Below are positions 1 through 64,000 of a DNA stretch of 64,000 bases, piece by piece (within the stretch, counting starts at the first letter, position 1; each line of letters begins with the position of its first letter). The notes beneath the pieces are model-generated. The model was given only the letters and a program-made list of their open reading frames with translations. It was not told where the DNA came from and did not search any database. The DNA comes from [Eubacterium] siraeum. Lineage in GTDB: Bacteria > Bacillota > Clostridia > Oscillospirales > Ruminococcaceae. The DNA is taken from positions 1,612,001 through 1,676,000 of the forward strand of contig CP102281.1 in assembly GCA_025150425.1 (NCBI GenBank). The letters run 5' to 3'. Both the position numbers and the translations under genes were made by a program.

Positions 1-1407
1 GTATTCATCTATTTTCTGAGGCACTGCCTTAGGATCTCCGTCGTTCCACAGTTCGTATGCGACCCTTGTCATAAACCGCAGGTTCTGCTCGTTTACATCT
101 ACTTCTTTTCCCAATGCACCGCCAAGCGTAGCCCTTACAAAGTTTGCAATAGGACGCTTTATCCTGTACTGCCTGTCAAGAAGTCTTATAAGTTCGCCGT
201 GGGTCACATTCTGTAACGTATTGCTTTCAAGTGCCGCAATAACCTTCACCGCATTCTTCATCTCGATATTGTCGCCGAAATCGTAATATCTGTAAATATC
301 GGTTATGCTTGAATAATGCTGTTCGATTATATCCTTTATTTCAGCCCTGTTCTCCGCAATAAATTCTCTTGAAGTATGGAACATAAGTGCGTCTGCAGGC
401 TCTTTTCTGTCAAGCAGAACGGTAAGCAGTCCCCTTGCACACGCATTGTCATAATAGCACAGTATCTGTTCCAGCCTTGAATCAATATCCTGCTCCTTGT
501 ACACTCTGCCGGGCTCTCCCGATGTGATCTCATCAAGCGCCTTTTCGCAGTCCGCAAAATAGAAACGGTTGAACACCGCCTCTTTTCCGTCACCGGTCAA
601 CGACAAATCGCCGAAATACCTTCCTGAAAGGTCTATTATAACAGGGTGTACCTTTTTGATAAAATAATTCTCAATATCCTCAAGGAATGCGTTCAGCTTG
701 TTCTTCGGCGTGCTTTTTCTGACCTGTCTGCCTATTGCGTAGAATTCGGGAGAAATCGTCCTTACAAGAATGATTCTCTCCGCAGGATACAGCTTTAATA
801 TCTCTTTTGCGAAAATATCGACAAGCGGCTTATAAACATCTTCGGGCAATATGTTCGGCAGTTTTTCGCCGTGCTTTTCATTGCCGTCAATACCGCCCGT
901 CAGAAATGAATTTTCGGTCTTGACAAGTCCGTGTACCGCAGTACCGTAAAAATCAAAAATAAAATAGTCCGAGCGGTTTTCCTTTATATATTCAAATGTC
1001 CTGCTCTCCCCCTGAGCATCGCTGTTATCGATTTTTTCAGGAAAGAAAGCCGCAAGCGGAGATATTTTTCTTACAGTATTATCGGCTGTGAACTTAGGGC
1101 TTCTTTCGACTATCTTCTGTACATTGTAAGAGCCCATAGTAATAAAGCCGGTACGCTTCATAAGCGAAGAAGTATCCACAGTGCCTATATTCACCGTTCT
1201 TCCGCCGCTTGTCTGTCCTGTTATCCTGAAATAACACAGCCCTTCGACAGCGTTCACTCTGACAGCCGTTTTCTCTGTTGTTATAAGAAATTTGAATCTG
1301 CCGTTCTCACGTCTGAAATAAACCGTGTACTTTTCACAGTCATCACGCTTTTCAAAACGCAATATAACAGCACCGTTCTCATCTTTGGTTATGCGGATTT
1401 TATCCAT
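1..1407 (-). CDS. Uncharacterised protein, DUF6270-like, 3' end outside window
   Basis: The minus frame is open for 469 codons from an ATG at 1407 (preceded by GAGGTG, six bases upstream) to the window edge, so the C-terminus is missing. The N-terminal ~60 residues look like a small beta-rich domain (EKYTVYFRREN, RVNAVEGLCYFRI). A central part follows with SPLAAFFPE and YFIFDFYGTAVHGL, which resembles the hydrophobic strand and aspartate of DUF6270 proteins often found near surface-polysaccharide genes. The C-terminal half is helical and charged. No signal peptide or membrane segment is visible. The family assignment is recognition only and is weak; the reading frame itself is secure. It is transcribed away from the zinc operon. 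Confidence 0.6.
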   Translation of the reverse strand, partial: MDKIRITKDENGAVILRFEKRDDCEKYTVYFRRENGRFKFLITTEKTAVRVNAVEGLCYFRITGQTSGGRTVNIGTVDTSSLMKRTGFITMGSYNVQKIVERSPKFTADNTVRKISPLAAFFPEKIDNSDAQGESRTFEYIKENRSDYFIFDFYGTAVHGLVKTENSFLTGGIDGNEKHGEKLPNILPEDVYKPLVDIFAKEILKLYPAERIILVRTISPEFYAIGRQVRKSTPKNKLNAFLEDIENYFIKKVHPVIIDLSGRYFGDLSLTGDGKEAVFNRFYFADCEKALDEITSGEPGRVYKEQDIDSRLEQILCYYDNACARGLLTVLLDRKEPADALMFHTSREFIAENRAEIKDIIEQHYSSITDIYRYYDFGDNIEMKNAVKVIAALESNTLQNVTHGELIRLLDRQYRIKRPIANFVRATLGGALGKEVDVNEQNLRFMTRVAYELWNDGDPKAVPQKIDEY

Positions 1408-1438
1408 ATTAACACCTCGCTATAGGCTATATAGCATT

Positions 1439-1467
1439 ATTTTATCATATTTAAATGGAAATTTCAA
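1439..1467 (-). promoter_or_regulatory. Sigma-A promoter for the 1-1407 gene
   Basis: On the minus strand there is a -35 TTGAAA (1462-1467), a 17-bp spacer and a -10 TAAAAT (1439-1444), about 30 bp upstream of the ATG at 1407. Confidence 0.6.
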
Positions 1468-1485
1468 GATTCTTTGCGTTGCCGC

Positions 1486-1514
1486 TTGACATTCACGGCT
1501 AAGGAGTGTATAAT
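1486..1514 (+). promoter_or_regulatory. Sigma-A promoter of the zinc operon
   Basis: A consensus -35 TTGACA (1486-1491) is followed by a 17-bp spacer and a consensus -10 TATAAT (1509-1514). The expected start site near 1521 falls just before the palindromic operator at 1526-1546. Confidence 0.85.
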
Positions 1515-1525
1515 ATCAAAGGATT

Positions 1526-1546
1526 TGAAAATGAATTTCATTTTCA
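1526..1546. promoter_or_regulatory. Fur/Zur-family operator (perfect 9-3-9 palindrome)
   Basis: The arms TGAAAATGA and TCATTTTCA flank ATT and are perfect inverted repeats. The size and the AT-rich inverted TGA...TCA layout are those of Fur-family boxes. The site begins ~12 bp past the -10 box and precedes the Fur-like regulator gene, so it most simply serves metal-dependent autorepression of the whole operon by roadblock or promoter occlusion. The metal specificity (zinc) is inferred from the downstream genes. Confidence 0.75.
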
Positions 1547-1580
1547 TTTTAATATTCGTATTTACTGCGGAGGGATAAAT

Positions 1581-2003
1581 ATGTCATACAATACCCGTCA
1601 GCGTGAACTTATACTCGATTATATTAAAAAGAACGCAAAAAAGCATCTTACCGCAGACGATATAGCCGATGCGCTGAAAGCTGAGCAGGTCGGCAAAACC
1701 ACCGTATACCGTTATCTTGAAAAGCTATGCGAACAGAATATCGTCAGGAAATTCATTCTCAGCGAGGGAAAAAGCGCCTGCTATCAATATAACGATGAAC
1801 AGCAATGTCACGATCACTTTCATATGAAATGTCTTAAATGCGGAAGGCTGTTTCATCTTGAATGCGACCACCTGAAAGATATTGCGGCGCATATTTCGAA
1901 AATGCACGATTTTACAATAGACAGCTCACGCACCGTTTTTTACGGTATTTGCGGAGAATGTGCCAAAAAGACCCCGACAGCAAAAGAAAAGAGTGATATA
2001 TAG
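1581..2003 (+). CDS. zur: Fur-family metal regulator, probably Zur
   Basis: This is a 140-residue cytoplasmic repressor. The N-terminal winged helix (about 5-70, with KTTVYRYLEKL as recognition helix) is followed by a dimerisation domain carrying the regulatory histidine cluster HDHFHMKC and two structural zinc pairs, C84-x2-C87 and C124-x2-C127. The start at ATG 1581 is chosen because GGAGGG lies 7 bases upstream; an upstream in-frame extension lacks a ribosome site and would cover the operator. It is first in an operon with znuA, znuC and znuB, which points to zinc sensing, although Mn or Fe cannot be excluded. The stop overlaps the GTG start of znuA by one base. Confidence 0.9.
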   Translation: MSYNTRQRELILDYIKKNAKKHLTADDIADALKAEQVGKTTVYRYLEKLCEQNIVRKFILSEGKSACYQYNDEQQCHDHFHMKCLKCGRLFHLECDHLKDIAAHISKMHDFTIDSSRTVFYGICGECAKKTPTAKEKSDI

Positions 2004-2980
2004 TGAAGTTAAAAAGAAAACTGCTTGCCGTGATTACAGCGGCGGCAACGGTTCTCAGCCTGTGCGCCTGCTCGTCGGAAAGCGGTTATTCAAACAGCGA
2101 CAGCGGCAAGCTGAAAATCATCTCGACCGTATTTCCGCCGTATGACCTTGCAAGGCAGATAGCCGGCGACAATGCCGAAATCAGCATACTTCTCCCTCCG
2201 GGAAGCGAGATTCATAATTATGAGCCGTCCGCCAAGGATATGATTGCAATACGCAACTGCGACATATTTCTCTACATCGGCGGCGAAAACGAACAGTGGG
2301 CTGAAAAGCTGATAAATTCAAACGATACTGAAAATGTCACAGCAGTAAAGCTGATTGATTATGTTCCTACCCTTTCGGAAGACGAAGACGAGCATGACCA
2401 TGATCACGACCACGACCATGACCACGAGCATGAACACGAACACGAACACGAAACCGATGAGCATATATGGACATCGCCCAAAAACGCTCAGCTTATGCTT
2501 TCGGCGGTATATGACGCAATCTGCAAGGTTGACCCATCGGGTAAACAGACCTACACAAAAAACAAGGACGCTTACGCAAAACAGCTTTCCGACCTTGATG
2601 ATGCTTACAGGTCGGCTGTTGACAATGCAAAGAACAAGACGATAGTTTTAGCCGACAAATTCCCGTTCAGGTATCTTGCGCACGAATACGGTCTTGAATT
2701 CAGTGCCGCATTCGCCGCCTGCTCCGATGAATCCGAGCCTGGCGTTTCTACGATGATAAAGCTGACAAAAACGATAAAGGAAAACAACATTCCCGCAGTT
2801 TACTATCTTGAATTCAGCAGTACCAAAATAGCGGATACTCTGTGCGATGAAACAGGAGCAACAAAGCTGATGCTTCACTCCTGCCACAACGTTTCAAAGC
2901 AGGATATTGAAAACAACGTAAGCTATGTCGATCTTATGAAACAGAATCTTGAAAATCTTAAATTGACCCTTAACGGCTGA
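2003..2980 (+). CDS. znuA: Zinc ABC transporter substrate-binding lipoprotein
   Basis: This 325-residue cluster A-1 (ZnuA/TroA) binding protein starts with GTG, overlapping the zur stop. A lipoprotein signal peptide ends in LCAC with Cys23 as the lipid-modified residue. The metal ligand His71 lies in GSEIHNYEP. A linker at ~127-154 holds alternating Asp/Glu-His residues (ten or more His), the hallmark of zinc-binding members, ending at His154 in DEHIWTSP. In the second lobe the position usually occupied by the third ligand histidine reads ADKFPFRY, as in some clostridial homologues as far as I recall. It should bind extracellular Zn2+ and pass it to ZnuB/ZnuC. A shorter frame inside it at 2355-2645 is a shadow. 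Confidence 0.93.
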   Translation: MKLKRKLLAVITAAATVLSLCACSSESGYSNSDSGKLKIISTVFPPYDLARQIAGDNAEISILLPPGSEIHNYEPSAKDMIAIRNCDIFLYIGGENEQWAEKLINSNDTENVTAVKLIDYVPTLSEDEDEHDHDHDHDHDHEHEHEHEHETDEHIWTSPKNAQLMLSAVYDAICKVDPSGKQTYTKNKDAYAKQLSDLDDAYRSAVDNAKNKTIVLADKFPFRYLAHEYGLEFSAAFAACSDESEPGVSTMIKLTKTIKENNIPAVYYLEFSSTKIADTLCDETGATKLMLHSCHNVSKQDIENNVSYVDLMKQNLENLKLTLNG

Positions 2981-2994
2981 CAGGAGGATTAATA

Positions 2995-3744
2995 ATGTCA
3001 TATCTTATAGAATGTAAAAATCTTACCGCAGGCTACGAGGGAATGCCTGTCGTAAAGGATCTCAGCTTCAATGTTTCCGCAGGCGATTATCTGTGCATAG
3101 TCGGCGAGAACGGAAGCGGAAAATCCACCCTTATGAAAACCATTCTCGGACTGCGCTCTGCTTTATCGGGAGAGATAATCTTCGGTGACGGTCTTAAACA
3201 GACCGAGATAGGCTATCTTCCCCAGCAGACCGCCGCACAGAAGGACTTTCCCGCTACCGTGCGTGAGGTAGTACTTTCGGGCTGTCTTGGCAGAAAAGGG
3301 CTTTCTCCCTTTTATTCAAAAGCCGACAAGAAGCTCTGCGAGGATAACATAGAGCTTCTCGGCATAACCGGCATTGCCCACCGCAGCTACCGCAATCTGT
3401 CTGGCGGTCAGCAACAGCGTGTACTGCTTGCCCGTGCGCTTTGTGCGACAGGAAAACTTCTTCTCCTCGATGAGCCCGTTTCCGGACTTGACCCTATGGT
3501 TACTGCCGAAATGTATGAGATAATAAGCAGGCTGAATCGCGAGCAGGGCATAACGATAATAATGATCTCCCACGATCTGCAGGGCGCACTGAAATACGGT
3601 ACAAAGATACTTCACATGGAGAGCGGCGCATACTTCTTCGGAACTACTGCCGAGTACCGCAGTACCGATATATTCCACGCAATGAGTACCTGTGACTGTC
3701 ATTGCACCTGCGACCATCACACAGGCTCAAAGGAGGCTCGTTAA
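2995..3744 (+). CDS. znuC: Zinc ABC transporter ATP-binding protein
   Basis: This is the 249-residue nucleotide-binding subunit. Walker A GENGSGKST is at 37-45, the Q-loop is around YLPQQ, the signature LSGGQQQR is at 135-142, Walker B LLLLDEP is at 155-161 and the switch histidine is His193. It energises uptake through ZnuB at the inner face of the membrane. The start ATG has GGAGG upstream (2983-2987). An unusual C-terminal tail at 233-242 packs four cysteines and three histidines (CDCHCTCDHH), which could bind the transported metal and sense cytosolic zinc; this is inference. The gene sits between znuA and znuB in the same operon. Confidence 0.95.
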   Translation: MSYLIECKNLTAGYEGMPVVKDLSFNVSAGDYLCIVGENGSGKSTLMKTILGLRSALSGEIIFGDGLKQTEIGYLPQQTAAQKDFPATVREVVLSGCLGRKGLSPFYSKADKKLCEDNIELLGITGIAHRSYRNLSGGQQQRVLLARALCATGKLLLLDEPVSGLDPMVTAEMYEIISRLNREQGITIIMISHDLQGALKYGTKILHMESGAYFFGTTAEYRSTDIFHAMSTCDCHCTCDHHTGSKEAR

Positions 3745-3745
3745 A

Positions 3746-4561
3746 ATGCTTGAGATTTTTCAATACGGATTTCTTCTGCGTGCGCTTGTAGTCGGACTTC
3801 TTGTTTCGCTGTGCGCCGCACTTCTTGGTGTAAGCCTTGTATTAAAACGTTTTTCTATGATAGGCGACGGATTATCACACGTCGGCTTCGGTGCGCTTGC
3901 AATAGCCTCCGCACTGAATCTGGCGCCTTTGCAGGTATCTATCCCCGTTGTAATCGTAGCCGCATTTATTCTGCTCAGAATAAGCTCTGACGGCAAGATA
4001 AAAGGAGATGCCGCAATAGCCCTTCTTTCGAGCAGTGCGCTTGCGATAGGCGCTATCGTCATATCGCAGACTAACAGCGCAACCGATATGAACAGCTATA
4101 TGTTCGGCAGTATTATGGCGATAAGCAACGACGATCTTGCGCTCAGCATAATCTGCTCGGTTATTGTCATCGTAATGTTCGTCTTATTCTACAACAAGAT
4201 TTTCGCCGTGACCTTTGACGAGAATTTCTCCAAGGCGACAGGCGTAAAGTCGGGTGTATACAACACGATAATTGCGCTCCTCACCGCCCTTACTATTGTA
4301 GTGGGAATGCGGATTATGGGTGCGCTCCTTATTTCAAGCCTTATAATATTCCCTGCACTGACCTCGATGAGAGTATTCAGGAGCTTCCGCAGTGTCACAA
4401 TCTGCTCTGCGGTTGTTTCCTGCGTCAGCTACATTATCGGTATAGCAATAACCTACTATGCCGACAATTTCCCTGCAGGCGCAAGCGTAGTAGTTGCAAA
4501 CCTCGGAATGTTCCTCATCTTCTCGCTTCTCGGTTTCCTCCTCCGCAAAAAGCAACAATAA
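3746..4561 (+). CDS. znuB: Zinc ABC transporter permease
   Basis: This is a 271-residue ABC-3 family integral membrane subunit with about eight hydrophobic segments and the typical RFSMIGDGLSHVGFGALAI motif near the N-terminus, plus MRIMGALLISSLIIFPALT, which contacts the ATPase. The start is ATG 3746 with AGGAGG nine bases upstream and one base after the znuC stop; the longer in-frame extension starts inside znuC and has no ribosome site. It forms the channel of the zinc importer. It is the last gene of the operon and is followed by repeats and a terminator. Confidence 0.93.
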   Translation: MLEIFQYGFLLRALVVGLLVSLCAALLGVSLVLKRFSMIGDGLSHVGFGALAIASALNLAPLQVSIPVVIVAAFILLRISSDGKIKGDAAIALLSSSALAIGAIVISQTNSATDMNSYMFGSIMAISNDDLALSIICSVIVIVMFVLFYNKIFAVTFDENFSKATGVKSGVYNTIIALLTALTIVVGMRIMGALLISSLIIFPALTSMRVFRSFRSVTICSAVVSCVSYIIGIAITYYADNFPAGASVVVANLGMFLIFSLLGFLLRKKQQ

Positions 4562-4605
4562 GCGGCTGTGAGCCGCCTCAAATTCGCCGTGTGGCGGGTC
4601 GCCAC
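4562..4605. repeat. Two short GC-rich palindromes after znuB
   Basis: GCGGCT-gtg-AGCCGC (4562-4576) is followed by GTGGCG-ggt-CGCCAC (4591-4605). The second shares the core GGCGGGTCGCC with a palindrome at about 30039-30049, so it may belong to a dispersed palindromic repeat family. Neither has a U-tract. Confidence 0.55.
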
Positions 4606-4650
4606 TCCCAATTCGCCGTTCTGACAGACTGAGCTTTGCTTGACCTCCGT

Positions 4651-4760
4651 TACCGGCGGTAGCAACTTGTTAGTGCGGATTCATTTATTAATTGATGAAT
4701 TATTCACTACCGGCGGTAACAACTTGTTAGTGCGGATTCATTTATTAATTGATGAATTAT
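4651..4760. repeat. Tandem duplication of a 53-bp unit (period 57 bp)
   Basis: Copy 1 is 4651-4703 and copy 2 is 4708-4760, with a single mismatch (4662 G versus 4719 A) and a 4-bp spacer. Each unit begins TACCGGCGGTA and contains an inverted repeat ATTCAT...ATGAAT. The near identity indicates recent duplication. The unit encodes no convincing gene. Confidence 0.85.
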
Positions 4761-4804
4761 CTGCTTTACCGACAGGTCTGATACTTGAAATAACAAACGC
4801 TTAT

Positions 4805-4834
4805 AAAAAAGCCGCCCACACGGACGGCTTTTTT
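4805..4834. terminator. Rho-independent terminator, zinc operon
   Basis: GCCG-c-CC-ACAC-GG-a-CGGC is flanked by AAAAAA on the left and TTTTTT on the right, so it can act on both strands. It separates the znu operon from the sigma-factor operon. Confidence 0.8.
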
Positions 4835-4843
4835 GCAATACCC

Positions 4844-4870
4844 TGTGACATTTTCGTAAAAACATCGTCT
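4844..4870 (+). promoter_or_regulatory. ECF-type promoter of the sigma/anti-sigma operon
   Basis: TGTGAC (4844-4849) and CGTC (4866-4869) are separated by 16 bp and lie 33 bp upstream of the start codon. This is the bipartite form of extracytoplasmic-function promoters (-35 TGNAAC-like, -10 CGTC), whereas no sigma-A boxes are seen. It suggests that the sigma factor transcribes its own operon. Confidence 0.55.
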
Positions 4871-4902
4871 TAATATATAAAGAGAGAAAAAGGAGAGTGA
4901 AT

Positions 4903-5478
4903 ATGAATATATCCGACAAGAATATCACCACCCTGCTTGAAAGCCGCAATGAACAGGCACTAAAACTCCTGTCCGAAAAATACGGCGGACTGTGTTCATC
5001 AATTTCATACAATGTCCTCGGCAACAGAAGCGACAGCGAAGAAGTCACAAACGATACATATATGAAAGTATGGAACACAATACCGCCGGAAAAACCACGC
5101 AGTCTTTGTGCTTATGTGGCTAAAATCGTTCGCAATCTTTCCCTTGACAAGCTGAGATACAACAACCGTTCAAAACGATGCGGTGAAACCGATGCACTGC
5201 TGTCAGAACTTGAAGAATGTATTCCCGCAACGGACAACACCGAAAAATCGGCAGAAAACAATGAGCTTAAATCCGTCCTCAACGCATTTTTAGCTCAGCT
5301 TGACGAGCGTACACGCAAAATTTTCGTCTTACGTTATTTTGCCTGCTACAGTATAGCCGATATTTCAGAAAGGTTAGCAATTACCGAAACCAATACAACA
5401 TCTATTTTAAACCGCACACGAACCAAACTCCGAAAATATCTTTCGGATAAAGATGTATACATTCAGAAAGGAGAATAA
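4903..5478 (+). CDS. ECF-type RNA polymerase sigma factor
   Basis: This is a 191-residue sigma-70 family protein with only regions 2 and 4. Region 2 lies around 15-85 (SDSEEVTNDTYMKVWNTIPP, then SLCAYVAKIVRNLSLDKLR) and region 4 around 125-180 (LDERTRKIFVLRYFACYSIADISERL, then a helix-turn-helix). ATG 4903 is preferred over GTG 4897 because AGGAG at 4891-4895 would touch the GTG. It is followed two bases later by a membrane protein that should be its anti-sigma factor. The signal and regulon cannot be read from the sequence. Confidence 0.9.
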   Translation: MNISDKNITTLLESRNEQALKLLSEKYGGLCSSISYNVLGNRSDSEEVTNDTYMKVWNTIPPEKPRSLCAYVAKIVRNLSLDKLRYNNRSKRCGETDALLSELEECIPATDNTEKSAENNELKSVLNAFLAQLDERTRKIFVLRYFACYSIADISERLAITETNTTSILNRTRTKLRKYLSDKDVYIQKGE

Positions 5479-5480
5479 TC

Positions 5481-6809
5481 ATGAACGAGCATAAAGCATT
5501 CCCGCTTTTTACTGCATTCGGTGACATAAACGAGAAGTACGTTTCCGATGCACTTGACGAAACGCCGCGCCAAAAAAAGTGGTATCTGAGCTCTGCATTT
5601 CTCGGCGTTTCAGCCGCCTGCTTCTGTCTTATCACAGTAGCGACCGCCGCAATGATAGCGCTCGGAGGTTCAGAATATCTCAGCGCATTTTTCAGCGGAA
5701 ACAGCAACACATCGTCACACAGCGATTATTCCACCTCAAACGGAATTAACGAAAAAACAATGTTCGCAAGAGATTTCATCAAGGTGCAACATGATAAATT
5801 CTCTGTCGGTCTTGGTGCGCCGGGTGATGTGAGCAACAGATACACGGTAGACGATCTTGCATCGGTAACTCAGCTTGATACATACAGCTTTGACGAAAAC
5901 AGCAAAATCGAACTGTACAGTGAGGACGGAATAAAGCAGGTCGATAAAGCGTTCTTTACATGCAAAGATTATCCCGATGTTGATTATCTGTACGGTGAGA
6001 GCGTATGGTATGACATAAGGAATAAACTGTATAAGGTTGCTTACGGCGGAGAGCTTTCATTTCCGGATATCTGCATATGGGTAGACGACAAGGGCGTACT
6101 TGTTATGCATATACAGTCGTTCAGCACAGATGATAATTCCGTGGCACATATAGCGGGAATATATCCGTCGGAAACGCTGTATGCATTGGCGCTTGAACAC
6201 CGTAAAAATCGGACGGATTCGCTTTATGTAACCGATGAACAGCTTGGAAAGATAAAGAGTGAGTTTGCGGAGTATATCAAAAATCACTCGTCGGTTTTCG
6301 GCGAAGGATATGAGGAAAGCTCTTTTGAAACGTATGAGATAAATGAAGATAAAGCATTCTATCCCACGATAAGATATACGGCGAAAACGAAAAAGGCCTC
6401 AACGGCAGAAGAGAAGATACTCGATTATAACGATATGTTCTGCAAGACCGTCACTATCGATTATAACGGCTGTGATACTTATATAACGGTTGAAGGAATA
6501 GCACCGTATGTCAAGAAAACAGGTACGGTAAATATCCTGCCGTATGATGATGCCAAGAAGAAAATGGCGGCAAACGACGGTGTTTACGCCGTTCAGCCGG
6601 GTGTACAACAAGACAGCGAGGATAATGATTATTGCCCGACACACAATGAGCTTCTGAAAACAGAGTATACAGCTGAAAATGATATGATACTTACTTACGC
6701 AAAAACAAAGGACGGCAGTATAATACCTGTTTATGCCGAAAAGAGAACGTATAAGGCAGATGACGGCAATGAGGATGATTATATTGCGTTATTGTCCGCC
6801 GTGAAATAA
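5481..6809 (+). CDS. Putative membrane-anchored anti-sigma factor
   Basis: This 442-residue protein has a short cytoplasmic N-terminus (DINEKYVSDALDETPRQKKW), one membrane helix at about 36-60 (LSSAFLGVSAACFCLITVATAA) and a ~380-residue extracytoplasmic domain. That is the topology of ECF anti-sigma factors. It is translationally close to the sigma gene (2-bp gap, GGAG upstream). The extracellular part has no family I recognise and may be the sensor. The anti-sigma role is inferred from topology and gene order. Confidence 0.7.
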   Translation: MNEHKAFPLFTAFGDINEKYVSDALDETPRQKKWYLSSAFLGVSAACFCLITVATAAMIALGGSEYLSAFFSGNSNTSSHSDYSTSNGINEKTMFARDFIKVQHDKFSVGLGAPGDVSNRYTVDDLASVTQLDTYSFDENSKIELYSEDGIKQVDKAFFTCKDYPDVDYLYGESVWYDIRNKLYKVAYGGELSFPDICIWVDDKGVLVMHIQSFSTDDNSVAHIAGIYPSETLYALALEHRKNRTDSLYVTDEQLGKIKSEFAEYIKNHSSVFGEGYEESSFETYEINEDKAFYPTIRYTAKTKKASTAEEKILDYNDMFCKTVTIDYNGCDTYITVEGIAPYVKKTGTVNILPYDDAKKKMAANDGVYAVQPGVQQDSEDNDYCPTHNELLKTEYTAENDMILTYAKTKDGSIIPVYAEKRTYKADDGNEDDYIALLSAVK

Positions 6810-6934
6810 TGAATGAATACAAAAGTCGCACCCACAGTGGAAAAGCTGCGGCGGGTGTCTGATAAAATTAAATGAAAAACGCATGAAAATCGAGTATAAT
6901 ATAGATATTATCTCATAAAACCGCAACGATAAAC

Positions 6935-6959
6935 AACAGCCGCCACACGGGCGGCTGTT
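6935..6959. terminator. Bidirectional hairpin between convergent genes
   Basis: AACAGCCGCC and GGCGGCTGTT form a perfect 10-bp stem around ACACG, lying immediately after the stop of the minus-strand acetyltransferase and 126 bp after the anti-sigma gene. U-tracts are weak on both sides. Confidence 0.65.
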
Positions 6960-6963
6960 CAAT

Positions 6964-7488
6964 TTATCTGTCAACATAATACCTGTACGAATTAATCGTA
7001 ACGACCTGCGGCTTCATTTCCGATATTCTGTCATCTCTTTTGTCAACAAGCTTAAATCCGTTCTTTAAAATAACCTTGTTGCTTGCCACATTATCATCCG
7101 CCGCCTCAATGACAAATGTATCAAATCCGTCCTCCGCAAGCTCTTTCATAACAGCGCCCAGAGCCTCGGTCATATATCCGTTGCCCCAGTATCTGCGGCA
7201 GGAGCAATATCCTATCACTGGATTTTCGTGATAATAACCGACCACATCTATCATTCCTATAAGCTCACCGTCAGCCTTATTTTCAATGCCGTAACGATAA
7301 CAATTGTCATTATCATATTCCGCAAGCCACATATCAAGAATCGCCTTGGTTTCGTTTATATCCTTATGCACATTCCATGTAACGTATTTTGCAACCTCGC
7401 TGTCACTCGCCCAATTTCTGAAAATACTCTCTGCGTCATCTGACCGCAGTTTTCTGAGAAACAGCCTTTTTGTTTCAATCTCTCTCAT
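6964..7488 (-). CDS. GNAT acetyltransferase (RimJ/RimL type)
   Basis: This is a 174-residue acetyl-CoA-dependent N-acetyltransferase. It begins REIETKRLFLRKLRSDDAESIFRNWASDSEVAKYVTW, the typical opening of the RimJ/RimL subgroup that acetylates N-terminal amines or small amines. The acetyl-CoA loop region is around YCSCRRYWGNGYMTEALGAV (R/Q-x-x-G-x-G/A-like) and ends NKVILKNGFKLV. The start is placed at 7488 (AAGGAGG upstream) rather than at an in-frame ATG 22 codons earlier without a ribosome site. The substrate is unknown. Confidence 0.88.
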   Translation of the reverse strand: MREIETKRLFLRKLRSDDAESIFRNWASDSEVAKYVTWNVHKDINETKAILDMWLAEYDNDNCYRYGIENKADGELIGMIDVVGYYHENPVIGYCSCRRYWGNGYMTEALGAVMKELAEDGFDTFVIEAADDNVASNKVILKNGFKLVDKRDDRISEMKPQVVTINSYRYYVDR

Positions 7489-7552
7489 ATTATCCTCCTT
7501 TGCATTTGTTGCAGTTGCTACAATAAAATCCGGTACTTGATTTCCGATTAGC

Positions 7553-7589
7553 AAAATCCCACAACCGCCTTAAAACGTTTGTGGGATTT
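7553..7589 (-). terminator. Terminator of the EAL operon
   Basis: On the minus strand AAATCCCACAA pairs with TTGTGGGATTT and is followed by TTTTGCT, ten bases after the stop of the 7599-8216 gene. Confidence 0.75.
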
Positions 7590-7598
7590 GATTTTAAT

Positions 7599-8216
7599 TC
7601 ACTTATCAAGCAGGAACATAACCTTTTTAAGCTGTGCCGTCATTGCCGAATAATACAGCGGAAACATAGCCTCAACACAGCCGAGGAAATAAAGGTTACG
7701 GTTATTTATCTCACCGAACTTCGGCATATATGTGTAAACATAACGTCTGAACCAGTCCGATGAATATGACGGCAAAGGATTTTTCTGCTTTCTGACTTTA
7801 AAATTGCCCTCATAGCTTTCATAGATAATCTCTCCGAAATTATCCGCACCGTTCTTTATCATCAGCTCGTACACCTGTTTAAGCTGCTTATCCGACAGCG
7901 GAAAATCCTCTATCTGCCTTGAAATAAGCGGAAGTCTTGCCGCCAGGCTGTACATAATAAGATGCTGTACCCTGCCGAACTCAGCCGTTTCAAACATTGC
8001 GTCATTTTCCGGCGTCTTTATCCTGATTCCGAGATTTTCAAGCCGTGATGTTTCGGTAACGTCCATCAGTGCGATACGAAAGACATCTTTTATATTGATA
8101 TTGTAAAAATCGCTGTCGGACACAGTATAGATATACTGCATTACCGTAGTCATCGACCTTGCCGTATTGGTAATAATACCTGCAATTATCGGCAAAGAAT
8201 CATTTGAAATGCTCAT
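7599..8216 (-). CDS. Unknown protein coupled to the EAL phosphodiesterase
   Basis: This is a 205-residue, probably cytoplasmic and mostly helical protein that I do not recognise. It has no signal peptide, clear membrane helix or catalytic motif. It has an aromatic-rich C-terminal half (WFRRYVYTYMPKFGEINNRNLYFLG). Its ATG overlaps the TGA of the upstream c-di-GMP phosphodiesterase gene by four bases (ATGA), so translation is likely coupled and the two proteins may work together. It could be an effector, partner or scaffold of the phosphodiesterase; that is inference from gene order alone. Confidence 0.75.
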   Translation of the reverse strand: MSISNDSLPIIAGIITNTARSMTTVMQYIYTVSDSDFYNINIKDVFRIALMDVTETSRLENLGIRIKTPENDAMFETAEFGRVQHLIMYSLAARLPLISRQIEDFPLSDKQLKQVYELMIKNGADNFGEIIYESYEGNFKVRKQKNPLPSYSSDWFRRYVYTYMPKFGEINNRNLYFLGCVEAMFPLYYSAMTAQLKKVMFLLDK

Positions 8217-10513
8217 TTATCCTCCTCAGGATCATTACTCGGAATATTGATAGTCTTGCTGTTGCCTCTAAGAATTTCTTCAAAAGAATCACTCGGCATA
8301 GGCTTTGCAAAGTAGAATCCCTGTGCCATCTCACAGCCAAGACCGCCGAGCAGCTTTGCCTGCTCATCGGTTTCGATACCCTCGCATATTGTATGCATAC
8401 CAAGCGAGCCTGCCATTCTGATAACATAACCCAGTATATCGTTGGCTCTCTTGTTGCTGTTTGATTCCGCAAGGAATGCTCTGTCAATTTTCAGCACATC
8501 GGCAGGAAGATCTTTCAGCATATTGAGCGAAGAATATCCCGAGCCGAAATCATCGATTGAAATATGGAATCCGTAATCCTTGAGTTGCTTGAACACAGCC
8601 GTAAGCACATCGAGCGACTCATAAGCCGCACTCTCTGTGATCTCAATCTCAATGCTTGAAGTTGAAACGCCGTGAGATAAACATATATCGTTCAGCTTTT
8701 CGACAAACTGCGGATCTCTCAGATGTGCTCTTGACATATTGACCGATATAAGCAGATGCGGATAATAGCTCTCCCACTGCTTGATCTTCTGGCATACCTG
8801 ATCCATAATGTAATAATCCAGCTTGACAATAAATCTGTTCTTTTCAAAGAGCGGTATGAATTTTCCTGGAGAAATGACCGTGCCGTCCTTTATCCACCTT
8901 ACAAGAGCCTCCGCACCCGTAAGATTAACCTTGCCGTCAAGAGAAACCTTAGGCTGATAGAAAACGCTGAATTCATGCATATCAAGCGCTGTCTGCATCT
9001 CGTTTTCGATGCGTTTTTCCTCACGCATCTTTTCAAGCATACTCTCGCTGTAGAACGTATATGCGCTGTCGTCGCCGTATTTTACGGTACGCTTTGCTAT
9101 ATCCGCAAGGTCGCCCATACGTCTTATAGACACGCTCTTGTCGGTTATCCTGTAAATACCGAATGAAAGCACAGGCACAAACTCGGTTATTTCGTATTCG
9201 ATAGCCTGTATCAGACTGCCTATACGTCTTGCAGTATCACTGTCACTGCTATAAATCATAAGTATATAATAATTGTCCGAGTTTATTCTGGAGAAGGTCT
9301 CGCCATCCTGAAGATTTCTGTTTACCGTATCGGCAATCAGCTTAAGTATCCTGTTGCCCTCATCGTGACCGTACATATCGTTGATAGCCTTGAACTTGTC
9401 AATATCGAAGCTGACAAGCGCATATCTGCGGTATTCGTGCCTCAGCAGACTTTTTGCGTCAAGCACAAACTTATCCCATGTACCGTAACCGGTTATGCTA
9501 TCAGTATACGCTATCCTGCTGACCTCCTCGTTGGCTTTTGTAAGCCTTCGGAACGATACCCTGACTATCACTATGTATGCCGTAATTACAATAATCAGTA
9601 TCAGCACAAAGAATGCGTACATCAATATGTTTATCATTGCGTAATGATTCTGCTCTGCCGCTACAACATTCTCTTTGAATATCAGCAGATAGTGCAGATC
9701 ATCAAAGCCCGACATACCGCTGTAATACGCTACATACTTTTCGCCCTTGCAGACGCTTTTTACAATACCGCTTCCGCCGACCTTTGCAAAGTTATCCTTG
9801 ACGGCATTTCTTACGCTTTCTTCCACCCCTGCAAGAATATCGGACGAGAAGAACAAATCTCCCATAGGAACATAGTCACCGAGCGCATTTTCACCGGACA
9901 TTATCACTTCACCGTCAGAATTAAGCACATATCCGTTACTGTCATTTTCTTTACCGCCAAATGACATATCAATCAGATTGTTATAACTCCTTGTGTCGCA
10001 TATTCCCGCAACCATGCCCACAATACGCTTGTAATCGCCATAGATCGGTGCAGCAATTGCATTTACCATTTTTTCGTCAGGCTCGCTGTATATCGCCTTT
10101 GAAAAATACACCTCGCCGTTCATAGCTCGTTTATAATATTCACGGGCGGATATATTCTTGCTTATGTTTTTGCTTGTTATAACATCGCCGTTCTCATCGG
10201 CGATTATAAATGCGTCTATCGTTGAACAGCTGTTCTCAAGGTCCTTTATCATCTTGATAACAAGATTCTCATCGGTATTCTTATAATTACTTGCGCAGGC
10301 GGCAAAATTCTTTACCGTATTGACATCGTTCCTTATTGCGCTTTCCACTATGTCACATTTCTGAGAAGCCGCTCTGTCTATATAATTGTTGACCTCTCCG
10401 TCAAGTGCAGATATGGTATTTGCCATAAACAAAGACGCCATTACCACGAAGATCGCTATGCATAAAGCCGCTATCGCTGAAATTATCTCTGTTCTGTGCT
10501 TTATATTCAACAT
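8213..10513 (-). CDS. Membrane Cache-GGDEF-EAL protein, predicted c-di-GMP phosphodiesterase
   Basis: The 766-residue sensor has TM helices at about 8-33 and 296-318 enclosing an extracellular Cache-like domain (DENGDVITSKNIS, ISAREYYKRAMNG). A GGDEF domain follows at ~334-495, with its active-site loop degraded to NSDNY (411-415), so cyclase activity is unlikely. The EAL domain at ~505-750 keeps EALVRW (535), Asn592, Glu624, DDFG (654-657), Lys675, CEGIE (710) and Gln731, so c-di-GMP hydrolysis is expected, perhaps modulated by nucleotide bound to the GGDEF relic. The ligand is unknown. AAAGGAGG precedes the start. It heads a two-gene operon with the overlapping unknown gene. Confidence 0.92.
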   Translation of the reverse strand: MLNIKHRTEIISAIAALCIAIFVVMASLFMANTISALDGEVNNYIDRAASQKCDIVESAIRNDVNTVKNFAACASNYKNTDENLVIKMIKDLENSCSTIDAFIIADENGDVITSKNISKNISAREYYKRAMNGEVYFSKAIYSEPDEKMVNAIAAPIYGDYKRIVGMVAGICDTRSYNNLIDMSFGGKENDSNGYVLNSDGEVIMSGENALGDYVPMGDLFFSSDILAGVEESVRNAVKDNFAKVGGSGIVKSVCKGEKYVAYYSGMSGFDDLHYLLIFKENVVAAEQNHYAMINILMYAFFVLILIIVITAYIVIVRVSFRRLTKANEEVSRIAYTDSITGYGTWDKFVLDAKSLLRHEYRRYALVSFDIDKFKAINDMYGHDEGNRILKLIADTVNRNLQDGETFSRINSDNYYILMIYSSDSDTARRIGSLIQAIEYEITEFVPVLSFGIYRITDKSVSIRRMGDLADIAKRTVKYGDDSAYTFYSESMLEKMREEKRIENEMQTALDMHEFSVFYQPKVSLDGKVNLTGAEALVRWIKDGTVISPGKFIPLFEKNRFIVKLDYYIMDQVCQKIKQWESYYPHLLISVNMSRAHLRDPQFVEKLNDICLSHGVSTSSIEIEITESAAYESLDVLTAVFKQLKDYGFHISIDDFGSGYSSLNMLKDLPADVLKIDRAFLAESNSNKRANDILGYVIRMAGSLGMHTICEGIETDEQAKLLGGLGCEMAQGFYFAKPMPSDSFEEILRGNSKTINIPSNDPEEDK

Positions 10514-10582
10514 AGTAATCTCCCTCCTTTATATCCGCAGACTTTTTGTTTTCTGACCTCCGGATATACTTATTTAAATAAA

Positions 10583-10611
10583 AGTATACCACATTTCGTT
10601 TCTGAAATCAA
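10583..10611 (-). promoter_or_regulatory. Sigma-A promoter of the EAL operon
   Basis: There is a minus-strand -35 TTGATT (10606-10611), a 17-bp spacer and a -10 TATACT (10583-10588), 70 bp upstream of the start codon. Confidence 0.65.
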
Positions 10612-10704
10612 CAGTTTAAATCAATTTATATTATGTTTGTTAGAAAGCTGAAATCAAAATTGTGCATTTTACACTAGGCAATTGTAACAATACAACAAAT
10701 CAAA

Positions 10705-11406
10705 ACCACGCGTTGAACGCGTGGTATGCACTTGCCCTTCAAGGGCATAATATCGGCTTGTGCCTGAAGGCACACTGAAAAGTCTGGCAACCGCATCTCA
10801 TTTACAGCAGCCACTCAAGTGGCTGTTTCTTTTTGCTTACTGGTTCTTGCTACCCGTAAACGGGTCAATATACTCTTTCAGTGTTATTTGATCGTTTGCT
10901 ATATCTTCTGTAAGTTGGTTTCTTATGTATTCTTCTATTGCCTTTTTGTTCTTTCCTACTGTATCTACGTAATATCCTCTGCACCAGAAATGCCGATTCC
11001 CATACTTGTATTTCAAATTTGCATGCCTATCAAATATCATCAATGAGCTCTTTCCTTTTAGATACCCCATAAACTGCGCTACACTTATGTTCGGTGGTAT
11101 TTCCACCAACATATGTATGTGATCCGGGCATGCTTCTGCTTCGATTATATTCACTTTTTTCTGTTCACATAATGTTCGCAGTATTTTCCCTATATCTGCT
11201 TTCAACTGCCCGTACACTACCTGCCTTCGGTATTTCGGTGCGAATACTATGTGATACTTGCAATTCCACTTCGAATGTGATAAACTATGATTGTCATTCA
11301 TTTGACAGTCCTCCTTTTGATATTCATGTGGTTGCCAAACCCACTTCTATTATATCATAGGAGGGCTTTTTACTAAAGTCTTTTATTCCACCGCTTCAAG
11401 CGGTGG
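10705..11406 (-). mobile_element. IS200/IS605-family insertion sequence (IS200 type, tnpA only)
   Basis: The element of about 700 bp is bounded by imperfect-palindrome ends instead of inverted repeats. The left end (before tnpA) holds a stem CCACCGC-TTCAA-GCGGTGG at 11388-11406. The right end holds hairpins at 10705-10725 (ACCACGCG...CGCGTGGT), 10733-10747, 10759-10774 and 10809-10824. Single-stranded 'peel and paste' transposases recognise such hairpins. Exact cleavage sites cannot be fixed without an empty-site comparison. It lies in the gap between galT and the EAL operon, and no accessory tnpB/IscB is present. Confidence 0.85.
10837..11301 (-). CDS. tnpA: IS200-type transposase TnpA (HUH Y1 transposase)
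   Basis: This 154-residue single-strand DNA transposase looks intact. It has the HUH metal motif H61-I-H63 in ACPDHIHMLVEIPP and the catalytic Tyr125 in KKAIEEYIRNQL, with the family landmarks WNCKYHIVFAPKYR and QFMGYLKGKSS. The length matches full-size IS200 transposases. AGGAGG lies ten bases upstream of the ATG. It acts on the folded left and right ends of the element during replication. Confidence 0.95.
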   Translation of the reverse strand: MNDNHSLSHSKWNCKYHIVFAPKYRRQVVYGQLKADIGKILRTLCEQKKVNIIEAEACPDHIHMLVEIPPNISVAQFMGYLKGKSSLMIFDRHANLKYKYGNRHFWCRGYYVDTVGKNKKAIEEYIRNQLTEDIANDQITLKEYIDPFTGSKNQ

Positions 11407-11431
11407 TTTATTTTTGCTAAAGCTACAATAA

Positions 11432-11729
11432 AACTGCCCGGTTTTTACACCGGACAGCACAGATTGTAGAAAAAGTATGTTTTTGAAACAAACTTCTAAC
11501 TCACTACCCCTATCCCCCTGCCCCCTTTCCCCGGGAAAGGGGGATTTTACTGGGGCTACCGCCCCTAGACCCTGTCGGGGGCTCCGCCCCAAAGCAAGGA
11601 TGCTTTGGTTGCTTGCCAAAAGTTTTGCACGATGCAAAACCAACATAGCAAGCAACGCTAAACACCCATTTTCAAAAGTTATATAGGTTTTCGACAGCCT
11701 GAACTGCCCGGTTTTTACACCGGACAGCA
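11432..11729. repeat. Hairpin-rich non-coding element between 28-bp direct repeats
   Basis: An exact 28-bp direct repeat occurs at 11432-11459 and 11702-11729. Each copy is itself a terminator-like stem (CTG-c-CCGGT...ACCGG-a-CAG). The 240 bp between are GC-rich and packed with palindromes: CCCCCTTTCCC/GGGAAAGGGGG (11521-11543), GGGGC...GCCCC pairs around 11553-11590, and a nested hairpin with outer arms GTTGCTTGC/GCAAGCAAC (11608-11656) and inner arms GTTTTGCA/TGCAAAAC (11622-11640). No plausible protein is encoded. It looks like a dispersed structured repeat or small non-autonomous element. Confidence 0.65.
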
Positions 11730-11738
11730 ATTCAATCT

Positions 11739-13241
11739 TTACTTCACACTGTCAATAAACCTTAAAAATGCGGCTTTACCCTCGTCATTGCGTTTATAAA
11801 CGCCTGCGTCAAGCAGTACCTGCTCAAATACTGCACCAATCTCACGCTTAATGATATTTTCCGCATCATCGGCATTCACAGCAGGGTACTTTGCGTACAG
11901 TTCGTTCATCCACTGTGCGTGACCCGACAGCTTTTCATCGCCCGAAAGATCTGTCTTGTTTACAAGCGCATCACCGAGTGCTTTTATCTCGTTTGCCAGC
12001 CTTGCAGGAAGCACCGCAAGACCCATAACCTCTATAAGACCGATATTTTCTTTCTTTATGTGATGGAGCGAAGGATTCGGGTGGAATATGCCAAGCGGCC
12101 GTTCCTCGCTCGTTATATTATTTCTAAGTACAAGGTCGCATTCATATTCATCGCCGTGCCGCCTTGCGATAGGAGTGATAGTATTATGCGGAACGCCGTC
12201 GGTAAATGCGTATATACCTACGCTTTCATCGCTGTATGCCCTCCACGCAACAAGTATCTTGTCGCAAGCCCTTTCAAGCTCTGCCCTGTCCTTGCCGCTG
12301 AGCCTTATAACTGACATCGGCCACTTTACAATACCTGCCTTTACACTGTCAAATCCGCTCATAGCAAACTCATATTCTATCGGGGCGTTCTCCATTGCAA
12401 ACGTATAATGACCGCCCTGAAAATGCTCGTGTGAAAGAATAGAGCCTCCGACTATGGGCAGATCGGCATTAGAGCCGACAAAATAGTGCGGTAACATATC
12501 CGTTATATCAAACAGCTTGCCGAAAACCTCTGCGTCAATCTTCATCGGTATATGCTCGCTGTTAAAGACTATGCAATGCTCGTTGTAATATCCGTAAGGC
12601 GAATACTGGAATCCCCATTTATCGCCGTGTATCGTCATAGGTATCGGTCGCAGATTCTGTCTTGCAGGATGTGTAAGCGTACCTGCAAATCCCGTATTTT
12701 CCATACAAAGCTGGCACGCAGGATATGAAACCTTTACAGCATTTCTTGCCGCCGAAATATCTCTCGGATCTTTTTCGGGCTTTGAGCGGTTTATCGTAAT
12801 ATCAAGCTGTCCGTATTCACTGTCGTACTTCCAGCGTATATCCTTTGCTATTCTTCCTTTTCTTACATAATTGGTATCCTCGCTGTAAGCATAATACCAA
12901 TCGGTAGCCGCCTTCGGACTCTTTGCATACTTCTCCTTGAACTTTGCGTTCACCTCGTGAGGCATTCCTGTGAACACGCCCATTATGCGTGTGTCAAAAA
13001 GATCCCTCCACGCATTCGATTGCGGAATAATCTCCTTTTCCACAGCAAAATCCACTATCTCGTCAAGTATCTCGTCAACTGAGCCGTACTCCTTCACAGA
13101 CGGTTTTTCCCATTTTTCCAGCTTCAGCATATCCATCAGATAATTTCTGACGCATATCTCATCGTCTTCCGTAATGAGCGACTTTGCCACAGCATAATCA
13201 ATAAGTGCCTGAACCGCCGTTTCTATCGTAGTTTCCGCCAT
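11739..13241 (-). CDS. galT: UDP-glucose--hexose-1-phosphate uridylyltransferase (class II GalT)
   Basis: The 500-residue enzyme of the Leloir pathway swaps UMP between UDP-glucose and galactose-1-phosphate. It is the long Firmicute form (~500 residues) and not the ~350-residue E. coli type. Diagnostic stretches are the CQLCMENTGFAGTLTHPARQNLRPIP segment and the GGSILSHEHFQGG motif, which holds the active-site histidines. ATG 13241 is chosen (GGAG eight bases upstream); a GTG seven codons earlier contains that ribosome site. No galK or galE is adjacent, so the gene stands alone with its own promoter. Confidence 0.93.
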   Translation of the reverse strand: MAETTIETAVQALIDYAVAKSLITEDDEICVRNYLMDMLKLEKWEKPSVKEYGSVDEILDEIVDFAVEKEIIPQSNAWRDLFDTRIMGVFTGMPHEVNAKFKEKYAKSPKAATDWYYAYSEDTNYVRKGRIAKDIRWKYDSEYGQLDITINRSKPEKDPRDISAARNAVKVSYPACQLCMENTGFAGTLTHPARQNLRPIPMTIHGDKWGFQYSPYGYYNEHCIVFNSEHIPMKIDAEVFGKLFDITDMLPHYFVGSNADLPIVGGSILSHEHFQGGHYTFAMENAPIEYEFAMSGFDSVKAGIVKWPMSVIRLSGKDRAELERACDKILVAWRAYSDESVGIYAFTDGVPHNTITPIARRHGDEYECDLVLRNNITSEERPLGIFHPNPSLHHIKKENIGLIEVMGLAVLPARLANEIKALGDALVNKTDLSGDEKLSGHAQWMNELYAKYPAVNADDAENIIKREIGAVFEQVLLDAGVYKRNDEGKAAFLRFIDSVK

Positions 13242-13262
13242 ATTTTCTTCTCCGTTCTCCAC

Positions 13263-13330
13263 ATTCTGAATATCAGAATTTAATACAGATTAAGTATACC
13301 ACAAACAGCACGGAATTTCAACAAACGTTT
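13263..13330 (-). promoter_or_regulatory. galT promoter with two palindromes
   Basis: On the minus strand there is a -35 TTGAAA (13316-13321), a 17-bp spacer and a -10 TATACT (13293-13298). A perfect palindrome ATTCTGA-ata-TCAGAAT (13263-13279) lies in the leader. AAACGTTT (13323-13330), a LacI-family-like core, abuts the -35 box. Both are candidate operator sites for sugar control. Confidence 0.6.
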
Positions 13331-13338
13331 CAGCACAA

Positions 13339-13373
13339 AAAACGGCTGACCTTTCGAACCTGTCAGCCGTTTT
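13339..13373 (-). terminator. Rho-independent terminator upstream of galT
   Basis: AAAACGGCTGAC and GTCAGCCGTTTT form a 12-bp stem, and on the minus strand it is followed by TTTTTT. It ends transcription coming from the lipoprotein operon or from a possible RNA gene at 13380-13490. Confidence 0.75.
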
Positions 13374-13657
13374 GATACATTACCGTAATCGTGACCTGTT
13401 GCCGCTGTTAACGCAACGCAGACAACTCCTGTCAACGATATTACAAAAGACACCCGCCGCGGCTTGACACTGCGGCTGTGTCTTACTTTTTATTCACCAA
13501 CGTTTATTACAACCGAGTGCCTCTGTTTGTTCGCTTTTCCAAGAAATAATTTTTGTACTTATAATTACAGCAAAATGAAAAAACGCAGATATTTCTTTGT
13601 TCAGTAATTCGAATCCGGGATTCAGCGTAGCTTTCTGTAATGATAATATTTTTTTGC
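13374..13657. other. Non-coding gap with stem-loops, possible RNA
   Basis: No credible gene is seen. A strong imperfect hairpin with arms AAGACAC/GTGTCTT and GCCGC/GCGGC spans 13447-13484. On the minus strand it is followed by two more small stems (GACA...TGTC and GTTGC...GCAAC) and then by the terminator at 13339-13373. This could be a minus-strand structured RNA or a long 3' UTR of the lipoprotein operon. No clear promoter was found. Confidence 0.3.
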
Positions 13658-14272
13658 TTACTTATAGTACACAGCAAGGGTTTTGGATATTTCCTGCTTG
13701 ATATATGATTCAAACTCTTTGTCAAGAACATCGTCACTGATATCTTTTTCTTTAGCAAATTCTTCTTTTGCTTTTTGCTTATTAACGTATGAGATATAGC
13801 TGTCTGCGGCTAAATCTATATATTCATCTTTTGTGATTCCCATTTGTTTGATATACTCGTCCATAATTTTACCGTTTGCGGCTACCTGAGGATATTCATC
13901 AGCATAAGCGTCAAGGTTTGACATTTGCTTTTCTATTTCACTTTTTGCCTGCTCATGCGTAATAGAATCATATTTAGAATCAATATAAGCGGTTTCTATC
14001 ATACTGTTTATTATTGTTTCTTTATCTGTTGAGCACTTTTCTTTTATCTCCGTTATCTTGGTATTTTTTTCTTCACTTGTGAAATCAGAATTATTTATGT
14101 CCTCAGTCATAAGCTCTGCCATAATTTCATTGCTTTTCAGACGTACTTCATAATCGGATTTCTTTATGTCAATTCCGTTTACAGATGCCATAACATCATT
14201 ATTTTGAGCACAAGAGCAAAATAATATCATGGTGAACACAGTAACAATAATCATTAAATTTAACTTTTTCAT
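13658..14272 (-). CDS. Lipoprotein with SurA-like N-terminal domain
   Basis: The 204-residue protein has a lipoprotein signal (FCSC, Cys20) and then VMASVNGIDIKKSDYEVRLKSNEI, the opening of SurA/PrsA-type chaperone domains. A helical charged body ends near the C-terminus without the parvulin prolyl isomerase domain. It is therefore probably an extracytoplasmic holdase-like or unknown-function lipoprotein attached to the membrane. It is second in an operon with the lipoprotein at 14309-14980 (36-bp gap). Confidence 0.7.
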   Translation of the reverse strand: MKKLNLMIIVTVFTMILFCSCAQNNDVMASVNGIDIKKSDYEVRLKSNEIMAELMTEDINNSDFTSEEKNTKITEIKEKCSTDKETIINSMIETAYIDSKYDSITHEQAKSEIEKQMSNLDAYADEYPQVAANGKIMDEYIKQMGITKDEYIDLAADSYISYVNKQKAKEEFAKEKDISDDVLDKEFESYIKQEISKTLAVYYK

Positions 14273-14308
14273 ATTTTTCTCCTTTTACAATTTGCCTATA
14301 TGATTCGG

Positions 14309-14980
14309 TTATTCGCTTTCGCTGTCCGTATTGTTTTCTGTAAAGAAATACTTGTTGATTATTTCATTCACCGAGAAATTATCAGCCGTGCTGTTGTTAC
14401 GTTCTTTTTCAATATCAATAAATCCCTGCTCGGGAGTTACTAAAAAAGCCTCTTTGTTATCACGGATGCGCAATAAGAATAAATATGATTTACCGATTTC
14501 AATCTCAGGTCTGTTATAAACGGTTATCGTTCTGCTGCCACCAAGTACCTTGAGCTGTTCGTCAATGTATTTATCCTTAAAACCGCCGTTAACATAAATG
14601 TCTATACTGTCTGATTCGTTACCGACTGTATTTTTATATGCAGATTCCTTCTCGACCGTATAAACCGTACAGATTTCCTTGTCGCTTTCAGACGTATTCC
14701 CGGTAACCTCGTCATTCGTTCTGCCATCCCTTACCGTGAATGAAATTCCCGTAACCTTGCCCGACATTACTATATCGCACGCTTTCATCAATTCATCGGC
14801 TGTGTTGTAATATATGTAATGAGCGCAGACATAAGTATACTTAACATCGTCTTCGGACGCACTGCTGTTATATATAACGCTGTTTTCAGACGAGCCGTCA
14901 GAAAGCGATTTATTGCCGGCACTGCAACCGCCGATCAGCATTATAAGCAGAGCAATCATAATTACCGCATATTTTTTCAT
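14309..14980 (-). CDS. Uncharacterised lipoprotein
   Basis: The 223-residue secreted lipoprotein has a signal peptide ending LIGGC (Cys19). The body is beta-rich, with YTVEKESAYKNTVGNESDSIDIYVNGG and GKSYLFLLRI. This resembles small lipoproteins in Firmicutes of unknown function that carry a 'KGxxYLLFL'-type motif. The start is at 14980 (AAGGAAG upstream) and not at the ATG seven codons earlier. It is first in a two-lipoprotein operon, with a promoter 170 bp upstream. Confidence 0.7.
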   Translation of the reverse strand: MKKYAVIMIALLIMLIGGCSAGNKSLSDGSSENSVIYNSSASEDDVKYTYVCAHYIYYNTADELMKACDIVMSGKVTGISFTVRDGRTNDEVTGNTSESDKEICTVYTVEKESAYKNTVGNESDSIDIYVNGGFKDKYIDEQLKVLGGSRTITVYNRPEIEIGKSYLFLLRIRDNKEAFLVTPEQGFIDIEKERNNSTADNFSVNEIINKYFFTENNTDSESE

Positions 14981-15151
14981 AATGTTTCTTCCTTTCTGCA
15001 ATGAATTTTTAACTTGCCAAAACCTTAGGAGTGCTCATTGAGTTTGTTACTATACCTATAATTAATACAATTCAGCAAGGCGAATTGTCCATGCAAAATT
15101 TAAAATCATTACAACACCACATATCAGGAAGTCATCTGACATCATATGAAT

Positions 15152-15180
15152 AGTATACCATTATATAGGAATAATGTCAA
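15152..15180 (-). promoter_or_regulatory. Sigma-A promoter of the lipoprotein operon
   Basis: There is a minus-strand -35 TTGACA (15175-15180), a 17-bp spacer and a -10 TATACT (15152-15157). It leaves an unusually long leader of ~165 nt that contains a small stem ACAATTC/GAATTGT (about 15076-15098). The rest of the 14981-15230 gap shows nothing else. Confidence 0.7.
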
Positions 15181-15230
15181 TATAATTTATATTGAAAAAC
15201 AAATCCTGCTTGTTAATTAAAGCATAAGCA

Positions 15231-15266
15231 AAATGCACCGACTCTGCAACAGCCGGTGCATTTTTT
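15231..15266. terminator. Terminator of tspO
   Basis: AAATGCACCG pairs with CGGTGCATTT around a 14-nt loop. There is a T-run on both strands (TTTTTT on plus, TTTT on minus). It lies 48 bp past the tspO stop. Confidence 0.7.
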
Positions 15267-15313
15267 GTATATTGAAATTTCGGCTTGACAATGCGATTTT
15301 ACAGGTTTATGCG

Positions 15314-15790
15314 TCAATTTACAAATATTGTCGCTACGTTAAGATAAGTCGCAAATGCCACCCACAGAAAATACGGTATGTTTATATCGCCTGCAATGCG
15401 ATTTACTTTACCGAATCCGAGTATCATTATCCCTATCAGAACAAGCAGAAGCACTATATCCGCCGCAGCAAGCCACAATAGTTCAAACCGCACGAATATT
15501 ATACTCCACAGGAAATTCACTATCAGCTGAACCCAGTAAACCATCAGAAGTTTACGCTTGATGCTACCCGCCGCATTGCTATAGTGTATCAGATGCGCCG
15601 ATACCCCCATTACCGCATACAGTATCACCCACACCACCGGGAACACCCACGACGGCGGCATCAACGGCGGTTTGTTATACTTTTGGAAGAATTCATTAAA
15701 ACTGCCTGCAAGCAGTCCCGATGACATTCCGATAACCTCCGCCGACAGTATATAAAGCACAAGATCAAGCCATTTATTATTACGTTTCAT
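15314..15790 (-). CDS. tspO: TspO/MBR family membrane protein
   Basis: This 158-residue protein has five transmembrane helices and is of the translocator/peripheral-benzodiazepine-receptor type that binds tetrapyrroles. Family marks are KPPLMPPSWVFPVVWVILYAVMG and the aromatic motif VQLIVNFLWSIIFV, with WLAAADIVLL in the fourth helix. The long upstream extension is rejected: ATG 15790 has AAGGTG eight bases before it and gives the normal family length. Its function in clostridia is unclear. It is divergent from the DUF2461 gene. Confidence 0.92.
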   Translation of the reverse strand: MKRNNKWLDLVLYILSAEVIGMSSGLLAGSFNEFFQKYNKPPLMPPSWVFPVVWVILYAVMGVSAHLIHYSNAAGSIKRKLLMVYWVQLIVNFLWSIIFVRFELLWLAAADIVLLLVLIGIMILGFGKVNRIAGDINIPYFLWVAFATYLNVATIFVN

Positions 15791-15871
15791 ATTATCACCT
15801 TTCGCATTGCTAAGCCGTTTAACAACGTATTTCACAATAATTGTATGCCCTTTACGTCCGTTTATTACCAC

Positions 15872-15900
15872 TTGCATTTTGCCCGTAAACAGTGTAAAAT
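15872..15900 (+). promoter_or_regulatory. Sigma-A promoter of the DUF2461 gene
   Basis: A -35 TTGCAT (15872-15877), 17 bp and a -10 TAAAAT (15895-15900), 31 bp before the start codon. Confidence 0.6.
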
Positions 15901-15931
15901 ATACTTTAAACAATATGAAAGGATTAATATT

Positions 15932-16591
15932 ATGTTTGAAGGTTTTGACAGATCGGCTATAGATTTCCTGTGGGGAATACGGCTGAATAATGATAAAAAC
16001 TGGTACGAAAGTCATAAAGATGAATACAGGCAAAATCTCGCAAAGCCCATGAAATCGCTCTGTGATGAGCTTTTCTGCGATTTTTACAGTGAGATAGGCT
16101 ATGAAACCGTAAGCTCTGTTTCAAGGATAGTAAAGGACGCACGTTTCCCTCACGCTTACCCGTACCGTGATAACTACTGGTTTACTTTCAAGGAAACACG
16201 CAAGGACTGGTGGGTCGCACCTGCGTTCTACTTTGAACTTTCCTGCGAGGGCTGGGGCTACGGAATGAGTATGTGGAGCGCCTCAGCAGGCTCAATGCAA
16301 AGGCTCAGAAATGCGATAGATTCCGACCCCAAAACATTTTCCGGGCTTGTCCGTGCATTTGACAAGCAGAAAATTTTCACCCTTGAGGGCGACTTCTACA
16401 AGCGGAAAAAAGGCGAGGTTTCTCCCCTGCTTGACGGCTGGTACAACCGAAAATCCATAAGCTGTACTGCAAGCTTTACATACGAAAATGAAACGGTTTT
16501 CACTAAGGAACTGCAACCGCTCATTCTTGAAGGCTTCCGCTCACTGTACCCAATATGCAGGTTTATCCATAACGCAATAAACGAGGAATAA
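15932..16591 (+). CDS. DUF2461 family protein
   Basis: This 219-residue cytoplasmic protein has the family signature GFDRSAIDFLWGIRLNNDKNWYESHKDEY at the N-terminus and SRIVKDARFPHAYPYRDNYWFTFK in the middle. The family (TIGR02453 type) is widespread and has no established function. The start at 15932 has AAAGGA upstream; the earlier in-frame ATG at 15845 would run through the promoter. It is a single-gene unit followed by a terminator. Confidence 0.88.
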   Translation: MFEGFDRSAIDFLWGIRLNNDKNWYESHKDEYRQNLAKPMKSLCDELFCDFYSEIGYETVSSVSRIVKDARFPHAYPYRDNYWFTFKETRKDWWVAPAFYFELSCEGWGYGMSMWSASAGSMQRLRNAIDSDPKTFSGLVRAFDKQKIFTLEGDFYKRKKGEVSPLLDGWYNRKSISCTASFTYENETVFTKELQPLILEGFRSLYPICRFIHNAINEE

Positions 16592-16611
16592 TGTACCCTA
16601 CATACGAAAAT

Positions 16612-16645
16612 GCCCTGTGACGCAACCGCATCACAGGGCTTTCTT
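16612..16645 (+). terminator. Terminator of the DUF2461 gene
   Basis: GCCCTGTGA (16612-16620) pairs with TCACAGGGC (16631-16639) and is followed by TTTCTT. Confidence 0.75.
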
Positions 16646-16676
16646 AACGGCTTCACGCCGATTTATCAGTCTGTAA

Positions 16677-17306
16677 TCACTTTCTGTAATATGAGTTAAA
16701 CACCGGTCTTAACACCTTATAAAGCGGCATACACAGCACCGACGCAACAAGACCCTTTATCAGTGTGAACGGGCAGTTGAACACGATAAGGCATTCAAGA
16801 AGGCCGTTTACATTCGGGTTTATCTCCTTGTACATATTAATGATTGCCTCGATAGGCATAATATTCTCGTATATCGGATATACAAGGAAATAGTTGGATA
16901 CTATGCTGAGCAGAGCCATTACAACGCTTCCGACAACACAGCCGATTACAGCGCCTTTATAAGTATTTATCTTTCTGCCTATAATGCCTGCCGGTATGAC
17001 AAGGCAACAGCTAAGAATAAAGTTTGAAAGCTCTCCTACACCGCCTGTCATACTCGAAAACAGGTTGATGATATTCTTTACAAGGCATACGAAAACGCCT
17101 GCGATGGGTCCCATTGTGAGCGAAGCCATTACCGCCGGGAAATCCGAAAAATCAAACGAGATAAAGCTCGGCATCAGCGGTACCTTGATACTGAACAGCA
17201 TCAGCACCGAAGAAATAGCCGCAAGGAGCGCCGTGAAAACGAGCTTTCTCACATCAAATACGATATGTGCCTTGTTTCCGCTTGGATTTGTTGTTTGTGT
17301 CTGCAT
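16677..17306 (-). CDS. ribU: Riboflavin ECF transporter S component RibU
   Basis: This is a 209-residue membrane protein with about six helices. It includes KLVFTALLAAISSVLMLF, then VPLMPSFISFDFSDFPAVMASLTMGPIAGVFVCLVKNIIN, a hallmark of RibU. It binds riboflavin and works with the shared EcfA/A'/T module encoded elsewhere. ATG 17306 is chosen because an earlier ATG at 17315 touches the AAAGGA site. The FMN riboswitch directly upstream confirms the substrate and gives feedback control. Confidence 0.95.
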   Translation of the reverse strand: MQTQTTNPSGNKAHIVFDVRKLVFTALLAAISSVLMLFSIKVPLMPSFISFDFSDFPAVMASLTMGPIAGVFVCLVKNIINLFSSMTGGVGELSNFILSCCLVIPAGIIGRKINTYKGAVIGCVVGSVVMALLSIVSNYFLVYPIYENIMPIEAIINMYKEINPNVNGLLECLIVFNCPFTLIKGLVASVLCMPLYKVLRPVFNSYYRK

Positions 17307-17365
17307 AAAAATCATCCTTTCTATATCTGCTCCAAAGGTGACTTTCAGCTGTTCGCCAAAAAATA

Positions 17366-17389
17366 AAAGCCCCGTATTTTCGGGGCTTT
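17366..17389 (-). terminator. Riboswitch expression-platform terminator
   Basis: AAAGCCCCG and CGGGGCTTT form a hairpin, followed on the minus strand by TTATTTTTT. It lies between the FMN aptamer and ribU, so it should form when FMN is bound. Confidence 0.85.
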
Positions 17390-17445
17390 ACCTTATCTCA
17401 AAAGTGTCGTACCGCTTAAATAAAGGATTTGCGGTCAAGCATTTC

Positions 17446-17558
17446 TGATTCTTTCATCCGGACTATACCGTCGGTTTCGGAATTTCACCGAATCGGCACA
17501 AATACTTTGCGCTCGTGGACTTTACCACCGGTGGAGAATTTCACTCCGCCCTGAAACA
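17446..17558 (-). promoter_or_regulatory. FMN riboswitch aptamer (RFN element)
   Basis: On the minus strand the conserved RFN blocks appear in order: AGGGCGGAGTGAAATTC, CCACCGGTGGT, GTCCACGAGC, GATTCGGTGAAATTCCGAA, CCGACGGTATAGTCCGGATG and AAAGA. It sits ~140 bp upstream of ribU with a terminator between. This is a classic feedback switch turning off riboflavin uptake when FMN is abundant. Confidence 0.97.
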
Positions 17559-17603
17559 GATTACATCTATATTATATGCCTGTTTCTGTGTTTTGTCAAG
17601 GGG

Positions 17604-17728
17604 TTATTTGAAACTTGCTTCGCCGTCCTTGTTTTTTGTAACAAGGAAGCTCTGAAGATTTGCCGCCTTATCGACAAGTGACACAAAACGTATTCTTGCG
17701 TTTCTTATCTCGATTGCCTTTTCGATAT
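17604..17728 (-). pseudogene. Phage scrap resembling the XkdF protein N-terminus
   Basis: A minus-strand stretch reads NIEKAIEIRNARIRFVSLVDK, then AANLQSFLVTKNKDGEASFK and a stop. The pattern 'VSLVDxxANxxxFxxxK' is that of the start of PBSX XkdF-like prohead protease proteins. It is only ~41 codons long, has no ribosome site, and follows another phage-like fragment. I read it as a decayed prophage remnant. Confidence 0.45.
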
Positions 17729-17731
17729 TGT

Positions 17732-17836
17732 TCAGATATTATCCTGTTGCATTTGTGCCTTTTGTTCAGGCGGCAGGGATTTTAAATCTTTGTCTATGAC
17801 TGCTTCGAGTATACAGTGACAGTTGAGATAAAACGC
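17732..17836 (-). pseudogene. Phage scrap resembling the end of an SPP1 gp7-type head protein
   Basis: A minus-strand stretch reads FYLNCHCILEAVIDKDLKSL, then PPEQKAQMQQDNI and TGA. The NCHC motif near a C-terminus is typical of phage minor head morphogenesis proteins, which precede XkdF-like genes in prophages. The gene order is therefore kept although both pieces are truncated. Upstream frame is closed by a stop, and the rnr promoter begins next to it. Confidence 0.45.
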
Positions 17837-17846
17837 TTCTTACCTA

Positions 17847-17875
17847 TTGAAAAAAAGCGTGAAATGTATTATAAT
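17847..17875 (+). promoter_or_regulatory. Sigma-A promoter of rnr operon
   Basis: A -35 TTGAAA (17847-17852), 17 bp and a -10 TATAAT (17870-17875), giving a ~65-nt leader before the TTG start of rnr. Confidence 0.75.
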
Positions 17876-17947
17876 AATAAAGATTAAAGGAAATAAAGAA
17901 GTTAAGAACAGCGGTAACGAAAAACCGCACTGAGAAAGGAAAACATT

Positions 17948-20089
17948 TTGAATTTAGAAACACTTATTATCGCCACATTGTTTGAAAACGGCGGGGGAAT
18001 GACATTAAAGCAGATAGCAAACAAGAACGAATTGCCGAAAAAATATCTTGATAAGCTGAAAAACACAGCAAAGTCAATGATACGTCAGAGGACTATATTC
18101 AAAGCCAAAAGCGACCTGTATTATATAAGCGACATACGCACCGTATTCACAGGAAAGGTTGCAACGCTGTCACGCACATTCGGCTTTGTTACGAATCTCG
18201 CAACAGGTGAGGATTGCTTTGTAAGCGGCGGAAAGCTGAAGGGCGCTGTTCCCGGCGATACGGTCATCGCCCGTGAGATAGCCGCTAAGACAGAACAAAG
18301 AAGTGCGACCGCCGAGGTGCTTGCGGTGCTTGACGTATCGGAGGAGCTGTTCGGCGGAGTTATCGTAAAAGAGGGAAAGATGCTTAAAGTTCAGCCCGAT
18401 TCGCTCGGCTGTCCTCCCCTCACAATTCTTAAAGTCAAGGAGCAGATAAAAGAGGGCGACAAGGTGCTTTTCTCCATAAGAAAGCGTGGCGAGCATCACT
18501 CCGAGCATATCGTTGATATAGTCAGGGTGCTTGGCTCAAGCGAATACGCAAAATCCGCCACCGAGGCTTATCTTATCCAGAACAATATACCGGTCGATTT
18601 CTCCGAGGAAGCACTCAATCAGGCAAAGCAGTATGTAAATGCCGTTATTGACGAAAAGCAGACGGCTAAAAGGCTTGACCTGCGTGACCTGCCCATATTC
18701 ACCATAGACGGCGCAGATACGAAGGATATTGACGATGCGATAAGCATTGAACGGACAGAAGGCGGTTATAAGCTTGGCGTTCATATTGCCGATGTCAGCC
18801 ACTATGTCACCGAAGGCTCGCCTCTTGACAATGACGCTTTTGAAAGAGGCACAAGCGTTTATATTGCCGACAAGGTAATACCTATGCTCCCGAAGGAACT
18901 CAGCAACGGTATATGTTCTCTTAATCCCGGAGTGGACAGGCTCGCATTCTCCTGCCTTATGGAAATTTCGGACAAGGGTACAGTGAAGAAATACAAATTT
19001 GCAAAAACGGTCATCCGTTCCCGTGTACAAGGCGTTTACAGCGAGGTAAACTCTATACTTGACGGCACCGCAAACGCACAGATAAAGAGAAAATACAAGG
19101 ATGTCATCGACTGCATACCCGTTATGAACGAGCTTGCACAGATACTTATAAAGAAACGTAAGGACAGAGGCGCTCCCGATATAAAGTCAAGCGAAAGCAA
19201 GGTCATCTGTGACGAAAACGGCATCTGCATTGACATTAAGCCGAGAATACAGGGTGTTTCGGAGGGCATTATAGAGGAATTTATGCTGATGGCGAATAAC
19301 TCAGCCGCTAAGGTAGGTATGAAAAAGGAAATTCCCTTTGTTTACCGTGTGCATGAAAATCCGCCCGCAGAAAAGATAGAATCGCTGAAAACCACTCTCG
19401 AGGCACTCGGCGTAAATCCGCTCGGAATAAACGAAAAGGCCGAAGCGAAAAACTTCGCCAAGCTGCTTGAAGAAACTGCAGACGATCCTAAGAATATAAT
19501 CATCAACAGAATCGTACTGCGTACTATGGCTAAGGCAAAGTATTCCGAACAGCCCATCGGTCACTTCGGACTTGTAATGAAGGAATACGCACATTTCACT
19601 TCCCCGATAAGACGTTACGCCGACCTTTCTATCCACCGTATCCTGACCGACTATGTTTCAAGAAAAGGTGCGGACAAGCTGAAAAAGAAATACGGCGAAT
19701 TCTCTGTCAAAGCGGCGGCTCAGGCAACAAAGACAGAGCTTTCCGCAGTAGCGGCGGAAAGAAGCTGTGAGGACTTCTATGCGGCTGAATATATGAAAAA
19801 ACACATAGGAGAGGAATTTGACGGCATCATTTCGGGCGTTATCGGCAGCGGACTTTTCGTTGAGCTTCCGAACACGGTTGAGGGCAAAATAGATGTACGC
19901 TCACTGTCGGAAAATTACTTCGAGGTAAGGAACGGCATCGCTCTTTATGACGGTGTAGCCGGCACTATGTATACTATAGGCGATAAGGTGCGTGTAAAGT
20001 GTATCAACGCAAACGTTAACTTAGGACAGATTGACTTTGAGCTTATCAAGGTTTACAAAGACGCATCAAACGGCGATAAAGCCGAATAA
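17948..20089 (+). CDS. rnr: Ribonuclease R
   Basis: The 713-residue 3'-5' exoribonuclease degrades structured RNA. From the N-terminus it has a helix-turn-helix-like segment (GGMTLKQIANKNELPKKYLDKL), cold-shock domains (~75-220), the RNB catalytic domain (~240-570) with acidic residues in DGADTKDIDDAIS, the signature HFTSPIRRYADLSIHRIL, and a C-terminal S1 domain (~625-700, GEEFDGIISGVIGSGLFVEL). It starts with TTG at 17948 with AAAGGA eight bases upstream. Instead of smpB, mscL and a membrane protein follow. Confidence 0.95.
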   Translation: MNLETLIIATLFENGGGMTLKQIANKNELPKKYLDKLKNTAKSMIRQRTIFKAKSDLYYISDIRTVFTGKVATLSRTFGFVTNLATGEDCFVSGGKLKGAVPGDTVIAREIAAKTEQRSATAEVLAVLDVSEELFGGVIVKEGKMLKVQPDSLGCPPLTILKVKEQIKEGDKVLFSIRKRGEHHSEHIVDIVRVLGSSEYAKSATEAYLIQNNIPVDFSEEALNQAKQYVNAVIDEKQTAKRLDLRDLPIFTIDGADTKDIDDAISIERTEGGYKLGVHIADVSHYVTEGSPLDNDAFERGTSVYIADKVIPMLPKELSNGICSLNPGVDRLAFSCLMEISDKGTVKKYKFAKTVIRSRVQGVYSEVNSILDGTANAQIKRKYKDVIDCIPVMNELAQILIKKRKDRGAPDIKSSESKVICDENGICIDIKPRIQGVSEGIIEEFMLMANNSAAKVGMKKEIPFVYRVHENPPAEKIESLKTTLEALGVNPLGINEKAEAKNFAKLLEETADDPKNIIINRIVLRTMAKAKYSEQPIGHFGLVMKEYAHFTSPIRRYADLSIHRILTDYVSRKGADKLKKKYGEFSVKAAAQATKTELSAVAAERSCEDFYAAEYMKKHIGEEFDGIISGVIGSGLFVELPNTVEGKIDVRSLSENYFEVRNGIALYDGVAGTMYTIGDKVRVKCINANVNLGQIDFELIKVYKDASNGDKAE

Positions 20090-20107
20090 TAAAGGAGAAA
20101 TATCGAA

Positions 20108-20671
20108 ATGTCAACAGAAAAGAAAACACAGCACAAGGACATTCGTGATGCAAAGGCATTCAAGGCGGTAGGTCAGGGTGTTGAAAAGGTCGGAAAAATC
20201 AAGTTCATAAGCGAATTCAAGGACTTCATATCCAAGGGCAACGTAATGGATATGGCAGTAGGTATGATTGTCGGTGCGGCATTCACAGCAATAGTTACCT
20301 CGCTTGTAAACAACATTCTTATGCCTGCGCTCGGTATGATTACAGGTCAGATAGACTTCTCCGATCTTAAAATCGTACTCAAGGCGGCTGTGAAAGAGGG
20401 TACGGAGATTATCGAGCCTGAGGTCGCTATCGGCTACGGTGCATTCATCAATTCCGTTATCAGCTTTTTACTCATCGCACTGTCGGTATTCATACTGATA
20501 AAGGTACTCGGCGCATTCAAGAGAAAGAAAGCGGAAGCGCCTAAAGAAGAGCCGAAGCCCGATCCTCAGATAGAGCTTCTCACCGAGATTCGTGACCTTC
20601 TTAAAGGCGAATCTGCAGTGAAAGCAGAATGCGAGGAAGAAGAAAAAGAGCCTGAAACAGTTACCGAATAA
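20108..20671 (+). CDS. mscL: Large-conductance mechanosensitive channel MscL
   Basis: The 187-residue inner-membrane channel opens on hypo-osmotic shock. The core is FKDFISKGNVMDMAVGMIVGAAFTAIVTSLVNNILMPALG (TM1), then GYGAFINSVISFLLIALSVFILIK (TM2) and the cytoplasmic helix EIRDLLK. It carries an extra ~33-residue charged N-terminal extension before the family's usual start, and an acidic C-terminal tail. The ribosome site AAGGAG (20092-20097) supports the long form. It is 18 bp after rnr. Confidence 0.95.
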   Translation: MSTEKKTQHKDIRDAKAFKAVGQGVEKVGKIKFISEFKDFISKGNVMDMAVGMIVGAAFTAIVTSLVNNILMPALGMITGQIDFSDLKIVLKAAVKEGTEIIEPEVAIGYGAFINSVISFLLIALSVFILIKVLGAFKRKKAEAPKEEPKPDPQIELLTEIRDLLKGESAVKAECEEEEKEPETVTE

Positions 20672-20698
20672 GATACATACATTTCTACGGAGGGCAAA

Positions 20699-21298
20699 TT
20701 GAAAAAGCAGGACATAATCATTTCAGATGATGCACTCACAAAAGAGCAGAAAGAAAAGCTTGAACAGGAGTTTTTCGAGCGTCAGCAGAAAGAACTGCAT
20801 AAGGGCAAATTGTTTCTGACAGCAAGCGTAATCGCACTGTATGCTAATGCGGTTATCACTGCGGCTTTGTATCCGCTGTACCTGAGAAATCTTCTGCGCT
20901 CTATATTCTTTATAACAAACCCTAAAAAGCCTGATGATTTCGCTCTGCCCGAATCGGCGATAATGTTTATCACGGTGCTGATAATCTTTATCATACTGTG
21001 CATAAATATCGGTATGGCGATAGCCACCAACATCTGTGCCGCAAAGAAAAAAGGTGCAAGACCTGCGGCGGCTGTATCGTTTATACTTGCAGAGGTTATA
21101 AATCTGCTGATAACTGTAATGCAGTTAAGCTCGACTCTGACCTACAGCGATACAGCGGCAGAAATTGCAATGTTCGTAAACATTCTGTTCTTCTGTGTGT
21201 GCGCAGCCGGCATATACATAACGATATTCAAGTCGAATATTTCGGATTATACCTATGCGGCGATGTCGGAAACGTCAGAAAAAGCCGAAAACAAATAA
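20699..21298 (+). CDS. Unknown membrane protein with four predicted helices
   Basis: This 199-residue protein starts with TTG (GGAGGG seven bases upstream). A charged ~38-residue N-terminus (ALTKEQKEKLEQEFFERQQKE) precedes four hydrophobic segments at about 40-65, 85-112, 122-142 and 156-178. I recognise no family. It is third in the rnr-mscL unit. Its stop codon lies inside a long inverted repeat. Confidence 0.7.
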   Translation: MKKQDIIISDDALTKEQKEKLEQEFFERQQKELHKGKLFLTASVIALYANAVITAALYPLYLRNLLRSIFFITNPKKPDDFALPESAIMFITVLIIFIILCINIGMAIATNICAAKKKGARPAAAVSFILAEVINLLITVMQLSSTLTYSDTAAEIAMFVNILFFCVCAAGIYITIFKSNISDYTYAAMSETSEKAENK

Positions 21299-21331
21299 TT
21301 TACTTAAAATCGAAATTTCTTTAAGTAAATT
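21297..21331. repeat. 12-bp perfect inverted repeat
   Basis: AATTTACTTAAA (21297-21308) and TTTAAGTAAATT (21320-21331) flank an 11-nt loop. It is AT-rich and lacks a U-tract, so it is a poor terminator. It lies just before the GH130 promoter and could be an operator for it. Confidence 0.6.
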
Positions 21332-21343
21332 AAAGAAAAAGTA

Positions 21344-21372
21344 TTGCATTTTCCGTTTGGCTGTTGTATAAT
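21344..21372 (+). promoter_or_regulatory. Sigma-A promoter of the GH130 gene
   Basis: A -35 TTGCAT (21344-21349), 17 bp and a -10 TATAAT (21367-21372). Confidence 0.75.
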
Positions 21373-21433
21373 CATATCAAAGGCTATTTCCGCTAGCTAA
21401 CACAACTAAACCGAAAGGAAAAGTACTTAATAA

Positions 21434-22609
21434 ATGAGCTTATTCGAAGATAACAAGAAGAGAGTGATAGACGATTACGAGCGTCTTATCAACAGAAAGA
21501 ACGCCGTTGCCGACTGCTATAACGGCATATATGACAGATATGTGAATCCTGTTCTGACAGCCGATCATGCGCCTTACTTCTGGAAGTATGATATGGACCC
21601 CAAGACAAACCCTTACTTTATGGAGCGTCTTGGCATCAACGCTGTACTGAACTCGGGTGCGCTTTATATGAACGGCAAGTATTATCTTGTAGCAAGAGTT
21701 GAAGGTAACGACAGAAAGTCGTTCTTTGCCGTTGCAGAGAGCGACAAGCCTACAGAGGGCTTCCGTTTCCACGACTACCCTGTTTTACTTCCCGATACGG
21801 AAAAGGAAGAAACAAACGTATATGATATGCGTCTTACTCAGCACGAGGATGGCTGGATTTACGGTGTATTCTGCTCAGAGAGCAAGGACAAGGACAGCAA
21901 CGACCTTTCCGCCGCTGTAGCTCAGGCAGGTATTGTTCGTACCAAGGACTTAAAGACATGGGAGCGTTTACCTAACTTAAAGTCAAAATCGCCCCAGCAG
22001 AGAAACGTAGTTCTTCACCCCGAATTTGTTGACGGAAAGTATGCTTTCTATACACGTCCTCAGGACGATTTCATTCAGACAGGCTCCGGCGGCGGTGTAT
22101 GCTTCGGTCTGTGCGAGGATATCAACAATCCCGTCATCTGCACAGAGGAAGTTGTTATTTCGCCCAGACAGTACCACACTATCACAGAGGTCAAGAACGG
22201 TGCAGGCGCTGTTCCGATCAAGACGCCTAAGGGCTGGATACACATTGCACACGGTGTCCGTAACACTGCGGCAGGTCTGAGATATGTAATTTATGTATTC
22301 GCTACCGATTTAAACAACCCGTCAAAGCTGATTGCGTCACCCTCAGGTCTGTTCATCGCTCCGCATAAATCAGAGCGTGTAGGCGATGTATCGAACGTAT
22401 GCTTTACTAACGGTGCGGTTGTTACCGAAAACAACGATGTATATATCTACTACGCTTCTTCCGATACAAGACTTCACGTTGCGGCTACAACTATTGACAA
22501 GCTGATGGATTATACATTCAACACACCGTCCGATCCGCTCCGCTCGGTTGACTGTGTAAAGCAGAGATGCGAGCTTATAAAAAAGAATCTTGAAATAATG
22601 AACAAGTAA
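21434..22609 (+). CDS. GH130 phosphorylase, probably 4-O-beta-D-mannosyl-D-glucose phosphorylase
   Basis: This 391-residue cytoplasmic enzyme phosphorolyses beta-1,4-mannosyl-glucose into mannose-1-phosphate and glucose during mannan use. It matches GH130 subfamily 1 by its length and by the segments [50 protein letters not shown] (holding the conserved aspartate) and [21 protein letters not shown]. No epimerase (cellobiose 2-epimerase) or mannanase is adjacent, so it stands alone with promoter and terminator. Subfamily assignment is by recall of ruminococcal RaMP1-like sequences. Confidence 0.88.
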
Positions 22610-22615
22610 TTATAC

Positions 22616-22647
22616 TGCCCCCGATGGAATATTCGGGGGCAATTTTT
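22616..22647 (+). terminator. Terminator of the GH130 gene
   Basis: TGCCCCCGA pairs with TTCGGGGGCA and is followed by ATTTTTT. Confidence 0.85.
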
Positions 22648-22727
22648 TACAAAGGCACCTTATCATGCACATTGAGGCGATGATGAGGATAGCCGGTAAA
22701 ATCGGGATTGAAATATGACAACACAAA

Positions 22728-22753
22728 AAAGCCGATGATTTCTCATCGGCTTT
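22728..22753 (-). terminator. Terminator of the rplKA operon
   Basis: AAAGCCGATGA and TCATCGGCTTT form a stem around TTTC, with TTTTTTGTG on the minus strand. Outer bases ACAACACAA/TTGTGTTG extend the pairing. It closes the operon after rplA. Confidence 0.85.
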
Positions 22754-22791
22754 ACTTGTGTTGTATCGTTAGTCGTAATCGTGTTAATTAA

Positions 22792-23484
22792 TTAAACACC
22801 GTACTTAGCTGTGCTTACCTTAACGCCGGGGCCCATTGTTGAAGAAACTGTGCAGCTCTTCAGATATGCACCCTTTGCAGCGGCGGGCTTAGCCTTAACT
22901 ATAGCGTCCATCAGTGTGTTGAAGTTCTGCTCGAGCTTCTCCTTACCGAATGATGCCTTGCCTATGGGGCAGTGGATTATGTTGGACTTGTCAAGACGGT
23001 ATTCAATCTTACCTGCCTTAGCTTCTGAAATTGCCTTAGCAACATCAGGAGTAACTGTACCTGCCTTGGGGTTAGGCATAAGGCCACGGGGACCGAGAAC
23101 CTTACCTAAACGTCCTACAACACCCATCATATCGGGAGTTGCGATTACAACGTCGAAGTCCATCCAACCGTCGTTAATCTTCTTAACTGTATCATCGTCA
23201 GCAACGAAATCAGAACCTGCGTCGATAGCAGCCTGGATCTTTTCGCCCTTAGCAAAAACCAGTGTACGAACAGTCTTACCTGTACCGTTGGGCAGTACAA
23301 CTGCGCCTCTTACCTGCTGATCAGCGTGACGTGAGTCAACACCGAGTCTAACGTGAAGCTCAACTGTTTCATCGAACTTAGCCTTTGCAGTCTGGCAAAC
23401 TAAGTCGAGAGCTTCGCTTGAATCGTATGCTTTAGTGCTGTCGATCAGCTTTACGCTGTCAACGTATTTCTTACCTTGTTTCAT
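22792..23484 (-). CDS. rplA: 50S ribosomal protein L1
   Basis: The 230-residue protein binds 23S rRNA at the L1 stalk and represses its own mRNA. Diagnostic segments are [27 protein letters not shown] and [25 protein letters not shown]. It has the normal family length. It is last in the rpmG-secE-nusG-rplK-rplA operon; a terminator follows, so rplJL are not co-transcribed here. Confidence 0.98.
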
Positions 23485-23533
23485 TCATTATCCTCCTTGT
23501 GGTATAACGGAAATTATCCTCCCACCGTCTTAA

Positions 23534-23959
23534 TTAGTCAACTACTTCAATACCCATTGAACGAGCTGTGCCGGCGATCATAGACATAGCAGCTTCAATA
23601 GAACCTGCGTTTAAGTCACGCATCTTGGTTTCAGCAATCTGCTGAACCTGAGCCTTAGTGATCTTGGCAACCTTGTTCTTGTTGGGAACACCTGATGCTG
23701 TTTCAATTCCGCAAGCCTTCTTGATAAGAACGGCAGCAGGCGGAGTCTTTGTAATAAATGAAAAGCTTCTGTCGGCGTAAACTGTGATAACAACAGGGAT
23801 AATAAGACCTGCGTCATTCTTTGTACGCTCGTTGAATTCCTTTGTAAACGCCATAATGTTTACACCGTGCTGACCTAATGCAGGACCAACCGGGGGAGCC
23901 GGCGTTGCTTTACCGGCAGGAATTTGTAATTTTATAAATCCTGTAACCTTCTGAGCCAT
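23534..23959 (-). CDS. rplK: 50S ribosomal protein L11
   Basis: The 141-residue protein sits at the GTPase-associated centre. It has [29 protein letters not shown] and the C-terminal [10 protein letters not shown]. The start is set at ATG 23959 (GGAGGT eight bases upstream, MAQKVTG); an in-frame extension of eight codons is spurious. Confidence 0.98.
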
Positions 23960-23990
23960 TTTACTCAACCTCCAAAATAACAATTAGAAC

Positions 23991-24512
23991 TTAAATTTCT
24001 ACTTTCTGGACAGCGGATATTTCTACCGTTGCCGGTGTAGGTCTTCCGAACATGGAAACCGTAACCTGTGCAGTACCGTTCTCCTCGTCGATCGAATCAA
24101 CCGTTCCTTCGAAACCTTCAAGAGAACCGGATACAATCTTTATTGTATCGCCTACTGCAAATGAAATCTCTGCGACCTTTGTCGTAACGCCGAGGTTCTT
24201 TACCTCTTCGTCTGTCAGCGGTATAGGCTTTGATCCGGGGCCTACGAAACCTGTGCAGCCTCTCGTGTTACGGCAGATGTACCACGACTCATCGGTCAGT
24301 ATCATCTTAACGTAAACGTAACTCGGGAAGAGCTTGCTTTCATAAGTCTTCGTCTTGCCGTCGTGTTCCTCAACCACTGTTTCGGTAGGAACCATAACTT
24401 CTTCGATTAAATGGTGCAGGTTGTTGTTTTCAACGACCTTCATAATGTTGCCGGCAACCTTGTTTTCGTAACCGGAATAGGTATGGAGAATATACCATTT
24501 TGCCTCAGACAT
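23991..24512 (-). CDS. nusG: Transcription termination/antitermination factor NusG
   Basis: The 173-residue protein has an NGN domain (WYILHTYSGYENKVAGNI, KLFPSYVYVKMILTDESWYICRNTRGCTGFVG) and a C-terminal KOW domain (GDTIKIVSGSLEGFEGTVDSI). It binds RNA polymerase and couples it to the ribosome or Rho. It lies between secE and rplK as in most bacteria. Confidence 0.97.
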   Translation of the reverse strand: MSEAKWYILHTYSGYENKVAGNIMKVVENNNLHHLIEEVMVPTETVVEEHDGKTKTYESKLFPSYVYVKMILTDESWYICRNTRGCTGFVGPGSKPIPLTDEEVKNLGVTTKVAEISFAVGDTIKIVSGSLEGFEGTVDSIDEENGTAQVTVSMFGRPTPATVEISAVQKVEI

Positions 24513-24539
24513 TCTTTAGTCCCTCCTACTTGAAAATAC

Positions 24540-24830
24540 TTAGCCTGCTGAACTCATGTTGAGCGCTAATCTTAACAGAGTAGCGAACAGAGTATCAAGG
24601 CCCCAAACACAGATACCCGATACTACCAGGGTAACCAGTACAACAACCGTGTTGTTGAATACTGTCTTCTTGCTTGGCCACACAACCTTTTTGAACTCGG
24701 ATTTTAAATCCTTGAAGTACTTTACGATGGATTTCTTGGGCTTTTTGGAAAGAGCGGCCTTCTTGCTGTTCTTTTCGTTAGCCTTTTTCGCTTTCGCTGC
24801 TTCTTTAGTCAAGCTTGCATCTTTAGCCAT
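24540..24830 (-). CDS. secE: Preprotein translocase subunit SecE
   Basis: The 96-residue single-span subunit has a lysine/alanine-rich cytoplasmic N-terminus, the conserved amphipathic YFKDLKSEFKKVVWPSKKTVFNNTVVVL and one membrane helix (~65-90). Two adjacent ATGs exist. The second (24830) has better spacing from GGAGG than the first (24833). Confidence 0.95.
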   Translation of the reverse strand: MAKDASLTKEAAKAKKANEKNSKKAALSKKPKKSIVKYFKDLKSEFKKVVWPSKKTVFNNTVVVLVTLVVSGICVWGLDTLFATLLRLALNMSSAG

Positions 24831-24841
24831 CATAAACCTCC

Positions 24842-24991
24842 TTACTTAGTTTCCTTGTGTGGAGTATGCTTCTTGCAGAACCTGCAGTACTTGTTCATTT
24901 CAATTCTGTCAGGATCGTTCTTCTTGTTCTTCTTGGTGTTGTAGTTGCGCTGTTTGCACTCAGTACACGCAAGGGTAATTTTAACTCTCAC
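24842..24991 (-). CDS. rpmG: 50S ribosomal protein L33
   Basis: The 49-residue protein starts with GTG at 24991 (GGAGGTG eight bases upstream) and reads [20 protein letters not shown] with [22 protein letters not shown] following. It has both zinc pairs C9-x2-C12 and C37-x2-C40, so it is the zinc-binding (C+) form. It is first in the operon, immediately before secE, the common Firmicute order. Confidence 0.97.
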
Positions 24992-25121
24992 TTTCGGCAC
25001 CTCCTATTTTTTTGCCCTTCTGGGCTTTAGCCTCCCTCTTTGCCTCAGACTTTTTCTTCGGCAGGGTTTACTGTGAATTAAAAAATTGCACAAAAAAATA
25101 AACCCCTAATGAGGTACTATA

Positions 25122-25150
25122 ATCATAACACATTATGATAGGTTTGTCAA
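25122..25150 (-). promoter_or_regulatory. Sigma-A promoter of the rpmG-secE-nusG-rplKA operon
   Basis: There is a minus-strand -35 TTGACA (25145-25150), a 17-bp spacer and a -10 TATGAT (25122-25127), leaving a ~115-nt leader before rpmG. Confidence 0.8.
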
Positions 25151-25197
25151 TAGGAGTTTATTAAATTTTTGTGTTTTTTGGGGCTGACAGCGCAATT

Positions 25198-25401
25198 TCA
25201 CTTCAACTTGAAATAAAGCACCACCTGAAATGCGGCGAGTGCCGCAAACAGTACAAGAACTATCACCTGTGCAATGCCCCACGTCTGCATTCTGAATATA
25301 ACAAGCAGACAGCCTGCGGCAAGAATTGCGGCATTTATAAGAAAACGCTTGTTTCCGCCCTGCCCTGCTTTCTTAAACGGATTTTTTACCTGCTTATTCA
25401 T
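25198..25401 (-). CDS. Small two-helix membrane protein
   Basis: This 67-residue protein has a basic N-terminus (NKQVKNPFKKAGQGGNKRF) and two hydrophobic helices at about 21-38 and 42-64. Its ATG overlaps the folD stop by four bases (ATGA), so it should be translationally coupled. I recognise no family. It is last in the yfmF-yfmH-lgt-folD unit. Confidence 0.65.
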   Translation of the reverse strand: MNKQVKNPFKKAGQGGNKRFLINAAILAAGCLLVIFRMQTWGIAQVIVLVLFAALAAFQVVLYFKLK

Positions 25402-26237
25402 ACTTTTAACTGTATACGCTTAGCCATAAGCGTATTCTTCATCAGCATTGCTATCGTCATAGGGCCTACTCCGCCGGGAACAGGTGTTATGTATGAGCAT
25501 TTCGGTGCAACTTCATCGAACTTCACATCGCCGCAGAGCTTGTTGTCTGCGTTTCTGTTCATACCGACATCAATAACCACTGCGCCGTCCTTTACCATAT
25601 CGGCTGTAACAAAGTCCGCTCTGCCTACTGCGCTGACTAATATATCTGCTCTGCGGCAAACCTCTGCGAGATTCTTTGTTCTTGAATGGCAGACGGTTAC
25701 TGTTGCGTTCTCGTGGAGTAAAAGCATAGCCATAGGCTTACCTACTATATTCGATCTGCCGATAACAACGCACTCCTTGCCCTCAACTGATACGCCCGTG
25801 CTGTGAATAAGTTCCATAACGCCTGCGGGGGTGCAGGGAAGGAACGAGTAATTTCCTATCATTATCTTTCCGACATTAACAGCGTTGAATGCGTCAACGT
25901 CCTTGAGCGGTGAAATAGCCTCGATAACTTTTTCTTCGTCAAGGTGCTTCGGAAGGGGTAACTGGCAGAGTATGCCGTTTACCTTATCGTCCTTGTTCAG
26001 TGTGTCGATAAGTTCCATAAGTTCGTCCTGCGTTGTATCTTCGGGCAGTGCATACTCGTATGACTTTATTCCACATACCTCGCAGGCCTTTTTCTTGTTG
26101 TTCACATAAACACGGCTTGCCTGATTGTTGCCTACTATTATTACGGCAAGACCTATATCGAGCTTGTCACGCTCTATCTCGGCACGGATCTGCTCTTTAA
26201 CGCTTGCAGATACTGCTTTTCCGTCAATAAGATTCAT
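25398..26237 (-). CDS. folD: Bifunctional methylenetetrahydrofolate dehydrogenase/cyclohydrolase
   Basis: The 279-residue enzyme interconverts 5,10-methylene-, methenyl- and 10-formyl-tetrahydrofolate with NADP. The catalytic lysine is in RVYVNNKKKACE, the substrate motif is YSFLPCTPAGVMELI, and the Rossmann segment is CVVIGRSNIVGKPMAMLL, ending PVPGGVGPMTIAMLM. The ATG overlaps the lgt stop by one base. Folate one-carbon metabolism next to lgt is an operon of convenience. Confidence 0.97.
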   Translation of the reverse strand: MNLIDGKAVSASVKEQIRAEIERDKLDIGLAVIIVGNNQASRVYVNNKKKACEVCGIKSYEYALPEDTTQDELMELIDTLNKDDKVNGILCQLPLPKHLDEEKVIEAISPLKDVDAFNAVNVGKIMIGNYSFLPCTPAGVMELIHSTGVSVEGKECVVIGRSNIVGKPMAMLLLHENATVTVCHSRTKNLAEVCRRADILVSAVGRADFVTADMVKDGAVVIDVGMNRNADNKLCGDVKFDEVAPKCSYITPVPGGVGPMTIAMLMKNTLMAKRIQLKV

Positions 26238-27391
26238 TATTCTTCCTCCGTTTTATCAGGGGTATTTTCTTCGTTGCTTTCGGATTTCTCCGTCTTTTCT
26301 TCTTTCTTTTCGGTATCAGCCGATGTTTCCTCGTTATCGGAAGCTTCGTCATCGACTATTATGCTCGGTGATTCTTCGCCTGCCTGCTTCATAGCCTTCT
26401 TAGCCTTAGCCTTTTCTTCAAGCATCTTCTGACGGGCATAATACGCCTCGTTCTTTTCCTTGCACGCTTCGCTGTCCTTATACATTACATAGCCACGTTT
26501 CTTCGTCTTGAAAATCTTGCCGAGTATGAACAATGCAAGTCCGACTATAACACAACCGCCGGCTACTATCTGGGATACCTTGAAAGGTCCGATGAACAGG
26601 CTGTCTGTACGCAGTGCCTCTATCCAGAAGCGACCTAAGCCGTACCATATTATATACAGCAGGAAAATCTCGCCGTCAAAGGTTTTCAGCTTCTTTGAGT
26701 AGAAATGAAGTGCGATAAAGCCGATAAGGCACCACAGGCTCTCGTAAAGGAAACACGGGTGAACAAGTGCAAACAGTCCGTTTCCTGCCGCATCAAGCTC
26801 TGCCTGTTTTGCAACAACCACGGGATCGTTTATAATAGTTGTACCTGTCATGCCCCACGGGAGTGAGCCTGCAGTAGGAGCGCCGTAAGCCTCCTGATTT
26901 ACAAAGTTGCCCCATCTGCCTATGCACTGACCTATAAGAAGTCCGAGACCGCCCACATCGAACATTGCGGGAAGGTTTACCTTATGGATAACGCAGGTAA
27001 TCGCCGCCGCAATCGCCGCTGCAATAATACCGCCGTATATCGCAAGTCCTCCGTGACGCAGATCAAAGAAATTTATATCGGTATCAATGAAAATACAGTA
27101 GTAGGCTCTTGCGCCGATAAAGCCGAAAATTATGGCTACAAAGGCTACGTCGAAAACGTGGTCGGGGATAAGCCCGAACTGCTTGCACTTGTGCATAGCG
27201 TAAATAAACGCAAGAATCACGCCTACCGCAATAATAACTCCGTACCAGTAGATGTCAACACCGAACAGATTGAACGCTACCCTGTTTACAATAATAGACT
27301 TATCAAACAGGTTGGGAAATTCAATTCTCGGCACTTCGTTCACCGATTCGGTCAGAATGTTTAATAAACCGCTCATGTTAAAATTCCTCAC
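26237..27391 (-). CDS. lgt: Prolipoprotein diacylglyceryl transferase with long C-terminal tail
   Basis: The 384-residue membrane enzyme transfers diacylglycerol to the lipobox cysteine of prolipoproteins. It has about seven helices, the Lgt signature GQCIGRWGNFVNQEAYG, and HPCFLYESLWCLIGF. The family is usually 260-300 residues; here a ~85-residue cytoplasmic tail follows, first lysine/alanine-rich, then strongly acidic (Glu/Asp/Lys, low complexity). It serves the several lipoproteins seen in this window. It overlaps folD by one base. Confidence 0.95.
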   Translation of the reverse strand: MRNFNMSGLLNILTESVNEVPRIEFPNLFDKSIIVNRVAFNLFGVDIYWYGVIIAVGVILAFIYAMHKCKQFGLIPDHVFDVAFVAIIFGFIGARAYYCIFIDTDINFFDLRHGGLAIYGGIIAAAIAAAITCVIHKVNLPAMFDVGGLGLLIGQCIGRWGNFVNQEAYGAPTAGSLPWGMTGTTIINDPVVVAKQAELDAAGNGLFALVHPCFLYESLWCLIGFIALHFYSKKLKTFDGEIFLLYIIWYGLGRFWIEALRTDSLFIGPFKVSQIVAGGCVIVGLALFILGKIFKTKKRGYVMYKDSEACKEKNEAYYARQKMLEEKAKAKKAMKQAGEESPSIIVDDEASDNEETSADTEKKEEKTEKSESNEENTPDKTEEE

Positions 27392-28666
27392 TTAATTTTC
27401 ATCGGCAGGCTCGATTATCGAAATTGAATTATTCTCAATGTCAAAATCATCAAGAGCCGATTTTATATCGGCAAATGTGGTATTTGCCGTAATTTCTATA
27501 CCGTCATAAATTCCCACGTCATTTATTTCCTGGGCAATCATCGCATTTGCGACAGATTCGACATTATTGAAGCCTGCCACAAGCTCGCCGTAAGTCTTGT
27601 TACGGATAGTGATGAACTCGTCTTCGTCAAGACCTTCTTTTCTCAGACGGAAAAGCTCCTTTTCTATCTCGGAAAGCACCTTGTCGGGATCTGTAGATTC
27701 GCCGTCTGCGATTACGCTGAAAAATCCTCTGCCGCAGAATACGCCGACATTGAACGCATCGTTTAGCAATCCGTCTTCGTACATTCTGTTATAGAAGTCT
27801 GAGGTCTTGCCGAGGCAAAGCTCCATAAGGATATTATAGACGATATATTTTTCAAGCTGTTCCTTTCCCGAATATGCAGGGAATTTCCAGCCGATATTGA
27901 ACAGCGGGATAGCGCAGGACAGCTTCTGTACGTTTCTCTTTTCGTGAACCGTAAGCGGTTCATCGGGAACGATAACCTGAAGTCCGTGATCCTCTGATGG
28001 CTTCAGCAGCTCATCGCATATCTCAAGCGTTTTGTCAACATCAAAATTACCTGCAACGGCGATGACCATATTATTGAGGTTATAGAACGTGTTGTAGCAA
28101 CGGTAAAGCAGATCCTTATCTATCTTTGCTATGCTTTCGATAGTGCCGGCAATATCAATTCTTACGGGGTTCTTTTCGTACATTGCCTGCAAGCAGTTGA
28201 AAAATACTCTCCAGCCGGTATCGTCCTCGTACATTCTGATTTCCTGCCCGATGATTCCCTGCTCCTTAGCAACGGTAGCGTCTGTAAAATAAGGTTCCTG
28301 CACAAAGCCGAGCAATATACGCAGATTCTCCTCGAATTTCTGTGAACAGCTGAACAGATATGCTGTCTTATCGAAACTGGTATATGCGTTTGCGTTTGCG
28401 CCTGTCTTTGCGTACAGATCAAATGCGTCGCACTCGTCATTCTCAAACAGCTTGTGTTCAAGGTAATGTGCAATGCCTTCGGGAACTGTTACAAAATCGG
28501 GGTCTTCGTTTGTCTTGAATGTTGTATCCACCGAGCCGTACTTGGTAGCAAACAGTGCATAAGCGGTCGAATAGCCCTTCATGGGATACAAAAGAATTGT
28601 AGCGCCGCTCTTATGCTTTATTCTTAGATATTCTTCCTTGATTCGTGCGTTAGTGATTTTCTCCAT
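27392..28666 (-). CDS. yfmH: M16-family metallopeptidase, YfmH type
   Basis: This 424-residue insulinase-like protease has the inverted zinc motif HYLEHKLFE (H-x-x-E-H) near residue 70 and a distal glutamate region. It pairs with the catalytically dead YfmF-like protein encoded just upstream. In B. subtilis the pair is linked to the 5-aminopentanol modification of EF-P. The start is at 28666, with AAGGAG upstream; the alternative TTG start contains that ribosome site. No efp gene is in the window. Confidence 0.9.
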   Translation of the reverse strand: MEKITNARIKEEYLRIKHKSGATILLYPMKGYSTAYALFATKYGSVDTTFKTNEDPDFVTVPEGIAHYLEHKLFENDECDAFDLYAKTGANANAYTSFDKTAYLFSCSQKFEENLRILLGFVQEPYFTDATVAKEQGIIGQEIRMYEDDTGWRVFFNCLQAMYEKNPVRIDIAGTIESIAKIDKDLLYRCYNTFYNLNNMVIAVAGNFDVDKTLEICDELLKPSEDHGLQVIVPDEPLTVHEKRNVQKLSCAIPLFNIGWKFPAYSGKEQLEKYIVYNILMELCLGKTSDFYNRMYEDGLLNDAFNVGVFCGRGFFSVIADGESTDPDKVLSEIEKELFRLRKEGLDEDEFITIRNKTYGELVAGFNNVESVANAMIAQEINDVGIYDGIEITANTTFADIKSALDDFDIENNSISIIEPADEN

Positions 28667-28683
28667 TATGACAGCTCCTTTTC

Positions 28684-29949
28684 TCAATTTTCGTTGCCTG
28701 TAAGTACATAGACGCTGTCAAGTACCATAGATTTTGCGGCGGCGATTATGCGTTCCTTTGATACGCCGAGGTAACGTCCGAGCTTTTCTTCGGGAGTTAC
28801 TATATCGTTCTTTCTGATGCAGTCAAAGTACCAGTTGCTGACATTTCCTGCACTGTCGGCTACGCTCTTGAAATCGTTCTTTATAGCCATTTCCGCAAAG
28901 TTTATATCCTCGTTTGTGAAATTGCCGTTCTTGATTTCTTCAAGCTGGTCGATAACGGCTTCCTTAGTCTTTTCGATATTTTCGTTTTCGACACCGCTGT
29001 TTACAAGCATAATGCCTTTGAGGTCGTTTCTTGCAGCCGAGCAATAGTAGCACAGCGACATTTTTTCTCTGACGTTGCGGAACAGCTTTGATGATGTTGT
29101 ACCGCCGAAAATCTTCTGTAAAAGTACAAGTGCGGCATCGTCATCTGAATGCGACTTGAAGCCGAGAACGAGTTTGCTCTGATTTACCGTCAGCCTTTCG
29201 GTAACCTCTTCCGTCTGAGTTTTTACAGGGCTTAAAGCTATCATTGTGTTCTCAATATCGTGTCTGCCGGCTTTTTCAAATGCGGCGGCGAACTTTTCCG
29301 CTACTCCTTCAAAGTCGCTGCAGCCTGTGCAGATAATTTCGCACGGCATTGTTTCAAGCATACGGCGATATGCTTTATATGCGCTGTCGGGAGTTATCAG
29401 CTTTGCCTTTTCTACCGTGCCGTATGAGCATACGCTTGCAGGCTCGCCCTTACAGATGGTTTTCATCGCACGTTCTATTGCGTAGGAACGCTTATCGTTG
29501 ATAGCCGTTTCGATGTTATCTATGACGGTTTTCTTTTCAAGCTCAACGAATTTTTCTGAGAATACACCGTTTTCCGTTACGGGCGATGTAAGGCAATCTA
29601 TAAGGATATCCGTCATTATCCCGGTCATTTTTTCTCCAGAAAGAGCGTAAATGTCATCAAGATAATAAGCACCGAACGAAATTGTCTGCAGATCGTACTG
29701 TCTGCCTGCCGTTCCGCCTATGCCTGACGCATACAGCCTTGACATTTTATTGTTGAACGCTTTATATGTCGGAAGCTTTGAATTGCACTTTGTCAGCAAA
29801 ACGGGGACGATTACGTTTTCTGTAGCTGTATCCTCGCTGAGCTGAGTAGAGAATGCCACCGATATAAGATTCTTCTTATAGCGTTTATCGGTAATACTGC
29901 TGAAGTATACACCGTCGGCTATTTTCCTGCGGTTTATTATATTTTTCAT
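28684..29949 (-). CDS. yfmF: M16-family peptidase-like protein, YfmF type (no zinc site)
   Basis: The 421-residue M16 fold opens with RKIADGVYFSSITDKRYKKNLISVAFSTQL and contains NKMSRLYASGIGG. It lacks H-x-x-E-H, which marks it as the non-catalytic half of an M16 heterodimer. The C-terminal half keeps the M16 pattern (KIFGGTTSSKLFRNVREKMSLCYYCSA). It is 17 bp upstream of yfmH and is the first gene of the operon. Confidence 0.9.
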   Translation of the reverse strand: MKNIINRRKIADGVYFSSITDKRYKKNLISVAFSTQLSEDTATENVIVPVLLTKCNSKLPTYKAFNNKMSRLYASGIGGTAGRQYDLQTISFGAYYLDDIYALSGEKMTGIMTDILIDCLTSPVTENGVFSEKFVELEKKTVIDNIETAINDKRSYAIERAMKTICKGEPASVCSYGTVEKAKLITPDSAYKAYRRMLETMPCEIICTGCSDFEGVAEKFAAAFEKAGRHDIENTMIALSPVKTQTEEVTERLTVNQSKLVLGFKSHSDDDAALVLLQKIFGGTTSSKLFRNVREKMSLCYYCSAARNDLKGIMLVNSGVENENIEKTKEAVIDQLEEIKNGNFTNEDINFAEMAIKNDFKSVADSAGNVSNWYFDCIRKNDIVTPEEKLGRYLGVSKERIIAAAKSMVLDSVYVLTGNEN

Positions 29950-30037
29950 CTGTTCATTCCTTTCTCAATTTTAAACACTGTTTTATAGTATACCATATTT
30001 TAAACTCAAATTCCACACTTTTCACAAAATATTCATA

Positions 30038-30223
30038 CGGCGGGTCGCCGCTGACTGTTCCGCCTGCGATAACGATACTTCTTTGCTACGGTTTGCAAAA
30101 CGGCGGGATTTGACGTTAGTAGAAATTCACGTATTTTCATAAAGCCGATGCGGCGCTCCAAATTCCGCCTACGATAACAATACTTCTATGCTGCGGTTAG
30201 CGAAACGGCGGAATTGGACGTTA
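30038..30223. repeat. Two 61-bp imperfect direct repeats plus a GC palindrome
   Basis: Unit 1 (30058-30118) and unit 2 (30163-30223) share 53 of 61 bases. Each starts TTCCGCC and ends GACGTTA, with a GGCGG arm, so each can fold. A palindrome GGCG-ggt-CGCC (about 30039-30049) lies just before unit 1 and shares its core with 4592-4603. It is part of a 720-bp gap without a protein gene (29950-30677). Confidence 0.7.
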
Positions 30224-30304
30224 AATATAACCGAACCCGTTATCAGCTATATATCTCATATTTGACGATAACACAGTAATATTTCCGCAATATGAATAAA
30301 AAGA

Positions 30305-30428
30305 CAAAAAAATTGAGCGTGACAAACTCACGCTCTCAAATCAAATAATGTATAATGTGTAGAACAAAAGAAAGGAGACAACTAAAAAACTAAAACCTCG
30401 TAAGCACTTAATCATGTGTCTTACGATG
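30305..30428 (-). ncRNA. Putative trans-acting small RNA with an anti-Shine-Dalgarno CU-rich stretch
   Basis: The minus strand has a complete small transcription unit of ~124 nt. A consensus sigma-A promoter lies at 30434-30462. The predicted 5' end near 30428 begins a hairpin (TCGTAAG...CTTACGA, 30398-30426). Next is an unpaired region with GUUGUCUCCUUUCUUUUGUU (complement of 30362-30382), which can pair with AAAGGAG ribosome sites. A strong terminator follows: GAGCGTGA-gtttg-TCACGCTC plus TTTTTTT (30306-30335). No open frame of note is present. The layout matches Firmicute sRNAs that block translation through C/U-rich loops. Targets are unknown. Confidence 0.6.
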
Positions 30429-30433
30429 GCTTT

Positions 30434-30462
30434 ATTATATCGCAAATTTACCAATTTGTCAA
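30434..30462 (-). promoter_or_regulatory. Consensus sigma-A promoter of the putative sRNA
   Basis: There is a minus-strand -35 TTGACA (30457-30462), a 17-bp spacer and a -10 TATAAT (30434-30439). Both boxes are perfect consensus, although no protein gene follows. Confidence 0.85.
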
Positions 30463-30619
30463 TCGTTCGCAAGCTGTTTTTTGTGTAGAAACGCAAAAAT
30501 TGTGAGAAATTTATAAGATATTCGCTTTAAATTGTGCATACTGCACAATATTTTAGTGATTTTCAACAGTTATGCGACATTTTACTGCAATAATTTTACT
30601 GTAAATTAAAACATAGCTT

Positions 30620-30633
30620 AGTAAACGTTTACT
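30620..30633. promoter_or_regulatory. Perfect 14-bp palindrome, LacI-family-like operator
   Basis: AGTAAACGTTTACT is a perfect palindrome with the central CG of LacI/GalR/CcpA-family sites. It lies ~160 bp upstream of the sRNA promoter and ~45 bp past the NERD gene. Its regulator and target are unknown. Confidence 0.45.
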
Positions 30634-30650
30634 CAAAATATAAGAGAAAA

Positions 30651-30672
30651 TCCCGAAATAGCGATTTCGGGA
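30651..30672 (-). terminator. Terminator of the NERD-domain gene
   Basis: TCCCGAAAT and ATTTCGGGA flank AGCG, with TTTTCTC next on the minus strand. It starts six bases after the stop codon. Confidence 0.8.
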
Positions 30673-30677
30673 TCTTA

Positions 30678-31418
30678 TCATTTTGAAACGCACATTTCTT
30701 TGAACAGCACTTTTATTTTTTCAAGTTTTTCCGGATCCATAGATTTCGGGGAAACATACGTCCTCAGAAATTCGAGAAGCTCTTTTTCGCTGGAGCAGAC
30801 ATTGTCGGTGTCGCTGAGATCGAGATAAAGATGAACGGTCGGAGCGGAAAAATAAAGCACCGTATCGACCCACTGATCAAGGTCGTTTGCACGGAGTATG
30901 GCTTTAATGATGTCACGCTGACGGCGCATCTGACGAATCGGACTTGTCATAACGGTTTCGGTGGTTTTACCGTCACGGTAGATTTTTCTCTGCGTCCACG
31001 TTTCGTCCTTATGATTACCGTAAATATAACCGGAATGGTTTTTTACTTCTATTATAATAATGTACCTGTCGCACATTACAAGTAAATCTATCTCGCTTCT
31101 GTTTTTCTTGTACCGCACAGGTACGTTTGCAAATACGGTATACTCGCTTCCGAGCTTCTTCACGGTTTTCATAAGCGATTTTTCGCCCTTAAAACCGGAA
31201 AGCAGTACGTTATAGCGTTTTGTTATAGTGAAATTCAGTGCCGCCGCTATAGCCATTATAACTATGAACGTATAGCCCAGTACAACATTTGAATACAGTG
31301 AAAAGCCTATATAGATCACCAGTAGTACGACCGGCAGCACGCCGAGTATTATCTGAAGAATAAACAAAACCGTAATTTTTTTGAAATTGTCGTAGCCGTG
31401 CTTATATATATCGGGCAA
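30678..31418 (-). CDS. Membrane-anchored NERD (nuclease-related) domain protein
   Basis: The 246-residue protein has two N-terminal helices (~14-38 and 43-62) and then a NERD domain at ~72-200. GFKGEKSLMKTVKKL is followed by SEIDLLVMCDRYIIIIEVKNHSG, which carries the E-D-ExK residues of the PD-(D/E)XK fold. The family is suspected to act on nucleic acids, but its function is unproven. It is a single-gene unit with its own promoter (AAGGAGG before the ATG) and terminator. Confidence 0.85.
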   Translation of the reverse strand: MPDIYKHGYDNFKKITVLFILQIILGVLPVVLLVIYIGFSLYSNVVLGYTFIVIMAIAAALNFTITKRYNVLLSGFKGEKSLMKTVKKLGSEYTVFANVPVRYKKNRSEIDLLVMCDRYIIIIEVKNHSGYIYGNHKDETWTQRKIYRDGKTTETVMTSPIRQMRRQRDIIKAILRANDLDQWVDTVLYFSAPTVHLYLDLSDTDNVCSSEKELLEFLRTYVSPKSMDPEKLEKIKVLFKEMCVSK

Positions 31419-31444
31419 AAGACCACCTCCTTGAAACTGTTTAT

Positions 31445-31473
31445 ATTATACAGGACTTTTACCTTCAAGTCAA
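31445..31473 (-). promoter_or_regulatory. Sigma-A promoter of the NERD gene
   Basis: There is a minus-strand -35 TTGACT (31468-31473), 17 bp and a -10 TATAAT (31445-31450). Confidence 0.75.
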
Positions 31474-31491
31474 CAAATTATCGTTTACTAC

Positions 31492-31520
31492 TTGAAAAAA
31501 ATCAGAATTAGTGTTATACT
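31492..31520 (+). promoter_or_regulatory. Sigma-A promoter of ychF
   Basis: A -35 TTGAAA (31492-31497), 17 bp and a -10 TATACT (31515-31520). Confidence 0.75.
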
Positions 31521-31569
31521 GTACTGGATTATGACAGCGGTTACCGCTTAAAGAAAGGTTGACACATAA

Positions 31570-32664
31570 ATGAAACTTGGAATGGTCGGTCTGCCGAACG
31601 TAGGCAAAAGTACCTTATTCAATGCACTTACAAACGCAGGAGCAGAATCTGCAAACTACCCTTTCTGCACAATTGAGCCTAATGTGGGAATAGTATCCGT
31701 TCCCGATGAACGTCTTGACGCACTCGCTAAGATGTACAACCCCGAAAAATTCACACCCGCAACTCTCGAATTCGTTGACATTGCAGGTCTTGTGAAGGGC
31801 GCATCCAAGGGTGAAGGACTCGGCAACAAGTTCTTGTCGAACATCCGTGAGGTTGACGCTATCGTTCACGTTGTACGTTGCTTCGAAGATGACAATATCA
31901 TTCACGTTGACGGCAAAATAGGTGCCGCAAGAGATATAGAAACAATTAACCTTGAGCTTATCTTCTCGGATATTGAAATAATCCAGCGCAGAATTGACAG
32001 AGAAAAGAAGCAGATGAAGGGCGACAAGAGCCTTGCTTCCGAGGTTGAATTCCTCGAAAAGCTGCTGGCTCACCTTGAAGAAGGTAAATCTGCAAGATCG
32101 TATCCTTATACCGAATCCGAACTTGAAATGGTAAAGGCTTCTCCCCTGCTGTCGAACAAGCCTGTAATATATGCCGCAAATCTTTCAGAATCCGATTTCA
32201 CTGGCGATATTGAAAAGAACGAGCAGTACAGAGCAGTTTGTGAAATAGCAAAGGCTGAAAACAGTGTTGTACTTCCTATCTGCGCACAGATTGAGGCTGA
32301 AATTGCAGATATGTCGGCTGAGGATAAGGAAATGTTCCTGTCCGAACTCGGTCTTAAAGAATCCGGTCTTAACCGTATAATAAAGCAGGGCTACAGCCTG
32401 CTTGGCCTTATATCTTATCTTACCGCAGGTGTTCAGGAGGTCCGTGCATGGACTATAACAAACGGCACTAAAGCTCCTCAGGCGGCAGGAAAGATTCACA
32501 CCGACTTTGAAAAGGGATTTATCAGAGCGGAAATCGTTTCGTTTGACGATCTTATGGCTTGCGGCAGTATGGCGGCGGCAAAGGAAAAGGGTCTTATCCG
32601 TCTTGAAGGCAAGGACTATGTTATGCGTGACGGCGACGTTGTACTGTTCAGATTCAACGTATAA
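31570..32664 (+). CDS. ychF: Redox-regulated ATPase YchF (Obg family)
   Basis: The 364-residue ribosome-associated P-loop ATPase has G1 GLPNVGKST (residues 7-15), the G2/G3 region NYPFCTIEPNVGIV and DIAGLVKGASKGEGLGNKFL, a coiled-coil insertion (~130-200) and the C-terminal TGS domain (LTAGVQEVRAWTI...DYVMRDGDVVLFRF). The G4 motif is NLSE-like (YAANLSESD), consistent with ATP over GTP. It is a stand-alone gene with its own promoter. Confidence 0.97.
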   Translation: MKLGMVGLPNVGKSTLFNALTNAGAESANYPFCTIEPNVGIVSVPDERLDALAKMYNPEKFTPATLEFVDIAGLVKGASKGEGLGNKFLSNIREVDAIVHVVRCFEDDNIIHVDGKIGAARDIETINLELIFSDIEIIQRRIDREKKQMKGDKSLASEVEFLEKLLAHLEEGKSARSYPYTESELEMVKASPLLSNKPVIYAANLSESDFTGDIEKNEQYRAVCEIAKAENSVVLPICAQIEAEIADMSAEDKEMFLSELGLKESGLNRIIKQGYSLLGLISYLTAGVQEVRAWTITNGTKAPQAAGKIHTDFEKGFIRAEIVSFDDLMACGSMAAAKEKGLIRLEGKDYVMRDGDVVLFRFNV

Positions 32665-32674
32665 TAAGTTAAAT

Positions 32675-32699
32675 CGAAGCACAAATCTGCTGTGCTTCG
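32675..32699 (+). terminator. Hairpin after ychF
   Basis: CGAAGCACA and TGTGCTTCG form a 9-bp stem, but the downstream T-run is weak (GCTCAGTTT). Confidence 0.5.
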
Positions 32700-32729
32700 G
32701 CTCAGTTTATAAAAATCGGAAGAAAACGC

Positions 32730-32758
32730 TTGACAAAGCGGTTTCTTTTTGATATAAT
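32730..32758 (+). promoter_or_regulatory. Sigma-A promoter of rplU-prp-rpmA
   Basis: A -35 TTGACA (32730-32735), 17 bp and a -10 TATAAT (32753-32758). Confidence 0.85.
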
Positions 32759-32764
32759 AATATC

Positions 32765-32866
32765 GCCGCATGTGCAAGGTATTTAAGAAAACGGCTCAAC
32801 CGAGCGGTTTCACCTCAAGCAGCGAGAATTTTACAAGATGCCTAAGGGCAAGAAAGGTTTGAAAAA
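32765..32866 (+). promoter_or_regulatory. rplU 5' leader, possible L21-type autoregulatory leader
   Basis: A ~100-nt untranslated leader sits between the promoter and rplU. It has a GC-rich part (CGGCTCAACCGAGCGGTT with CCG/CGG pairing) and a purine-rich run before the start. Firmicute rplU operons commonly have an L21 leader RNA at this position. I could not verify the covariance fold. Confidence 0.4.
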
Positions 32867-33172
32867 ATGTACGCAATAATTGAAACAGGCGGAAAGCAGT
32901 ATCAGGTTAAAGAAGGCGATGAGATCTTCGTTGAAAAGCTCGACGTTGAAGGCGAGTTCACAATCGACAAGGTTATCATGGTTGGTAAGGAAGACGGCGC
33001 AGTAGTAGGCGCTCCTTATGTTGACGGTGCAAGCGTAAAGGCTTCTCTCATCAAGAACGGTAAGGCTAAGAAGGTTACAGTATTTACTTACAAGCCTAAG
33101 AAGAGCAGCAAGCGCAAGATGGGTCACAGACAGCCCTACAGCAAGATCAAGATCGAAGCTATCAACGCTTAA
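32867..33172 (+). CDS. rplU: 50S ribosomal protein L21
   Basis: The 101-residue protein reads [20 protein letters not shown] at the N-terminus and [20 protein letters not shown] near the C-terminus. It has full family length. It is first of the rplU-prp-rpmA unit, six bases before prp. Confidence 0.98.
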
Positions 33173-33177
33173 GTCTT

Positions 33178-33501
33178 ATGATTAAGGCTGTATTCGCCGT
33201 AAAGGGTGAAAAATTTATCGGATTTACCGTAAAAGGTCATTCGGGTTATGCCGAGAGCGGAAACGATATAATCTGTGCAGGCGTATCAAGTGCGCTTATG
33301 CTGACGGTAAATACGATTACGGATTTTTTCAGTGTGGCCGCTGACATGGACATTCGTCCGGATAATGAAGGCTACGCAAAGTTCAGGCTTAAAGCTCCTT
33401 ATGTAGACGATGCCTGCACAATGATAAAATCCTTTTACACGCATCTTACAATTCTTGAAGAAGAATACGGGCATATAGATGTCCGCACCGAACAGTGTTG
33501 A
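33178..33501 (+). CDS. prp: Ribosomal-processing cysteine protease Prp
   Basis: The 107-residue protease removes the N-terminal leader of L27. The catalytic pair is visible as His in [13 protein letters not shown] (~22) and Cys in [11 protein letters not shown] (~35). The gene lies between rplU and rpmA as in Firmicutes, and its substrate site is present in the neighbouring rpmA ([10 protein letters not shown]). Confidence 0.95.
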
Positions 33502-33527
33502 TTACACACGATGAAAGGAAAACAGAT

Positions 33528-33806
33528 ATGATTAAAATCAGCTTACAGCACTTTGCTCATAAAAAAGGTATGGGTTCTACAAAGAACGGTCGTGACAGCG
33601 AATCCAAGAGACTCGGTGTTAAGCGTGCAGACGGTCAGTACGTTCTCGCAGGCAACATTCTCGTTCGTCAGAGAGGCACACACATTCACGCAGGTAACAA
33701 CGTAGGTCGTGGTTCTGACGATACATTATTCGCTCTTACAAGCGGCAAGGTAAAGTTTGAACGCCTCGGCAAAGATCGCAAGCAGGTTAGCGTTTACGCT
33801 GACTAA
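33528..33806 (+). CDS. rpmA: 50S ribosomal protein L27 with cleavable leader
   Basis: The 92-residue protein begins [21 protein letters not shown]. The first nine residues form the leader cut by Prp after Phe9, exposing the tail that reaches the peptidyl-transferase centre. ATG 33528 is chosen (AAAGGAAA upstream); the in-frame ATG at 33495 lies inside prp and has no ribosome site. A strong terminator follows. Confidence 0.97.
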
Positions 33807-33819
33807 TCTCAAATCAATC

Positions 33820-33847
33820 AAGGCGGGTATATTTCCCGCCTTTTTTG
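33820..33847 (+). terminator. Terminator of rplU-prp-rpmA
   Basis: AAGGCGGG and CCCGCC(TT) flank a 7-nt loop, followed by TTTTTT. Confidence 0.9.
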
Positions 33848-33903
33848 TGTATTAAACGGATTTGCATTTTCTGTGCGATTCGGTACAGAATATATGCAGA
33901 TAA

Positions 33904-35606
<1,703 letters not shown>

Positions 35607-35626
35607 CTCACGAGAGAAGGATTACA

Positions 35627-36478
35627 ATGAAGGCAACAACAAAACGCACGCTGATCGATATAGCGGTCATTATTATTTCAGGCTTTATATTTTCATGCGG
35701 CCTTAAGACTTTTACCGCTCCAAACGATATAGCACCTGGCGGCGCATCGGGAATATGCGTTGCCGTGGCTCATCTCACGGGACTGAGCGAGGGTGTTCTG
35801 TACTTCATTGTAAACGTTCCGCTTATTGTTATAGGCTTTATATTTCTCGGCAGAAGGCTGATGTTCAAGACGCTGCTTTCAATTATAACCATTACTGTTG
35901 CGACAGACTATGTGTTTGCTTATCTTCCTCACTATGAGGGCGATGAAATGCTTGCCGCCATATTCGGCGGACTGCTTATCGGCGCAGGACTCGGTCTTTG
36001 CTACTCCCGTGAGGGTACGGGCGGCGGCACGGATATTCTGAACCGTCTGATATATAAGCGTTTTCCGCAAATCAGCATAGGGGCTATAACATTTGCCACG
36101 GATTTTGCGGTTATTGTATTTGCAACCTGTGTTTTCGGAAAGATTGAATCTGCGCTGTATGCCATCATTGCAATCTTTGTTTCTTCCAAAATGATAGATA
36201 TTATCGTATACGGAAGCTATGAGGGCAAGATGCTGCTTATATTCAGCGACAAATCCGAAGAGATTGCTCAGAAGATAATGACCGCCGGCAAAGGCGTTAC
36301 ATTCCTCAGCGGAAAAGGCGCATACAGCGGTGACGAAAAACAGGTAATATGCTGTGCGGTAAGAAAGAATGACTATGTTAAAGTCAAACGTTATGTAAAA
36401 GAAGTCGATGAATCGGCTTTTATGATAATCACAAGTGCCAAAGAGGTACTCGGAAAAGGTTTCAAAGAGATCAATTGA
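35627..36478 (+). CDS. YitT family membrane protein
   Basis: The 283-residue protein has five to six hydrophobic helices in the N-terminal 190 residues (FTAPNDIAPGGASGICVAVAHLTG; SREGTGGGTDILNRLIYKRFP). A C-terminal DUF2179 domain (~215-280) ends RYVKEVDESAFMIITSAKEVLGKGF. The family is of unknown transport function. It is 20 bp after mrnC and likely co-transcribed. Confidence 0.92.
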   Translation: MKATTKRTLIDIAVIIISGFIFSCGLKTFTAPNDIAPGGASGICVAVAHLTGLSEGVLYFIVNVPLIVIGFIFLGRRLMFKTLLSIITITVATDYVFAYLPHYEGDEMLAAIFGGLLIGAGLGLCYSREGTGGGTDILNRLIYKRFPQISIGAITFATDFAVIVFATCVFGKIESALYAIIAIFVSSKMIDIIVYGSYEGKMLLIFSDKSEEIAQKIMTAGKGVTFLSGKGAYSGDEKQVICCAVRKNDYVKVKRYVKEVDESAFMIITSAKEVLGKGFKEIN

Positions 36479-36501
36479 TATAACAGAAAGGAAAAAGTGA
36501 T

Positions 36502-37233
36502 ATGTCAGGACACTCAAAATGGAGCACCATCAAGAGAAAAAAAGGCGAAAAGGACGGCGCAAGAGCTAAGGTATTTACCAAGATCAGCCGTGAGATAATC
36601 GTCGCCATCAAGGAAGGCGGCGGAGATCCCAACAACAACGCCAAGCTCGCTACACTTATACAGAAGGCAAAGTCAAACAATATCCCCAACGATAATATCG
36701 ACAGACTTATAAAGAAGGCTGTAGGCGGCGGAGAAAAGAACGATTACGAAAACTGCGTATACGAGGGCTACGGTCCTAACGGTGTTGCCGTTATCGTTGA
36801 CTGCCTTACAGACAACAGAAACAGAACAGCAGGCGAAATCCGTCACTACTTTGACAAGTTCGGCGGCAATATGGGTACAAGCGGCTGTGTATCGTTCATG
36901 TTCAGCTTAAAGGGCATTATCGTTCTTGACAACGAAGAAGGCACCATTGACGAAGATAAGGCTATGGAAGACATTCTTGAAGCAGGCGGAGATGACTTCA
37001 GCTTTGAGGACGGTTGCGTTGAGATTACAACCGATCCCAAGGAAGTTGAAAATGTTGCAAATGCACTGAGAGATATGGGTTATACCGTAGTTTCCGCAGA
37101 AGCAGAGCAGGTTCCCTCTACATACACCACTCTTACCGATGAGGATCAGATAAAGAAGATGGGTCTTCTGCTTGAAACTCTTGAAGACAACGATGACGTA
37201 CAGAACGTATGGCATAACTGGGATATGGACTGA
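36502..37233 (+). CDS. YebC/PmpR family protein
   Basis: The 243-residue protein opens with SGHSKWSTIKRKKGEKDGARAKVFTKISREI and contains CVYEGYGPNGVAVIVDCLTDNRNRTA, both family signatures. It was long annotated as a transcription regulator; more recent work links relatives to ribosome rescue at difficult motifs. It follows yitT by 23 bp, with AAAGGAAA before the ATG. Confidence 0.95.
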   Translation: MSGHSKWSTIKRKKGEKDGARAKVFTKISREIIVAIKEGGGDPNNNAKLATLIQKAKSNNIPNDNIDRLIKKAVGGGEKNDYENCVYEGYGPNGVAVIVDCLTDNRNRTAGEIRHYFDKFGGNMGTSGCVSFMFSLKGIIVLDNEEGTIDEDKAMEDILEAGGDDFSFEDGCVEITTDPKEVENVANALRDMGYTVVSAEAEQVPSTYTTLTDEDQIKKMGLLLETLEDNDDVQNVWHNWDMD

Positions 37234-37264
37234 TAAGCTGTCCTGTCTAAACTTATATAAAACA

Positions 37265-37300
37265 CACCGTATGGATTTTTGCTTCCATACGGTGCTTCTT
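37265..37300. terminator. Terminator between convergent yebC and GH127 genes
   Basis: CACCGTATGG (37265-37274) pairs with CCATACGGTG (37285-37294), and CTTCTTTTT follows on plus. It probably serves both strands. Confidence 0.8.
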
Positions 37301-37315
37301 TTTGCATTTTTACTA

Positions 37316-39217
37316 TCAATAAAGCGGCATGAACACTCTCATTGCGTTCTCTCCCCTGTTGCCCCATGTATAATAAGGAACAGCTACGGCAGGAGTATCG
37401 GTCGTTTTAGGTTCATCAAAGCTGTAGGGCTTATTGTTGTCTTCAAACCTTACCGCCTCAACTTTCAGCCTTGTAATTCCGTCAGGATTATCCGTGTCCG
37501 GCTCGCATACCGTGATTTTACCGCCACGTTTAAGTGCTAAAGACAGCACATTGCCGTTATCCGCATCTTCAAAGCAATATACAAGCGGGCCTCTTCTTAT
37601 TGCCGCCATACCGCTTACAGCAGGTATCTTTACGGAAGGATATACAAAGTGAGGAGTATCCGAAAGCGTAAGCTGTACCTCGTCCCCGTCCTTCACTGCA
37701 AGTATAACATAGCCGTTGATTTGCTTTATATCAAGTTTTTCGCCGTTCTGAACAAGGGTGAAGGTATCACTCCAGCCGGGTATTCTTACAGCCAGCCTGC
37801 CTCCCTTTACAACCGAATAATTTACGGTCATATCATACGGATAATCTGTGCGGCAAATAAGCTCCATACCGTTTTCGAACTTAACCTCTCCGTCTGCATA
37901 CAGATGGCAGAAGCCCATATCGCTGTTTTCTCCGTAAGCATAGCAGCCGAATGAGGTTATAAGCCTTGCTGCGTTTGGAGGACAGCAGGCGCAGGCGTAC
38001 CATTTCGGTCTTACCGGCAGGTCGTGACGATGAGTGGGCGATACTCCGGATATTCCGGGTACAACTTCAAGAGGATTTACATAGAAAAAGCGCTTTCCGT
38101 CAAGCTGCATTCCACCGAGAACAGTGTTATAGAATGCGGTTTCCATTACATCGGCATATTCGCCTATAAGCTCATTTTTGAGCATTGCGTTTGCAAAGAA
38201 CATAAGGCCGATAGAAGCACAGGTTTCTGCATAGGCGGTATCGGGCGGAAGGTCATAGTCAACGCTGAACGCTTCTCCAATGACGGTAGAGCCTATACCG
38301 CCTGTAACGTACATTCTTCTGCGTGTGATGCTTTCCCACAGCCTTTTGCAAGCGTCATACAGGGCATTATCGCCGCATTTTGCGGAAAGCTGTGCCATAC
38401 CGGTATAAAGATATACCGCTCTTACTGCGTGACCCGTAGCGTCGCTCTGCGCTCTTACAGGCTTGCCGCTCTGCTGATAGTCGTGTGACGTAGGATTGTT
38501 TCCCCACACTGACCAGTCACGCTTTGCCGCTTCCTTTTCATAGAAGTGAGGGTCTTCTCCACGCTTATTTATAAAATGCTCGGCTAACAGAAGCCACTTC
38601 TTGTTGCCTGTTGTACGATACATTTTCATAAGAGCAAGTTCGATCTCAGGGTGACCGGGTACACCCTCGTTATGCTCGGTGATAAAGTGCTTATAAATAT
38701 GCTCCGCATTCTTCTCCATAACGTCAAGGAGTTTTTTCTTGCCGGTTGCTTCATAATAGGCGCAGGCGGCCTCCATCATATGACCCGAACAGTAAAGTTC
38801 GTGACCTTCGAGCAGGTTCTGCCAGCGCTTTTCCCTGTCCTTTATCGTGAAATATGTATCAAGATAGCCGTCCTCGTCCTGTGCGGCGGCGATTTTGTCA
38901 ATCAGTTCATCTACGGTAGCCGAAAGCTGTTCATCGGGATAGAGTGCGAGCGAATATGCCGCCGCTTCTATCCATTTTGCCGCATCGCTGTCCTGAAACA
39001 CCATACCGTAAAAGCCGTCACCGACATCTTCCCCGTGAAGCGCCTTTGCGGCATTCTCAAAGTTCTTCACAACGTGGCTCTTTTCCGTATCAGGTGCTTC
39101 ATCGCATAATACACTGTACTGGTAAGGAATTACCGTATCCCTTATCAGCTTCTGATATTTTCCGATAAAACCGTCCGACTTATAGGCTGTAACCTTTATA
39201 TTCTCCTGTGTTATCAT
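37316..39217 (-). CDS. GH127 beta-L-arabinofuranosidase
   Basis: The 633-residue cytoplasmic enzyme releases L-arabinofuranose from plant cell-wall oligosaccharides. By comparison with the characterised HypBA1, it keeps the acid/base glutamate (Glu315 in GEAFSV), the zinc ligands Glu331 and Cys333 (AYAETCASIG), and the nucleophile/ligand pair Cys411-Cys412 (CACCPPNAARLI). No signal peptide is seen. It is divergent from an AraC-type regulator, its probable controller. GGAGAA lies upstream of ATG 39217. Confidence 0.93.
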   Translation of the reverse strand: MITQENIKVTAYKSDGFIGKYQKLIRDTVIPYQYSVLCDEAPDTEKSHVVKNFENAAKALHGEDVGDGFYGMVFQDSDAAKWIEAAAYSLALYPDEQLSATVDELIDKIAAAQDEDGYLDTYFTIKDREKRWQNLLEGHELYCSGHMMEAACAYYEATGKKKLLDVMEKNAEHIYKHFITEHNEGVPGHPEIELALMKMYRTTGNKKWLLLAEHFINKRGEDPHFYEKEAAKRDWSVWGNNPTSHDYQQSGKPVRAQSDATGHAVRAVYLYTGMAQLSAKCGDNALYDACKRLWESITRRRMYVTGGIGSTVIGEAFSVDYDLPPDTAYAETCASIGLMFFANAMLKNELIGEYADVMETAFYNTVLGGMQLDGKRFFYVNPLEVVPGISGVSPTHRHDLPVRPKWYACACCPPNAARLITSFGCYAYGENSDMGFCHLYADGEVKFENGMELICRTDYPYDMTVNYSVVKGGRLAVRIPGWSDTFTLVQNGEKLDIKQINGYVILAVKDGDEVQLTLSDTPHFVYPSVKIPAVSGMAAIRRGPLVYCFEDADNGNVLSLALKRGGKITVCEPDTDNPDGITRLKVEAVRFEDNNKPYSFDEPKTTDTPAVAVPYYTWGNRGENAMRVFMPLY

Positions 39218-39245
39218 AACAATTCTCCATTCTCCGAGCTTGCGC

Positions 39246-39274
39246 TTGACTTACTCTCTGATATGTATTATAAT
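39246..39274 (+). promoter_or_regulatory. Sigma-A promoter of the AraC-family gene
   Basis: A -35 TTGACT (39246-39251), 17 bp and a -10 TATAAT (39269-39274) in the 105-bp divergent region. A minus-strand -10 for GH127 (TATAAT) overlaps the same bases, so regulation of the two may be linked. Confidence 0.65.
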
Positions 39275-39328
39275 CTTATCAGCAAGCTATTAAAATAGAT
39301 AAAACGGATAAAAACATGGAGAATGTTC

Positions 39329-40174
39329 ATGAACGAGATAATTATTGCTAATAATTCTCTGCCACAGCTGTGCGGATGCGGTCTGTTTGCCGCCTCAGAG
39401 AGTTTTATTCACACTGACAGAGTGCCGGATTTTTGCGTACTTATATATGTAATTGACGGGTGTATCTACGTTACCGAAGGTGATACGGACTATGAGGTAA
39501 ACGCCGGCGAACTGCTGATACTCAAAAACGGCGTACACCACTTCGGCAAGAAAAAAATACAGAAGGGTACAAAGTGGATATTTGTGCATTTCAGAATAAG
39601 CGCAGATTGTAACGCTTCGCCGTTTTATCCGGACGCTTCTCCGCTCGGCGCTTATGACGCTACAGCCGAAAGCATTCTTACCCTGCCGAAATTTCTTGAC
39701 AGTGTTTCCGCCCGCTTTGAAAAGGAACTGAAAACATTTATCGAATATGCTCAATCGGACGATGCGTACAAGAAATGGTTTATCAATCAGCGGTTGTTTC
39801 TGCTGTTATCCTCGCTTGCCGTAAACACACAGGGATTTTCAAACAATCTTACGCTGAGCGACAGGATATGCCGTTATCTGTCGGACAATATCGGCGTGCC
39901 TTTCAGCTCTGAAAATATCGAAAAGCGGTTCTATCTGAGTTATAAGTATATGTCGCATCTGTTTAAGAAAGAAAAGGGTGTGACGATGCAGCAGTATCAT
40001 AACTCGGTGAGAATGGACGAGGCTTGCAGACTGCTCTGCTCCACGCTAATGAGCATAGGTGAAATAGCGGATAAGCTGGGATTTTCGGACGTGCTTTATT
40101 TCAGCAGATGCTTCCGCAACTACACCGGCAAAAGTCCGAGTGCTTACAGAAAAGACAGCGCAAGATATTTCTGA
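39329..40174 (+). CDS. AraC-family transcriptional regulator
   Basis: The 281-residue regulator has an N-terminal cupin sensor (~10-90: VYVTEGDTDYEVNAGELLILKNGVHHFG-like) and a C-terminal double helix-turn-helix (~185-280: RFYLSYKYMSHLFKKEKGVTMQQYHNSVRMDEA; IADKLGFSDVLYFSRCFRNYTGKSPSAYRK). ATG 39329 is preferred over 39323 for spacing from GGAG. It is divergent from GH127 and probably activates it in response to an arabinoside; that is inference. Confidence 0.93.
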   Translation: MNEIIIANNSLPQLCGCGLFAASESFIHTDRVPDFCVLIYVIDGCIYVTEGDTDYEVNAGELLILKNGVHHFGKKKIQKGTKWIFVHFRISADCNASPFYPDASPLGAYDATAESILTLPKFLDSVSARFEKELKTFIEYAQSDDAYKKWFINQRLFLLLSSLAVNTQGFSNNLTLSDRICRYLSDNIGVPFSSENIEKRFYLSYKYMSHLFKKEKGVTMQQYHNSVRMDEACRLLCSTLMSIGEIADKLGFSDVLYFSRCFRNYTGKSPSAYRKDSARYF

Positions 40175-40181
40175 TAACGCA

Positions 40182-40213
40182 AAAGCCTGAGAGAAAAATT
40201 CCTCTCAGGCTTT
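40182..40213. terminator. Terminator between convergent AraC and GNAT genes
   Basis: AAAGCCTGAGAG and CTCTCAGGCTTT form a 12-bp stem around an 8-nt loop, with A/T flanks on both sides. Confidence 0.85.
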
Positions 40214-40237
40214 AATTATGCTTATGTATCCTTGTAA

Positions 40238-40723
40238 TTACTCACCGACATTACAGCTCATTATTCCGAGTGCAAAAGGCAGATATGCCGCTCTGTGTAT
40301 CTCTTTTTGCTTGAAGCCGTTCTTCTCGTACCAGTTACGCACGCTTACACTCTGATGTATCGCACCGGCATTAAGTACCGTACCGCCCATCAAGAATACC
40401 TCGTTTTTGGCAAATTCAAGGCACTTTGCTCCGACACCGCCATATCGCTTGTCGGGAAGCACCGAGAACAAGTGCAGTTCATAAACGCTGTCGTCTTTAT
40501 TCTCAATGGCAAAGCAGGCTATCAGCTCATCATCCTCAAACGCTCCGTAGAAAACATAACCCCACTCCGCTGACATCTGTAAACGGTCAAGCGTAATAAA
40601 GGCGGCGTGCTGTGGGCAATTCATTTCTGTAATGCCGAATGCGACAGCCTCCGTTTCATAGCTTTTGCGAATGACATCAACGCACTGCGAAAGTTCCTCA
40701 TTTGCCATTTTTCTGATAGTCAT
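40238..40723 (-). CDS. GNAT family N-acetyltransferase
   Basis: This is a 161-residue GNAT fold. TIRKMANEELSQCVDVIRKSYETEAVAFGI opens it, the acetyl-CoA site is around LPDKRYGGVGAKCLEFA, and SVRNWYEKNGFKQKE is the conserved C-terminal strand. The start at 40723 (AAAGGGTG upstream) is chosen over an earlier ATG. The substrate is unknown. Confidence 0.88.
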   Translation of the reverse strand: MTIRKMANEELSQCVDVIRKSYETEAVAFGITEMNCPQHAAFITLDRLQMSAEWGYVFYGAFEDDELIACFAIENKDDSVYELHLFSVLPDKRYGGVGAKCLEFAKNEVFLMGGTVLNAGAIHQSVSVRNWYEKNGFKQKEIHRAAYLPFALGIMSCNVGE

Positions 40724-40797
40724 ACTGTTCACCCTTTCAATTTTCTGTATCAGCATTATAAAGAACAAATATTAACCTTATTTTAACAAAAATCACA

Positions 40798-41661
40798 TCA
40801 GAAAAACGATAACTGTTCATTCTTTTCGGGAAACTCATAAAGATACGAAAACACCTTAGCAGGTTCATACATAACGCCGTGCTTTTCGCACTCATTACAG
40901 AATATGCTCATAAGTCTGCCGTTGTTAACGCTGTTGCAGATATACTCATTGCCGTACTGCGATATATACCGCTGTTTCATACCCGGAAAATGCCTGTCAA
41001 GCGCAGAGTAGAAATATTCCCTGTCGCCGTCACGCATCGTAGTGCCTATCCCCATACAGATAATACCCTTTACGCCTGCGTCAAAGCAGTACGACAGAAT
41101 ACCACGCAGATTTTCTTCCGTATCATTGATAAACGGCAGAACGGGGGTGAACCATACGACAGTGGGTATACCGTTTTTCTGCATTGCTTCAAGCACCTCA
41201 TACCGCCGTTTTGTCGTGCATACATTCGGCTCTAAAATTCGGCATAAATCCTCATCGTATGTTGTAAGCGTCATCTGTACAACCGCCTTTGCCTTGCTGT
41301 TAATACTGCAAAACAGATCGGCATCACGCAAAATCATATCCGACTTTGTAAGCACTGTAACACCAAAGCCGTGCCTGTCAATGACCTCAAGACACCGCCT
41401 TGTAAGCCTTAGCTTTTCCTCGCAATGCATATACGGGTCGCTCATCGCACCTGTGCCTATCATACACAGCCTGCGCTTTGAAGCAAGTGCTTTTTCGAGA
41501 AGTTCCGGAGCGTTCCGCTTTACTTCAACATCTTCAAAATCATGCTGCATATTATAGCAGTCAGAACGTGAATCGCAATAAATACAGCCATGAGTACAGC
41601 CCCGATAGATATTCATTCCGTTTTTTGCTGACAGTATTGATTTTGCGTCTACAAAGTGCAT
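40798..41661 (-). CDS. Radical SAM protein of the spore-photoproduct-lyase-like (SPL/Rv2578c) group
   Basis: The 287-residue enzyme has the [4Fe-4S] motif CTHGCIYC (C-x3-C-x2-C, near residue 22) within MNIYRGCTHGCIYCDSRS, a landmark of this group. GTGAMSDPYMHCEEKL and TVLTKSDMILRD follow. Despite the name, members of this group have no assigned DNA-repair role. It is a single gene. Confidence 0.88.
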   Translation of the reverse strand: MHFVDAKSILSAKNGMNIYRGCTHGCIYCDSRSDCYNMQHDFEDVEVKRNAPELLEKALASKRRLCMIGTGAMSDPYMHCEEKLRLTRRCLEVIDRHGFGVTVLTKSDMILRDADLFCSINSKAKAVVQMTLTTYDEDLCRILEPNVCTTKRRYEVLEAMQKNGIPTVVWFTPVLPFINDTEENLRGILSYCFDAGVKGIICMGIGTTMRDGDREYFYSALDRHFPGMKQRYISQYGNEYICNSVNNGRLMSIFCNECEKHGVMYEPAKVFSYLYEFPEKNEQLSFF

Positions 41662-41717
41662 AGCAAACTCCTTAATAGCATATACCGCACAGCAGAAACT
41701 GTGCGGTACGCTGTTTA

Positions 41718-43583
41718 TTACGTCTTTATACCGGCGAACTGGGTATTGTAAAGTCTTGCATAAGCGCCGTTCTCGCTGAGCAGCTTTTCGTGGTTCCCTG
41801 CCTCAACTACCTTGCCGCCGTCTATTACAACAATCTTATCTGCGTCACGGATAGTAGACAGTCTGTGCGCTATGATAAGGCTTGTCCTGCCTTTCATAAG
41901 TGCAAGCATAGCCTCCTGTATATGTACTTCCGTGCGGGTGTCGATGCTCGATGTTGCCTCGTCAAGAATAAGTATCTTCGGGTCGGCAAGCACCGCTCTT
42001 GCGATAGCGATAAGCTGTCGCTGTCCCTGACTTAAGTTGCCGCCGCCTTCGGTCAGCATAGTATCATATCCGTCAGCCATCTTTTCCGCAAAGTCGGCTA
42101 CCTTTGCTGTCTTTGCCGCCGCAATTACCTCTTCATCAGTAGCGTCAAGCCTGCCGTAACGGATGTTCTGCATTATCGTATCGTTAAAAATAACCGTATC
42201 CTGAAGTACGATGCCTATAGAGCCACGCAGTTTCTTTTTCGGAATATCATATATGCTTTCGCCGTCAAGCGTGATGCTTCCGCCGTCTATATCATAAAAC
42301 CTTGTTAGCAGATTGACGACTGTGGTTTTGCCCGAACCGGTAGCACCGACAATAGCCAGCTTCTGACCGCTCTTTATCCACAGGTCGAAGTCGTGCAGTA
42401 CCTTTTCACCCTGAACATAAGAGAAGTCGATATTCTTGAACATAAGGTCGCCCCTTACGTTATCTATCGAGAAATCCTTATCCGTGCCTTCGTCGCTTTC
42501 AGGCTCTGTATCCATTATTTCAAATACACGCTCCGCACCTGCAATAGCCGTCTGTATCGAAGAATACTGCTGTGCTATCTCGTTTATGGGGCGGGTGAAG
42601 TTCTTTGTATACTGCAAGAATGCCTGAATCGTGCCGACCGTCATAATGCCTTTCAGTGCAAGGGGGTTGAAGTCGATTATAAGGAAATATGCGCCGAAGC
42701 CCGCAACAAGCAAAAAGCTGATATTCGATATGACATTCATACACGGTCCCATTATGCCGCCGCATATCTGTGCCTTTATCGCCGCCTTCTGAAGCTCGTC
42801 GCTTATCTCACCGAATTCCTCGCAGGCTTTCTTTTCCTTTGAATATGCCGCTACCGTTCTGTAACCGGACACCATTTCTTCAATATGTCCGTTCAGTCTG
42901 CCTAAAAGCGTCTGCTGTAACGGGAAGTATTTTCTCATAAACTTTGTGAGATTCTTTGTAACAATAAGCGTCAGAACGACAGATGTAAGGCTGACAAGCG
43001 TCAGCATAGGCGAATAATAAAGCATAAACACAAGACAGCCGACAAGCGTCAGAACGCCTGAAAACAGCGAGGCTATCGACTGAGAAACGGTGTTTGAGAT
43101 ATTCTCTACATCGTTTGTCATACGGCTCATAATATCGCCGTGCTGATGAGTGTCGGTATACTTTATCGGCAGATATGAGATCTTGTCGAACAGGTCCTTA
43201 CGCATAGCCTTGACGGTCGTCTGCGACAGCTTTGCCGCAAATATACCCTGAAAATATGTAAGGAGCGAGTTTACAAGATACACACATCCGAGTGCTATAA
43301 GGCAGTATAGCATACCGCTTATATCTACGTTTAATCTCTGATTTGAAACGGTTATCTTATCAATAGCAAGACCCTGAAGATAGGGTGCGACAAGGTTCAG
43401 CACAGTGATTATCAGCATAACGGATAAAAGCAGTATCATAAGATATCTGTTCTTTCCGATATAGCCGACAAGCCTTTTCAACGTGCCTTTTGTGTTCTTA
43501 GGCTTTTCAGCCATAAGCATTCTTTCGTGGGGCGGAGGGCCTCCTCTGCCCATCATTCTCATAGGAGGACGTTCATTAGCCAT
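41718..43583 (-). CDS. ABC exporter half-transporter, second subunit
   Basis: The 621-residue protein has six membrane helices (~45-340) and an ATPase domain. Walker A is GATGSGKTT, the Q-loop IGIVLQDTVIFND, the signature LSQGQRQLIAIARA, Walker B ILILDEATSSID and the switch H is in IIAHRLS. The signature reads LSQGQ where the canonical form is LSGGQ. Its N-terminus is Met/Arg/Gly/Pro-rich (PPMRMMGRGGPP). It overlaps the upstream subunit gene by eight bases, so the two form a heterodimeric multidrug- or lipid-type exporter. Confidence 0.93.
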   Translation of the reverse strand: MANERPPMRMMGRGGPPPHERMLMAEKPKNTKGTLKRLVGYIGKNRYLMILLLSVMLIITVLNLVAPYLQGLAIDKITVSNQRLNVDISGMLYCLIALGCVYLVNSLLTYFQGIFAAKLSQTTVKAMRKDLFDKISYLPIKYTDTHQHGDIMSRMTNDVENISNTVSQSIASLFSGVLTLVGCLVFMLYYSPMLTLVSLTSVVLTLIVTKNLTKFMRKYFPLQQTLLGRLNGHIEEMVSGYRTVAAYSKEKKACEEFGEISDELQKAAIKAQICGGIMGPCMNVISNISFLLVAGFGAYFLIIDFNPLALKGIMTVGTIQAFLQYTKNFTRPINEIAQQYSSIQTAIAGAERVFEIMDTEPESDEGTDKDFSIDNVRGDLMFKNIDFSYVQGEKVLHDFDLWIKSGQKLAIVGATGSGKTTVVNLLTRFYDIDGGSITLDGESIYDIPKKKLRGSIGIVLQDTVIFNDTIMQNIRYGRLDATDEEVIAAAKTAKVADFAEKMADGYDTMLTEGGGNLSQGQRQLIAIARAVLADPKILILDEATSSIDTRTEVHIQEAMLALMKGRTSLIIAHRLSTIRDADKIVVIDGGKVVEAGNHEKLLSENGAYARLYNTQFAGIKT

Positions 43584-45327
43584 TTACTGCTTCCTCCTCT
43601 CCCTGCTTCATCTGCGAATAGTAAATATCCCTGTAGACACTGCTTGATTCCATAAGTTCTTTATGAGTGCCGAAAGCGCATATTGAGCCGTTTTCAAGCA
43701 CAGCTATCTTATCAGCTCTCATAACGCTCGCTATTCTCTGGGCAATCATTATAACGGTAACACCGCTTAAGTTTTCGCGCAGAGCCTTGTGCAGCTTTGC
43801 CTCTGTGCTAAGGTCGAGCGCCGAGGTGCTGTCGTCAAATATCAGTATCTCGGGCTTTTTGATTATGGCTCTTGCTATCGCCATACGCTGTTTCTGACCG
43901 CCCGACAGCGATGCGCCCTTTTCACTTATCATAGTATCATATCCGTCATTGAATCCGTCTATGAATTCCTCCGCCTGCGCTATTTTGGCGGCTGTCTTTA
44001 CTTCTTCGTCCGTAGCCGTTTCACAGCCCCAGCGTATATTTTCAGCAACTGTTCCGGAAAAAAGCTCGCTTTTTTGCAACACTACGCCTATTTTGCTTCT
44101 CAACGTGTCGACATCGTAATCCTTAACGTTTACGCCGTCAACCAGCACATCACCCTCAGTCGCATCGTAAAATCTCGGAACGAGGTTTACAAGAGAGGTC
44201 TTACCACAGCCCGTAGAGCCGAGTATAGCTAACATCTGACCCTTTTCGGCTTTTAAATCAATGCCGGAAAGCACGGGCTTACCCGATGAACCGGGATACG
44301 AAAAGCCGACGTTTCTGAATTCAACAGTACCGCTGTTGTCGCTGTCGGCACTTTTATGTCCGTCACTGATAACGGGGTTTGTTGAAAGCACTTCGTTTAC
44401 ACGCTTCATTGATGCGGCAGAACGTGAAACCTGCTGAAACATCATACCTACCATCATAACCGACATAAGTATCTGTGTTATATAGGTTACTGCCGCCATT
44501 ACTTCTCCGACCTGCATTGCCTTTGCTTCAACCTGAAAACCGCCTATCATAATAATAGCAATGACAGAAGCGTTCATTATTATCATCAGTATCGGATTCA
44601 GGGTAGCAAGTAATTTCTGCACCTTGAGGTTGGTCGTCATAAGGTCGGTGTTTGCGTTGTCGAACCTGTTTATCTCATATTCCTCACGAGTGAAAGCCTT
44701 TACTACTCTCGCTCCCGAAACGTTTTCCTGTACCACGCTGTTCACCTTGTCAAGTCTTGACTGAACGATACTGAAAAGCGGCGAGGCTTTCTTCATAATT
44801 ATTGCCACGGCAATAAGCTGAACAGGCAGTGAGATCACAAGCACAATGCCGAAATTTACATTAAGAGTGAGAATTACCGCAATGCCGCCTATAAACTGCA
44901 TTCCCGTCCTTACAAACATTCTCAGCGACATAGCTACAAACTCCTGTATCGCCGTTATATCGTTTGTAAGTCTTGTAACGAGCGAGCCTGTAGTAAACTT
45001 ATCCGTCTGCTGAAAAGACATATGCATTACCTTTGCAAAAGCGTCTTTTCTTAAATCGTTGCCCATTTTCTGAGCCGCCGCCGTGCCGAATGCCGCCGAC
45101 GCTATACCGCCGAAGCAGCCGATAAGCGAGAAAACCAGCATTTTAAGTCCCGTTATCAGAACATATCGCAGGTTTTCATCTGCAGCCGCATTGCCCAATA
45201 TACCGTTATCTACTATGTCTGACATAAGCGTAGGCTGTAACAGATCCATACTTACCTCAAGTATCATAGCGAGCGGACAAAGCAAGGCAAAAAGCCAATA
45301 GGGCTTCAAGTACCTTAGTACCTTCAT
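43576..45327 (-). CDS. ABC exporter half-transporter, first subunit
   Basis: The 583-residue protein has six helices and an ATPase domain with Walker A GSTGCGKTS, signature LSGGQKQRMAIARA and Walker B ILIFDDSTSALD. The residue after the Walker B aspartate is Asp and not the catalytic Glu, and the switch position reads IAQR (Gln for His). These are the usual marks of the degenerate site in heterodimeric exporters (BmrC/TM287-like). It is first in the operon and has a sigma-A promoter. Confidence 0.93.
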   Translation of the reverse strand: MKVLRYLKPYWLFALLCPLAMILEVSMDLLQPTLMSDIVDNGILGNAAADENLRYVLITGLKMLVFSLIGCFGGIASAAFGTAAAQKMGNDLRKDAFAKVMHMSFQQTDKFTTGSLVTRLTNDITAIQEFVAMSLRMFVRTGMQFIGGIAVILTLNVNFGIVLVISLPVQLIAVAIIMKKASPLFSIVQSRLDKVNSVVQENVSGARVVKAFTREEYEINRFDNANTDLMTTNLKVQKLLATLNPILMIIMNASVIAIIMIGGFQVEAKAMQVGEVMAAVTYITQILMSVMMVGMMFQQVSRSAASMKRVNEVLSTNPVISDGHKSADSDNSGTVEFRNVGFSYPGSSGKPVLSGIDLKAEKGQMLAILGSTGCGKTSLVNLVPRFYDATEGDVLVDGVNVKDYDVDTLRSKIGVVLQKSELFSGTVAENIRWGCETATDEEVKTAAKIAQAEEFIDGFNDGYDTMISEKGASLSGGQKQRMAIARAIIKKPEILIFDDSTSALDLSTEAKLHKALRENLSGVTVIMIAQRIASVMRADKIAVLENGSICAFGTHKELMESSSVYRDIYYSQMKQGEEEAVNG

Positions 45328-45365
45328 CTTTTCTTCTCCTTTGTTCTACTTTTAATATCAGATAA

Positions 45366-45395
45366 ATTATACACTTTTCTTTTCCGCAATGTCAA
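45366..45395 (-). promoter_or_regulatory. Sigma-A promoter of the ABC exporter operon
   Basis: There is a minus-strand -35 TTGACA (45390-45395), an 18-bp spacer and a -10 TATAAT (45366-45371). Confidence 0.75.
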
Positions 45396-45446
45396 CAAAC
45401 AGTTAGGAGAGGTCAACGCTTTTTCAGCAAATTTTCACATTCCGAC

Positions 45447-45475
45447 TTGAAATTAAACGTGCGATAAGATATAAT
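45447..45475 (+). promoter_or_regulatory. Sigma-A promoter of tyrA
   Basis: A -35 TTGAAA (45447-45452), 17 bp and a -10 TATAAT (45470-45475). Confidence 0.75.
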
Positions 45476-45514
45476 AATCTATATACGTTTTAAACGACTG
45501 AAAGAAGGACAAAA

Positions 45515-46378
45515 ATGGAAATAGCAATAGTAGGTCTTGGTCTGATAGGCGGCTCTGTCTGCAAGGCACTGAAGAAAAATACATTTCATCATATAATGGG
45601 ACTTGACGCTGACGGCGAGGTATGCAGAAAGGCTCTCGACAGCGGCGCAATAGATGAGATAATAACAGCGGACGGACTTAATGACGCTGATATGACTATG
45701 CTCTGCCTTTATCCCGAAACTATCGTTGAATTCGTAAGACAGCACAAGGACAAGTTCAAGCCCGGCTCTATCGTCACAGACTCCTGCGGTGTAAAGGAAT
45801 ATGTGGTTACACGCTGTACCGAGGTGCTTGAACCGCTCGGAGTTATATTTGTCGGTAGTCACCCTATGGCAGGCCGTGAGTTTTCCGGTTTTGACTATTC
45901 GACCGACGATCTGTTCAAAGGCGCAAGCTATATAATCACACCCTCGGAAAACACACCTAAAATGGCTATCGACCTCTTATCAACGCTTGCCTGCTGTATG
46001 GGCTTCGGCAAGGTCGTTACCGCAACACCGAAACAGCACGATATAAACATAGCCTTTACTTCACAGCTGGCGCACGTTGTTTCAAACGCTTATGTCAAAA
46101 GCCCGTCGCTATTCAATGCAGACGGTTTCTCGGCAGGCAGTTTTATGGATCTTACCCGTGTCGCAAAACTGAACGAATATATGTGGAGCAGTCTGTTCCT
46201 TTGTAATAAGGAAGCACTGCTGTTCGAACTGAACACCATCATTGACAATCTGTGCGAGTACAGGGACGCTATCGGCGACGATGATATCGAAAGACTTCGT
46301 GATATACTCCGTGACGGCAGAGAGCGTAAAGAAAAGAGCAATGAGCTTTACGCAGAACACGCAAGGAGAAAAGTATAA
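45515..46378 (+). CDS. tyrA: Prephenate dehydrogenase
   Basis: The 287-residue enzyme converts prephenate to 4-hydroxyphenylpyruvate in tyrosine synthesis. An N-terminal Rossmann fold (IAIVGLGLIGGSVCKAL) precedes TDSCGVKEYVV and GSHPMAGREFSGFDYSTDDLFKGASYIITP, the family's active-site stretch with His and Gly-Arg-Glu. There is no ACT or chorismate mutase domain. A small membrane-protein gene follows two bases later. Confidence 0.95.
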   Translation: MEIAIVGLGLIGGSVCKALKKNTFHHIMGLDADGEVCRKALDSGAIDEIITADGLNDADMTMLCLYPETIVEFVRQHKDKFKPGSIVTDSCGVKEYVVTRCTEVLEPLGVIFVGSHPMAGREFSGFDYSTDDLFKGASYIITPSENTPKMAIDLLSTLACCMGFGKVVTATPKQHDINIAFTSQLAHVVSNAYVKSPSLFNADGFSAGSFMDLTRVAKLNEYMWSSLFLCNKEALLFELNTIIDNLCEYRDAIGDDDIERLRDILRDGRERKEKSNELYAEHARRKV

Positions 46379-46379
46379 T

Positions 46380-46934
46380 ATGCCTTCAACGAAAAAGACA
46401 AGAAGCTATGCCATTGCACTGAGCGGAATACTGAGTGCTATATGTATCGTGCTTATGTTCTGCACAGGCTTTATCCCGATAGGCGTATATATACTGCCTG
46501 CGGTGGCAGGTCTTGTCGTATGGATAATATACCGTGAAATAAGCAGGAAATGGGCGCTTCTTTGCTATGCGGCTGTGGCTTTACTTGCACTGCTTCTGAC
46601 ACCGGATATAGAGTCAAAGCTGCTGTTCACGGGATTCTTCGGATATTATCCCGTTATCCGTGACCTGCTCACCAAAGTAAAGCCTGCTGTGCTGTCATTC
46701 CTTCTGCGTTTTATTTGTTTCAATGTCCCTGTTGTTGCGATATACGCACTGCTTCTGAACGTGCTTGGTATGGGACAGCTTATTGAAGATTTCGCAGGAT
46801 TCGGACAGTTTGCGGTGCTTGCTTTCTGGCTTATCGGAAACTTTACATTTGTCTGCTATGACGTATGCCTGAGCCAGCTTTCCTACGTTTACGAAAAATG
46901 GCTGAGGAGAAAGGTACACAGACTTATTCGGTAG
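46380..46934 (+). CDS. Unknown membrane protein, possibly an ECF-type S component
   Basis: The 184-residue protein has five to six hydrophobic helices. It starts TRSYAIALSGILSAICIVLMFCTGF, which resembles the helix 1 start of ECF transporter S components (KxxxxxALLAAL), but it lacks any substrate signature I know. The start at 46380 follows tyrA by one base, with AAGGAG upstream; the longer frame would lie inside tyrA. The substrate and function are unknown. Confidence 0.7.
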   Translation: MPSTKKTRSYAIALSGILSAICIVLMFCTGFIPIGVYILPAVAGLVVWIIYREISRKWALLCYAAVALLALLLTPDIESKLLFTGFFGYYPVIRDLLTKVKPAVLSFLLRFICFNVPVVAIYALLLNVLGMGQLIEDFAGFGQFAVLAFWLIGNFTFVCYDVCLSQLSYVYEKWLRRKVHRLIR

Positions 46935-46943
46935 AAATACAGT

Positions 46944-46975
46944 TATCCCACATCAAGAGTGGGATAGTTTTTTTC
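46944..46975 (+). terminator. Terminator after the tyrA unit
   Basis: TATCCCAC and GTGGGATA flank a 7-nt loop, followed by GTTTTTTT. Confidence 0.85.
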
Positions 46976-46991
46976 AGGAAAGGATAAACGC

Positions 46992-47969
46992 ATGAAAGTA
47001 GCTTTTATATATCAGGCAAAACAGCCACCGGTAATAAACGGCATTAAAAAGCCTATGAAGCCCGGCGGATACAGTGACGGCTGTGCCGATATGGCATACT
47101 GCCTGAGAAACGGCGGTACTGACGTTATAACACCTGCAGAAAATCCCGATGTATATAAAGACACAGACTGGTGCTTTCCCGATACCCACGAGGGAATACA
47201 GCAGGCGATTGACAAGGGAGCGGACACGCTGTGGCTCAACACCGTGCTTTATAAGGGACATCCGATAGACGATTTCAGCGGAATATATGTTGTTGGACAC
47301 AGAACAAAAGACGTTGAAATGTACGATGACAAATTCAGTACTAACACTCTGCTTTTACAAAATGAACTGCCTGCCGTGACGGACTTCCTTGTCACTGCCG
47401 ATACTGTCTACAACGGGGAATATCCTTGCGTACTAAAGCCAATAAGGGGCAGAGGAAGTCAGGGTGTTGTAAAGTGCGATACCCCCGAAGAATTTATCAA
47501 AGCCCGTGACGAAGCCTTTGCTTCGGGCAGATACGGCGACACTATGATGGCGGAGGAATATCTCGGCGGTACGGAGGTTACACTTACGGTTTTTCCCGAC
47601 GGCACTTCCCTGCCGTTTATAGAACGGTTTGATCAGAAAAACGGCATAGCGCCGTATAACGGAGATGTTCCTGTAGTAAAAAACAGCCGTGTTATTGAAG
47701 ATACGCCACAGCTTACCGCACTTAGAAAAAGCTGTGAGCTTGCGGTATGGCTGCTCGGACTGAAAGCCGTTGTCCGTATTGATTGCAGGGCTGATAAAAA
47801 CGGAAATTTCAAGATGTTCGATTTTAATCCGAAGCCTAATCTTACGGGCGCTTCACGTCCGCACCGACCCGACCTTAACAGCCTTACACTTATGGCGGCT
47901 GAGGCTGCCGGAATGGATTATTTCGGGCTTCTCACAAAAATGCTTGAAACAAGATATTTACTCGATTAA
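46992..47969 (+). CDS. ATP-grasp ligase, D-alanine--D-alanine ligase-like
   Basis: This 325-residue protein has the ATP-grasp order. An N-terminal domain (KVAFIYQAKQPPVING) is followed by NTLLLQNELPAVTDFLV, the ATP-lid PCVLKPIRGRGSQGVVKC, EEYLGGTEVTLTVF, and the metal-binding VVRIDCRADKNGNFKMFDFNPKPNLTG. It resembles Ddl-like proteins but is not a clear Ddl, and no cell-wall genes are adjacent. It could ligate amino acids or a carboxylate-containing metabolite. The start ATG has AAAGGA upstream. Confidence 0.8.
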   Translation: MKVAFIYQAKQPPVINGIKKPMKPGGYSDGCADMAYCLRNGGTDVITPAENPDVYKDTDWCFPDTHEGIQQAIDKGADTLWLNTVLYKGHPIDDFSGIYVVGHRTKDVEMYDDKFSTNTLLLQNELPAVTDFLVTADTVYNGEYPCVLKPIRGRGSQGVVKCDTPEEFIKARDEAFASGRYGDTMMAEEYLGGTEVTLTVFPDGTSLPFIERFDQKNGIAPYNGDVPVVKNSRVIEDTPQLTALRKSCELAVWLLGLKAVVRIDCRADKNGNFKMFDFNPKPNLTGASRPHRPDLNSLTLMAAEAAGMDYFGLLTKMLETRYLLD

Positions 47970-47993
47970 CTCACACCGATCGGCAATGTGTTG

Positions 47994-48079
47994 TTGACAT
48001 TTGCGTCAGGTTAAGGTATAATAGTGGTATTATAAACCGCATGGCTTCTGCCTATGCGGTTTTAAGCGTTAAAAACGCT
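47994..48079 (+). promoter_or_regulatory. Promoter and structured leader of the GH95 gene
   Basis: A -35 TTGACA (47994-47999), 17 bp and a -10 TATAAT (48017-48022). The leader then has a stem AACCGCAT...ATGCGGTT (~48036-48062) followed by TTTTAAG, and a second stem AAGCGTT-aaa-AACGCTT (~48064-48080). The first could act as an attenuator. Confidence 0.6.
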
Positions 48080-48100
48080 TATAGAAAGGTATGGAATCTT

Positions 48101-50431
48101 ATGCAAAACAAAATACTGTTTACAGCTCCCGGTGAATTTGACAAGTGGGAGCAGCAATGTCAGCCTATCGGAAACGGCTATATGGGAGCAAGTTTCTTCG
48201 GCGGCATTTCAAAGGAAAAAATAGTGCTGAATGAAAAAACGCTGTGGGCAGGCGGTCCTTCCGAAAGCCGTCCGGACTACAACAGCGGCATTATAGAAGG
48301 TAGCTATGAGTATGTGAAGCAGGTACAGCAGCTTCTCTATGACGGAAAGTATGACGAGGCGGTTGCGCTTCTCCCCCATCTGACAGGCGCAACGGACGGA
48401 TTCGGTGCTTATCAGCTTTTATGCGATATGATGCTCACCTTCTCCAATATAGACGAAACTCAGGCGACCGATTATACAAGAACGCTCGACCTTGATAATT
48501 CTATATTCACAACACAGTTTACATATCAAGGCGCAGTTCATAAGAGAGAGGCTTTTGCAAATTACCCTTCAAATGTTATATGCCTTAAGCTAAGCTCTGA
48601 CAAGCCTCGCAGGATATGCGTAAAGCTGTCGCTTGACAATCTCCAGTGCGGAAGCGTTACGGCAAACGGTGATACGCTCACATACGAGGGTGCGTTATGG
48701 GATAACGGACTTCGCTACTGCACTATATTCAAGGTAGTAAACAAGGGCGGAGAGCTTATCGACGCAAAAGACAGCATAATGGTCGAACACGCAGACGAGG
48801 TTTATATCTATCTCACAGCGTCAACCGACTATTCAAATAAATATCCGACGTTCAGAACAGGCGTAAACCCTTCAGCCGCAGTAAATCAGCGTATCGAAAA
48901 TGCCGTAAGCAAGGGCTTTGACGCACTTTACGAGGAACACCTCGCAGACTACAAGGCACTTTTTGACAGAGTTACACTGAAAATAAACGAGGACACGGAC
49001 GATATTATCCCCTGCGACAAGCTGATAAGCGAGTATAAGGAAAACGGCTCACGGAGCATTGCAAACCGTCTTGAAACGCTGTACTTCCAGTTCGGCAGAT
49101 ATATGCTTATAAGCTCGTCAAGAGCAGGCTCGCTCCCTGCAAACCTTCAGGGCGTATGGAACGAGAGCAACTGTCCTCCGTGGTGCTGTGACTATCATAT
49201 AAACGTGAACCTTCAGATGAACTACTGGGGCGCATATAATACAAATCTCAGCGAAACTGTTCCTCCTCTGGTTGATTTCCTTGACAGTATGCGTCCGTCC
49301 GGCAGAAAGTCCGCCGAGGCGTATTACGGCATAAAGTCGGACGAAGAACATCCCGAAAACGGCTGGTGCGCTCACACGCAAAGCACTCCGTTCGGCTGGA
49401 CAGCTCCCGGCTGGGATTTCTACTGGGGCTGGTCCACAGCGGCTGTCGCATGGCTTATGCAGAATATCTACGAGCATTTTGAATTTACAGGCGACAAGGA
49501 ATATTTCGCGGAGCATATCTATCCGATAATGCGTGAAAGCGTTCGTTTCTATACGCAGTGGCTTATATATGACGATAAGCAGAAGCGTCTTGTTTCATCA
49601 CCGACATACTCACCCGAACACGGACCTGTGACAATAGGCAATACCTATGAGCAGAGCCTTATAGAACAGCTTTACAACGACTTTATTACGGCGAGTGAGG
49701 CACTCGGTACTGATGAAGAACTGCGTAATATCGTGAAGAATCAGGTGGTTCAGCTCAAGCCCTTCAGCATAAGCAAGAAAACAGGACTTCTCAAGGAATG
49801 GTTTGAGGAGGACGATGATAACTTCGACCACAGCAAGACGCAGAAGAATCACCGTCACATCTCCCACCTGCTCGGTCTTTATCCCGGCAAGGCGATAAAC
49901 TCAAATACACCCGAACTTATGACTGCGGCAATAAACACGCTCAACGACAGAGGCGATGAATCTACAGGCTGGGCAAGAGCATATAAACTTAACCTCTGGG
50001 CAAGAGTAAAGGACGGCAACCGTGCCTACTCTATCTTACAGGGATTGCTGAGAGGCTGTACGTTTGACAATCTGTTTGATTTCCATCCTCCGTTCCAGCT
50101 TGACGGAAACTTCGGCGGAAGCGCAGGAATTGCGGAAATGCTGATACAGAGCCACGAGGGTTATATAGAGCTTCTTCCTGCGGCACCCGATGCATGGAGA
50201 AACGGTGCGTTCACGGGACTTTGTGCAAGGCACGGATTTGTAATCGACGCAAAGTGGGAAAACTTCAATCCCACAGCGGTAACAATAAAGTCGACCGTAG
50301 GCGGTGTCTGCCGCATCAAGTCAAGCTGTGAGGCTATCCTCTGCGACGGAAAATCGGTACCTATGCTATCAAATGACGGCATAGTTTCCTTTGAAACACT
50401 GCCCGACAGCGTATATACTTTTGTGTTCTGA
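48101..50431 (+). CDS. GH95 alpha-L-fucosidase (1,2-alpha-fucosidase type)
   Basis: The 776-residue inverting glycosidase removes terminal alpha-1,2-linked fucose from glycans. An N-terminal beta domain (FTAPGEFDKWEQQCQPIGNGYMGASFFGG) is followed by an (alpha/alpha)6 barrel. Catalytic positions known from BbAfcA are visible: the Asn pair in CDYHINVNLQMNYWGAYNTN, the Glu in NTYEQSLIEQLYNDF and the Asp in PFQLDGNFGG. No signal peptide is seen, so it acts on imported oligosaccharides. ATG 48101 is used; an upstream in-frame ATG would lie in the leader stem. Confidence 0.95.
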   Translation: MQNKILFTAPGEFDKWEQQCQPIGNGYMGASFFGGISKEKIVLNEKTLWAGGPSESRPDYNSGIIEGSYEYVKQVQQLLYDGKYDEAVALLPHLTGATDGFGAYQLLCDMMLTFSNIDETQATDYTRTLDLDNSIFTTQFTYQGAVHKREAFANYPSNVICLKLSSDKPRRICVKLSLDNLQCGSVTANGDTLTYEGALWDNGLRYCTIFKVVNKGGELIDAKDSIMVEHADEVYIYLTASTDYSNKYPTFRTGVNPSAAVNQRIENAVSKGFDALYEEHLADYKALFDRVTLKINEDTDDIIPCDKLISEYKENGSRSIANRLETLYFQFGRYMLISSSRAGSLPANLQGVWNESNCPPWCCDYHINVNLQMNYWGAYNTNLSETVPPLVDFLDSMRPSGRKSAEAYYGIKSDEEHPENGWCAHTQSTPFGWTAPGWDFYWGWSTAAVAWLMQNIYEHFEFTGDKEYFAEHIYPIMRESVRFYTQWLIYDDKQKRLVSSPTYSPEHGPVTIGNTYEQSLIEQLYNDFITASEALGTDEELRNIVKNQVVQLKPFSISKKTGLLKEWFEEDDDNFDHSKTQKNHRHISHLLGLYPGKAINSNTPELMTAAINTLNDRGDESTGWARAYKLNLWARVKDGNRAYSILQGLLRGCTFDNLFDFHPPFQLDGNFGGSAGIAEMLIQSHEGYIELLPAAPDAWRNGAFTGLCARHGFVIDAKWENFNPTAVTIKSTVGGVCRIKSSCEAILCDGKSVPMLSNDGIVSFETLPDSVYTFVF

Positions 50432-50516
50432 TTGCACAAAAGCCATAGAAAACATCGGATATAATTGTACAAGTTGTTGATAAGTAAAATTTTTTCGAGA
50501 AATTATAAAAAAACAC

Positions 50517-50545
50517 TTGCAATTTGCTGTGGTTTCTGTTAAAAT
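50517..50545 (+). promoter_or_regulatory. Sigma-A promoter of rpmB
   Basis: A -35 TTGCAA (50517-50522), 17 bp and a -10 TAAAAT (50540-50545). Confidence 0.65.
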
Positions 50546-50637
50546 ATTAATGTTGTATCGCTATATGTTAAATAGTGAATGGCGGACTCGTTATCCGCCG
50601 CAAGATAAAAGCAAGTATTGAAGGAGGTGCAAACCCC

Positions 50638-50826
50638 ATGGCAAAATGTGATATCTGCGGAAAGGGCGTTTCTTTCGGCATCAAGGTTTCTCACTCACAC
50701 AGACGTACAAACAGAGCTTTTAAGCCCAACGTTCAGAAGGTTAAGGCTATCGTAAACGGTACTCCTTGCAGAGTACACGCTTGCTCTCGTTGCCTTCGTT
50801 CAGGTAAGGTTGAGCGTGCTAACTGA
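50638..50826 (+). CDS. rpmB: 50S ribosomal protein L28
   Basis: The 62-residue protein reads AKCDICGKGVSFGIKVSHSH, with a second pair CSRC (~54-57), so it is the zinc-binding form. Start ATG 50638 follows AAGGAGGTG; the upstream in-frame ATG belongs to the leader. It is a single-gene unit with promoter and terminator. Confidence 0.97.
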   Translation: MAKCDICGKGVSFGIKVSHSHRRTNRAFKPNVQKVKAIVNGTPCRVHACSRCLRSGKVERAN

Positions 50827-50851
50827 TTATAGCTAAAGCTGCAATAAAGAT

Positions 50852-50879
50852 TGCTCCCTGTAATACGGGAGCATTTTTT
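50852..50879 (+). terminator. Terminator of rpmB
   Basis: TGCTCCC and GGGAGCA flank an 8-nt loop, followed by TTTTTTA. Confidence 0.9.
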
Positions 50880-50913
50880 ATTATCATTTTACTTGTCCGC
50901 TGTGCATTTTCTA

Positions 50914-50942
50914 TTGACACGAAAGCTAAAATATAGTAAAAT
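50914..50942 (+). promoter_or_regulatory. Sigma-A promoter of the zinc-ribbon membrane protein gene
   Basis: A -35 TTGACA (50914-50919), 17 bp and a -10 TAAAAT (50937-50942). Confidence 0.75.
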
Positions 50943-50997
50943 AAGTCAGTAAGGTTTCACCTTATAATCACGTTAAAGCAATTTTGGAGGAAATATA

Positions 50998-52461
50998 ATG
51001 GTAAGCAACGTACTATTACGTTTAAAGCCCGAACTGGCGCTGACCCTTGACGCAGACAACTATGCCTGCGGTACTTATGTAGGCTACGGGTTTACACTTC
51101 GGGCGCTCAATGATAAGAACTGTATTATTTTCAACTCGTGGGCAAGAAAAAGTGCCCTCACCACAAAAACTGTCGATGACTTTTTCAAGGAATATATGTC
51201 AAAGCCTGAGAACAGTTTTGTAAAGGCATACAAGGCGGGCGAGCCGAATATATCCGCTGTACTTTTCGCAGGAAACGATGACGCTCAGGCAGTGCTTGAC
51301 ATAAAGCGTTTCATTACCGATATGGTAAAGTATTATTCCGCAAACTACTACAGCAACGCCTGTGCTAAATGCAATTCTTCGATCGGTCTTAGCTTTGCAA
51401 AGGCGGCAGACGGCAATGTAAAACAGCTTTGTAAAATGTGCGTTCAAAGCGAAGAAGATGCCGCAGAAAAAGCGGATATGGCGCAGAGTACAAAGCCTAT
51501 TGATTCTCAGCCTGTACCGCAACCTATGCAGCAGCCTGTACCGCAACCTATGCAACAGCCTGCACCGCAGCCTATGCAGCAGCCTGCTGTAAATCAGACA
51601 CAGCAAACCGCAAATAGTGCCGTTGGAATTTACGGAATACCCGTTCCTGCGACTCAGCCGATAGCCGATGATCAGGTTGTCGTTACGCCGACAACGGTTC
51701 TTCCCCCTGCGACGAGCAACAACTCTATGGACTCTGTCGACCCTGCAACAGCACCCGAAAGCACCGGATATTCAACTGCTCAGTCGCTGGCTGAACTCAA
51801 GCCTCCGTCAAACAGCAACCTTCCTCCTATCAGCGGAGGATTTTCACAGCCTGCATATTCACCGATGAATTCTAACGGCGGCTTTGTTCAGCAGCCTATG
51901 AATAACGGAGGATTTGTTCAACGGCCGATGAACAGCTTCGGCAATGACGGACGATTCGTTGCAGGAAGACCAACAGCTATATCACAGCCTGCGAACCCTG
52001 TTATGGGTATACTCGGCGCTATCATCTTCTCGCTTATAGGCTGTGCCGTATGGATAATTATAGGAAAGCTCGGATATATTTCATATCTCGGCGGCATTGC
52101 AATGGCATTCTCGACAATATTCGGTTATCACCTGTTCGGAAAGAAGTTTGATACACTGGGACTTATAATCAGCATTGTAATAGTGCTTGTTATGGTTCTT
52201 GTCAGCAATATGTTCATCTACACCTGGGAGCTGCTCAGCCAACCGGGAATGGAAGAAGCCCTTTCCCTGCTTGGTTACAATGGCTTCTTTGGCGTGTTCT
52301 TCGGACTTTTTGATCTGATGAAGCAGGTTGACCTTCACACAGGTCTTGATGGTATAGATTCTATGACCGGTGGATTCATAAGTGACCTTATTTTCAGCTA
52401 TATAATCTCAATGATAGCAACAGTTGCTATCGGCGTATCAATGCTTAAAAAAGACAGATAA
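50998..52461 (+). CDS. Unknown membrane protein with zinc ribbon and Pro/Gln repeats
   Basis: This 487-residue protein has an N-terminal globular domain (~1-115), a four-cysteine ribbon (ACAKC...LCKMC, ~120-145) and then a ~180-residue disordered linker rich in Pro, Gln, Met and Asn. The linker includes three tandem PQPMQQPV/A-type octads and NGGFVQ repeats. About four C-terminal membrane helices (~330-487) follow. The C-terminal region resembles small multi-pass proteins without named function. GGAGG precedes ATG 50998. It has its own promoter and terminator. Confidence 0.75.
   Translation: MVSNVLLRLKPELALTLDADNYACGTYVGYGFTLRALNDKNCIIFNSWARKSALTTKTVDDFFKEYMSKPENSFVKAYKAGEPNISAVLFAGNDDAQAVLDIKRFITDMVKYYSANYYSNACAKCNSSIGLSFAKAADGNVKQLCKMCVQSEEDAAEKADMAQSTKPIDSQPVPQPMQQPVPQPMQQPAPQPMQQPAVNQTQQTANSAVGIYGIPVPATQPIADDQVVVTPTTVLPPATSNNSMDSVDPATAPESTGYSTAQSLAELKPPSNSNLPPISGGFSQPAYSPMNSNGGFVQQPMNNGGFVQRPMNSFGNDGRFVAGRPTAISQPANPVMGILGAIIFSLIGCAVWIIIGKLGYISYLGGIAMAFSTIFGYHLFGKKFDTLGLIISIVIVLVMVLVSNMFIYTWELLSQPGMEEALSLLGYNGFFGVFFGLFDLMKQVDLHTGLDGIDSMTGGFISDLIFSYIISMIATVAIGVSMLKKDR
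51511..51582 (+). repeat. Three 24-bp tandem repeats inside the zinc-ribbon protein gene
   Basis: The units 51511-51534, 51535-51558 and 51559-51582 encode Pro-(Val/Ala)-Pro-Gln-Pro-Met-Gln-Gln and differ by one to three bases. Such repeats change copy number by slippage without a frameshift. Confidence 0.85.
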
Positions 52462-52476
52462 AACCAACATAAAGCT

Positions 52477-52503
52477 GACCCCGCTCAAAAGAGCGGGGTC
52501 TTA
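52477..52503 (+). terminator. Terminator of the zinc-ribbon protein gene
   Basis: GACCCCGCTC-aaaa-GAGCGGGGTC forms a 10-bp stem, followed by TTAGTTT. Confidence 0.8.
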
Positions 52504-52525
52504 GTTTGTAGTAAAAATTTGAAAT

Positions 52526-52543
52526 GCCGCCCAAATAGGCGGC
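52526..52543 (-). terminator. Terminator of the LytTR gene
   Basis: GCCGCC and GGCGGC flank CAAATA; on the minus strand ATTTCAAATTTTT follows. Confidence 0.65.
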
Positions 52544-52562
52544 ACAGATTATATTATTTACT

Positions 52563-53369
52563 TTACTTGTTATTCGGCATCTTTGCGTAATATCTCGCCA
52601 ATGTCTTTGCGGAGTCCTCACTGTGCTGTTCAAACCATATCTTATCAACATCAAACAAGATACATCCGCAGTGTCCCTTGAACGTCGGAAAGCATATTAC
52701 CTTAAGATGCGTATCTATCTCGGGGCTGTAGTCCATAAGCTCAAGCGTTTCGCCGTAAAGCGTTGAACGCTCATATCCTTTCAGCCACTTAGCGTCCATA
52801 TTGCTGAACAGCGTACCGAAAGATTGTCCGATCAGCTTTTCGAGCGGGAGCTTTTCCAGCCTTGCAAGCGCTTCGTTTGCATAGCGGAATATCCAGTCTA
52901 CCGCTTCACACTCCTCGTTGAACACCATCTCAATATCGGTAAACGCAAACGGCATCTCATCAAAGGAGCGGTAATAGTCGTGATACTGCTCTTCGGTATC
53001 CGGCACACCGTCATGATCAAAGCCTTTTATTATCCTCTTTCTGCTCGTCTGCAGGCTTTCGATTATGTTATTCTTCCTGCGGCGTGCGTATTCGAGTTTT
53101 TCGCCGTTTACAAGGTCTATCATATCGGATATTTCGTGAATAGCCATAGCTGATACTATACATCCTCTGTGTGCCTTGATAAAGCCGTCACCCAGCATTG
53201 CTTCAAGAGCCACAAAGGTCATTCTTGTATTATATATCTTTCCGTCCGACAGGTGTATCTCGGCTGTTTTGCCTTCCATTACTATGTATAGTATAGAGCT
53301 GACGGAAATCACTACTTTCTTCCGCTCGCTTATTATTGTGATATACTCAGATTTATTAAAATTAGTCAA
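52563..53369 (-). CDS. LytTR DNA-binding regulator with C-terminal PAS-like domain
   Basis: The 268-residue protein starts with TTG at 53369 (GGTGGAG five bases upstream). A LytTR domain is at the N-terminus (~5-100: SSILYIVMEGKTAEIHLSDGKIYNTRMTFVALEAMLGDGFIKAHRGCIVS). A PAS-like sensor follows (~150-255: DWIFRYANEALARLEKLPLEKLIGQSFGTLF). This order is the reverse of response regulators with C-terminal LytTR, and there is no receiver domain, so it is probably a one-component regulator sensing a cytoplasmic signal. Its target genes are unknown. Confidence 0.85.
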   Translation of the reverse strand: MTNFNKSEYITIISERKKVVISVSSILYIVMEGKTAEIHLSDGKIYNTRMTFVALEAMLGDGFIKAHRGCIVSAMAIHEISDMIDLVNGEKLEYARRRKNNIIESLQTSRKRIIKGFDHDGVPDTEEQYHDYYRSFDEMPFAFTDIEMVFNEECEAVDWIFRYANEALARLEKLPLEKLIGQSFGTLFSNMDAKWLKGYERSTLYGETLELMDYSPEIDTHLKVICFPTFKGHCGCILFDVDKIWFEQHSEDSAKTLARYYAKMPNNK

Positions 53370-53413
53370 GGTGACTCCACCATTCTTTCACATATTACTG
53401 CCACATAATTCAC

Positions 53414-53442
53414 ATTATACGACATTCCGTGATTAATTGCAA
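53414..53442 (-). promoter_or_regulatory. Sigma-A promoter of the LytTR gene
   Basis: There is a minus-strand -35 TTGCAA (53437-53442), 17 bp and a -10 TATAAT (53414-53419). Confidence 0.7.
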
Positions 53443-53501
53443 TATCAATGAACCTTTTCACTTAATACGCACATTGCACGGCTGTAAAAGCATATCTCAG
53501 C

Positions 53502-54131
53502 TTACTGTTTCTTTATAAGCATATCCGCAAAGTATTCGCACAGCTGAGGGTTTCTTATCAGCACAGGACCGATAAGATGAGTGCCGTAGAAATTACCGTA
53601 ATGAACGCCCTCTTTGTTGTCATCCTTGCCGTTTCCGCTTCCCTGCTTTACATCAAACAGCGGTGAGGTAACTCCGGTTGTAAGGCTCGCCTTATTCACA
53701 AAGCCTATTATATCTCCGCCACACAGCGATGTGTCGCAAAGGCTGTCGGTAACAATCCTCTCTTTTCCTTCAATCGTTTCGTAAGGAAAGAACGAAAGGC
53801 CCTCGTGCTTTATACCGTCACAGTCGGTAACGCTCTGTCCGAACATCTCAAACGAATTGCCCGTTGCAAGAATTACCGTACCGTTATCAAGTGCCGCTTT
53901 TATATTATCCTTATAGCTTTGCAGATAATTAAGCGCTACTTTCTGATTCCTCTCGGTAGCAGAGCCGATAAATACGAAATCCGCACCCGAAACATCTATC
54001 TCATCATCTATCGACTGATATTCAATTTCAACGTTCTGCCCTTTATTTTCAAGTGCTCTTTTCAAGCCGCATACATTGCCGTAATCGCCGTAAAGATTGC
54101 ACAGATCCGCAAATAAATGAATTATCCTCAT
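53502..54131 (-). CDS. gatD: GatD-like amidotransferase subunit lacking the catalytic cysteine
   Basis: The 209-residue class I glutamine amidotransferase-like protein of the CobB/CobQ type partners MurT to amidate D-Glu of lipid II. HLFADLCNLYGDYGNV and the histidine of FYGTHLIGPVL (His185) are conserved. The nucleophile elbow, normally xCGGYQxLG, reads ILATGNSFEMFG, so the cysteine position (residue 91) is Gly. The bases are unambiguous here. Either glutaminase activity is lost, free ammonia is used, or this is a divergent function. It overlaps murT by four bases. Confidence 0.85.
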   Translation of the reverse strand: MRIIHLFADLCNLYGDYGNVCGLKRALENKGQNVEIEYQSIDDEIDVSGADFVFIGSATERNQKVALNYLQSYKDNIKAALDNGTVILATGNSFEMFGQSVTDCDGIKHEGLSFFPYETIEGKERIVTDSLCDTSLCGGDIIGFVNKASLTTGVTSPLFDVKQGSGNGKDDNKEGVHYGNFYGTHLIGPVLIRNPQLCEYFADMLIKKQ

Positions 54132-55471
54132 ACGTCCTCCTCTGCCTGCGTAAGCTCTACTTTTGACAAGAACTTCTCCTTATCCGAAAAGCAGGTGACA
54201 GTATACAGCTTGCCTAGCGGTTTAGCCGCAATTTCATCAAGTGCCGCAGGAATATCCTCGTTCACAGTCACCTTAGCTATATCAATATCCGTATACGAAA
54301 GCCTTGTTTCAAGATCCTTTGCGTGTCTGCCGAGCAGATAAAGGTGCTGTATGCAATCAGCCTTAAGCACACCATAGTCAATATCCCACAGCCAGCTTGT
54401 TTCACCTGTCGAATAACGACGGCTTACCGAATCTATTATTATGATTACCGAGCAGGGTTGATTTTTTCTTATGATATAATCATATACACGGTCGCTTGCA
54501 ACGGAGTTTTCGTGCTTTGCAATAAGGAATGTGCCTTTGTTCATACCAAGTTTGAACTGCAAAATACGTCCGCTCTTGAGGAAATAGTGTGACAGTTCGT
54601 CTGCTATGACATCACCGTCAATTCCGACAATAGAGCAAGCCGCAAAGCAGGCAAGAATGTTATATACGTTGTAAACGCTCTTGAACAGCAGTTTTATCTT
54701 ATATTTGCCGTTTATCGTAACAATACCGCTGTCATAATCGACATTCGTTACGGTGTACTGCGTATCGTGTTTTTTGTGTCCGCAGTTGTCGCAGTGATAG
54801 CTTCCGATATGTGCATAGTGATAGTAGTCATAGCTCATCCTGTGCTTGCATTCGGGGCAGAACGCACCGTCATTATATACGCCTGTAGCGTGGTCTGTGC
54901 TGAAATCCTGCTTATCCATACCGAACCATATCACATTATCCCTGTCCTTGCCGTATCTCGAAACAAGCGGATCATCGGCATTGAGGATAAGCTGTGATTC
55001 GGGTCTGATACTCTCCTTTACCGATTCATAGACCCATTCGGGATGACCGTTTCTCGTAAGCTGATCACGGTAGAGATTTGTAATTATATAGTGCGTAGGT
55101 GCAAAGAATTTAAATGAATACTTTGCGTATCTTTCGTCCGACTCAAGTAAAAGAACATCGCCCTTTACCTTTCCGCCGAATGTACAGTTGGATAATATTA
55201 TCGCTGTAACACCCGCTATCTGATTTGAGCCTTCTTTATTCCATATAACCTTTTTTCCCGATTTACGCATTACCTGTGCAATCATCTCAACGGTCGAGGT
55301 CTTGCCGTTGCTTCCCGTAACCGCAATGACCTGCTGAGGCAGCTTCACCCTTGACAGTACATCGGGGCAGATTTTAAGTGCTATATCGCCCGGCAGACTG
55401 CTGCCTCTTCCGATAAGTTTAAGTAAACATTTCGACACTTTGCAAGCAAGTATCGCTAAGAACATTCTCAT
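54128..55471 (-). CDS. murT: Lipid II isoglutaminyl synthase subunit MurT
   Basis: This is a 447-residue Mur-ligase-fold protein. The P-loop VTGSNGKTST is at 51-60, LESDERYAKY and ITNLYRDQLTRNGHPEW are in the central domain, and the four-cysteine zinc ribbon typical of MurT is C205PEC208...C227DNC230. A C-terminal DUF1727 domain follows with SWLWDIDYG, which should hold the aspartate that contacts GatD. It activates the D-Glu alpha-carboxyl of lipid II with ATP. The start at 55471 has AAGGAG upstream; the alternative start 13 codons earlier lacks one. Confidence 0.93.
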   Translation of the reverse strand: MRMFLAILACKVSKCLLKLIGRGSSLPGDIALKICPDVLSRVKLPQQVIAVTGSNGKTSTVEMIAQVMRKSGKKVIWNKEGSNQIAGVTAIILSNCTFGGKVKGDVLLLESDERYAKYSFKFFAPTHYIITNLYRDQLTRNGHPEWVYESVKESIRPESQLILNADDPLVSRYGKDRDNVIWFGMDKQDFSTDHATGVYNDGAFCPECKHRMSYDYYHYAHIGSYHCDNCGHKKHDTQYTVTNVDYDSGIVTINGKYKIKLLFKSVYNVYNILACFAACSIVGIDGDVIADELSHYFLKSGRILQFKLGMNKGTFLIAKHENSVASDRVYDYIIRKNQPCSVIIIIDSVSRRYSTGETSWLWDIDYGVLKADCIQHLYLLGRHAKDLETRLSYTDIDIAKVTVNEDIPAALDEIAAKPLGKLYTVTCFSDKEKFLSKVELTQAEEDV

Positions 55472-55635
55472 ACTTTCTATCTCCTTAAAGAAACCAATTC
55501 TAAGATTCATAATTTAAATTATATCACAAAAGCGAACTCTTTTAAAGCGATTTTATAAAATTTTAGTCTGCCTGTTAAAAATGTTAATATCGTCATACAA
55601 TTTCCGAGAATAAAACAAGACAAAAAGATAACAGA

Positions 55636-55680
55636 GGTGCTAAAATAAAGGCAATGGTGTAAAGCACCGAAAACGTTTTG
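55636..55680 (+). promoter_or_regulatory. Possible operator and leader structure upstream of fucI
   Basis: A stem GGTGC...GCACC (55636-55668), or the alternative GGTG-taaag-CACC (55656-55668), precedes a perfect palindrome AAAACGTTTT (55670-55679) with the central CG of LacI/CcpA-family operators. No clear sigma-A boxes are seen for fucI. Control by a sugar-responsive LacI-type protein or CcpA is a guess. Confidence 0.4.
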
Positions 55681-55707
55681 TATTTTACAGAAAGGAAATA
55701 TTTTATC

Positions 55708-57510
55708 ATGAGTGAAAACAGACTTATAGGCGATTATCCCGTAATAGGCATACGTCCCACAATTGACGGCAGAAGAGGTGTTCTCAAGGTAAGAGAATCT
55801 CTTGAAGAGCAGACTATGAACATGGCAAAATCAGCCGCAAAACTGTTCGAGGAAAATATCAGATATTCAAACGGCGAACCCGTAAAGGTCGTTATCGCAG
55901 ACACTACTATAGGCAGAGTTGCCGAGGCGGCAGCCTGTGCGGATAAGTTCAAGAAGTGCGGCGTTGACATTACGCTCACCGTTACTCCCTGCTGGTGCTA
56001 CGGCGCAGAAACAATGGATATGGATCCTATGACGATAAAGGGTGTATGGGGCTTCAACGGCACAGAGCGTCCCGGTGCGGTATACCTTGCATCTGTACTT
56101 GCGACACACGCACAGAAGGGTTTACCCGCATTCGGCATCTACGGTCACGATGTATGCGAAGCAGACGACACATCTATCCCTGAGGATGTAAAGGAAAAGC
56201 TCCTGCGTTTCGGCAGAGCGGCTGTTGCCTGCGCTACGATGAGAGGCAAGTCATACTTACAGATAGGCTCTATCACAATGGGTATCGGCGGTTCTATCAT
56301 CGACCCTGCATTTATTGAAGAATATCTCGGTATGCGTGTTGAGTCTGTCGATGAGGTAGAAATAATCCGCCGAATGACGCAGGGCATTTATGATGAAGCC
56401 GAATATCAGAAGGCTCTTAAATGGACCCGTGAAAAGTGCAAGGAAGGCTTTGACAAGAACCCCGAGCAGTTCCGCCGCACAGACGAGCAGAAAGAACAGG
56501 ACTGGGAATTTGTCGTTAAGATGATGTGCATTATAAAGGATCTGATGAACGGCAACAAAAATCTCCCCGCAGGCTGTGAGGAAGAGGCTGTAGGTCATAA
56601 CGCTATCGCCGCAGGCTTCCAGGGTCAGCGTCAGTGGACAGACTTCTACCCCAACTGCGACTTCCCCGAGGCTATGCTGAACACATCGTTTGACTGGAAC
56701 GGTGCAAGAGAGCCTTACATTCTCGCTACCGAAAACGATGTTCTCAACGGTCTTGGAATGCTGTTTATGAAGCTGCTCACAAACCGTGCTCAGATATTTG
56801 CCGATGTGCGTACATACTGGAGTCCCGAAGCTGTAAAGAAAGCCACAGGCTATGAGCTTGAGGGCGTTGCAAAGCAGAGCGGCGGATTTATCCACCTTAT
56901 AAACTCAGGTGCCGCCTGCCTTGATGCCTGCGGTAAGGCTACAGATGAAAACGGCAACGGTGTTATGAAGCCGTGGTATGACGTTACAGACAAGGATATT
57001 GACAATATTCTTGACGCTACTACATGGAACTATGCCGATCTCGGTTATTTCAGAGGCGGCGGATATTCTTCAAGATTTGTAACAGAAGCTGAAATGCCCT
57101 GCACAATGATAAGACTGAACCTCGTAAAAGGTCTTGGCCCCGTATTACAGATTGCAGAAGGCTGGACGGTTCATCTTCCCGATGAAGTTACAGACAAGCT
57201 GTGGAAGCGTACAGACTACACATGGCCTTGCACATGGTTCGCTCCGAGAACAACAGGCGAGGGCGCATTCAAGACAGCCTACGATGTAATGAACAACTGG
57301 GGCGCAAACCACGGTGCTATAAGCTACGGTCACATAGGCGCAGACCTTATCACACTCTGCTCTATGCTGAGAATACCCGTTGCTATGCACAACGTACCCG
57401 AAAAGGATATATTCCGTCCTGCCGCTTGGAACGCATTCGGTATGGATAAGGAAGGTCAGGACTTCAGAGCTTGCAACGCTTACGGTCCTATGTACCGCAA
57501 CATAAGATAA
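55708..57510 (+). CDS. fucI: L-fucose isomerase
   Basis: The 600-residue Mn-dependent enzyme converts L-fucose to L-fuculose. [20 protein letters not shown] at the N-terminus, [14 protein letters not shown], the metal-site region [24 protein letters not shown] and [18 protein letters not shown] are all FucI signatures, and the length is normal (~590-600). ATG 55708 is used (AAAGGAAA upstream); an in-frame extension of ten codons is unlikely. It is first of the fuc cluster. Confidence 0.97.
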
Positions 57511-57519
57511 GGCGGCAGT

Positions 57520-58983
57520 ATGAAAAACGTACTTGCCATTGACTTCGGTGCGTCAAGCGGAAGAGCCGTTATCGGCTCTTTTGACGGCACTGTAATAAAA
57601 CTCACAGAGATACACCGCTTTTCAAACGATCCCGTAATACTCGGAAAGACAATGTACTGGGATTTTCTCCGCCTGTTCCACGAGATAAAGCAGTCACTTA
57701 TAAAATCAAAGGAATACGGCGAGATAGACAGCATTGCGATAGATACATGGGGTGTTGACTTCGGCCTGATCGACAAATCGGGAAGACTGCTCGAAAACCC
57801 TGTGCATTACCGTGACAGCAGAACAGCAGGCACTTCTGACTACAGCAAGCGTTTTATTGACCATAACAGGCTGTACGAAAAGACAGGCATTCAGATAATG
57901 GAAATAAACACGGCATTCCAGCTTTTAAGCATAATAAGAGATCGCTCCGAACTGCTTGACAGAGCCGACAAGATGCTTATGATGCCCGATCTGTTCGCAT
58001 ATTATCTCGGTGCAAAGCCCGTTGCGGAAATGTCGATAGCGTCAACCACACAGCTTTTTGACGCAAATACGAAAACGTGGTCGGAAGAATGCTGTGAACG
58101 TCTTAAAATTAAGCATTCGCTTCTGCCCGAAATAGTAGCCGGCGGAACGGTAGTCGGCACACTGTCCGATGAAATCTGCAAGGAGCTTGATATAAAGCCC
58201 GCAAAGATAATCGCCGCCTGCGGCCACGATACGCAAAGTGCGATGGTCGCAGTACCCGCAGTCGAAAAGGACTTTGCTTTCCTGTCGTGCGGAACGTGGT
58301 CGCTTCTCGGCACAGAGCTTGACGCTCCCGTAATAAATGAAAAATCCGCAAAGCTCAACGTTTCAAACGAAACCGGCTACGGCGCAAAGACATCGTTCTT
58401 AAAAAACATAATCGGCCTGTGGCTCATTCAGGAGAGCCGCCGTCAATGGATAAGAGAGAGTAAGCAGTACAGCTTTGCCGAACTTGAGGATATGGCGAGA
58501 AAAGCCGAGCCGTTCAGGTGCTTTATAGATGTTGACGCTCCCGAATTTACCCCTGCAGGCAACATTCCCGAAAGAATAAAGGAATATTGCAAAAAAACAG
58601 GACAGTATGTTCCCGAAAATGACGGCGAGGTTATGCGCTGTATCTATGAGAGTCTTGCGATGAAGTACCGCACAGCCGTAAACGAGCTTGAGGACTGCAC
58701 TGATAAGAAGTTTTCAAAGCTATATATGGTCGGCGGCGGCACAAAGGATAAATTCCTGTCGGAGCTTACCGCAGATTCGCTCGGTATAGAGGTTTCAAGC
58801 GGACCTGTCGAGGCGACCTCCTACGGCAATATAGCAATTCAGCTTATAGCTGACGGTGAGATAAGGGATATAGAAACGGCAAGAAAAATTATAGCCGCTT
58901 CGGAAAAGCTCTGTACATTCGCTCCCGAAAATACAGCCGAATGGAACAAATACTACAAAATCTATCTTGAGAAGGTGAAATAA
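57520..58983 (+). CDS. FGGY-family kinase of the rhamnulokinase type, probable L-fuculokinase
   Basis: The 487-residue ATP-dependent sugar kinase has the N-terminal phosphate motif AIDFGASSGRAVIGSFDG, WGVDFGLIDKSGRLLENPVHYRD, and the C-terminal MVGGGTKDKFLSELTADSLG. In sequence it looks like RhaB rather than the E. coli FucK type, but its place between fucI and fucU implies that it phosphorylates L-fuculose. Dual rhamnulose/fuculose use is possible. It begins nine bases after fucI and overlaps fucU by one base. Confidence 0.9.
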   Translation: MKNVLAIDFGASSGRAVIGSFDGTVIKLTEIHRFSNDPVILGKTMYWDFLRLFHEIKQSLIKSKEYGEIDSIAIDTWGVDFGLIDKSGRLLENPVHYRDSRTAGTSDYSKRFIDHNRLYEKTGIQIMEINTAFQLLSIIRDRSELLDRADKMLMMPDLFAYYLGAKPVAEMSIASTTQLFDANTKTWSEECCERLKIKHSLLPEIVAGGTVVGTLSDEICKELDIKPAKIIAACGHDTQSAMVAVPAVEKDFAFLSCGTWSLLGTELDAPVINEKSAKLNVSNETGYGAKTSFLKNIIGLWLIQESRRQWIRESKQYSFAELEDMARKAEPFRCFIDVDAPEFTPAGNIPERIKEYCKKTGQYVPENDGEVMRCIYESLAMKYRTAVNELEDCTDKKFSKLYMVGGGTKDKFLSELTADSLGIEVSSGPVEATSYGNIAIQLIADGEIRDIETARKIIAASEKLCTFAPENTAEWNKYYKIYLEKVK

Positions 58984-59417
58984 TGCTTAAGAATATTCCT
59001 GCGATATTATCGCCCGAACTGCTTAAGACCCTTTGTGAAATGGGTCACAGCGACAGAATAATAATAGCAGACGGCAACTTCCCTGCCGAGAGTATGGGTA
59101 AAAACTGCAAGGTTATCCGTGCAGACGGTCACGGCGTACCCGAACTGCTTGATGCGATATTGACGCTGTTCCCTCTTGATACTTACGTTGAAAAACCTGT
59201 AAATCTTATGCAGGTAATGCCGGGCGACACAGCAAAAACTCCTATATGGGACGAATACAAAGCAATAGTCGCAAAGCACGACGAAAGAGGAAACAACGCT
59301 ATCGGTCAGATAGAACGTTTTGAATTCTATGAACAGGCAAAGACCGCCTATGCAATAATCGCAACAGGCGAAAAAGCCGTATACGCAAACATAATGCTCC
59401 AGAAGGGCGTTGTTTAA
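58983..59417 (+). CDS. fucU: L-fucose mutarotase (RbsD/FucU family)
   Basis: The 144-residue protein interconverts the alpha and beta anomers of L-fucose to feed the isomerase. LKNIPAILSPELLKTLCEMGHSDRIIIADGNFPAES contains the catalytic His and Asp, and IERFEFYEQAKTAYAIIATGE is the C-terminal signature with the conserved Tyr. Its start overlaps the kinase stop (TAATG), so the two should be coupled. Confidence 0.95.
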   Translation: MLKNIPAILSPELLKTLCEMGHSDRIIIADGNFPAESMGKNCKVIRADGHGVPELLDAILTLFPLDTYVEKPVNLMQVMPGDTAKTPIWDEYKAIVAKHDERGNNAIGQIERFEFYEQAKTAYAIIATGEKAVYANIMLQKGVV

Positions 59418-59448
59418 GCATACAGCAGCAACTTGAAAGGATATAAAT

Positions 59449-60123
59449 ATGTACGAAGAAATTAAAGAACAAATGGTAGACATCTGCCACAAGCTCTGGC
59501 AGAAGGGCTGGGTTGCCGCAAATGACGGCAACGTAACCGTAAAGGTTGGCGAGGGTAAATATCTTGCTACGCAGACAGGCGTCAGCAAGGCGTTCATCAC
59601 TCCCGAAAAGATAGGTCTTATTGATGATGACTTCAACATACTTGAAGCCGCTGATGGCTTCCGTCCCTCGTCAGAGGTAAAGATGCACCTGAGATGCTAC
59701 AAGGAGCGTCCCGACGTAGGCGCAGTAGTTCACGCTCATCCTCCCGTTTCAACCGGCTTTGCCTGCGCTCATCTGCCTATGGATGATTACTGCATGATAG
59801 AAACTGTAATCGGAGTAGGCTCAATACCGCTTACTCCCTACGGCACACCCTCGACCTATGAAGTACCCGAAGCAATCGCTCCTTACTTAAAAGATCACGA
59901 TTGTATGCTCCTTGAAAACCACGGTGCTCTGACTGTAGGTGCAGACCTTATCACAGCGTACTACAGAATGGAAACAATGGAGCTTCAGGCTCACATTTCT
60001 CTTGTTGCACGTCTGCTCGGCGGTGTAAAGGATATTACTCCCGACAATATCGACAGACTTATCGGTATGAGAGAGCAATACGGCGTTACAGGCAAGCATC
60101 CGGGTTACAAGAAATACCTTTAA
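59449..60123 (+). CDS. fucA: Class II aldolase, L-fuculose-1-phosphate aldolase
   Basis: The 224-residue zinc aldolase splits L-fuculose-1-phosphate into L-lactaldehyde and dihydroxyacetone phosphate. NDGNVTVKVGEGKYLATQTGVSK, the zinc histidines in VHAHPP (first pair) and ENHGALTVG (third), and the glutamate in FRPSSEVKMHLRCY are visible. GAAAGGAT precedes the ATG. It is fourth in the fuc cluster. Confidence 0.95.
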   Translation: MYEEIKEQMVDICHKLWQKGWVAANDGNVTVKVGEGKYLATQTGVSKAFITPEKIGLIDDDFNILEAADGFRPSSEVKMHLRCYKERPDVGAVVHAHPPVSTGFACAHLPMDDYCMIETVIGVGSIPLTPYGTPSTYEVPEAIAPYLKDHDCMLLENHGALTVGADLITAYYRMETMELQAHISLVARLLGGVKDITPDNIDRLIGMREQYGVTGKHPGYKKYL

Positions 60124-60176
60124 TGTAACTTTTACATATATTTGCCTCTCGAAATGTAAAACTTTTGTGAAAAGTG

Positions 60177-60205
60177 TTGCATTTTTTGACCAAATGTAGT
60201 ATAAT
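60177..60205 (+). promoter_or_regulatory. Sigma-A promoter of fucO
   Basis: A -35 TTGCAT (60177-60182), 17 bp and a -10 TATAAT (60200-60205). fucO can thus be expressed apart from the upstream fuc genes. Confidence 0.75.
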
Positions 60206-60271
60206 GAATACAGCAAACGGAAATATATATATTCCGTGCTTTAAATTCAAAGAACAGGATGGTAAAAACCA

Positions 60272-61426
60272 ATGGCTAATCGTTTTATACTTAACGAAAC
60301 TTCATATTTCGGCGCAGGCGCAAGAGAAAACCTCGTTCCCGAGCTTACAGGCAGAGGACTTAAAAAGGTAATGTTCGTTACCGATAAGGTACTGCTTGAA
60401 TGCGGAGTAGCTACAAAGGTTACGGCAGAGCTTGACAAGGCAGGAATCGCCTATGAAATATACAGTGACGTTAAGGCAAACCCCACAGTTGCAAATGTTC
60501 AGACAGGTGTTGCAAAGTTCAAGGAGATGGGCGCTGACTCACTCGTAGCGGTAGGCGGCGGCTCAGTTATGGATACAGCTAAGGCTGTAGGCATCATTAT
60601 AGCTAACCCCGACTTTGCGGATGTTGTATCGCTTGAGGGCGTTGCAGACACAAAGAACAAGAGCGTTCCGCTGATTGCACTTCCCACAACATCGGGTACA
60701 GCGGCAGAGGTTACTATCAACTACGTTATCACAGACGAAGCAAACAAGAAGAAGATGGTTTGCGTAGATCCCAAGGATATTCCCGTAGTAGCTATCGTAG
60801 ACAGCGATCTTATGATGGGTATGCCTAAGGGTCTGTGTGCATCTACAGGTATGGACGCACTGACACACGCTATCGAAGGATATATCACAAAGGGTGCGTG
60901 GGAGCTGTCCGATATGGTTGAGCTTCGTGCTATCGAGCTTATCGCAGGCTCACTGTACGACAGCGTTCAGGGCGACCCCAAGGCAAGAGAAACTATGGCG
61001 CTTGCTCAGTACATAGCAGGTATGGGCTTCTCGAACGTAGGTCTTGGTATCGTTCACTCGATGGCTCACCCTCTCGGTGCATTCTACGATACACCCCACG
61101 GTGTTGCAAACGCACTTCTGCTCCCCTACGTTATGGAATATAACGCAGAAAGCCCCGCAAAGCCCAAGTACAAGGCTATAGCAAAGGCTATGGGCGTACA
61201 GGGTACAGAGAATATGACAGATGAAGAAGGCGTAAAGGCTGCAGTTGAAGCTGTTCGAAAGCTGTCACTGTCGATAAACATTCCTCAGAAGCTCCACGAG
61301 ATCAACGTCAAGGAAGAAGACCTCAAGGATCTGTCCGTAGCCGCATTCAACGATGTATGCACAGGCGGCAATCCCAGAGAAACCAACCCCGACGAGATTC
61401 TCGAAATCTACAAGAAGGCATTCTGA
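60272..61426 (+). CDS. fucO: Lactaldehyde reductase (iron-dependent alcohol dehydrogenase)
   Basis: The 384-residue NADH-dependent group III alcohol dehydrogenase reduces L-lactaldehyde to 1,2-propanediol. The nucleotide site is VAVGGGSVMDTAKAVGI and the iron-binding signature is ALTHAIEGY with GIVHSMAHPLGAFYDTPHGVANALLLP. It keeps the redox balance of fucose fermentation. It follows fucA with its own promoter. GGATGG lies before the ATG. Confidence 0.95.
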   Translation: MANRFILNETSYFGAGARENLVPELTGRGLKKVMFVTDKVLLECGVATKVTAELDKAGIAYEIYSDVKANPTVANVQTGVAKFKEMGADSLVAVGGGSVMDTAKAVGIIIANPDFADVVSLEGVADTKNKSVPLIALPTTSGTAAEVTINYVITDEANKKKMVCVDPKDIPVVAIVDSDLMMGMPKGLCASTGMDALTHAIEGYITKGAWELSDMVELRAIELIAGSLYDSVQGDPKARETMALAQYIAGMGFSNVGLGIVHSMAHPLGAFYDTPHGVANALLLPYVMEYNAESPAKPKYKAIAKAMGVQGTENMTDEEGVKAAVEAVRKLSLSINIPQKLHEINVKEEDLKDLSVAAFNDVCTGGNPRETNPDEILEIYKKAF

Positions 61427-61454
61427 TAAAACGGTTTTCAGAGCAATAACATCA

Positions 61455-61480
61455 GACCCCTCCGTGAAAACGGAGGGGTC
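61455..61480 (+). terminator. Terminator of fucO
   Basis: GACCCCTCCG-tgaaaa-CGGAGGGGTC forms a 10-bp stem, followed by AAGTTTGTT. Confidence 0.75.
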
Positions 61481-61580
61481 AAGTTTGTTATAAACGTTTA
61501 TTATTAAGACTGTATGTTGCACTTGATTTGATAATCCGACTACTCAGGATTCGAATGAGATGACGATTTTCCCGACACAA

Positions 61581-61608
61581 AAAGCCCTGAGCATTCGCTC
61601 AGGGCTTT
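61581..61608. terminator. Terminator of rpsB-tsf
   Basis: AAAGCCCTGAGC-attc-GCTCAGGGCTTT forms a 12-bp stem; on the minus strand TTTTTGTG follows, 17 bp past the tsf stop. Confidence 0.85.
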
Positions 61609-61624
61609 AATTATGTCGGTATAA

Positions 61625-62545
61625 TTACTTAACCATTGAAGCAACTTCTGCTGCGAAGTCGTCTTCCTTCTTCTGAATTCCTTCGCCCTTTTCGAAACGA
61701 ACAAATTCAACAACCTTGATGTTCTTGCCAACAGATGCGATGAACTTAGCAACTGTGAGGTTAGGATCCTTAACATAGGGCTGATCGAGTAAGCAGATTT
61801 CTTCTGCGAACTTTCTCATTCTGCCGTCAACGATCTTCTCAAGAACGTTCTGGGGCTTGGGCTTAGCAGACTGCTCATTTTCGTTCTGAACGAGCTTGAG
61901 CTGTACTTCCTTCTCAGCTTCGATAACAGAAGCGGGAACGTCAGCTTGTGCAACAAACTGAGGAGCGCTTGCTGTAATCTGGAGAAGAAGATCCTTAGCG
62001 CAAGCCTTAACAGCGTCACTGTCAACATCGTCAGCTTCAATCTTAATCATAGAGCCGATGATAGAGCCGCCGCCGTTGTGTGTGTAAGCAAAGAGATTGC
62101 CTGTCATTCTCTTGAAACGACGGATCTGAATGTTTTCACCGATTGTAGCGATTCTCTCTGTGAGAATATCAGCAATCTTTTCTGTCTGACCTGCGGGAAC
62201 AACTTCCTTAAGTGCGTCTACATCTGCAACATCATTATCAATGATTGTGTTTGCTACGAGCTCAACGAACTCGATGAATCTGTCTGTCTTAGCGGCAAAG
62301 TCTGTTTCAACGTTGATCTCAACTACAACGCCGACCTTCTTAGCCTCATCGATCTTTGTATATACAAGACCTTCTGCAGCAATTCTGCCTGACTTCTTAG
62401 CAGCCTTTGCAAGGCCCTTTTCACGAAGATTCTTGATAGCGGCATCTACATCGCCGTTTGTTTCTTCAAGTGCTCTCTTGCAGTCCATCATACCGCAGTT
62501 TGTAAGTTCTTTTAACTGCTTTACTGCCTGTGCTGAAATAGCCAT
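61625..62545 (-). CDS. tsf: Elongation factor Ts
   Basis: The 306-residue nucleotide exchange factor for EF-Tu starts AISAQAVKQLKELTNCGMMDCKRALEETNGDVDAAI, and VEINVETDFAAKTDRF is the second signature. It has a full-length two-subdomain core and the C-terminal LLDQPYVKDPNLTVAKFI. It is 34 bp downstream of rpsB in the usual operon. Confidence 0.98.
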   Translation of the reverse strand: MAISAQAVKQLKELTNCGMMDCKRALEETNGDVDAAIKNLREKGLAKAAKKSGRIAAEGLVYTKIDEAKKVGVVVEINVETDFAAKTDRFIEFVELVANTIIDNDVADVDALKEVVPAGQTEKIADILTERIATIGENIQIRRFKRMTGNLFAYTHNGGGSIIGSMIKIEADDVDSDAVKACAKDLLLQITASAPQFVAQADVPASVIEAEKEVQLKLVQNENEQSAKPKPQNVLEKIVDGRMRKFAEEICLLDQPYVKDPNLTVAKFIASVGKNIKVVEFVRFEKGEGIQKKEDDFAAEVASMVK

Positions 62546-62579
62546 GGTAATTCTCCTTTATATTTATATTCGTTATTGA

Positions 62580-63317
62580 TTATTCTTCTGTAGCTTCTGC
62601 TTCAGCCTCAGCAACCTCTTCAGTTACGTCAGCCTGACCCTGTCTTGCTTCGATGATAGCGTCAGCCATAGCGCCTGCAATCAGCTTAACTGCACGGATA
62701 GCATCATCGTTACCGGGGATAACATAGTCGATCTCATCGGGGTCGCAGTTTGTATCAACAATAGCTACTACGGGGATACCGAGCTTCTTTGCTTCTGATA
62801 CTGCAATCTTTTCCTTGCGGGGATCTACAACGAACAGAGCGCTGGGGAGCTTCTTCATGTTCTTGATACCGCCGAGGAACTTCTCAAGCTTTTCGATCTC
62901 GAGGTTGAGCTTAACAACTTCCTTCTTGGGAAGAAGATCGAATGTACCGTCGTTCTCCATTGTGTGAAGCTGTTCAAGTCTCTTGATTCTCTTCTCGATG
63001 GTCTTGAAGTTTGTCATCATACCGCCGAGCCATCTTGCGTTTACATAGTGAGCATTTGCTCTGAGTGCTTCTTCCTTGATTGAATCAGCAGCCTGCTTCT
63101 TTGTGCCTACGAACAGAACCTCGCCGCCTTCAGCTGCAACTTCGTGAATGAAGTTATAAGCCTCGTCGAGCTTCTTTACTGTCTTCTGGAGATCGATAAT
63201 ATAGATACCGTTTCTCTCTGTGAAAATGTAGGGTGCCATTTTGGGGTTCCATCTTCTTGTCTGGTGACCGAAGTGAACGCCTGCTTCTAAGAGCTGCTTC
63301 ATTGATACTACTGCCAT
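62580..63317 (-). CDS. rpsB: 30S ribosomal protein S2
   Basis: The 245-residue protein has [38 protein letters not shown] and [35 protein letters not shown], with a short acidic C-terminal tail. GGAGG precedes the start. It is first in rpsB-tsf. Confidence 0.98.
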
Positions 63318-63450
63318 GGTAGTGTCCTCCTTGATTTTTGGTTTTTTCCTCCGCTACGCTGATGCGTTCAAGCTCGTGAGCACCGCAGAACGCTATACAT
63401 AACGTGTGGATTTGCTGTTCAACAGTCTTTTTTCATTCAACAGCCTTATT

Positions 63451-63479
63451 ATTATATCATAATAGGAGCTTCAAATCAA
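63451..63479 (-). promoter_or_regulatory. Sigma-A promoter of rpsB-tsf
   Basis: There is a minus-strand -35 TTGATT (63474-63479), 17 bp and a -10 TATAAT (63451-63456). It leaves a ~125-nt leader whose fold was not determined but which could hold S2 autoregulation. Confidence 0.65.
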
Positions 63480-63505
63480 TATTCGGACTGAAAATTTTTA
63501 TTGTG

Positions 63506-63793
63506 CTATTTAAACAAATTTTTGAGCAAACCGCCTTTTCGTTTTGGCTGATGCGGAAAATCGCATCCTACAAGTATCGTATCCTCTCCGATTATCTCAA
63601 TATCCGACCAGTTGATGAATATATCTTCCTCCCTGCCGAAAATACCGAAGCAACGGCTTTTCCCGTAAACGATAATACGGCATATCTTCGCAGTGCAGGA
63701 ATCAATTTCAACATCATCGACAAATCCGATCCTGCAACCTGATTTTATGCTGATTACCTCTTTGCATCTTATGTCGCTGAAATGGCACATCAT
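63506..63793 (-). CDS. YlmC/YmxH family PRC-barrel protein
   Basis: The 95-residue protein has a PRC-barrel fold: SDIRCKEVISIKSGCRIGFVDDVEID, then CFGIFGREEDIFINWSDIEIIGEDTILV. Members are found in spore-forming Firmicutes (YlmC/YmxH), which suggests a sporulating lineage. Two adjacent ATGs are possible. It is a single gene on the minus strand upstream of rpsB. Confidence 0.85.
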   Translation of the reverse strand: MMCHFSDIRCKEVISIKSGCRIGFVDDVEIDSCTAKICRIIVYGKSRCFGIFGREEDIFINWSDIEIIGEDTILVGCDFPHQPKRKGGLLKNLFK

Positions 63794-63919
63794 AACACAC
63801 CACCGCCTTGTTTCCGGATTGTTTTATGATATGCCGCAAACCGTGTCCATATACCATTAATATACGGATAAGCGCAAATCGACACGCATAAATATAACGC
63901 CGGCAATGCGGCGCTGTAT

Positions 63920-64000
63920 TTATTCTGACTTTGCGGGAATATGCTTTTTGATTGCCTCGAAGCTTTCCTCGCTTATAACATGCTCAATGCGGCAGGCGTC
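63920..64000 (-). CDS. DtxR/MntR-type metal-dependent regulator, C-terminal end only
   Basis: The last 26 codons of a minus-strand gene enter the window from the right: DACRIEHVISEESFEAIKKH, then IPAKSE and TAA. The D-A-C-x-I/M-E-H-V-I-S motif holds metal-site residues of MntR/DtxR-family repressors. The rest lies outside the window, so the metal (Mn or Fe) cannot be assigned. Confidence 0.7.
   Translation of the reverse strand, partial: DACRIEHVISEESFEAIKKHIPAKSE

What the first reader, a model, noticed from the sequence alone, without database searches (positions are those of the whole stretch)
30305..30462. Probable stand-alone small RNA with an anti-Shine-Dalgarno loop
A perfect-consensus sigma-A promoter (TTGACA-17-TATAAT) on the minus strand drives no protein gene. 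About 124 nt later comes a strong intrinsic terminator with seven Ts. The predicted 5' end starts a hairpin, and the middle contains UCUCCUUUC in a CU-rich unpaired stretch complementary to the GAAAGGAG ribosome sites used by many genes in this window. This is the architecture of Firmicute trans-acting sRNAs that block ribosome binding. The family is not one I can name.
Basis: partly seen in the sequence, partly recalled or inferred. Interest (0 to 1): 0.8.

Follow-up and report, generated by a model that had tools for sequence, protein, structure and literature searches.

The report
Conserved gut-bacterial small RNA, phage-copied
A small RNA gene hidden between two protein genes carries an almost unchanging stretch of about 30 letters found widely in one large family of gut bacteria, and viral sequences carry the core of the same stretch, often next to a transfer-RNA gene, which suggests that both use it to control protein production.

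Summary
It belongs to an sRNA family without an Rfam entry. 158 distinct matches share a nearly invariant ~30-nt linker, while hairpins and neighbouring genes change; promoters score >=11/12 in 152 of 158 (shuffled 0), terminators occur in 157 (shuffled 25). In 394 genomes of the order it was found only in this family.
Leaders with extended complementarity exist (HPr-like gene, clpB, dnaK; 30-nt sites in one species), modestly above controls; no target is proven.
Unexpectedly, 30 viral contigs carry the core between unrelated hairpins; in 22 a tRNA gene (18 tRNA-Met with an unpaired 1:72 position) starts 43-74 nt downstream (host copies 0 of 157). Best reading: a trans-acting sRNA acting at translation initiation, built like streptococcal csRNAs, whose guide phages also carry. 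Expression and function are untested.

The parts
30434..30462 (-). sigma-A promoter TTGACA-17-TATAAT
   Evidence: 12 of 12; family-wide >=11/12 in 152 of 158, shuffled flanks 0 of 158
30306..30430 (-). predicted sRNA transcript (start about 30430-30427, end in the T run)
   Evidence: distance from the -10 hexamer and position of the terminator; no transcript data
30395..30430 (-). 5' hairpin at the predicted RNA start (sequence differs between lineages)
   Evidence: fold; covariation shown in another sub-group, 49 distinct arm pairs
30355..30384 (-). conserved unpaired core TAGTTGTCTCCTTTCTTTTGTTCTACACAT; the 22-mer GTCTCCTTTCTTTTGTTCTACA is at 30379..30358
   Evidence: unpaired
30370..30378 (-). 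anti-SD element UCUCCUUUC; CUCCUUUCU is shared with the 16S rRNA 3' tail of this genome
30306..30335 (-). intrinsic terminator: stem-loop 30335..30315, then T7 at 30312..30306
   Evidence: terminator-like in 157 of 158 matches, shuffled 25 of 158
30678..31418 (-). upstream neighbour: NERD-domain protein
   Evidence: Pfam PF08378, E 2.5e-24; homologue nearby in 27 of 162 loci
28684..29949 (-). downstream neighbour: M16-type peptidase-like protein, start about 350 nt beyond the terminator
   Evidence: Pfam PF05193, E 2.7e-21; homologue nearby in 29 of 162 loci

Best explanation
An independently promoted and terminated ~120-nt trans-acting small RNA. Its 5' hairpin and terminator hairpin act as end caps and hold a ~30-nt single-stranded guide (UUUNGUUGUCUCCUUUCUUUUGUUCUACACA) in the open. 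The guide base-pairs with mRNA leaders of the type (GU)GUAGAACAAAAGAAAGGAGACAAC, often over the Shine-Dalgarno sequence and sometimes upstream of it, and so lowers translation initiation and/or destabilises the mRNA. Shown by sequence: the gene unit and its conservation, the openness and near-invariance of the guide, its occurrence in different neighbourhoods, leaders with extended complementarity, and the presence of the guide in viral contigs in the same hairpin-guide-hairpin layout. Inferred: transcription, pairing in the cell, the sign of regulation and the targets (HPr-like gene, clpB and dnaK are the leading candidates).
For: Conservation: BLASTN hits in 70 of 99 genomes at E<=0.1, all below 1e-4 in the same genus; 44 exact copies in 43 of 60 genus genomes, none at 1-2 mismatches, reversed control 0; 158 distinct matches nearly invariant over ~30 nt, including positions not used for the search (-7..-1, +22, +23). 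Gene unit: promoter 152/158 against 0/158 shuffled, terminator 157/158 against 25/158. 5' hairpin kept by covariation in one sub-group: 7.69 of 9 pairs against 6.88 (sd 0.12, max 7.20 of 500) permuted. Core unpaired 0.81 on average in 149 copies, 0.51 for the rest. Different neighbours in 162 loci. Anti-SD theme: CUCCUUUCU shared with the 16S tail; a second CCUCC in the 5' domain in 11 of 152 copies, shuffled mean 0.25; bulk pairing with 834 initiation regions better than all 12 shuffled guides. Targets: 103 non-sRNA sites with <=3 mismatches to the complement in 71 genomes against 66 for one pattern keeping the SD with shuffled flanks (p=0.0055) and 60 reversed (p=0.0009); HPr-like leaders fetched by protein, not by site, reach <=4 mismatches of 20 in 5 of 23 against 4 of 834 background leaders; in genome G578 three tandem 5'-UTR sites (-48, -48, -53 kcal/mol) and one further leader (-43) pair with most of the guide. 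Viral copies.
Against: No transcript data. In the window's own genome no site does better than 17 of 20 for the 20-mer searched, and non-self hits against reversed controls were 5 to 11, 6 to 3 and 4 to 6. Over 834 leaders the guide's flanks do not improve predicted pairing beyond guides with the anti-SD kept and flanks shuffled (132 below -18 kcal/mol against mean 105, max 153 of 20). Hits lie at gene starts in 49 of 83 true and 30 of 60 control sites, 59% and 50%. Recurrence of genes among hits is partly shared ancestry, and control hits also recur (two groups of two). Only one flank-shuffled pattern was used. A 30-nt near-invariant guide is stricter than target pairing usually demands.
Confidence: 0.7

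Rival explanations
1. The conserved linker is a protein-binding site: the RNA sequesters or scaffolds an RNA-binding protein (ribosomal protein, Nus factor, cold-shock protein or nuclease), and pairing with mRNAs is incidental.
For: Near-invariance over ~30 nt including the UUUUGUUCUAC half that is not anti-SD; in viral contigs each masked 4-5 nt block of the core showed 0 or 1 candidate variant, as expected of a site that cannot co-vary.
Against: The core contains 9 nt of the 16S tail; leaders with extended complementarity exceed controls; the leader of this genome's rRNA operon shows no resemblance to the core by eye.
Confidence: 0.2
2. A global anti-SD or 16S-tail mimic that tunes bulk translation initiation or ribosome availability rather than a defined set of mRNAs.
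For: CUCCUUUCU shared with the 16S tail; extra CCUCC in 11 of 152 5' domains; bulk pairing with 834 initiation regions better than all 12 shuffled guides (132 below -18 kcal/mol against mean 83, max 103); viral copies beside tRNA-Met genes.
Against: Only 3.1% of the 834 initiation regions hold GAAAGGAG and 10.2% AAAGGAG; guides with shuffled flanks pair as well, yet the non-SD half is equally conserved.
Confidence: 0.15
3. A cis-acting element (leader or attenuator) of a neighbouring gene.
For: In the window it is codirectional with the downstream M16 gene.
Against: About 350 nt and a strong terminator lie between; neighbours differ across 162 loci.
Confidence: 0.03
4. A short translated ORF.
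For: An ATG at 30415-30413 opens a 24-codon frame in the window copy (my reading).
Against: The ATG is absent in the close relative L003; all codon positions of the core are equally conserved and the 5' part changes length freely.
Confidence: 0.02

Closest known systems
csRNAs of Streptococcus (CiaRH regulon; PMC3091779, PMC4507080, passages read)
   Same: Small stand-alone RNAs with a 5' stem-loop, a terminator stem-loop and between them a conserved unpaired stretch complementary to the SD; they act at initiation regions.
   Different: Different sequence and lineage; near-invariant stretch of ~30 nt rather than a nonamer plus anti-SD; usually one copy per genome here; no anti-AUG 5' of the anti-SD in the window copy; viral versions beside tRNA genes.
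RsaE / RoxS (Staphylococcus, Bacillus; PMC4409812, passages read)
   Same: Conserved Firmicute trans-acting sRNA with C-rich regions that can pair with SD sequences.
   Different: Several C-rich regions there; no Rfam match here; different lineage.
Phage-encoded ncRNAs such as the two of phiKZ (PMC8545117, passages and section 12 read)
   Same: Short structured phage transcripts of unknown role.
   Different: Those are UTR-derived; the present viral copies hold a host sRNA core, and 22 of 30 precede a tRNA gene.

Membership tests
csRNA (Streptococcus CiaRH) | two stem-loops flanking an unpaired anti-SD segment | tested here: met
csRNA (Streptococcus CiaRH) | anti-start-codon CAU in the unpaired segment (53 of 61 csRNAs per PMC3091779) | tested here: not met
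   in the window copy the CAUs of the linker lie 3' of the anti-SD, the wrong order for one SD-AUG pairing (my reading)
csRNA (Streptococcus CiaRH) | CiaR-controlled promoter | tested here: not met
   no TTTAAG direct repeat seen upstream by eye; the motif is recalled, not from a call
csRNA (Streptococcus CiaRH) | conserved nonamer after the first stem-loop | not tested
   the nonamer's letters were not read
RsaE/RoxS | match to a curated RNA family | tested here: not met
   window: only an FMN riboswitch at gathering score; at E<=10 nine weak unrelated hits around the gene; 16 relatives: two riboswitches
RsaE/RoxS | ResD/SrrA-controlled expression | not testable with these tools
   no expression data
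Trans-acting base-pairing sRNA (general kind) | own promoter and terminator, no conserved ORF, conserved across changing neighbourhoods | tested here: met
Trans-acting base-pairing sRNA (general kind) | conserved complementarity to specific mRNAs | tested here: inconclusive
Trans-acting base-pairing sRNA (general kind) | expressed RNA that changes target levels | not testable with these tools
   no RNA data

The most novel reading that the evidence does not exclude
Phages of Ruminococcaceae have taken the guide of a host sRNA and make it as a hairpin-guide-hairpin RNA joined to, and probably cut from, a phage initiator-like tRNA: a translation-takeover cassette that throws the host's own sRNA switch on host mRNAs while supplying a phage tRNA for initiation. 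The guide is frozen because host and phage copies must address the same large set of leaders.
Probability: 0.3. Interest if true: 0.9.

Novelty: new variant of a known kind. Interest (0 to 1): 0.75.

Why it matters
Ruminococcaceae are dominant gut and rumen bacteria (recalled), yet none of the paper listings that I obtained names a trans-acting sRNA in them (open-licence PubMed Central papers only, titles and abstract starts seen). A ~30-nt single-stranded segment that hardly changes across genera is unusual for a pairing sRNA and makes a clear question testable: why can it not change? Its presence in viral contigs beside initiator-like tRNA genes would be a host regulatory RNA copied by viruses, and is a natural experiment on which part of the RNA matters.

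Tried and rejected
Rfam: no family for this RNA; ten viral loci gave only tRNAs. Pairing with rRNA: best duplex with the 8-kb rRNA stretch no better than for shuffled cores (32 of 60 as good). Own-genome long targets: none beyond 17/20. Bulk pairing outside the SD: no excess over flank-shuffled guides. Consensus fold of all lineages: no shared pair, the 5' hairpins are not alignable; sub-group covariation used instead. Other families of the order: model R1 gave 12 strong matches, all in the same family, and four weak ones (E 0.0023-0.0095) outside it in 245 genomes; the one read (L321) looks like the antisense of a gene start, the other three were not read. Named phages and plasmids: no match to the whole gene; the core alone gave only chance-level rows among those listed (E 1 or more; 20 of 232 records shown). 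Translation of the core and a cis role: see rivals. One MAG labelled Alistipes also holds the 22-mer (L102), probably a binning error; not followed up.

Counts to read with care: the 158 matches were gathered with <=1 mismatch in the 22-mer, so invariance inside it is partly by selection, and one of them (L204) is a target-like array, not an sRNA gene; one search is the less biased test. The shuffles keep single-base composition only. The 153 copies were picked for a promoter >=11/12 and a terminator. One search examined 83 sites (156 hits, of which I count 53 as sRNA copies, 103 as not); two of the 83, L387 and L408, are sRNA copies that I did not drop; about 20 non-sRNA sites were not fetched. 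60 of 66 control hits were fetched. HPr-like test: 30 leaders fetched, 6 dropped because their site had led me to the gene, 1 dropped because the contig ends; three of the five best of the remaining 23 (G038, G052, G007) share one ancestral leader by eye, so p values overstate independence. In one search the variants were sorted by eye; L598 has a tRNA-Tyr call near a changed core but not the hairpin layout. Masked scans miss copies with changes outside the masked block. The viral contigs are predictions; I searched proteins of five of the 30 (18 proteins) and found terminase and portal genes in three.

Full report
OBSERVATION. The minus strand at 30462..30434 carries TTGACA-17-TATAAT, the only 12/12 promoter-like site in the 1.6 kb scanned. 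The predicted RNA begins about 30430-30427, folds a hairpin at 30430..30395, runs unpaired through TTTTTTAGTTGTCTCCTTTCTTTTGTTCTACACATTATACATTATTTGATT and ends at a terminator with seven T (30335..30306). The fold is more stable than shuffles (z -3.2; 1 of 200 as good). No ORF of 60 aa or more lies on the minus strand between the NERD-domain gene (30678-31418) and the M16-type gene (28684-29949).

CONSERVATION. BLASTN of the gene against 99 genomes hit 70 at E<=0.1; all hits below 1e-4 are in the same genus and most centre on 30388..30345. A pattern for the complement of the core with four SD positions masked was exact in 44 places in 43 of 60 genus genomes, with no match at 1 or 2 mismatches, two non-sRNA sites at 3 (a DegV-like gene start in G048, a dnaK leader in G015) and no reversed-control hit (genes). 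In the order, 22 of 394 genomes matched a 30-mer at <=3 mismatches: 22 of the 42 of the same family and none of the 352 others. In the family, 51 of 197 genomes have a match without mismatch to the 22-mer pattern by my count of the list. In 158 distinct matches the 22-mer was the search key (<=1 mismatch), but TTT(T/A)GTT before it and CA after it are also nearly invariant, and conservation falls off quickly beyond. Diverged copies keep TCTCCTTTCTTTTGTTC (L291, L304, L387) or, in L293, the same with two more T, and vary after it.

GENE UNIT. The best upstream promoter scored >=11 of 12 in 152 of 158 matches and in none of 158 shuffled flanks; a terminator-like hairpin with T run was found in 157 of 158 against 25 of 158. 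The three with the lowest promoter scores are the second copy in G027, L077 and the target-like array L204. Predicted RNA length is 123 nt at the median of 153 copies chosen for promoter and terminator. A consensus fold over 36 lineages finds no pair, but in the sub-group with CGTTTTG before the core (105 copies, 49 distinct arm pairs) own arms pair at 7.69 of 9 positions against 6.88 (sd 0.12, maximum 7.20 of 500) when arms are permuted, and the two outer pairs switch between G-C, A-U and G-U. The 21-nt core is unpaired with mean probability 0.81 in 149 copies (lowest 0.40), the rest 0.51. Neighbours change: homologues of a pyruvate:ferredoxin-oxidoreductase-like gene (37), M16 (29), NERD (27) and a methionyl-tRNA-synthetase-like gene (17) among 162 loci, the first and last named from the sequence. 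G027 and G039 carry a second adjacent copy, the one in G039 degenerate. No Rfam family matched.

ANTI-SD CHARACTER. The 16S 3' tail of this genome is GGATCACCTCCTTTCTAAGG and shares CTCCTTTCT with the core. In 11 of 152 copies the 5' domain also holds CCTCC (shuffled mean 0.25, maximum 3 of 200; 6 of 47 in a thinned set). Among 834 initiation regions from loci of sRNA-bearing genomes 3.1% contain GAAAGGAG. Predicted pairing with them is better than for all 12 shuffled guides (132 below -18 kcal/mol against mean 83, max 103), but not better than for guides with the anti-SD kept and flanks shuffled (mean 105, max 153 of 20): the bulk signal is the anti-SD alone. rRNA is not a target by duplex energy.

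TARGET CANDIDATES. In 71 genus genomes AGAACAAAAGAAAGGAGACA at <=3 mismatches hit 156 places, 103 of them not sRNA copies by my count; one pattern with the same SD and shuffled flanks hit 66 and the reversed pattern 60 (p = 0.0055 and 0.0009). Of 83 true sites fetched 49 sit at gene starts, of 60 control sites 30. Grouping the genes downstream: HPr-like 6 (plus 1 control), clpB 5, MATE-like 3, dnaK 2, RelA/SpoT-like HD protein 2, ddl 2, BioY-like 2 (weak in Pfam), a mannose-isomerase-like protein 2 (named from the sequence); control hits gave two groups of 2 (Pfam of examples). The dnaK sites lie 77-101 nt and several HPr sites 21-42 nt before the start codon, upstream of the SD. For the HPr-like gene, leaders fetched by protein search had <=4 mismatches of 20 in 5 of 23 against 4 of 834 background leaders and more complementarity than their own shuffles (combined p about 7e-5, 7 of 23 below 0.05; related species, so overstated). 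This protein matches Pfam PTS-HPr only from profile position 19. In genome G578 one 5' UTR holds three sites pairing with most of the guide (-48, -48, -53 kcal/mol) and another leader one (-43); by eye most differences from a perfect complement keep G-U pairs. In the window's own genome the best leader is a short upstream frame before a metY-like gene with 17 of 20; hits there do not exceed reversed controls overall.

VIRAL COPIES. 23 viral contigs hold the exact 22-mer, and 7 more hold GTCTCCTTTCTTTTGTTC in a like setting, with changes just after it. By eye the flanks are unrelated to the host gene, but the layout is mostly the same: a strong 5' hairpin, the core, a second hairpin. Promoter-like sites are seen in part: TTGAAT-17-TATAAT in L359, and a -10-like hexamer of >=5/6 just before the folded hairpin in 10 of 17 examined; in others none was evident. 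L363 and L364 instead have a promoter-like site right before the core and a terminator-like hairpin. In 22 of 30 a tRNA gene starts 43-74 nt after the core (15 of the 22 contigs left after removing near-duplicates); of 157 host copies none has one, and of 600 random places in the same contigs 4. Eighteen are tRNA-Met(CAU) with an unpaired 1:72 position (G.A or C.A), an initiator hallmark (recalled); L361 and L371 have tRNA-Leu(CAA), L567 and L581 tRNA-Ser(UGA). Contigs L373, L369 and L377 carry terminase and portal genes, and in L373 and L369 the cassette lies between a phage transcription regulator and the terminase (18 proteins of five contigs searched). Masking four or five letters of the core at a time gave one candidate variant in the CTCC block (L603), none in the TTTC and TTTT blocks, and one in the GTTCT block (L582), sorted by eye. 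So GTCTCCTTTCTTTTGTTC is frozen in viral copies too, beyond the anti-SD part, while the UACACA end is looser.

INTERPRETATION. Sequence evidence makes the gene unit nearly certain. Pairing with leaders, mostly at the SD, is the best-supported mechanism, with candidate targets that exceed controls only modestly. The frozen non-SD half and its retention in viral copies are not fully explained by it; a protein contact is the main rival. In build it is like the streptococcal csRNAs (PMC3091779, PMC4507080, passages read) but fails their anti-AUG and promoter features, so it is filed as a new family of the same general kind.

LITERATURE. Ten searches listed no paper with this sequence or an sRNA named for this family; only open-licence PMC papers are held and for most I saw the listing only. 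Read in part: PMC3091779, PMC4507080, PMC4409812 (passages), PMC8545117 (passages and section 12).

Noticed in passing
L382 (window genome 2680200-2681400) and L418 (G031): A promoter-led leader with a conserved 22-codon upstream frame ending MCRCIA (MNIIAKAIRHNFRNGRMCRCIA in the window genome) before an O-acetylhomoserine-sulfhydrylase-like gene: looks like cysteine-sensing leader-peptide control.
   Followed up: partly
window 30220..30050: Two imperfect copies of a ~55-nt intergenic element (CCGCCGTTT..GC.AACCG.AGCA.AGAAGTAT.GTTATCG.AGGCGGAA) with inverted ends, between the sRNA and the M16 gene (by eye).
   Followed up: no
window 17442-17562, minus strand: FMN riboswitch (Rfam RF00050, 119 bits).
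   Followed up: no
L204:1480-1730: 5' UTR with three tandem ~80-nt repeats, each holding a near-complete complement of the sRNA core, before a gene whose first 200 residues have no Pfam match: multi-site target or RNA sponge.
   Followed up: partly
L007 (G039) second copy; L408 (G618): Degenerate sRNA copies interrupted by a GC-rich GGCGTCGGGGACGCC-type repeat.
   Followed up: no
L365, L376, L588 (and L357): Viral copies of the core followed by tRNA-like 3' ends (GTTCA.GTC...CACCA; L357 ends differently) that ARAGORN does not call; possibly reduced tRNA-like structures.
   Followed up: no
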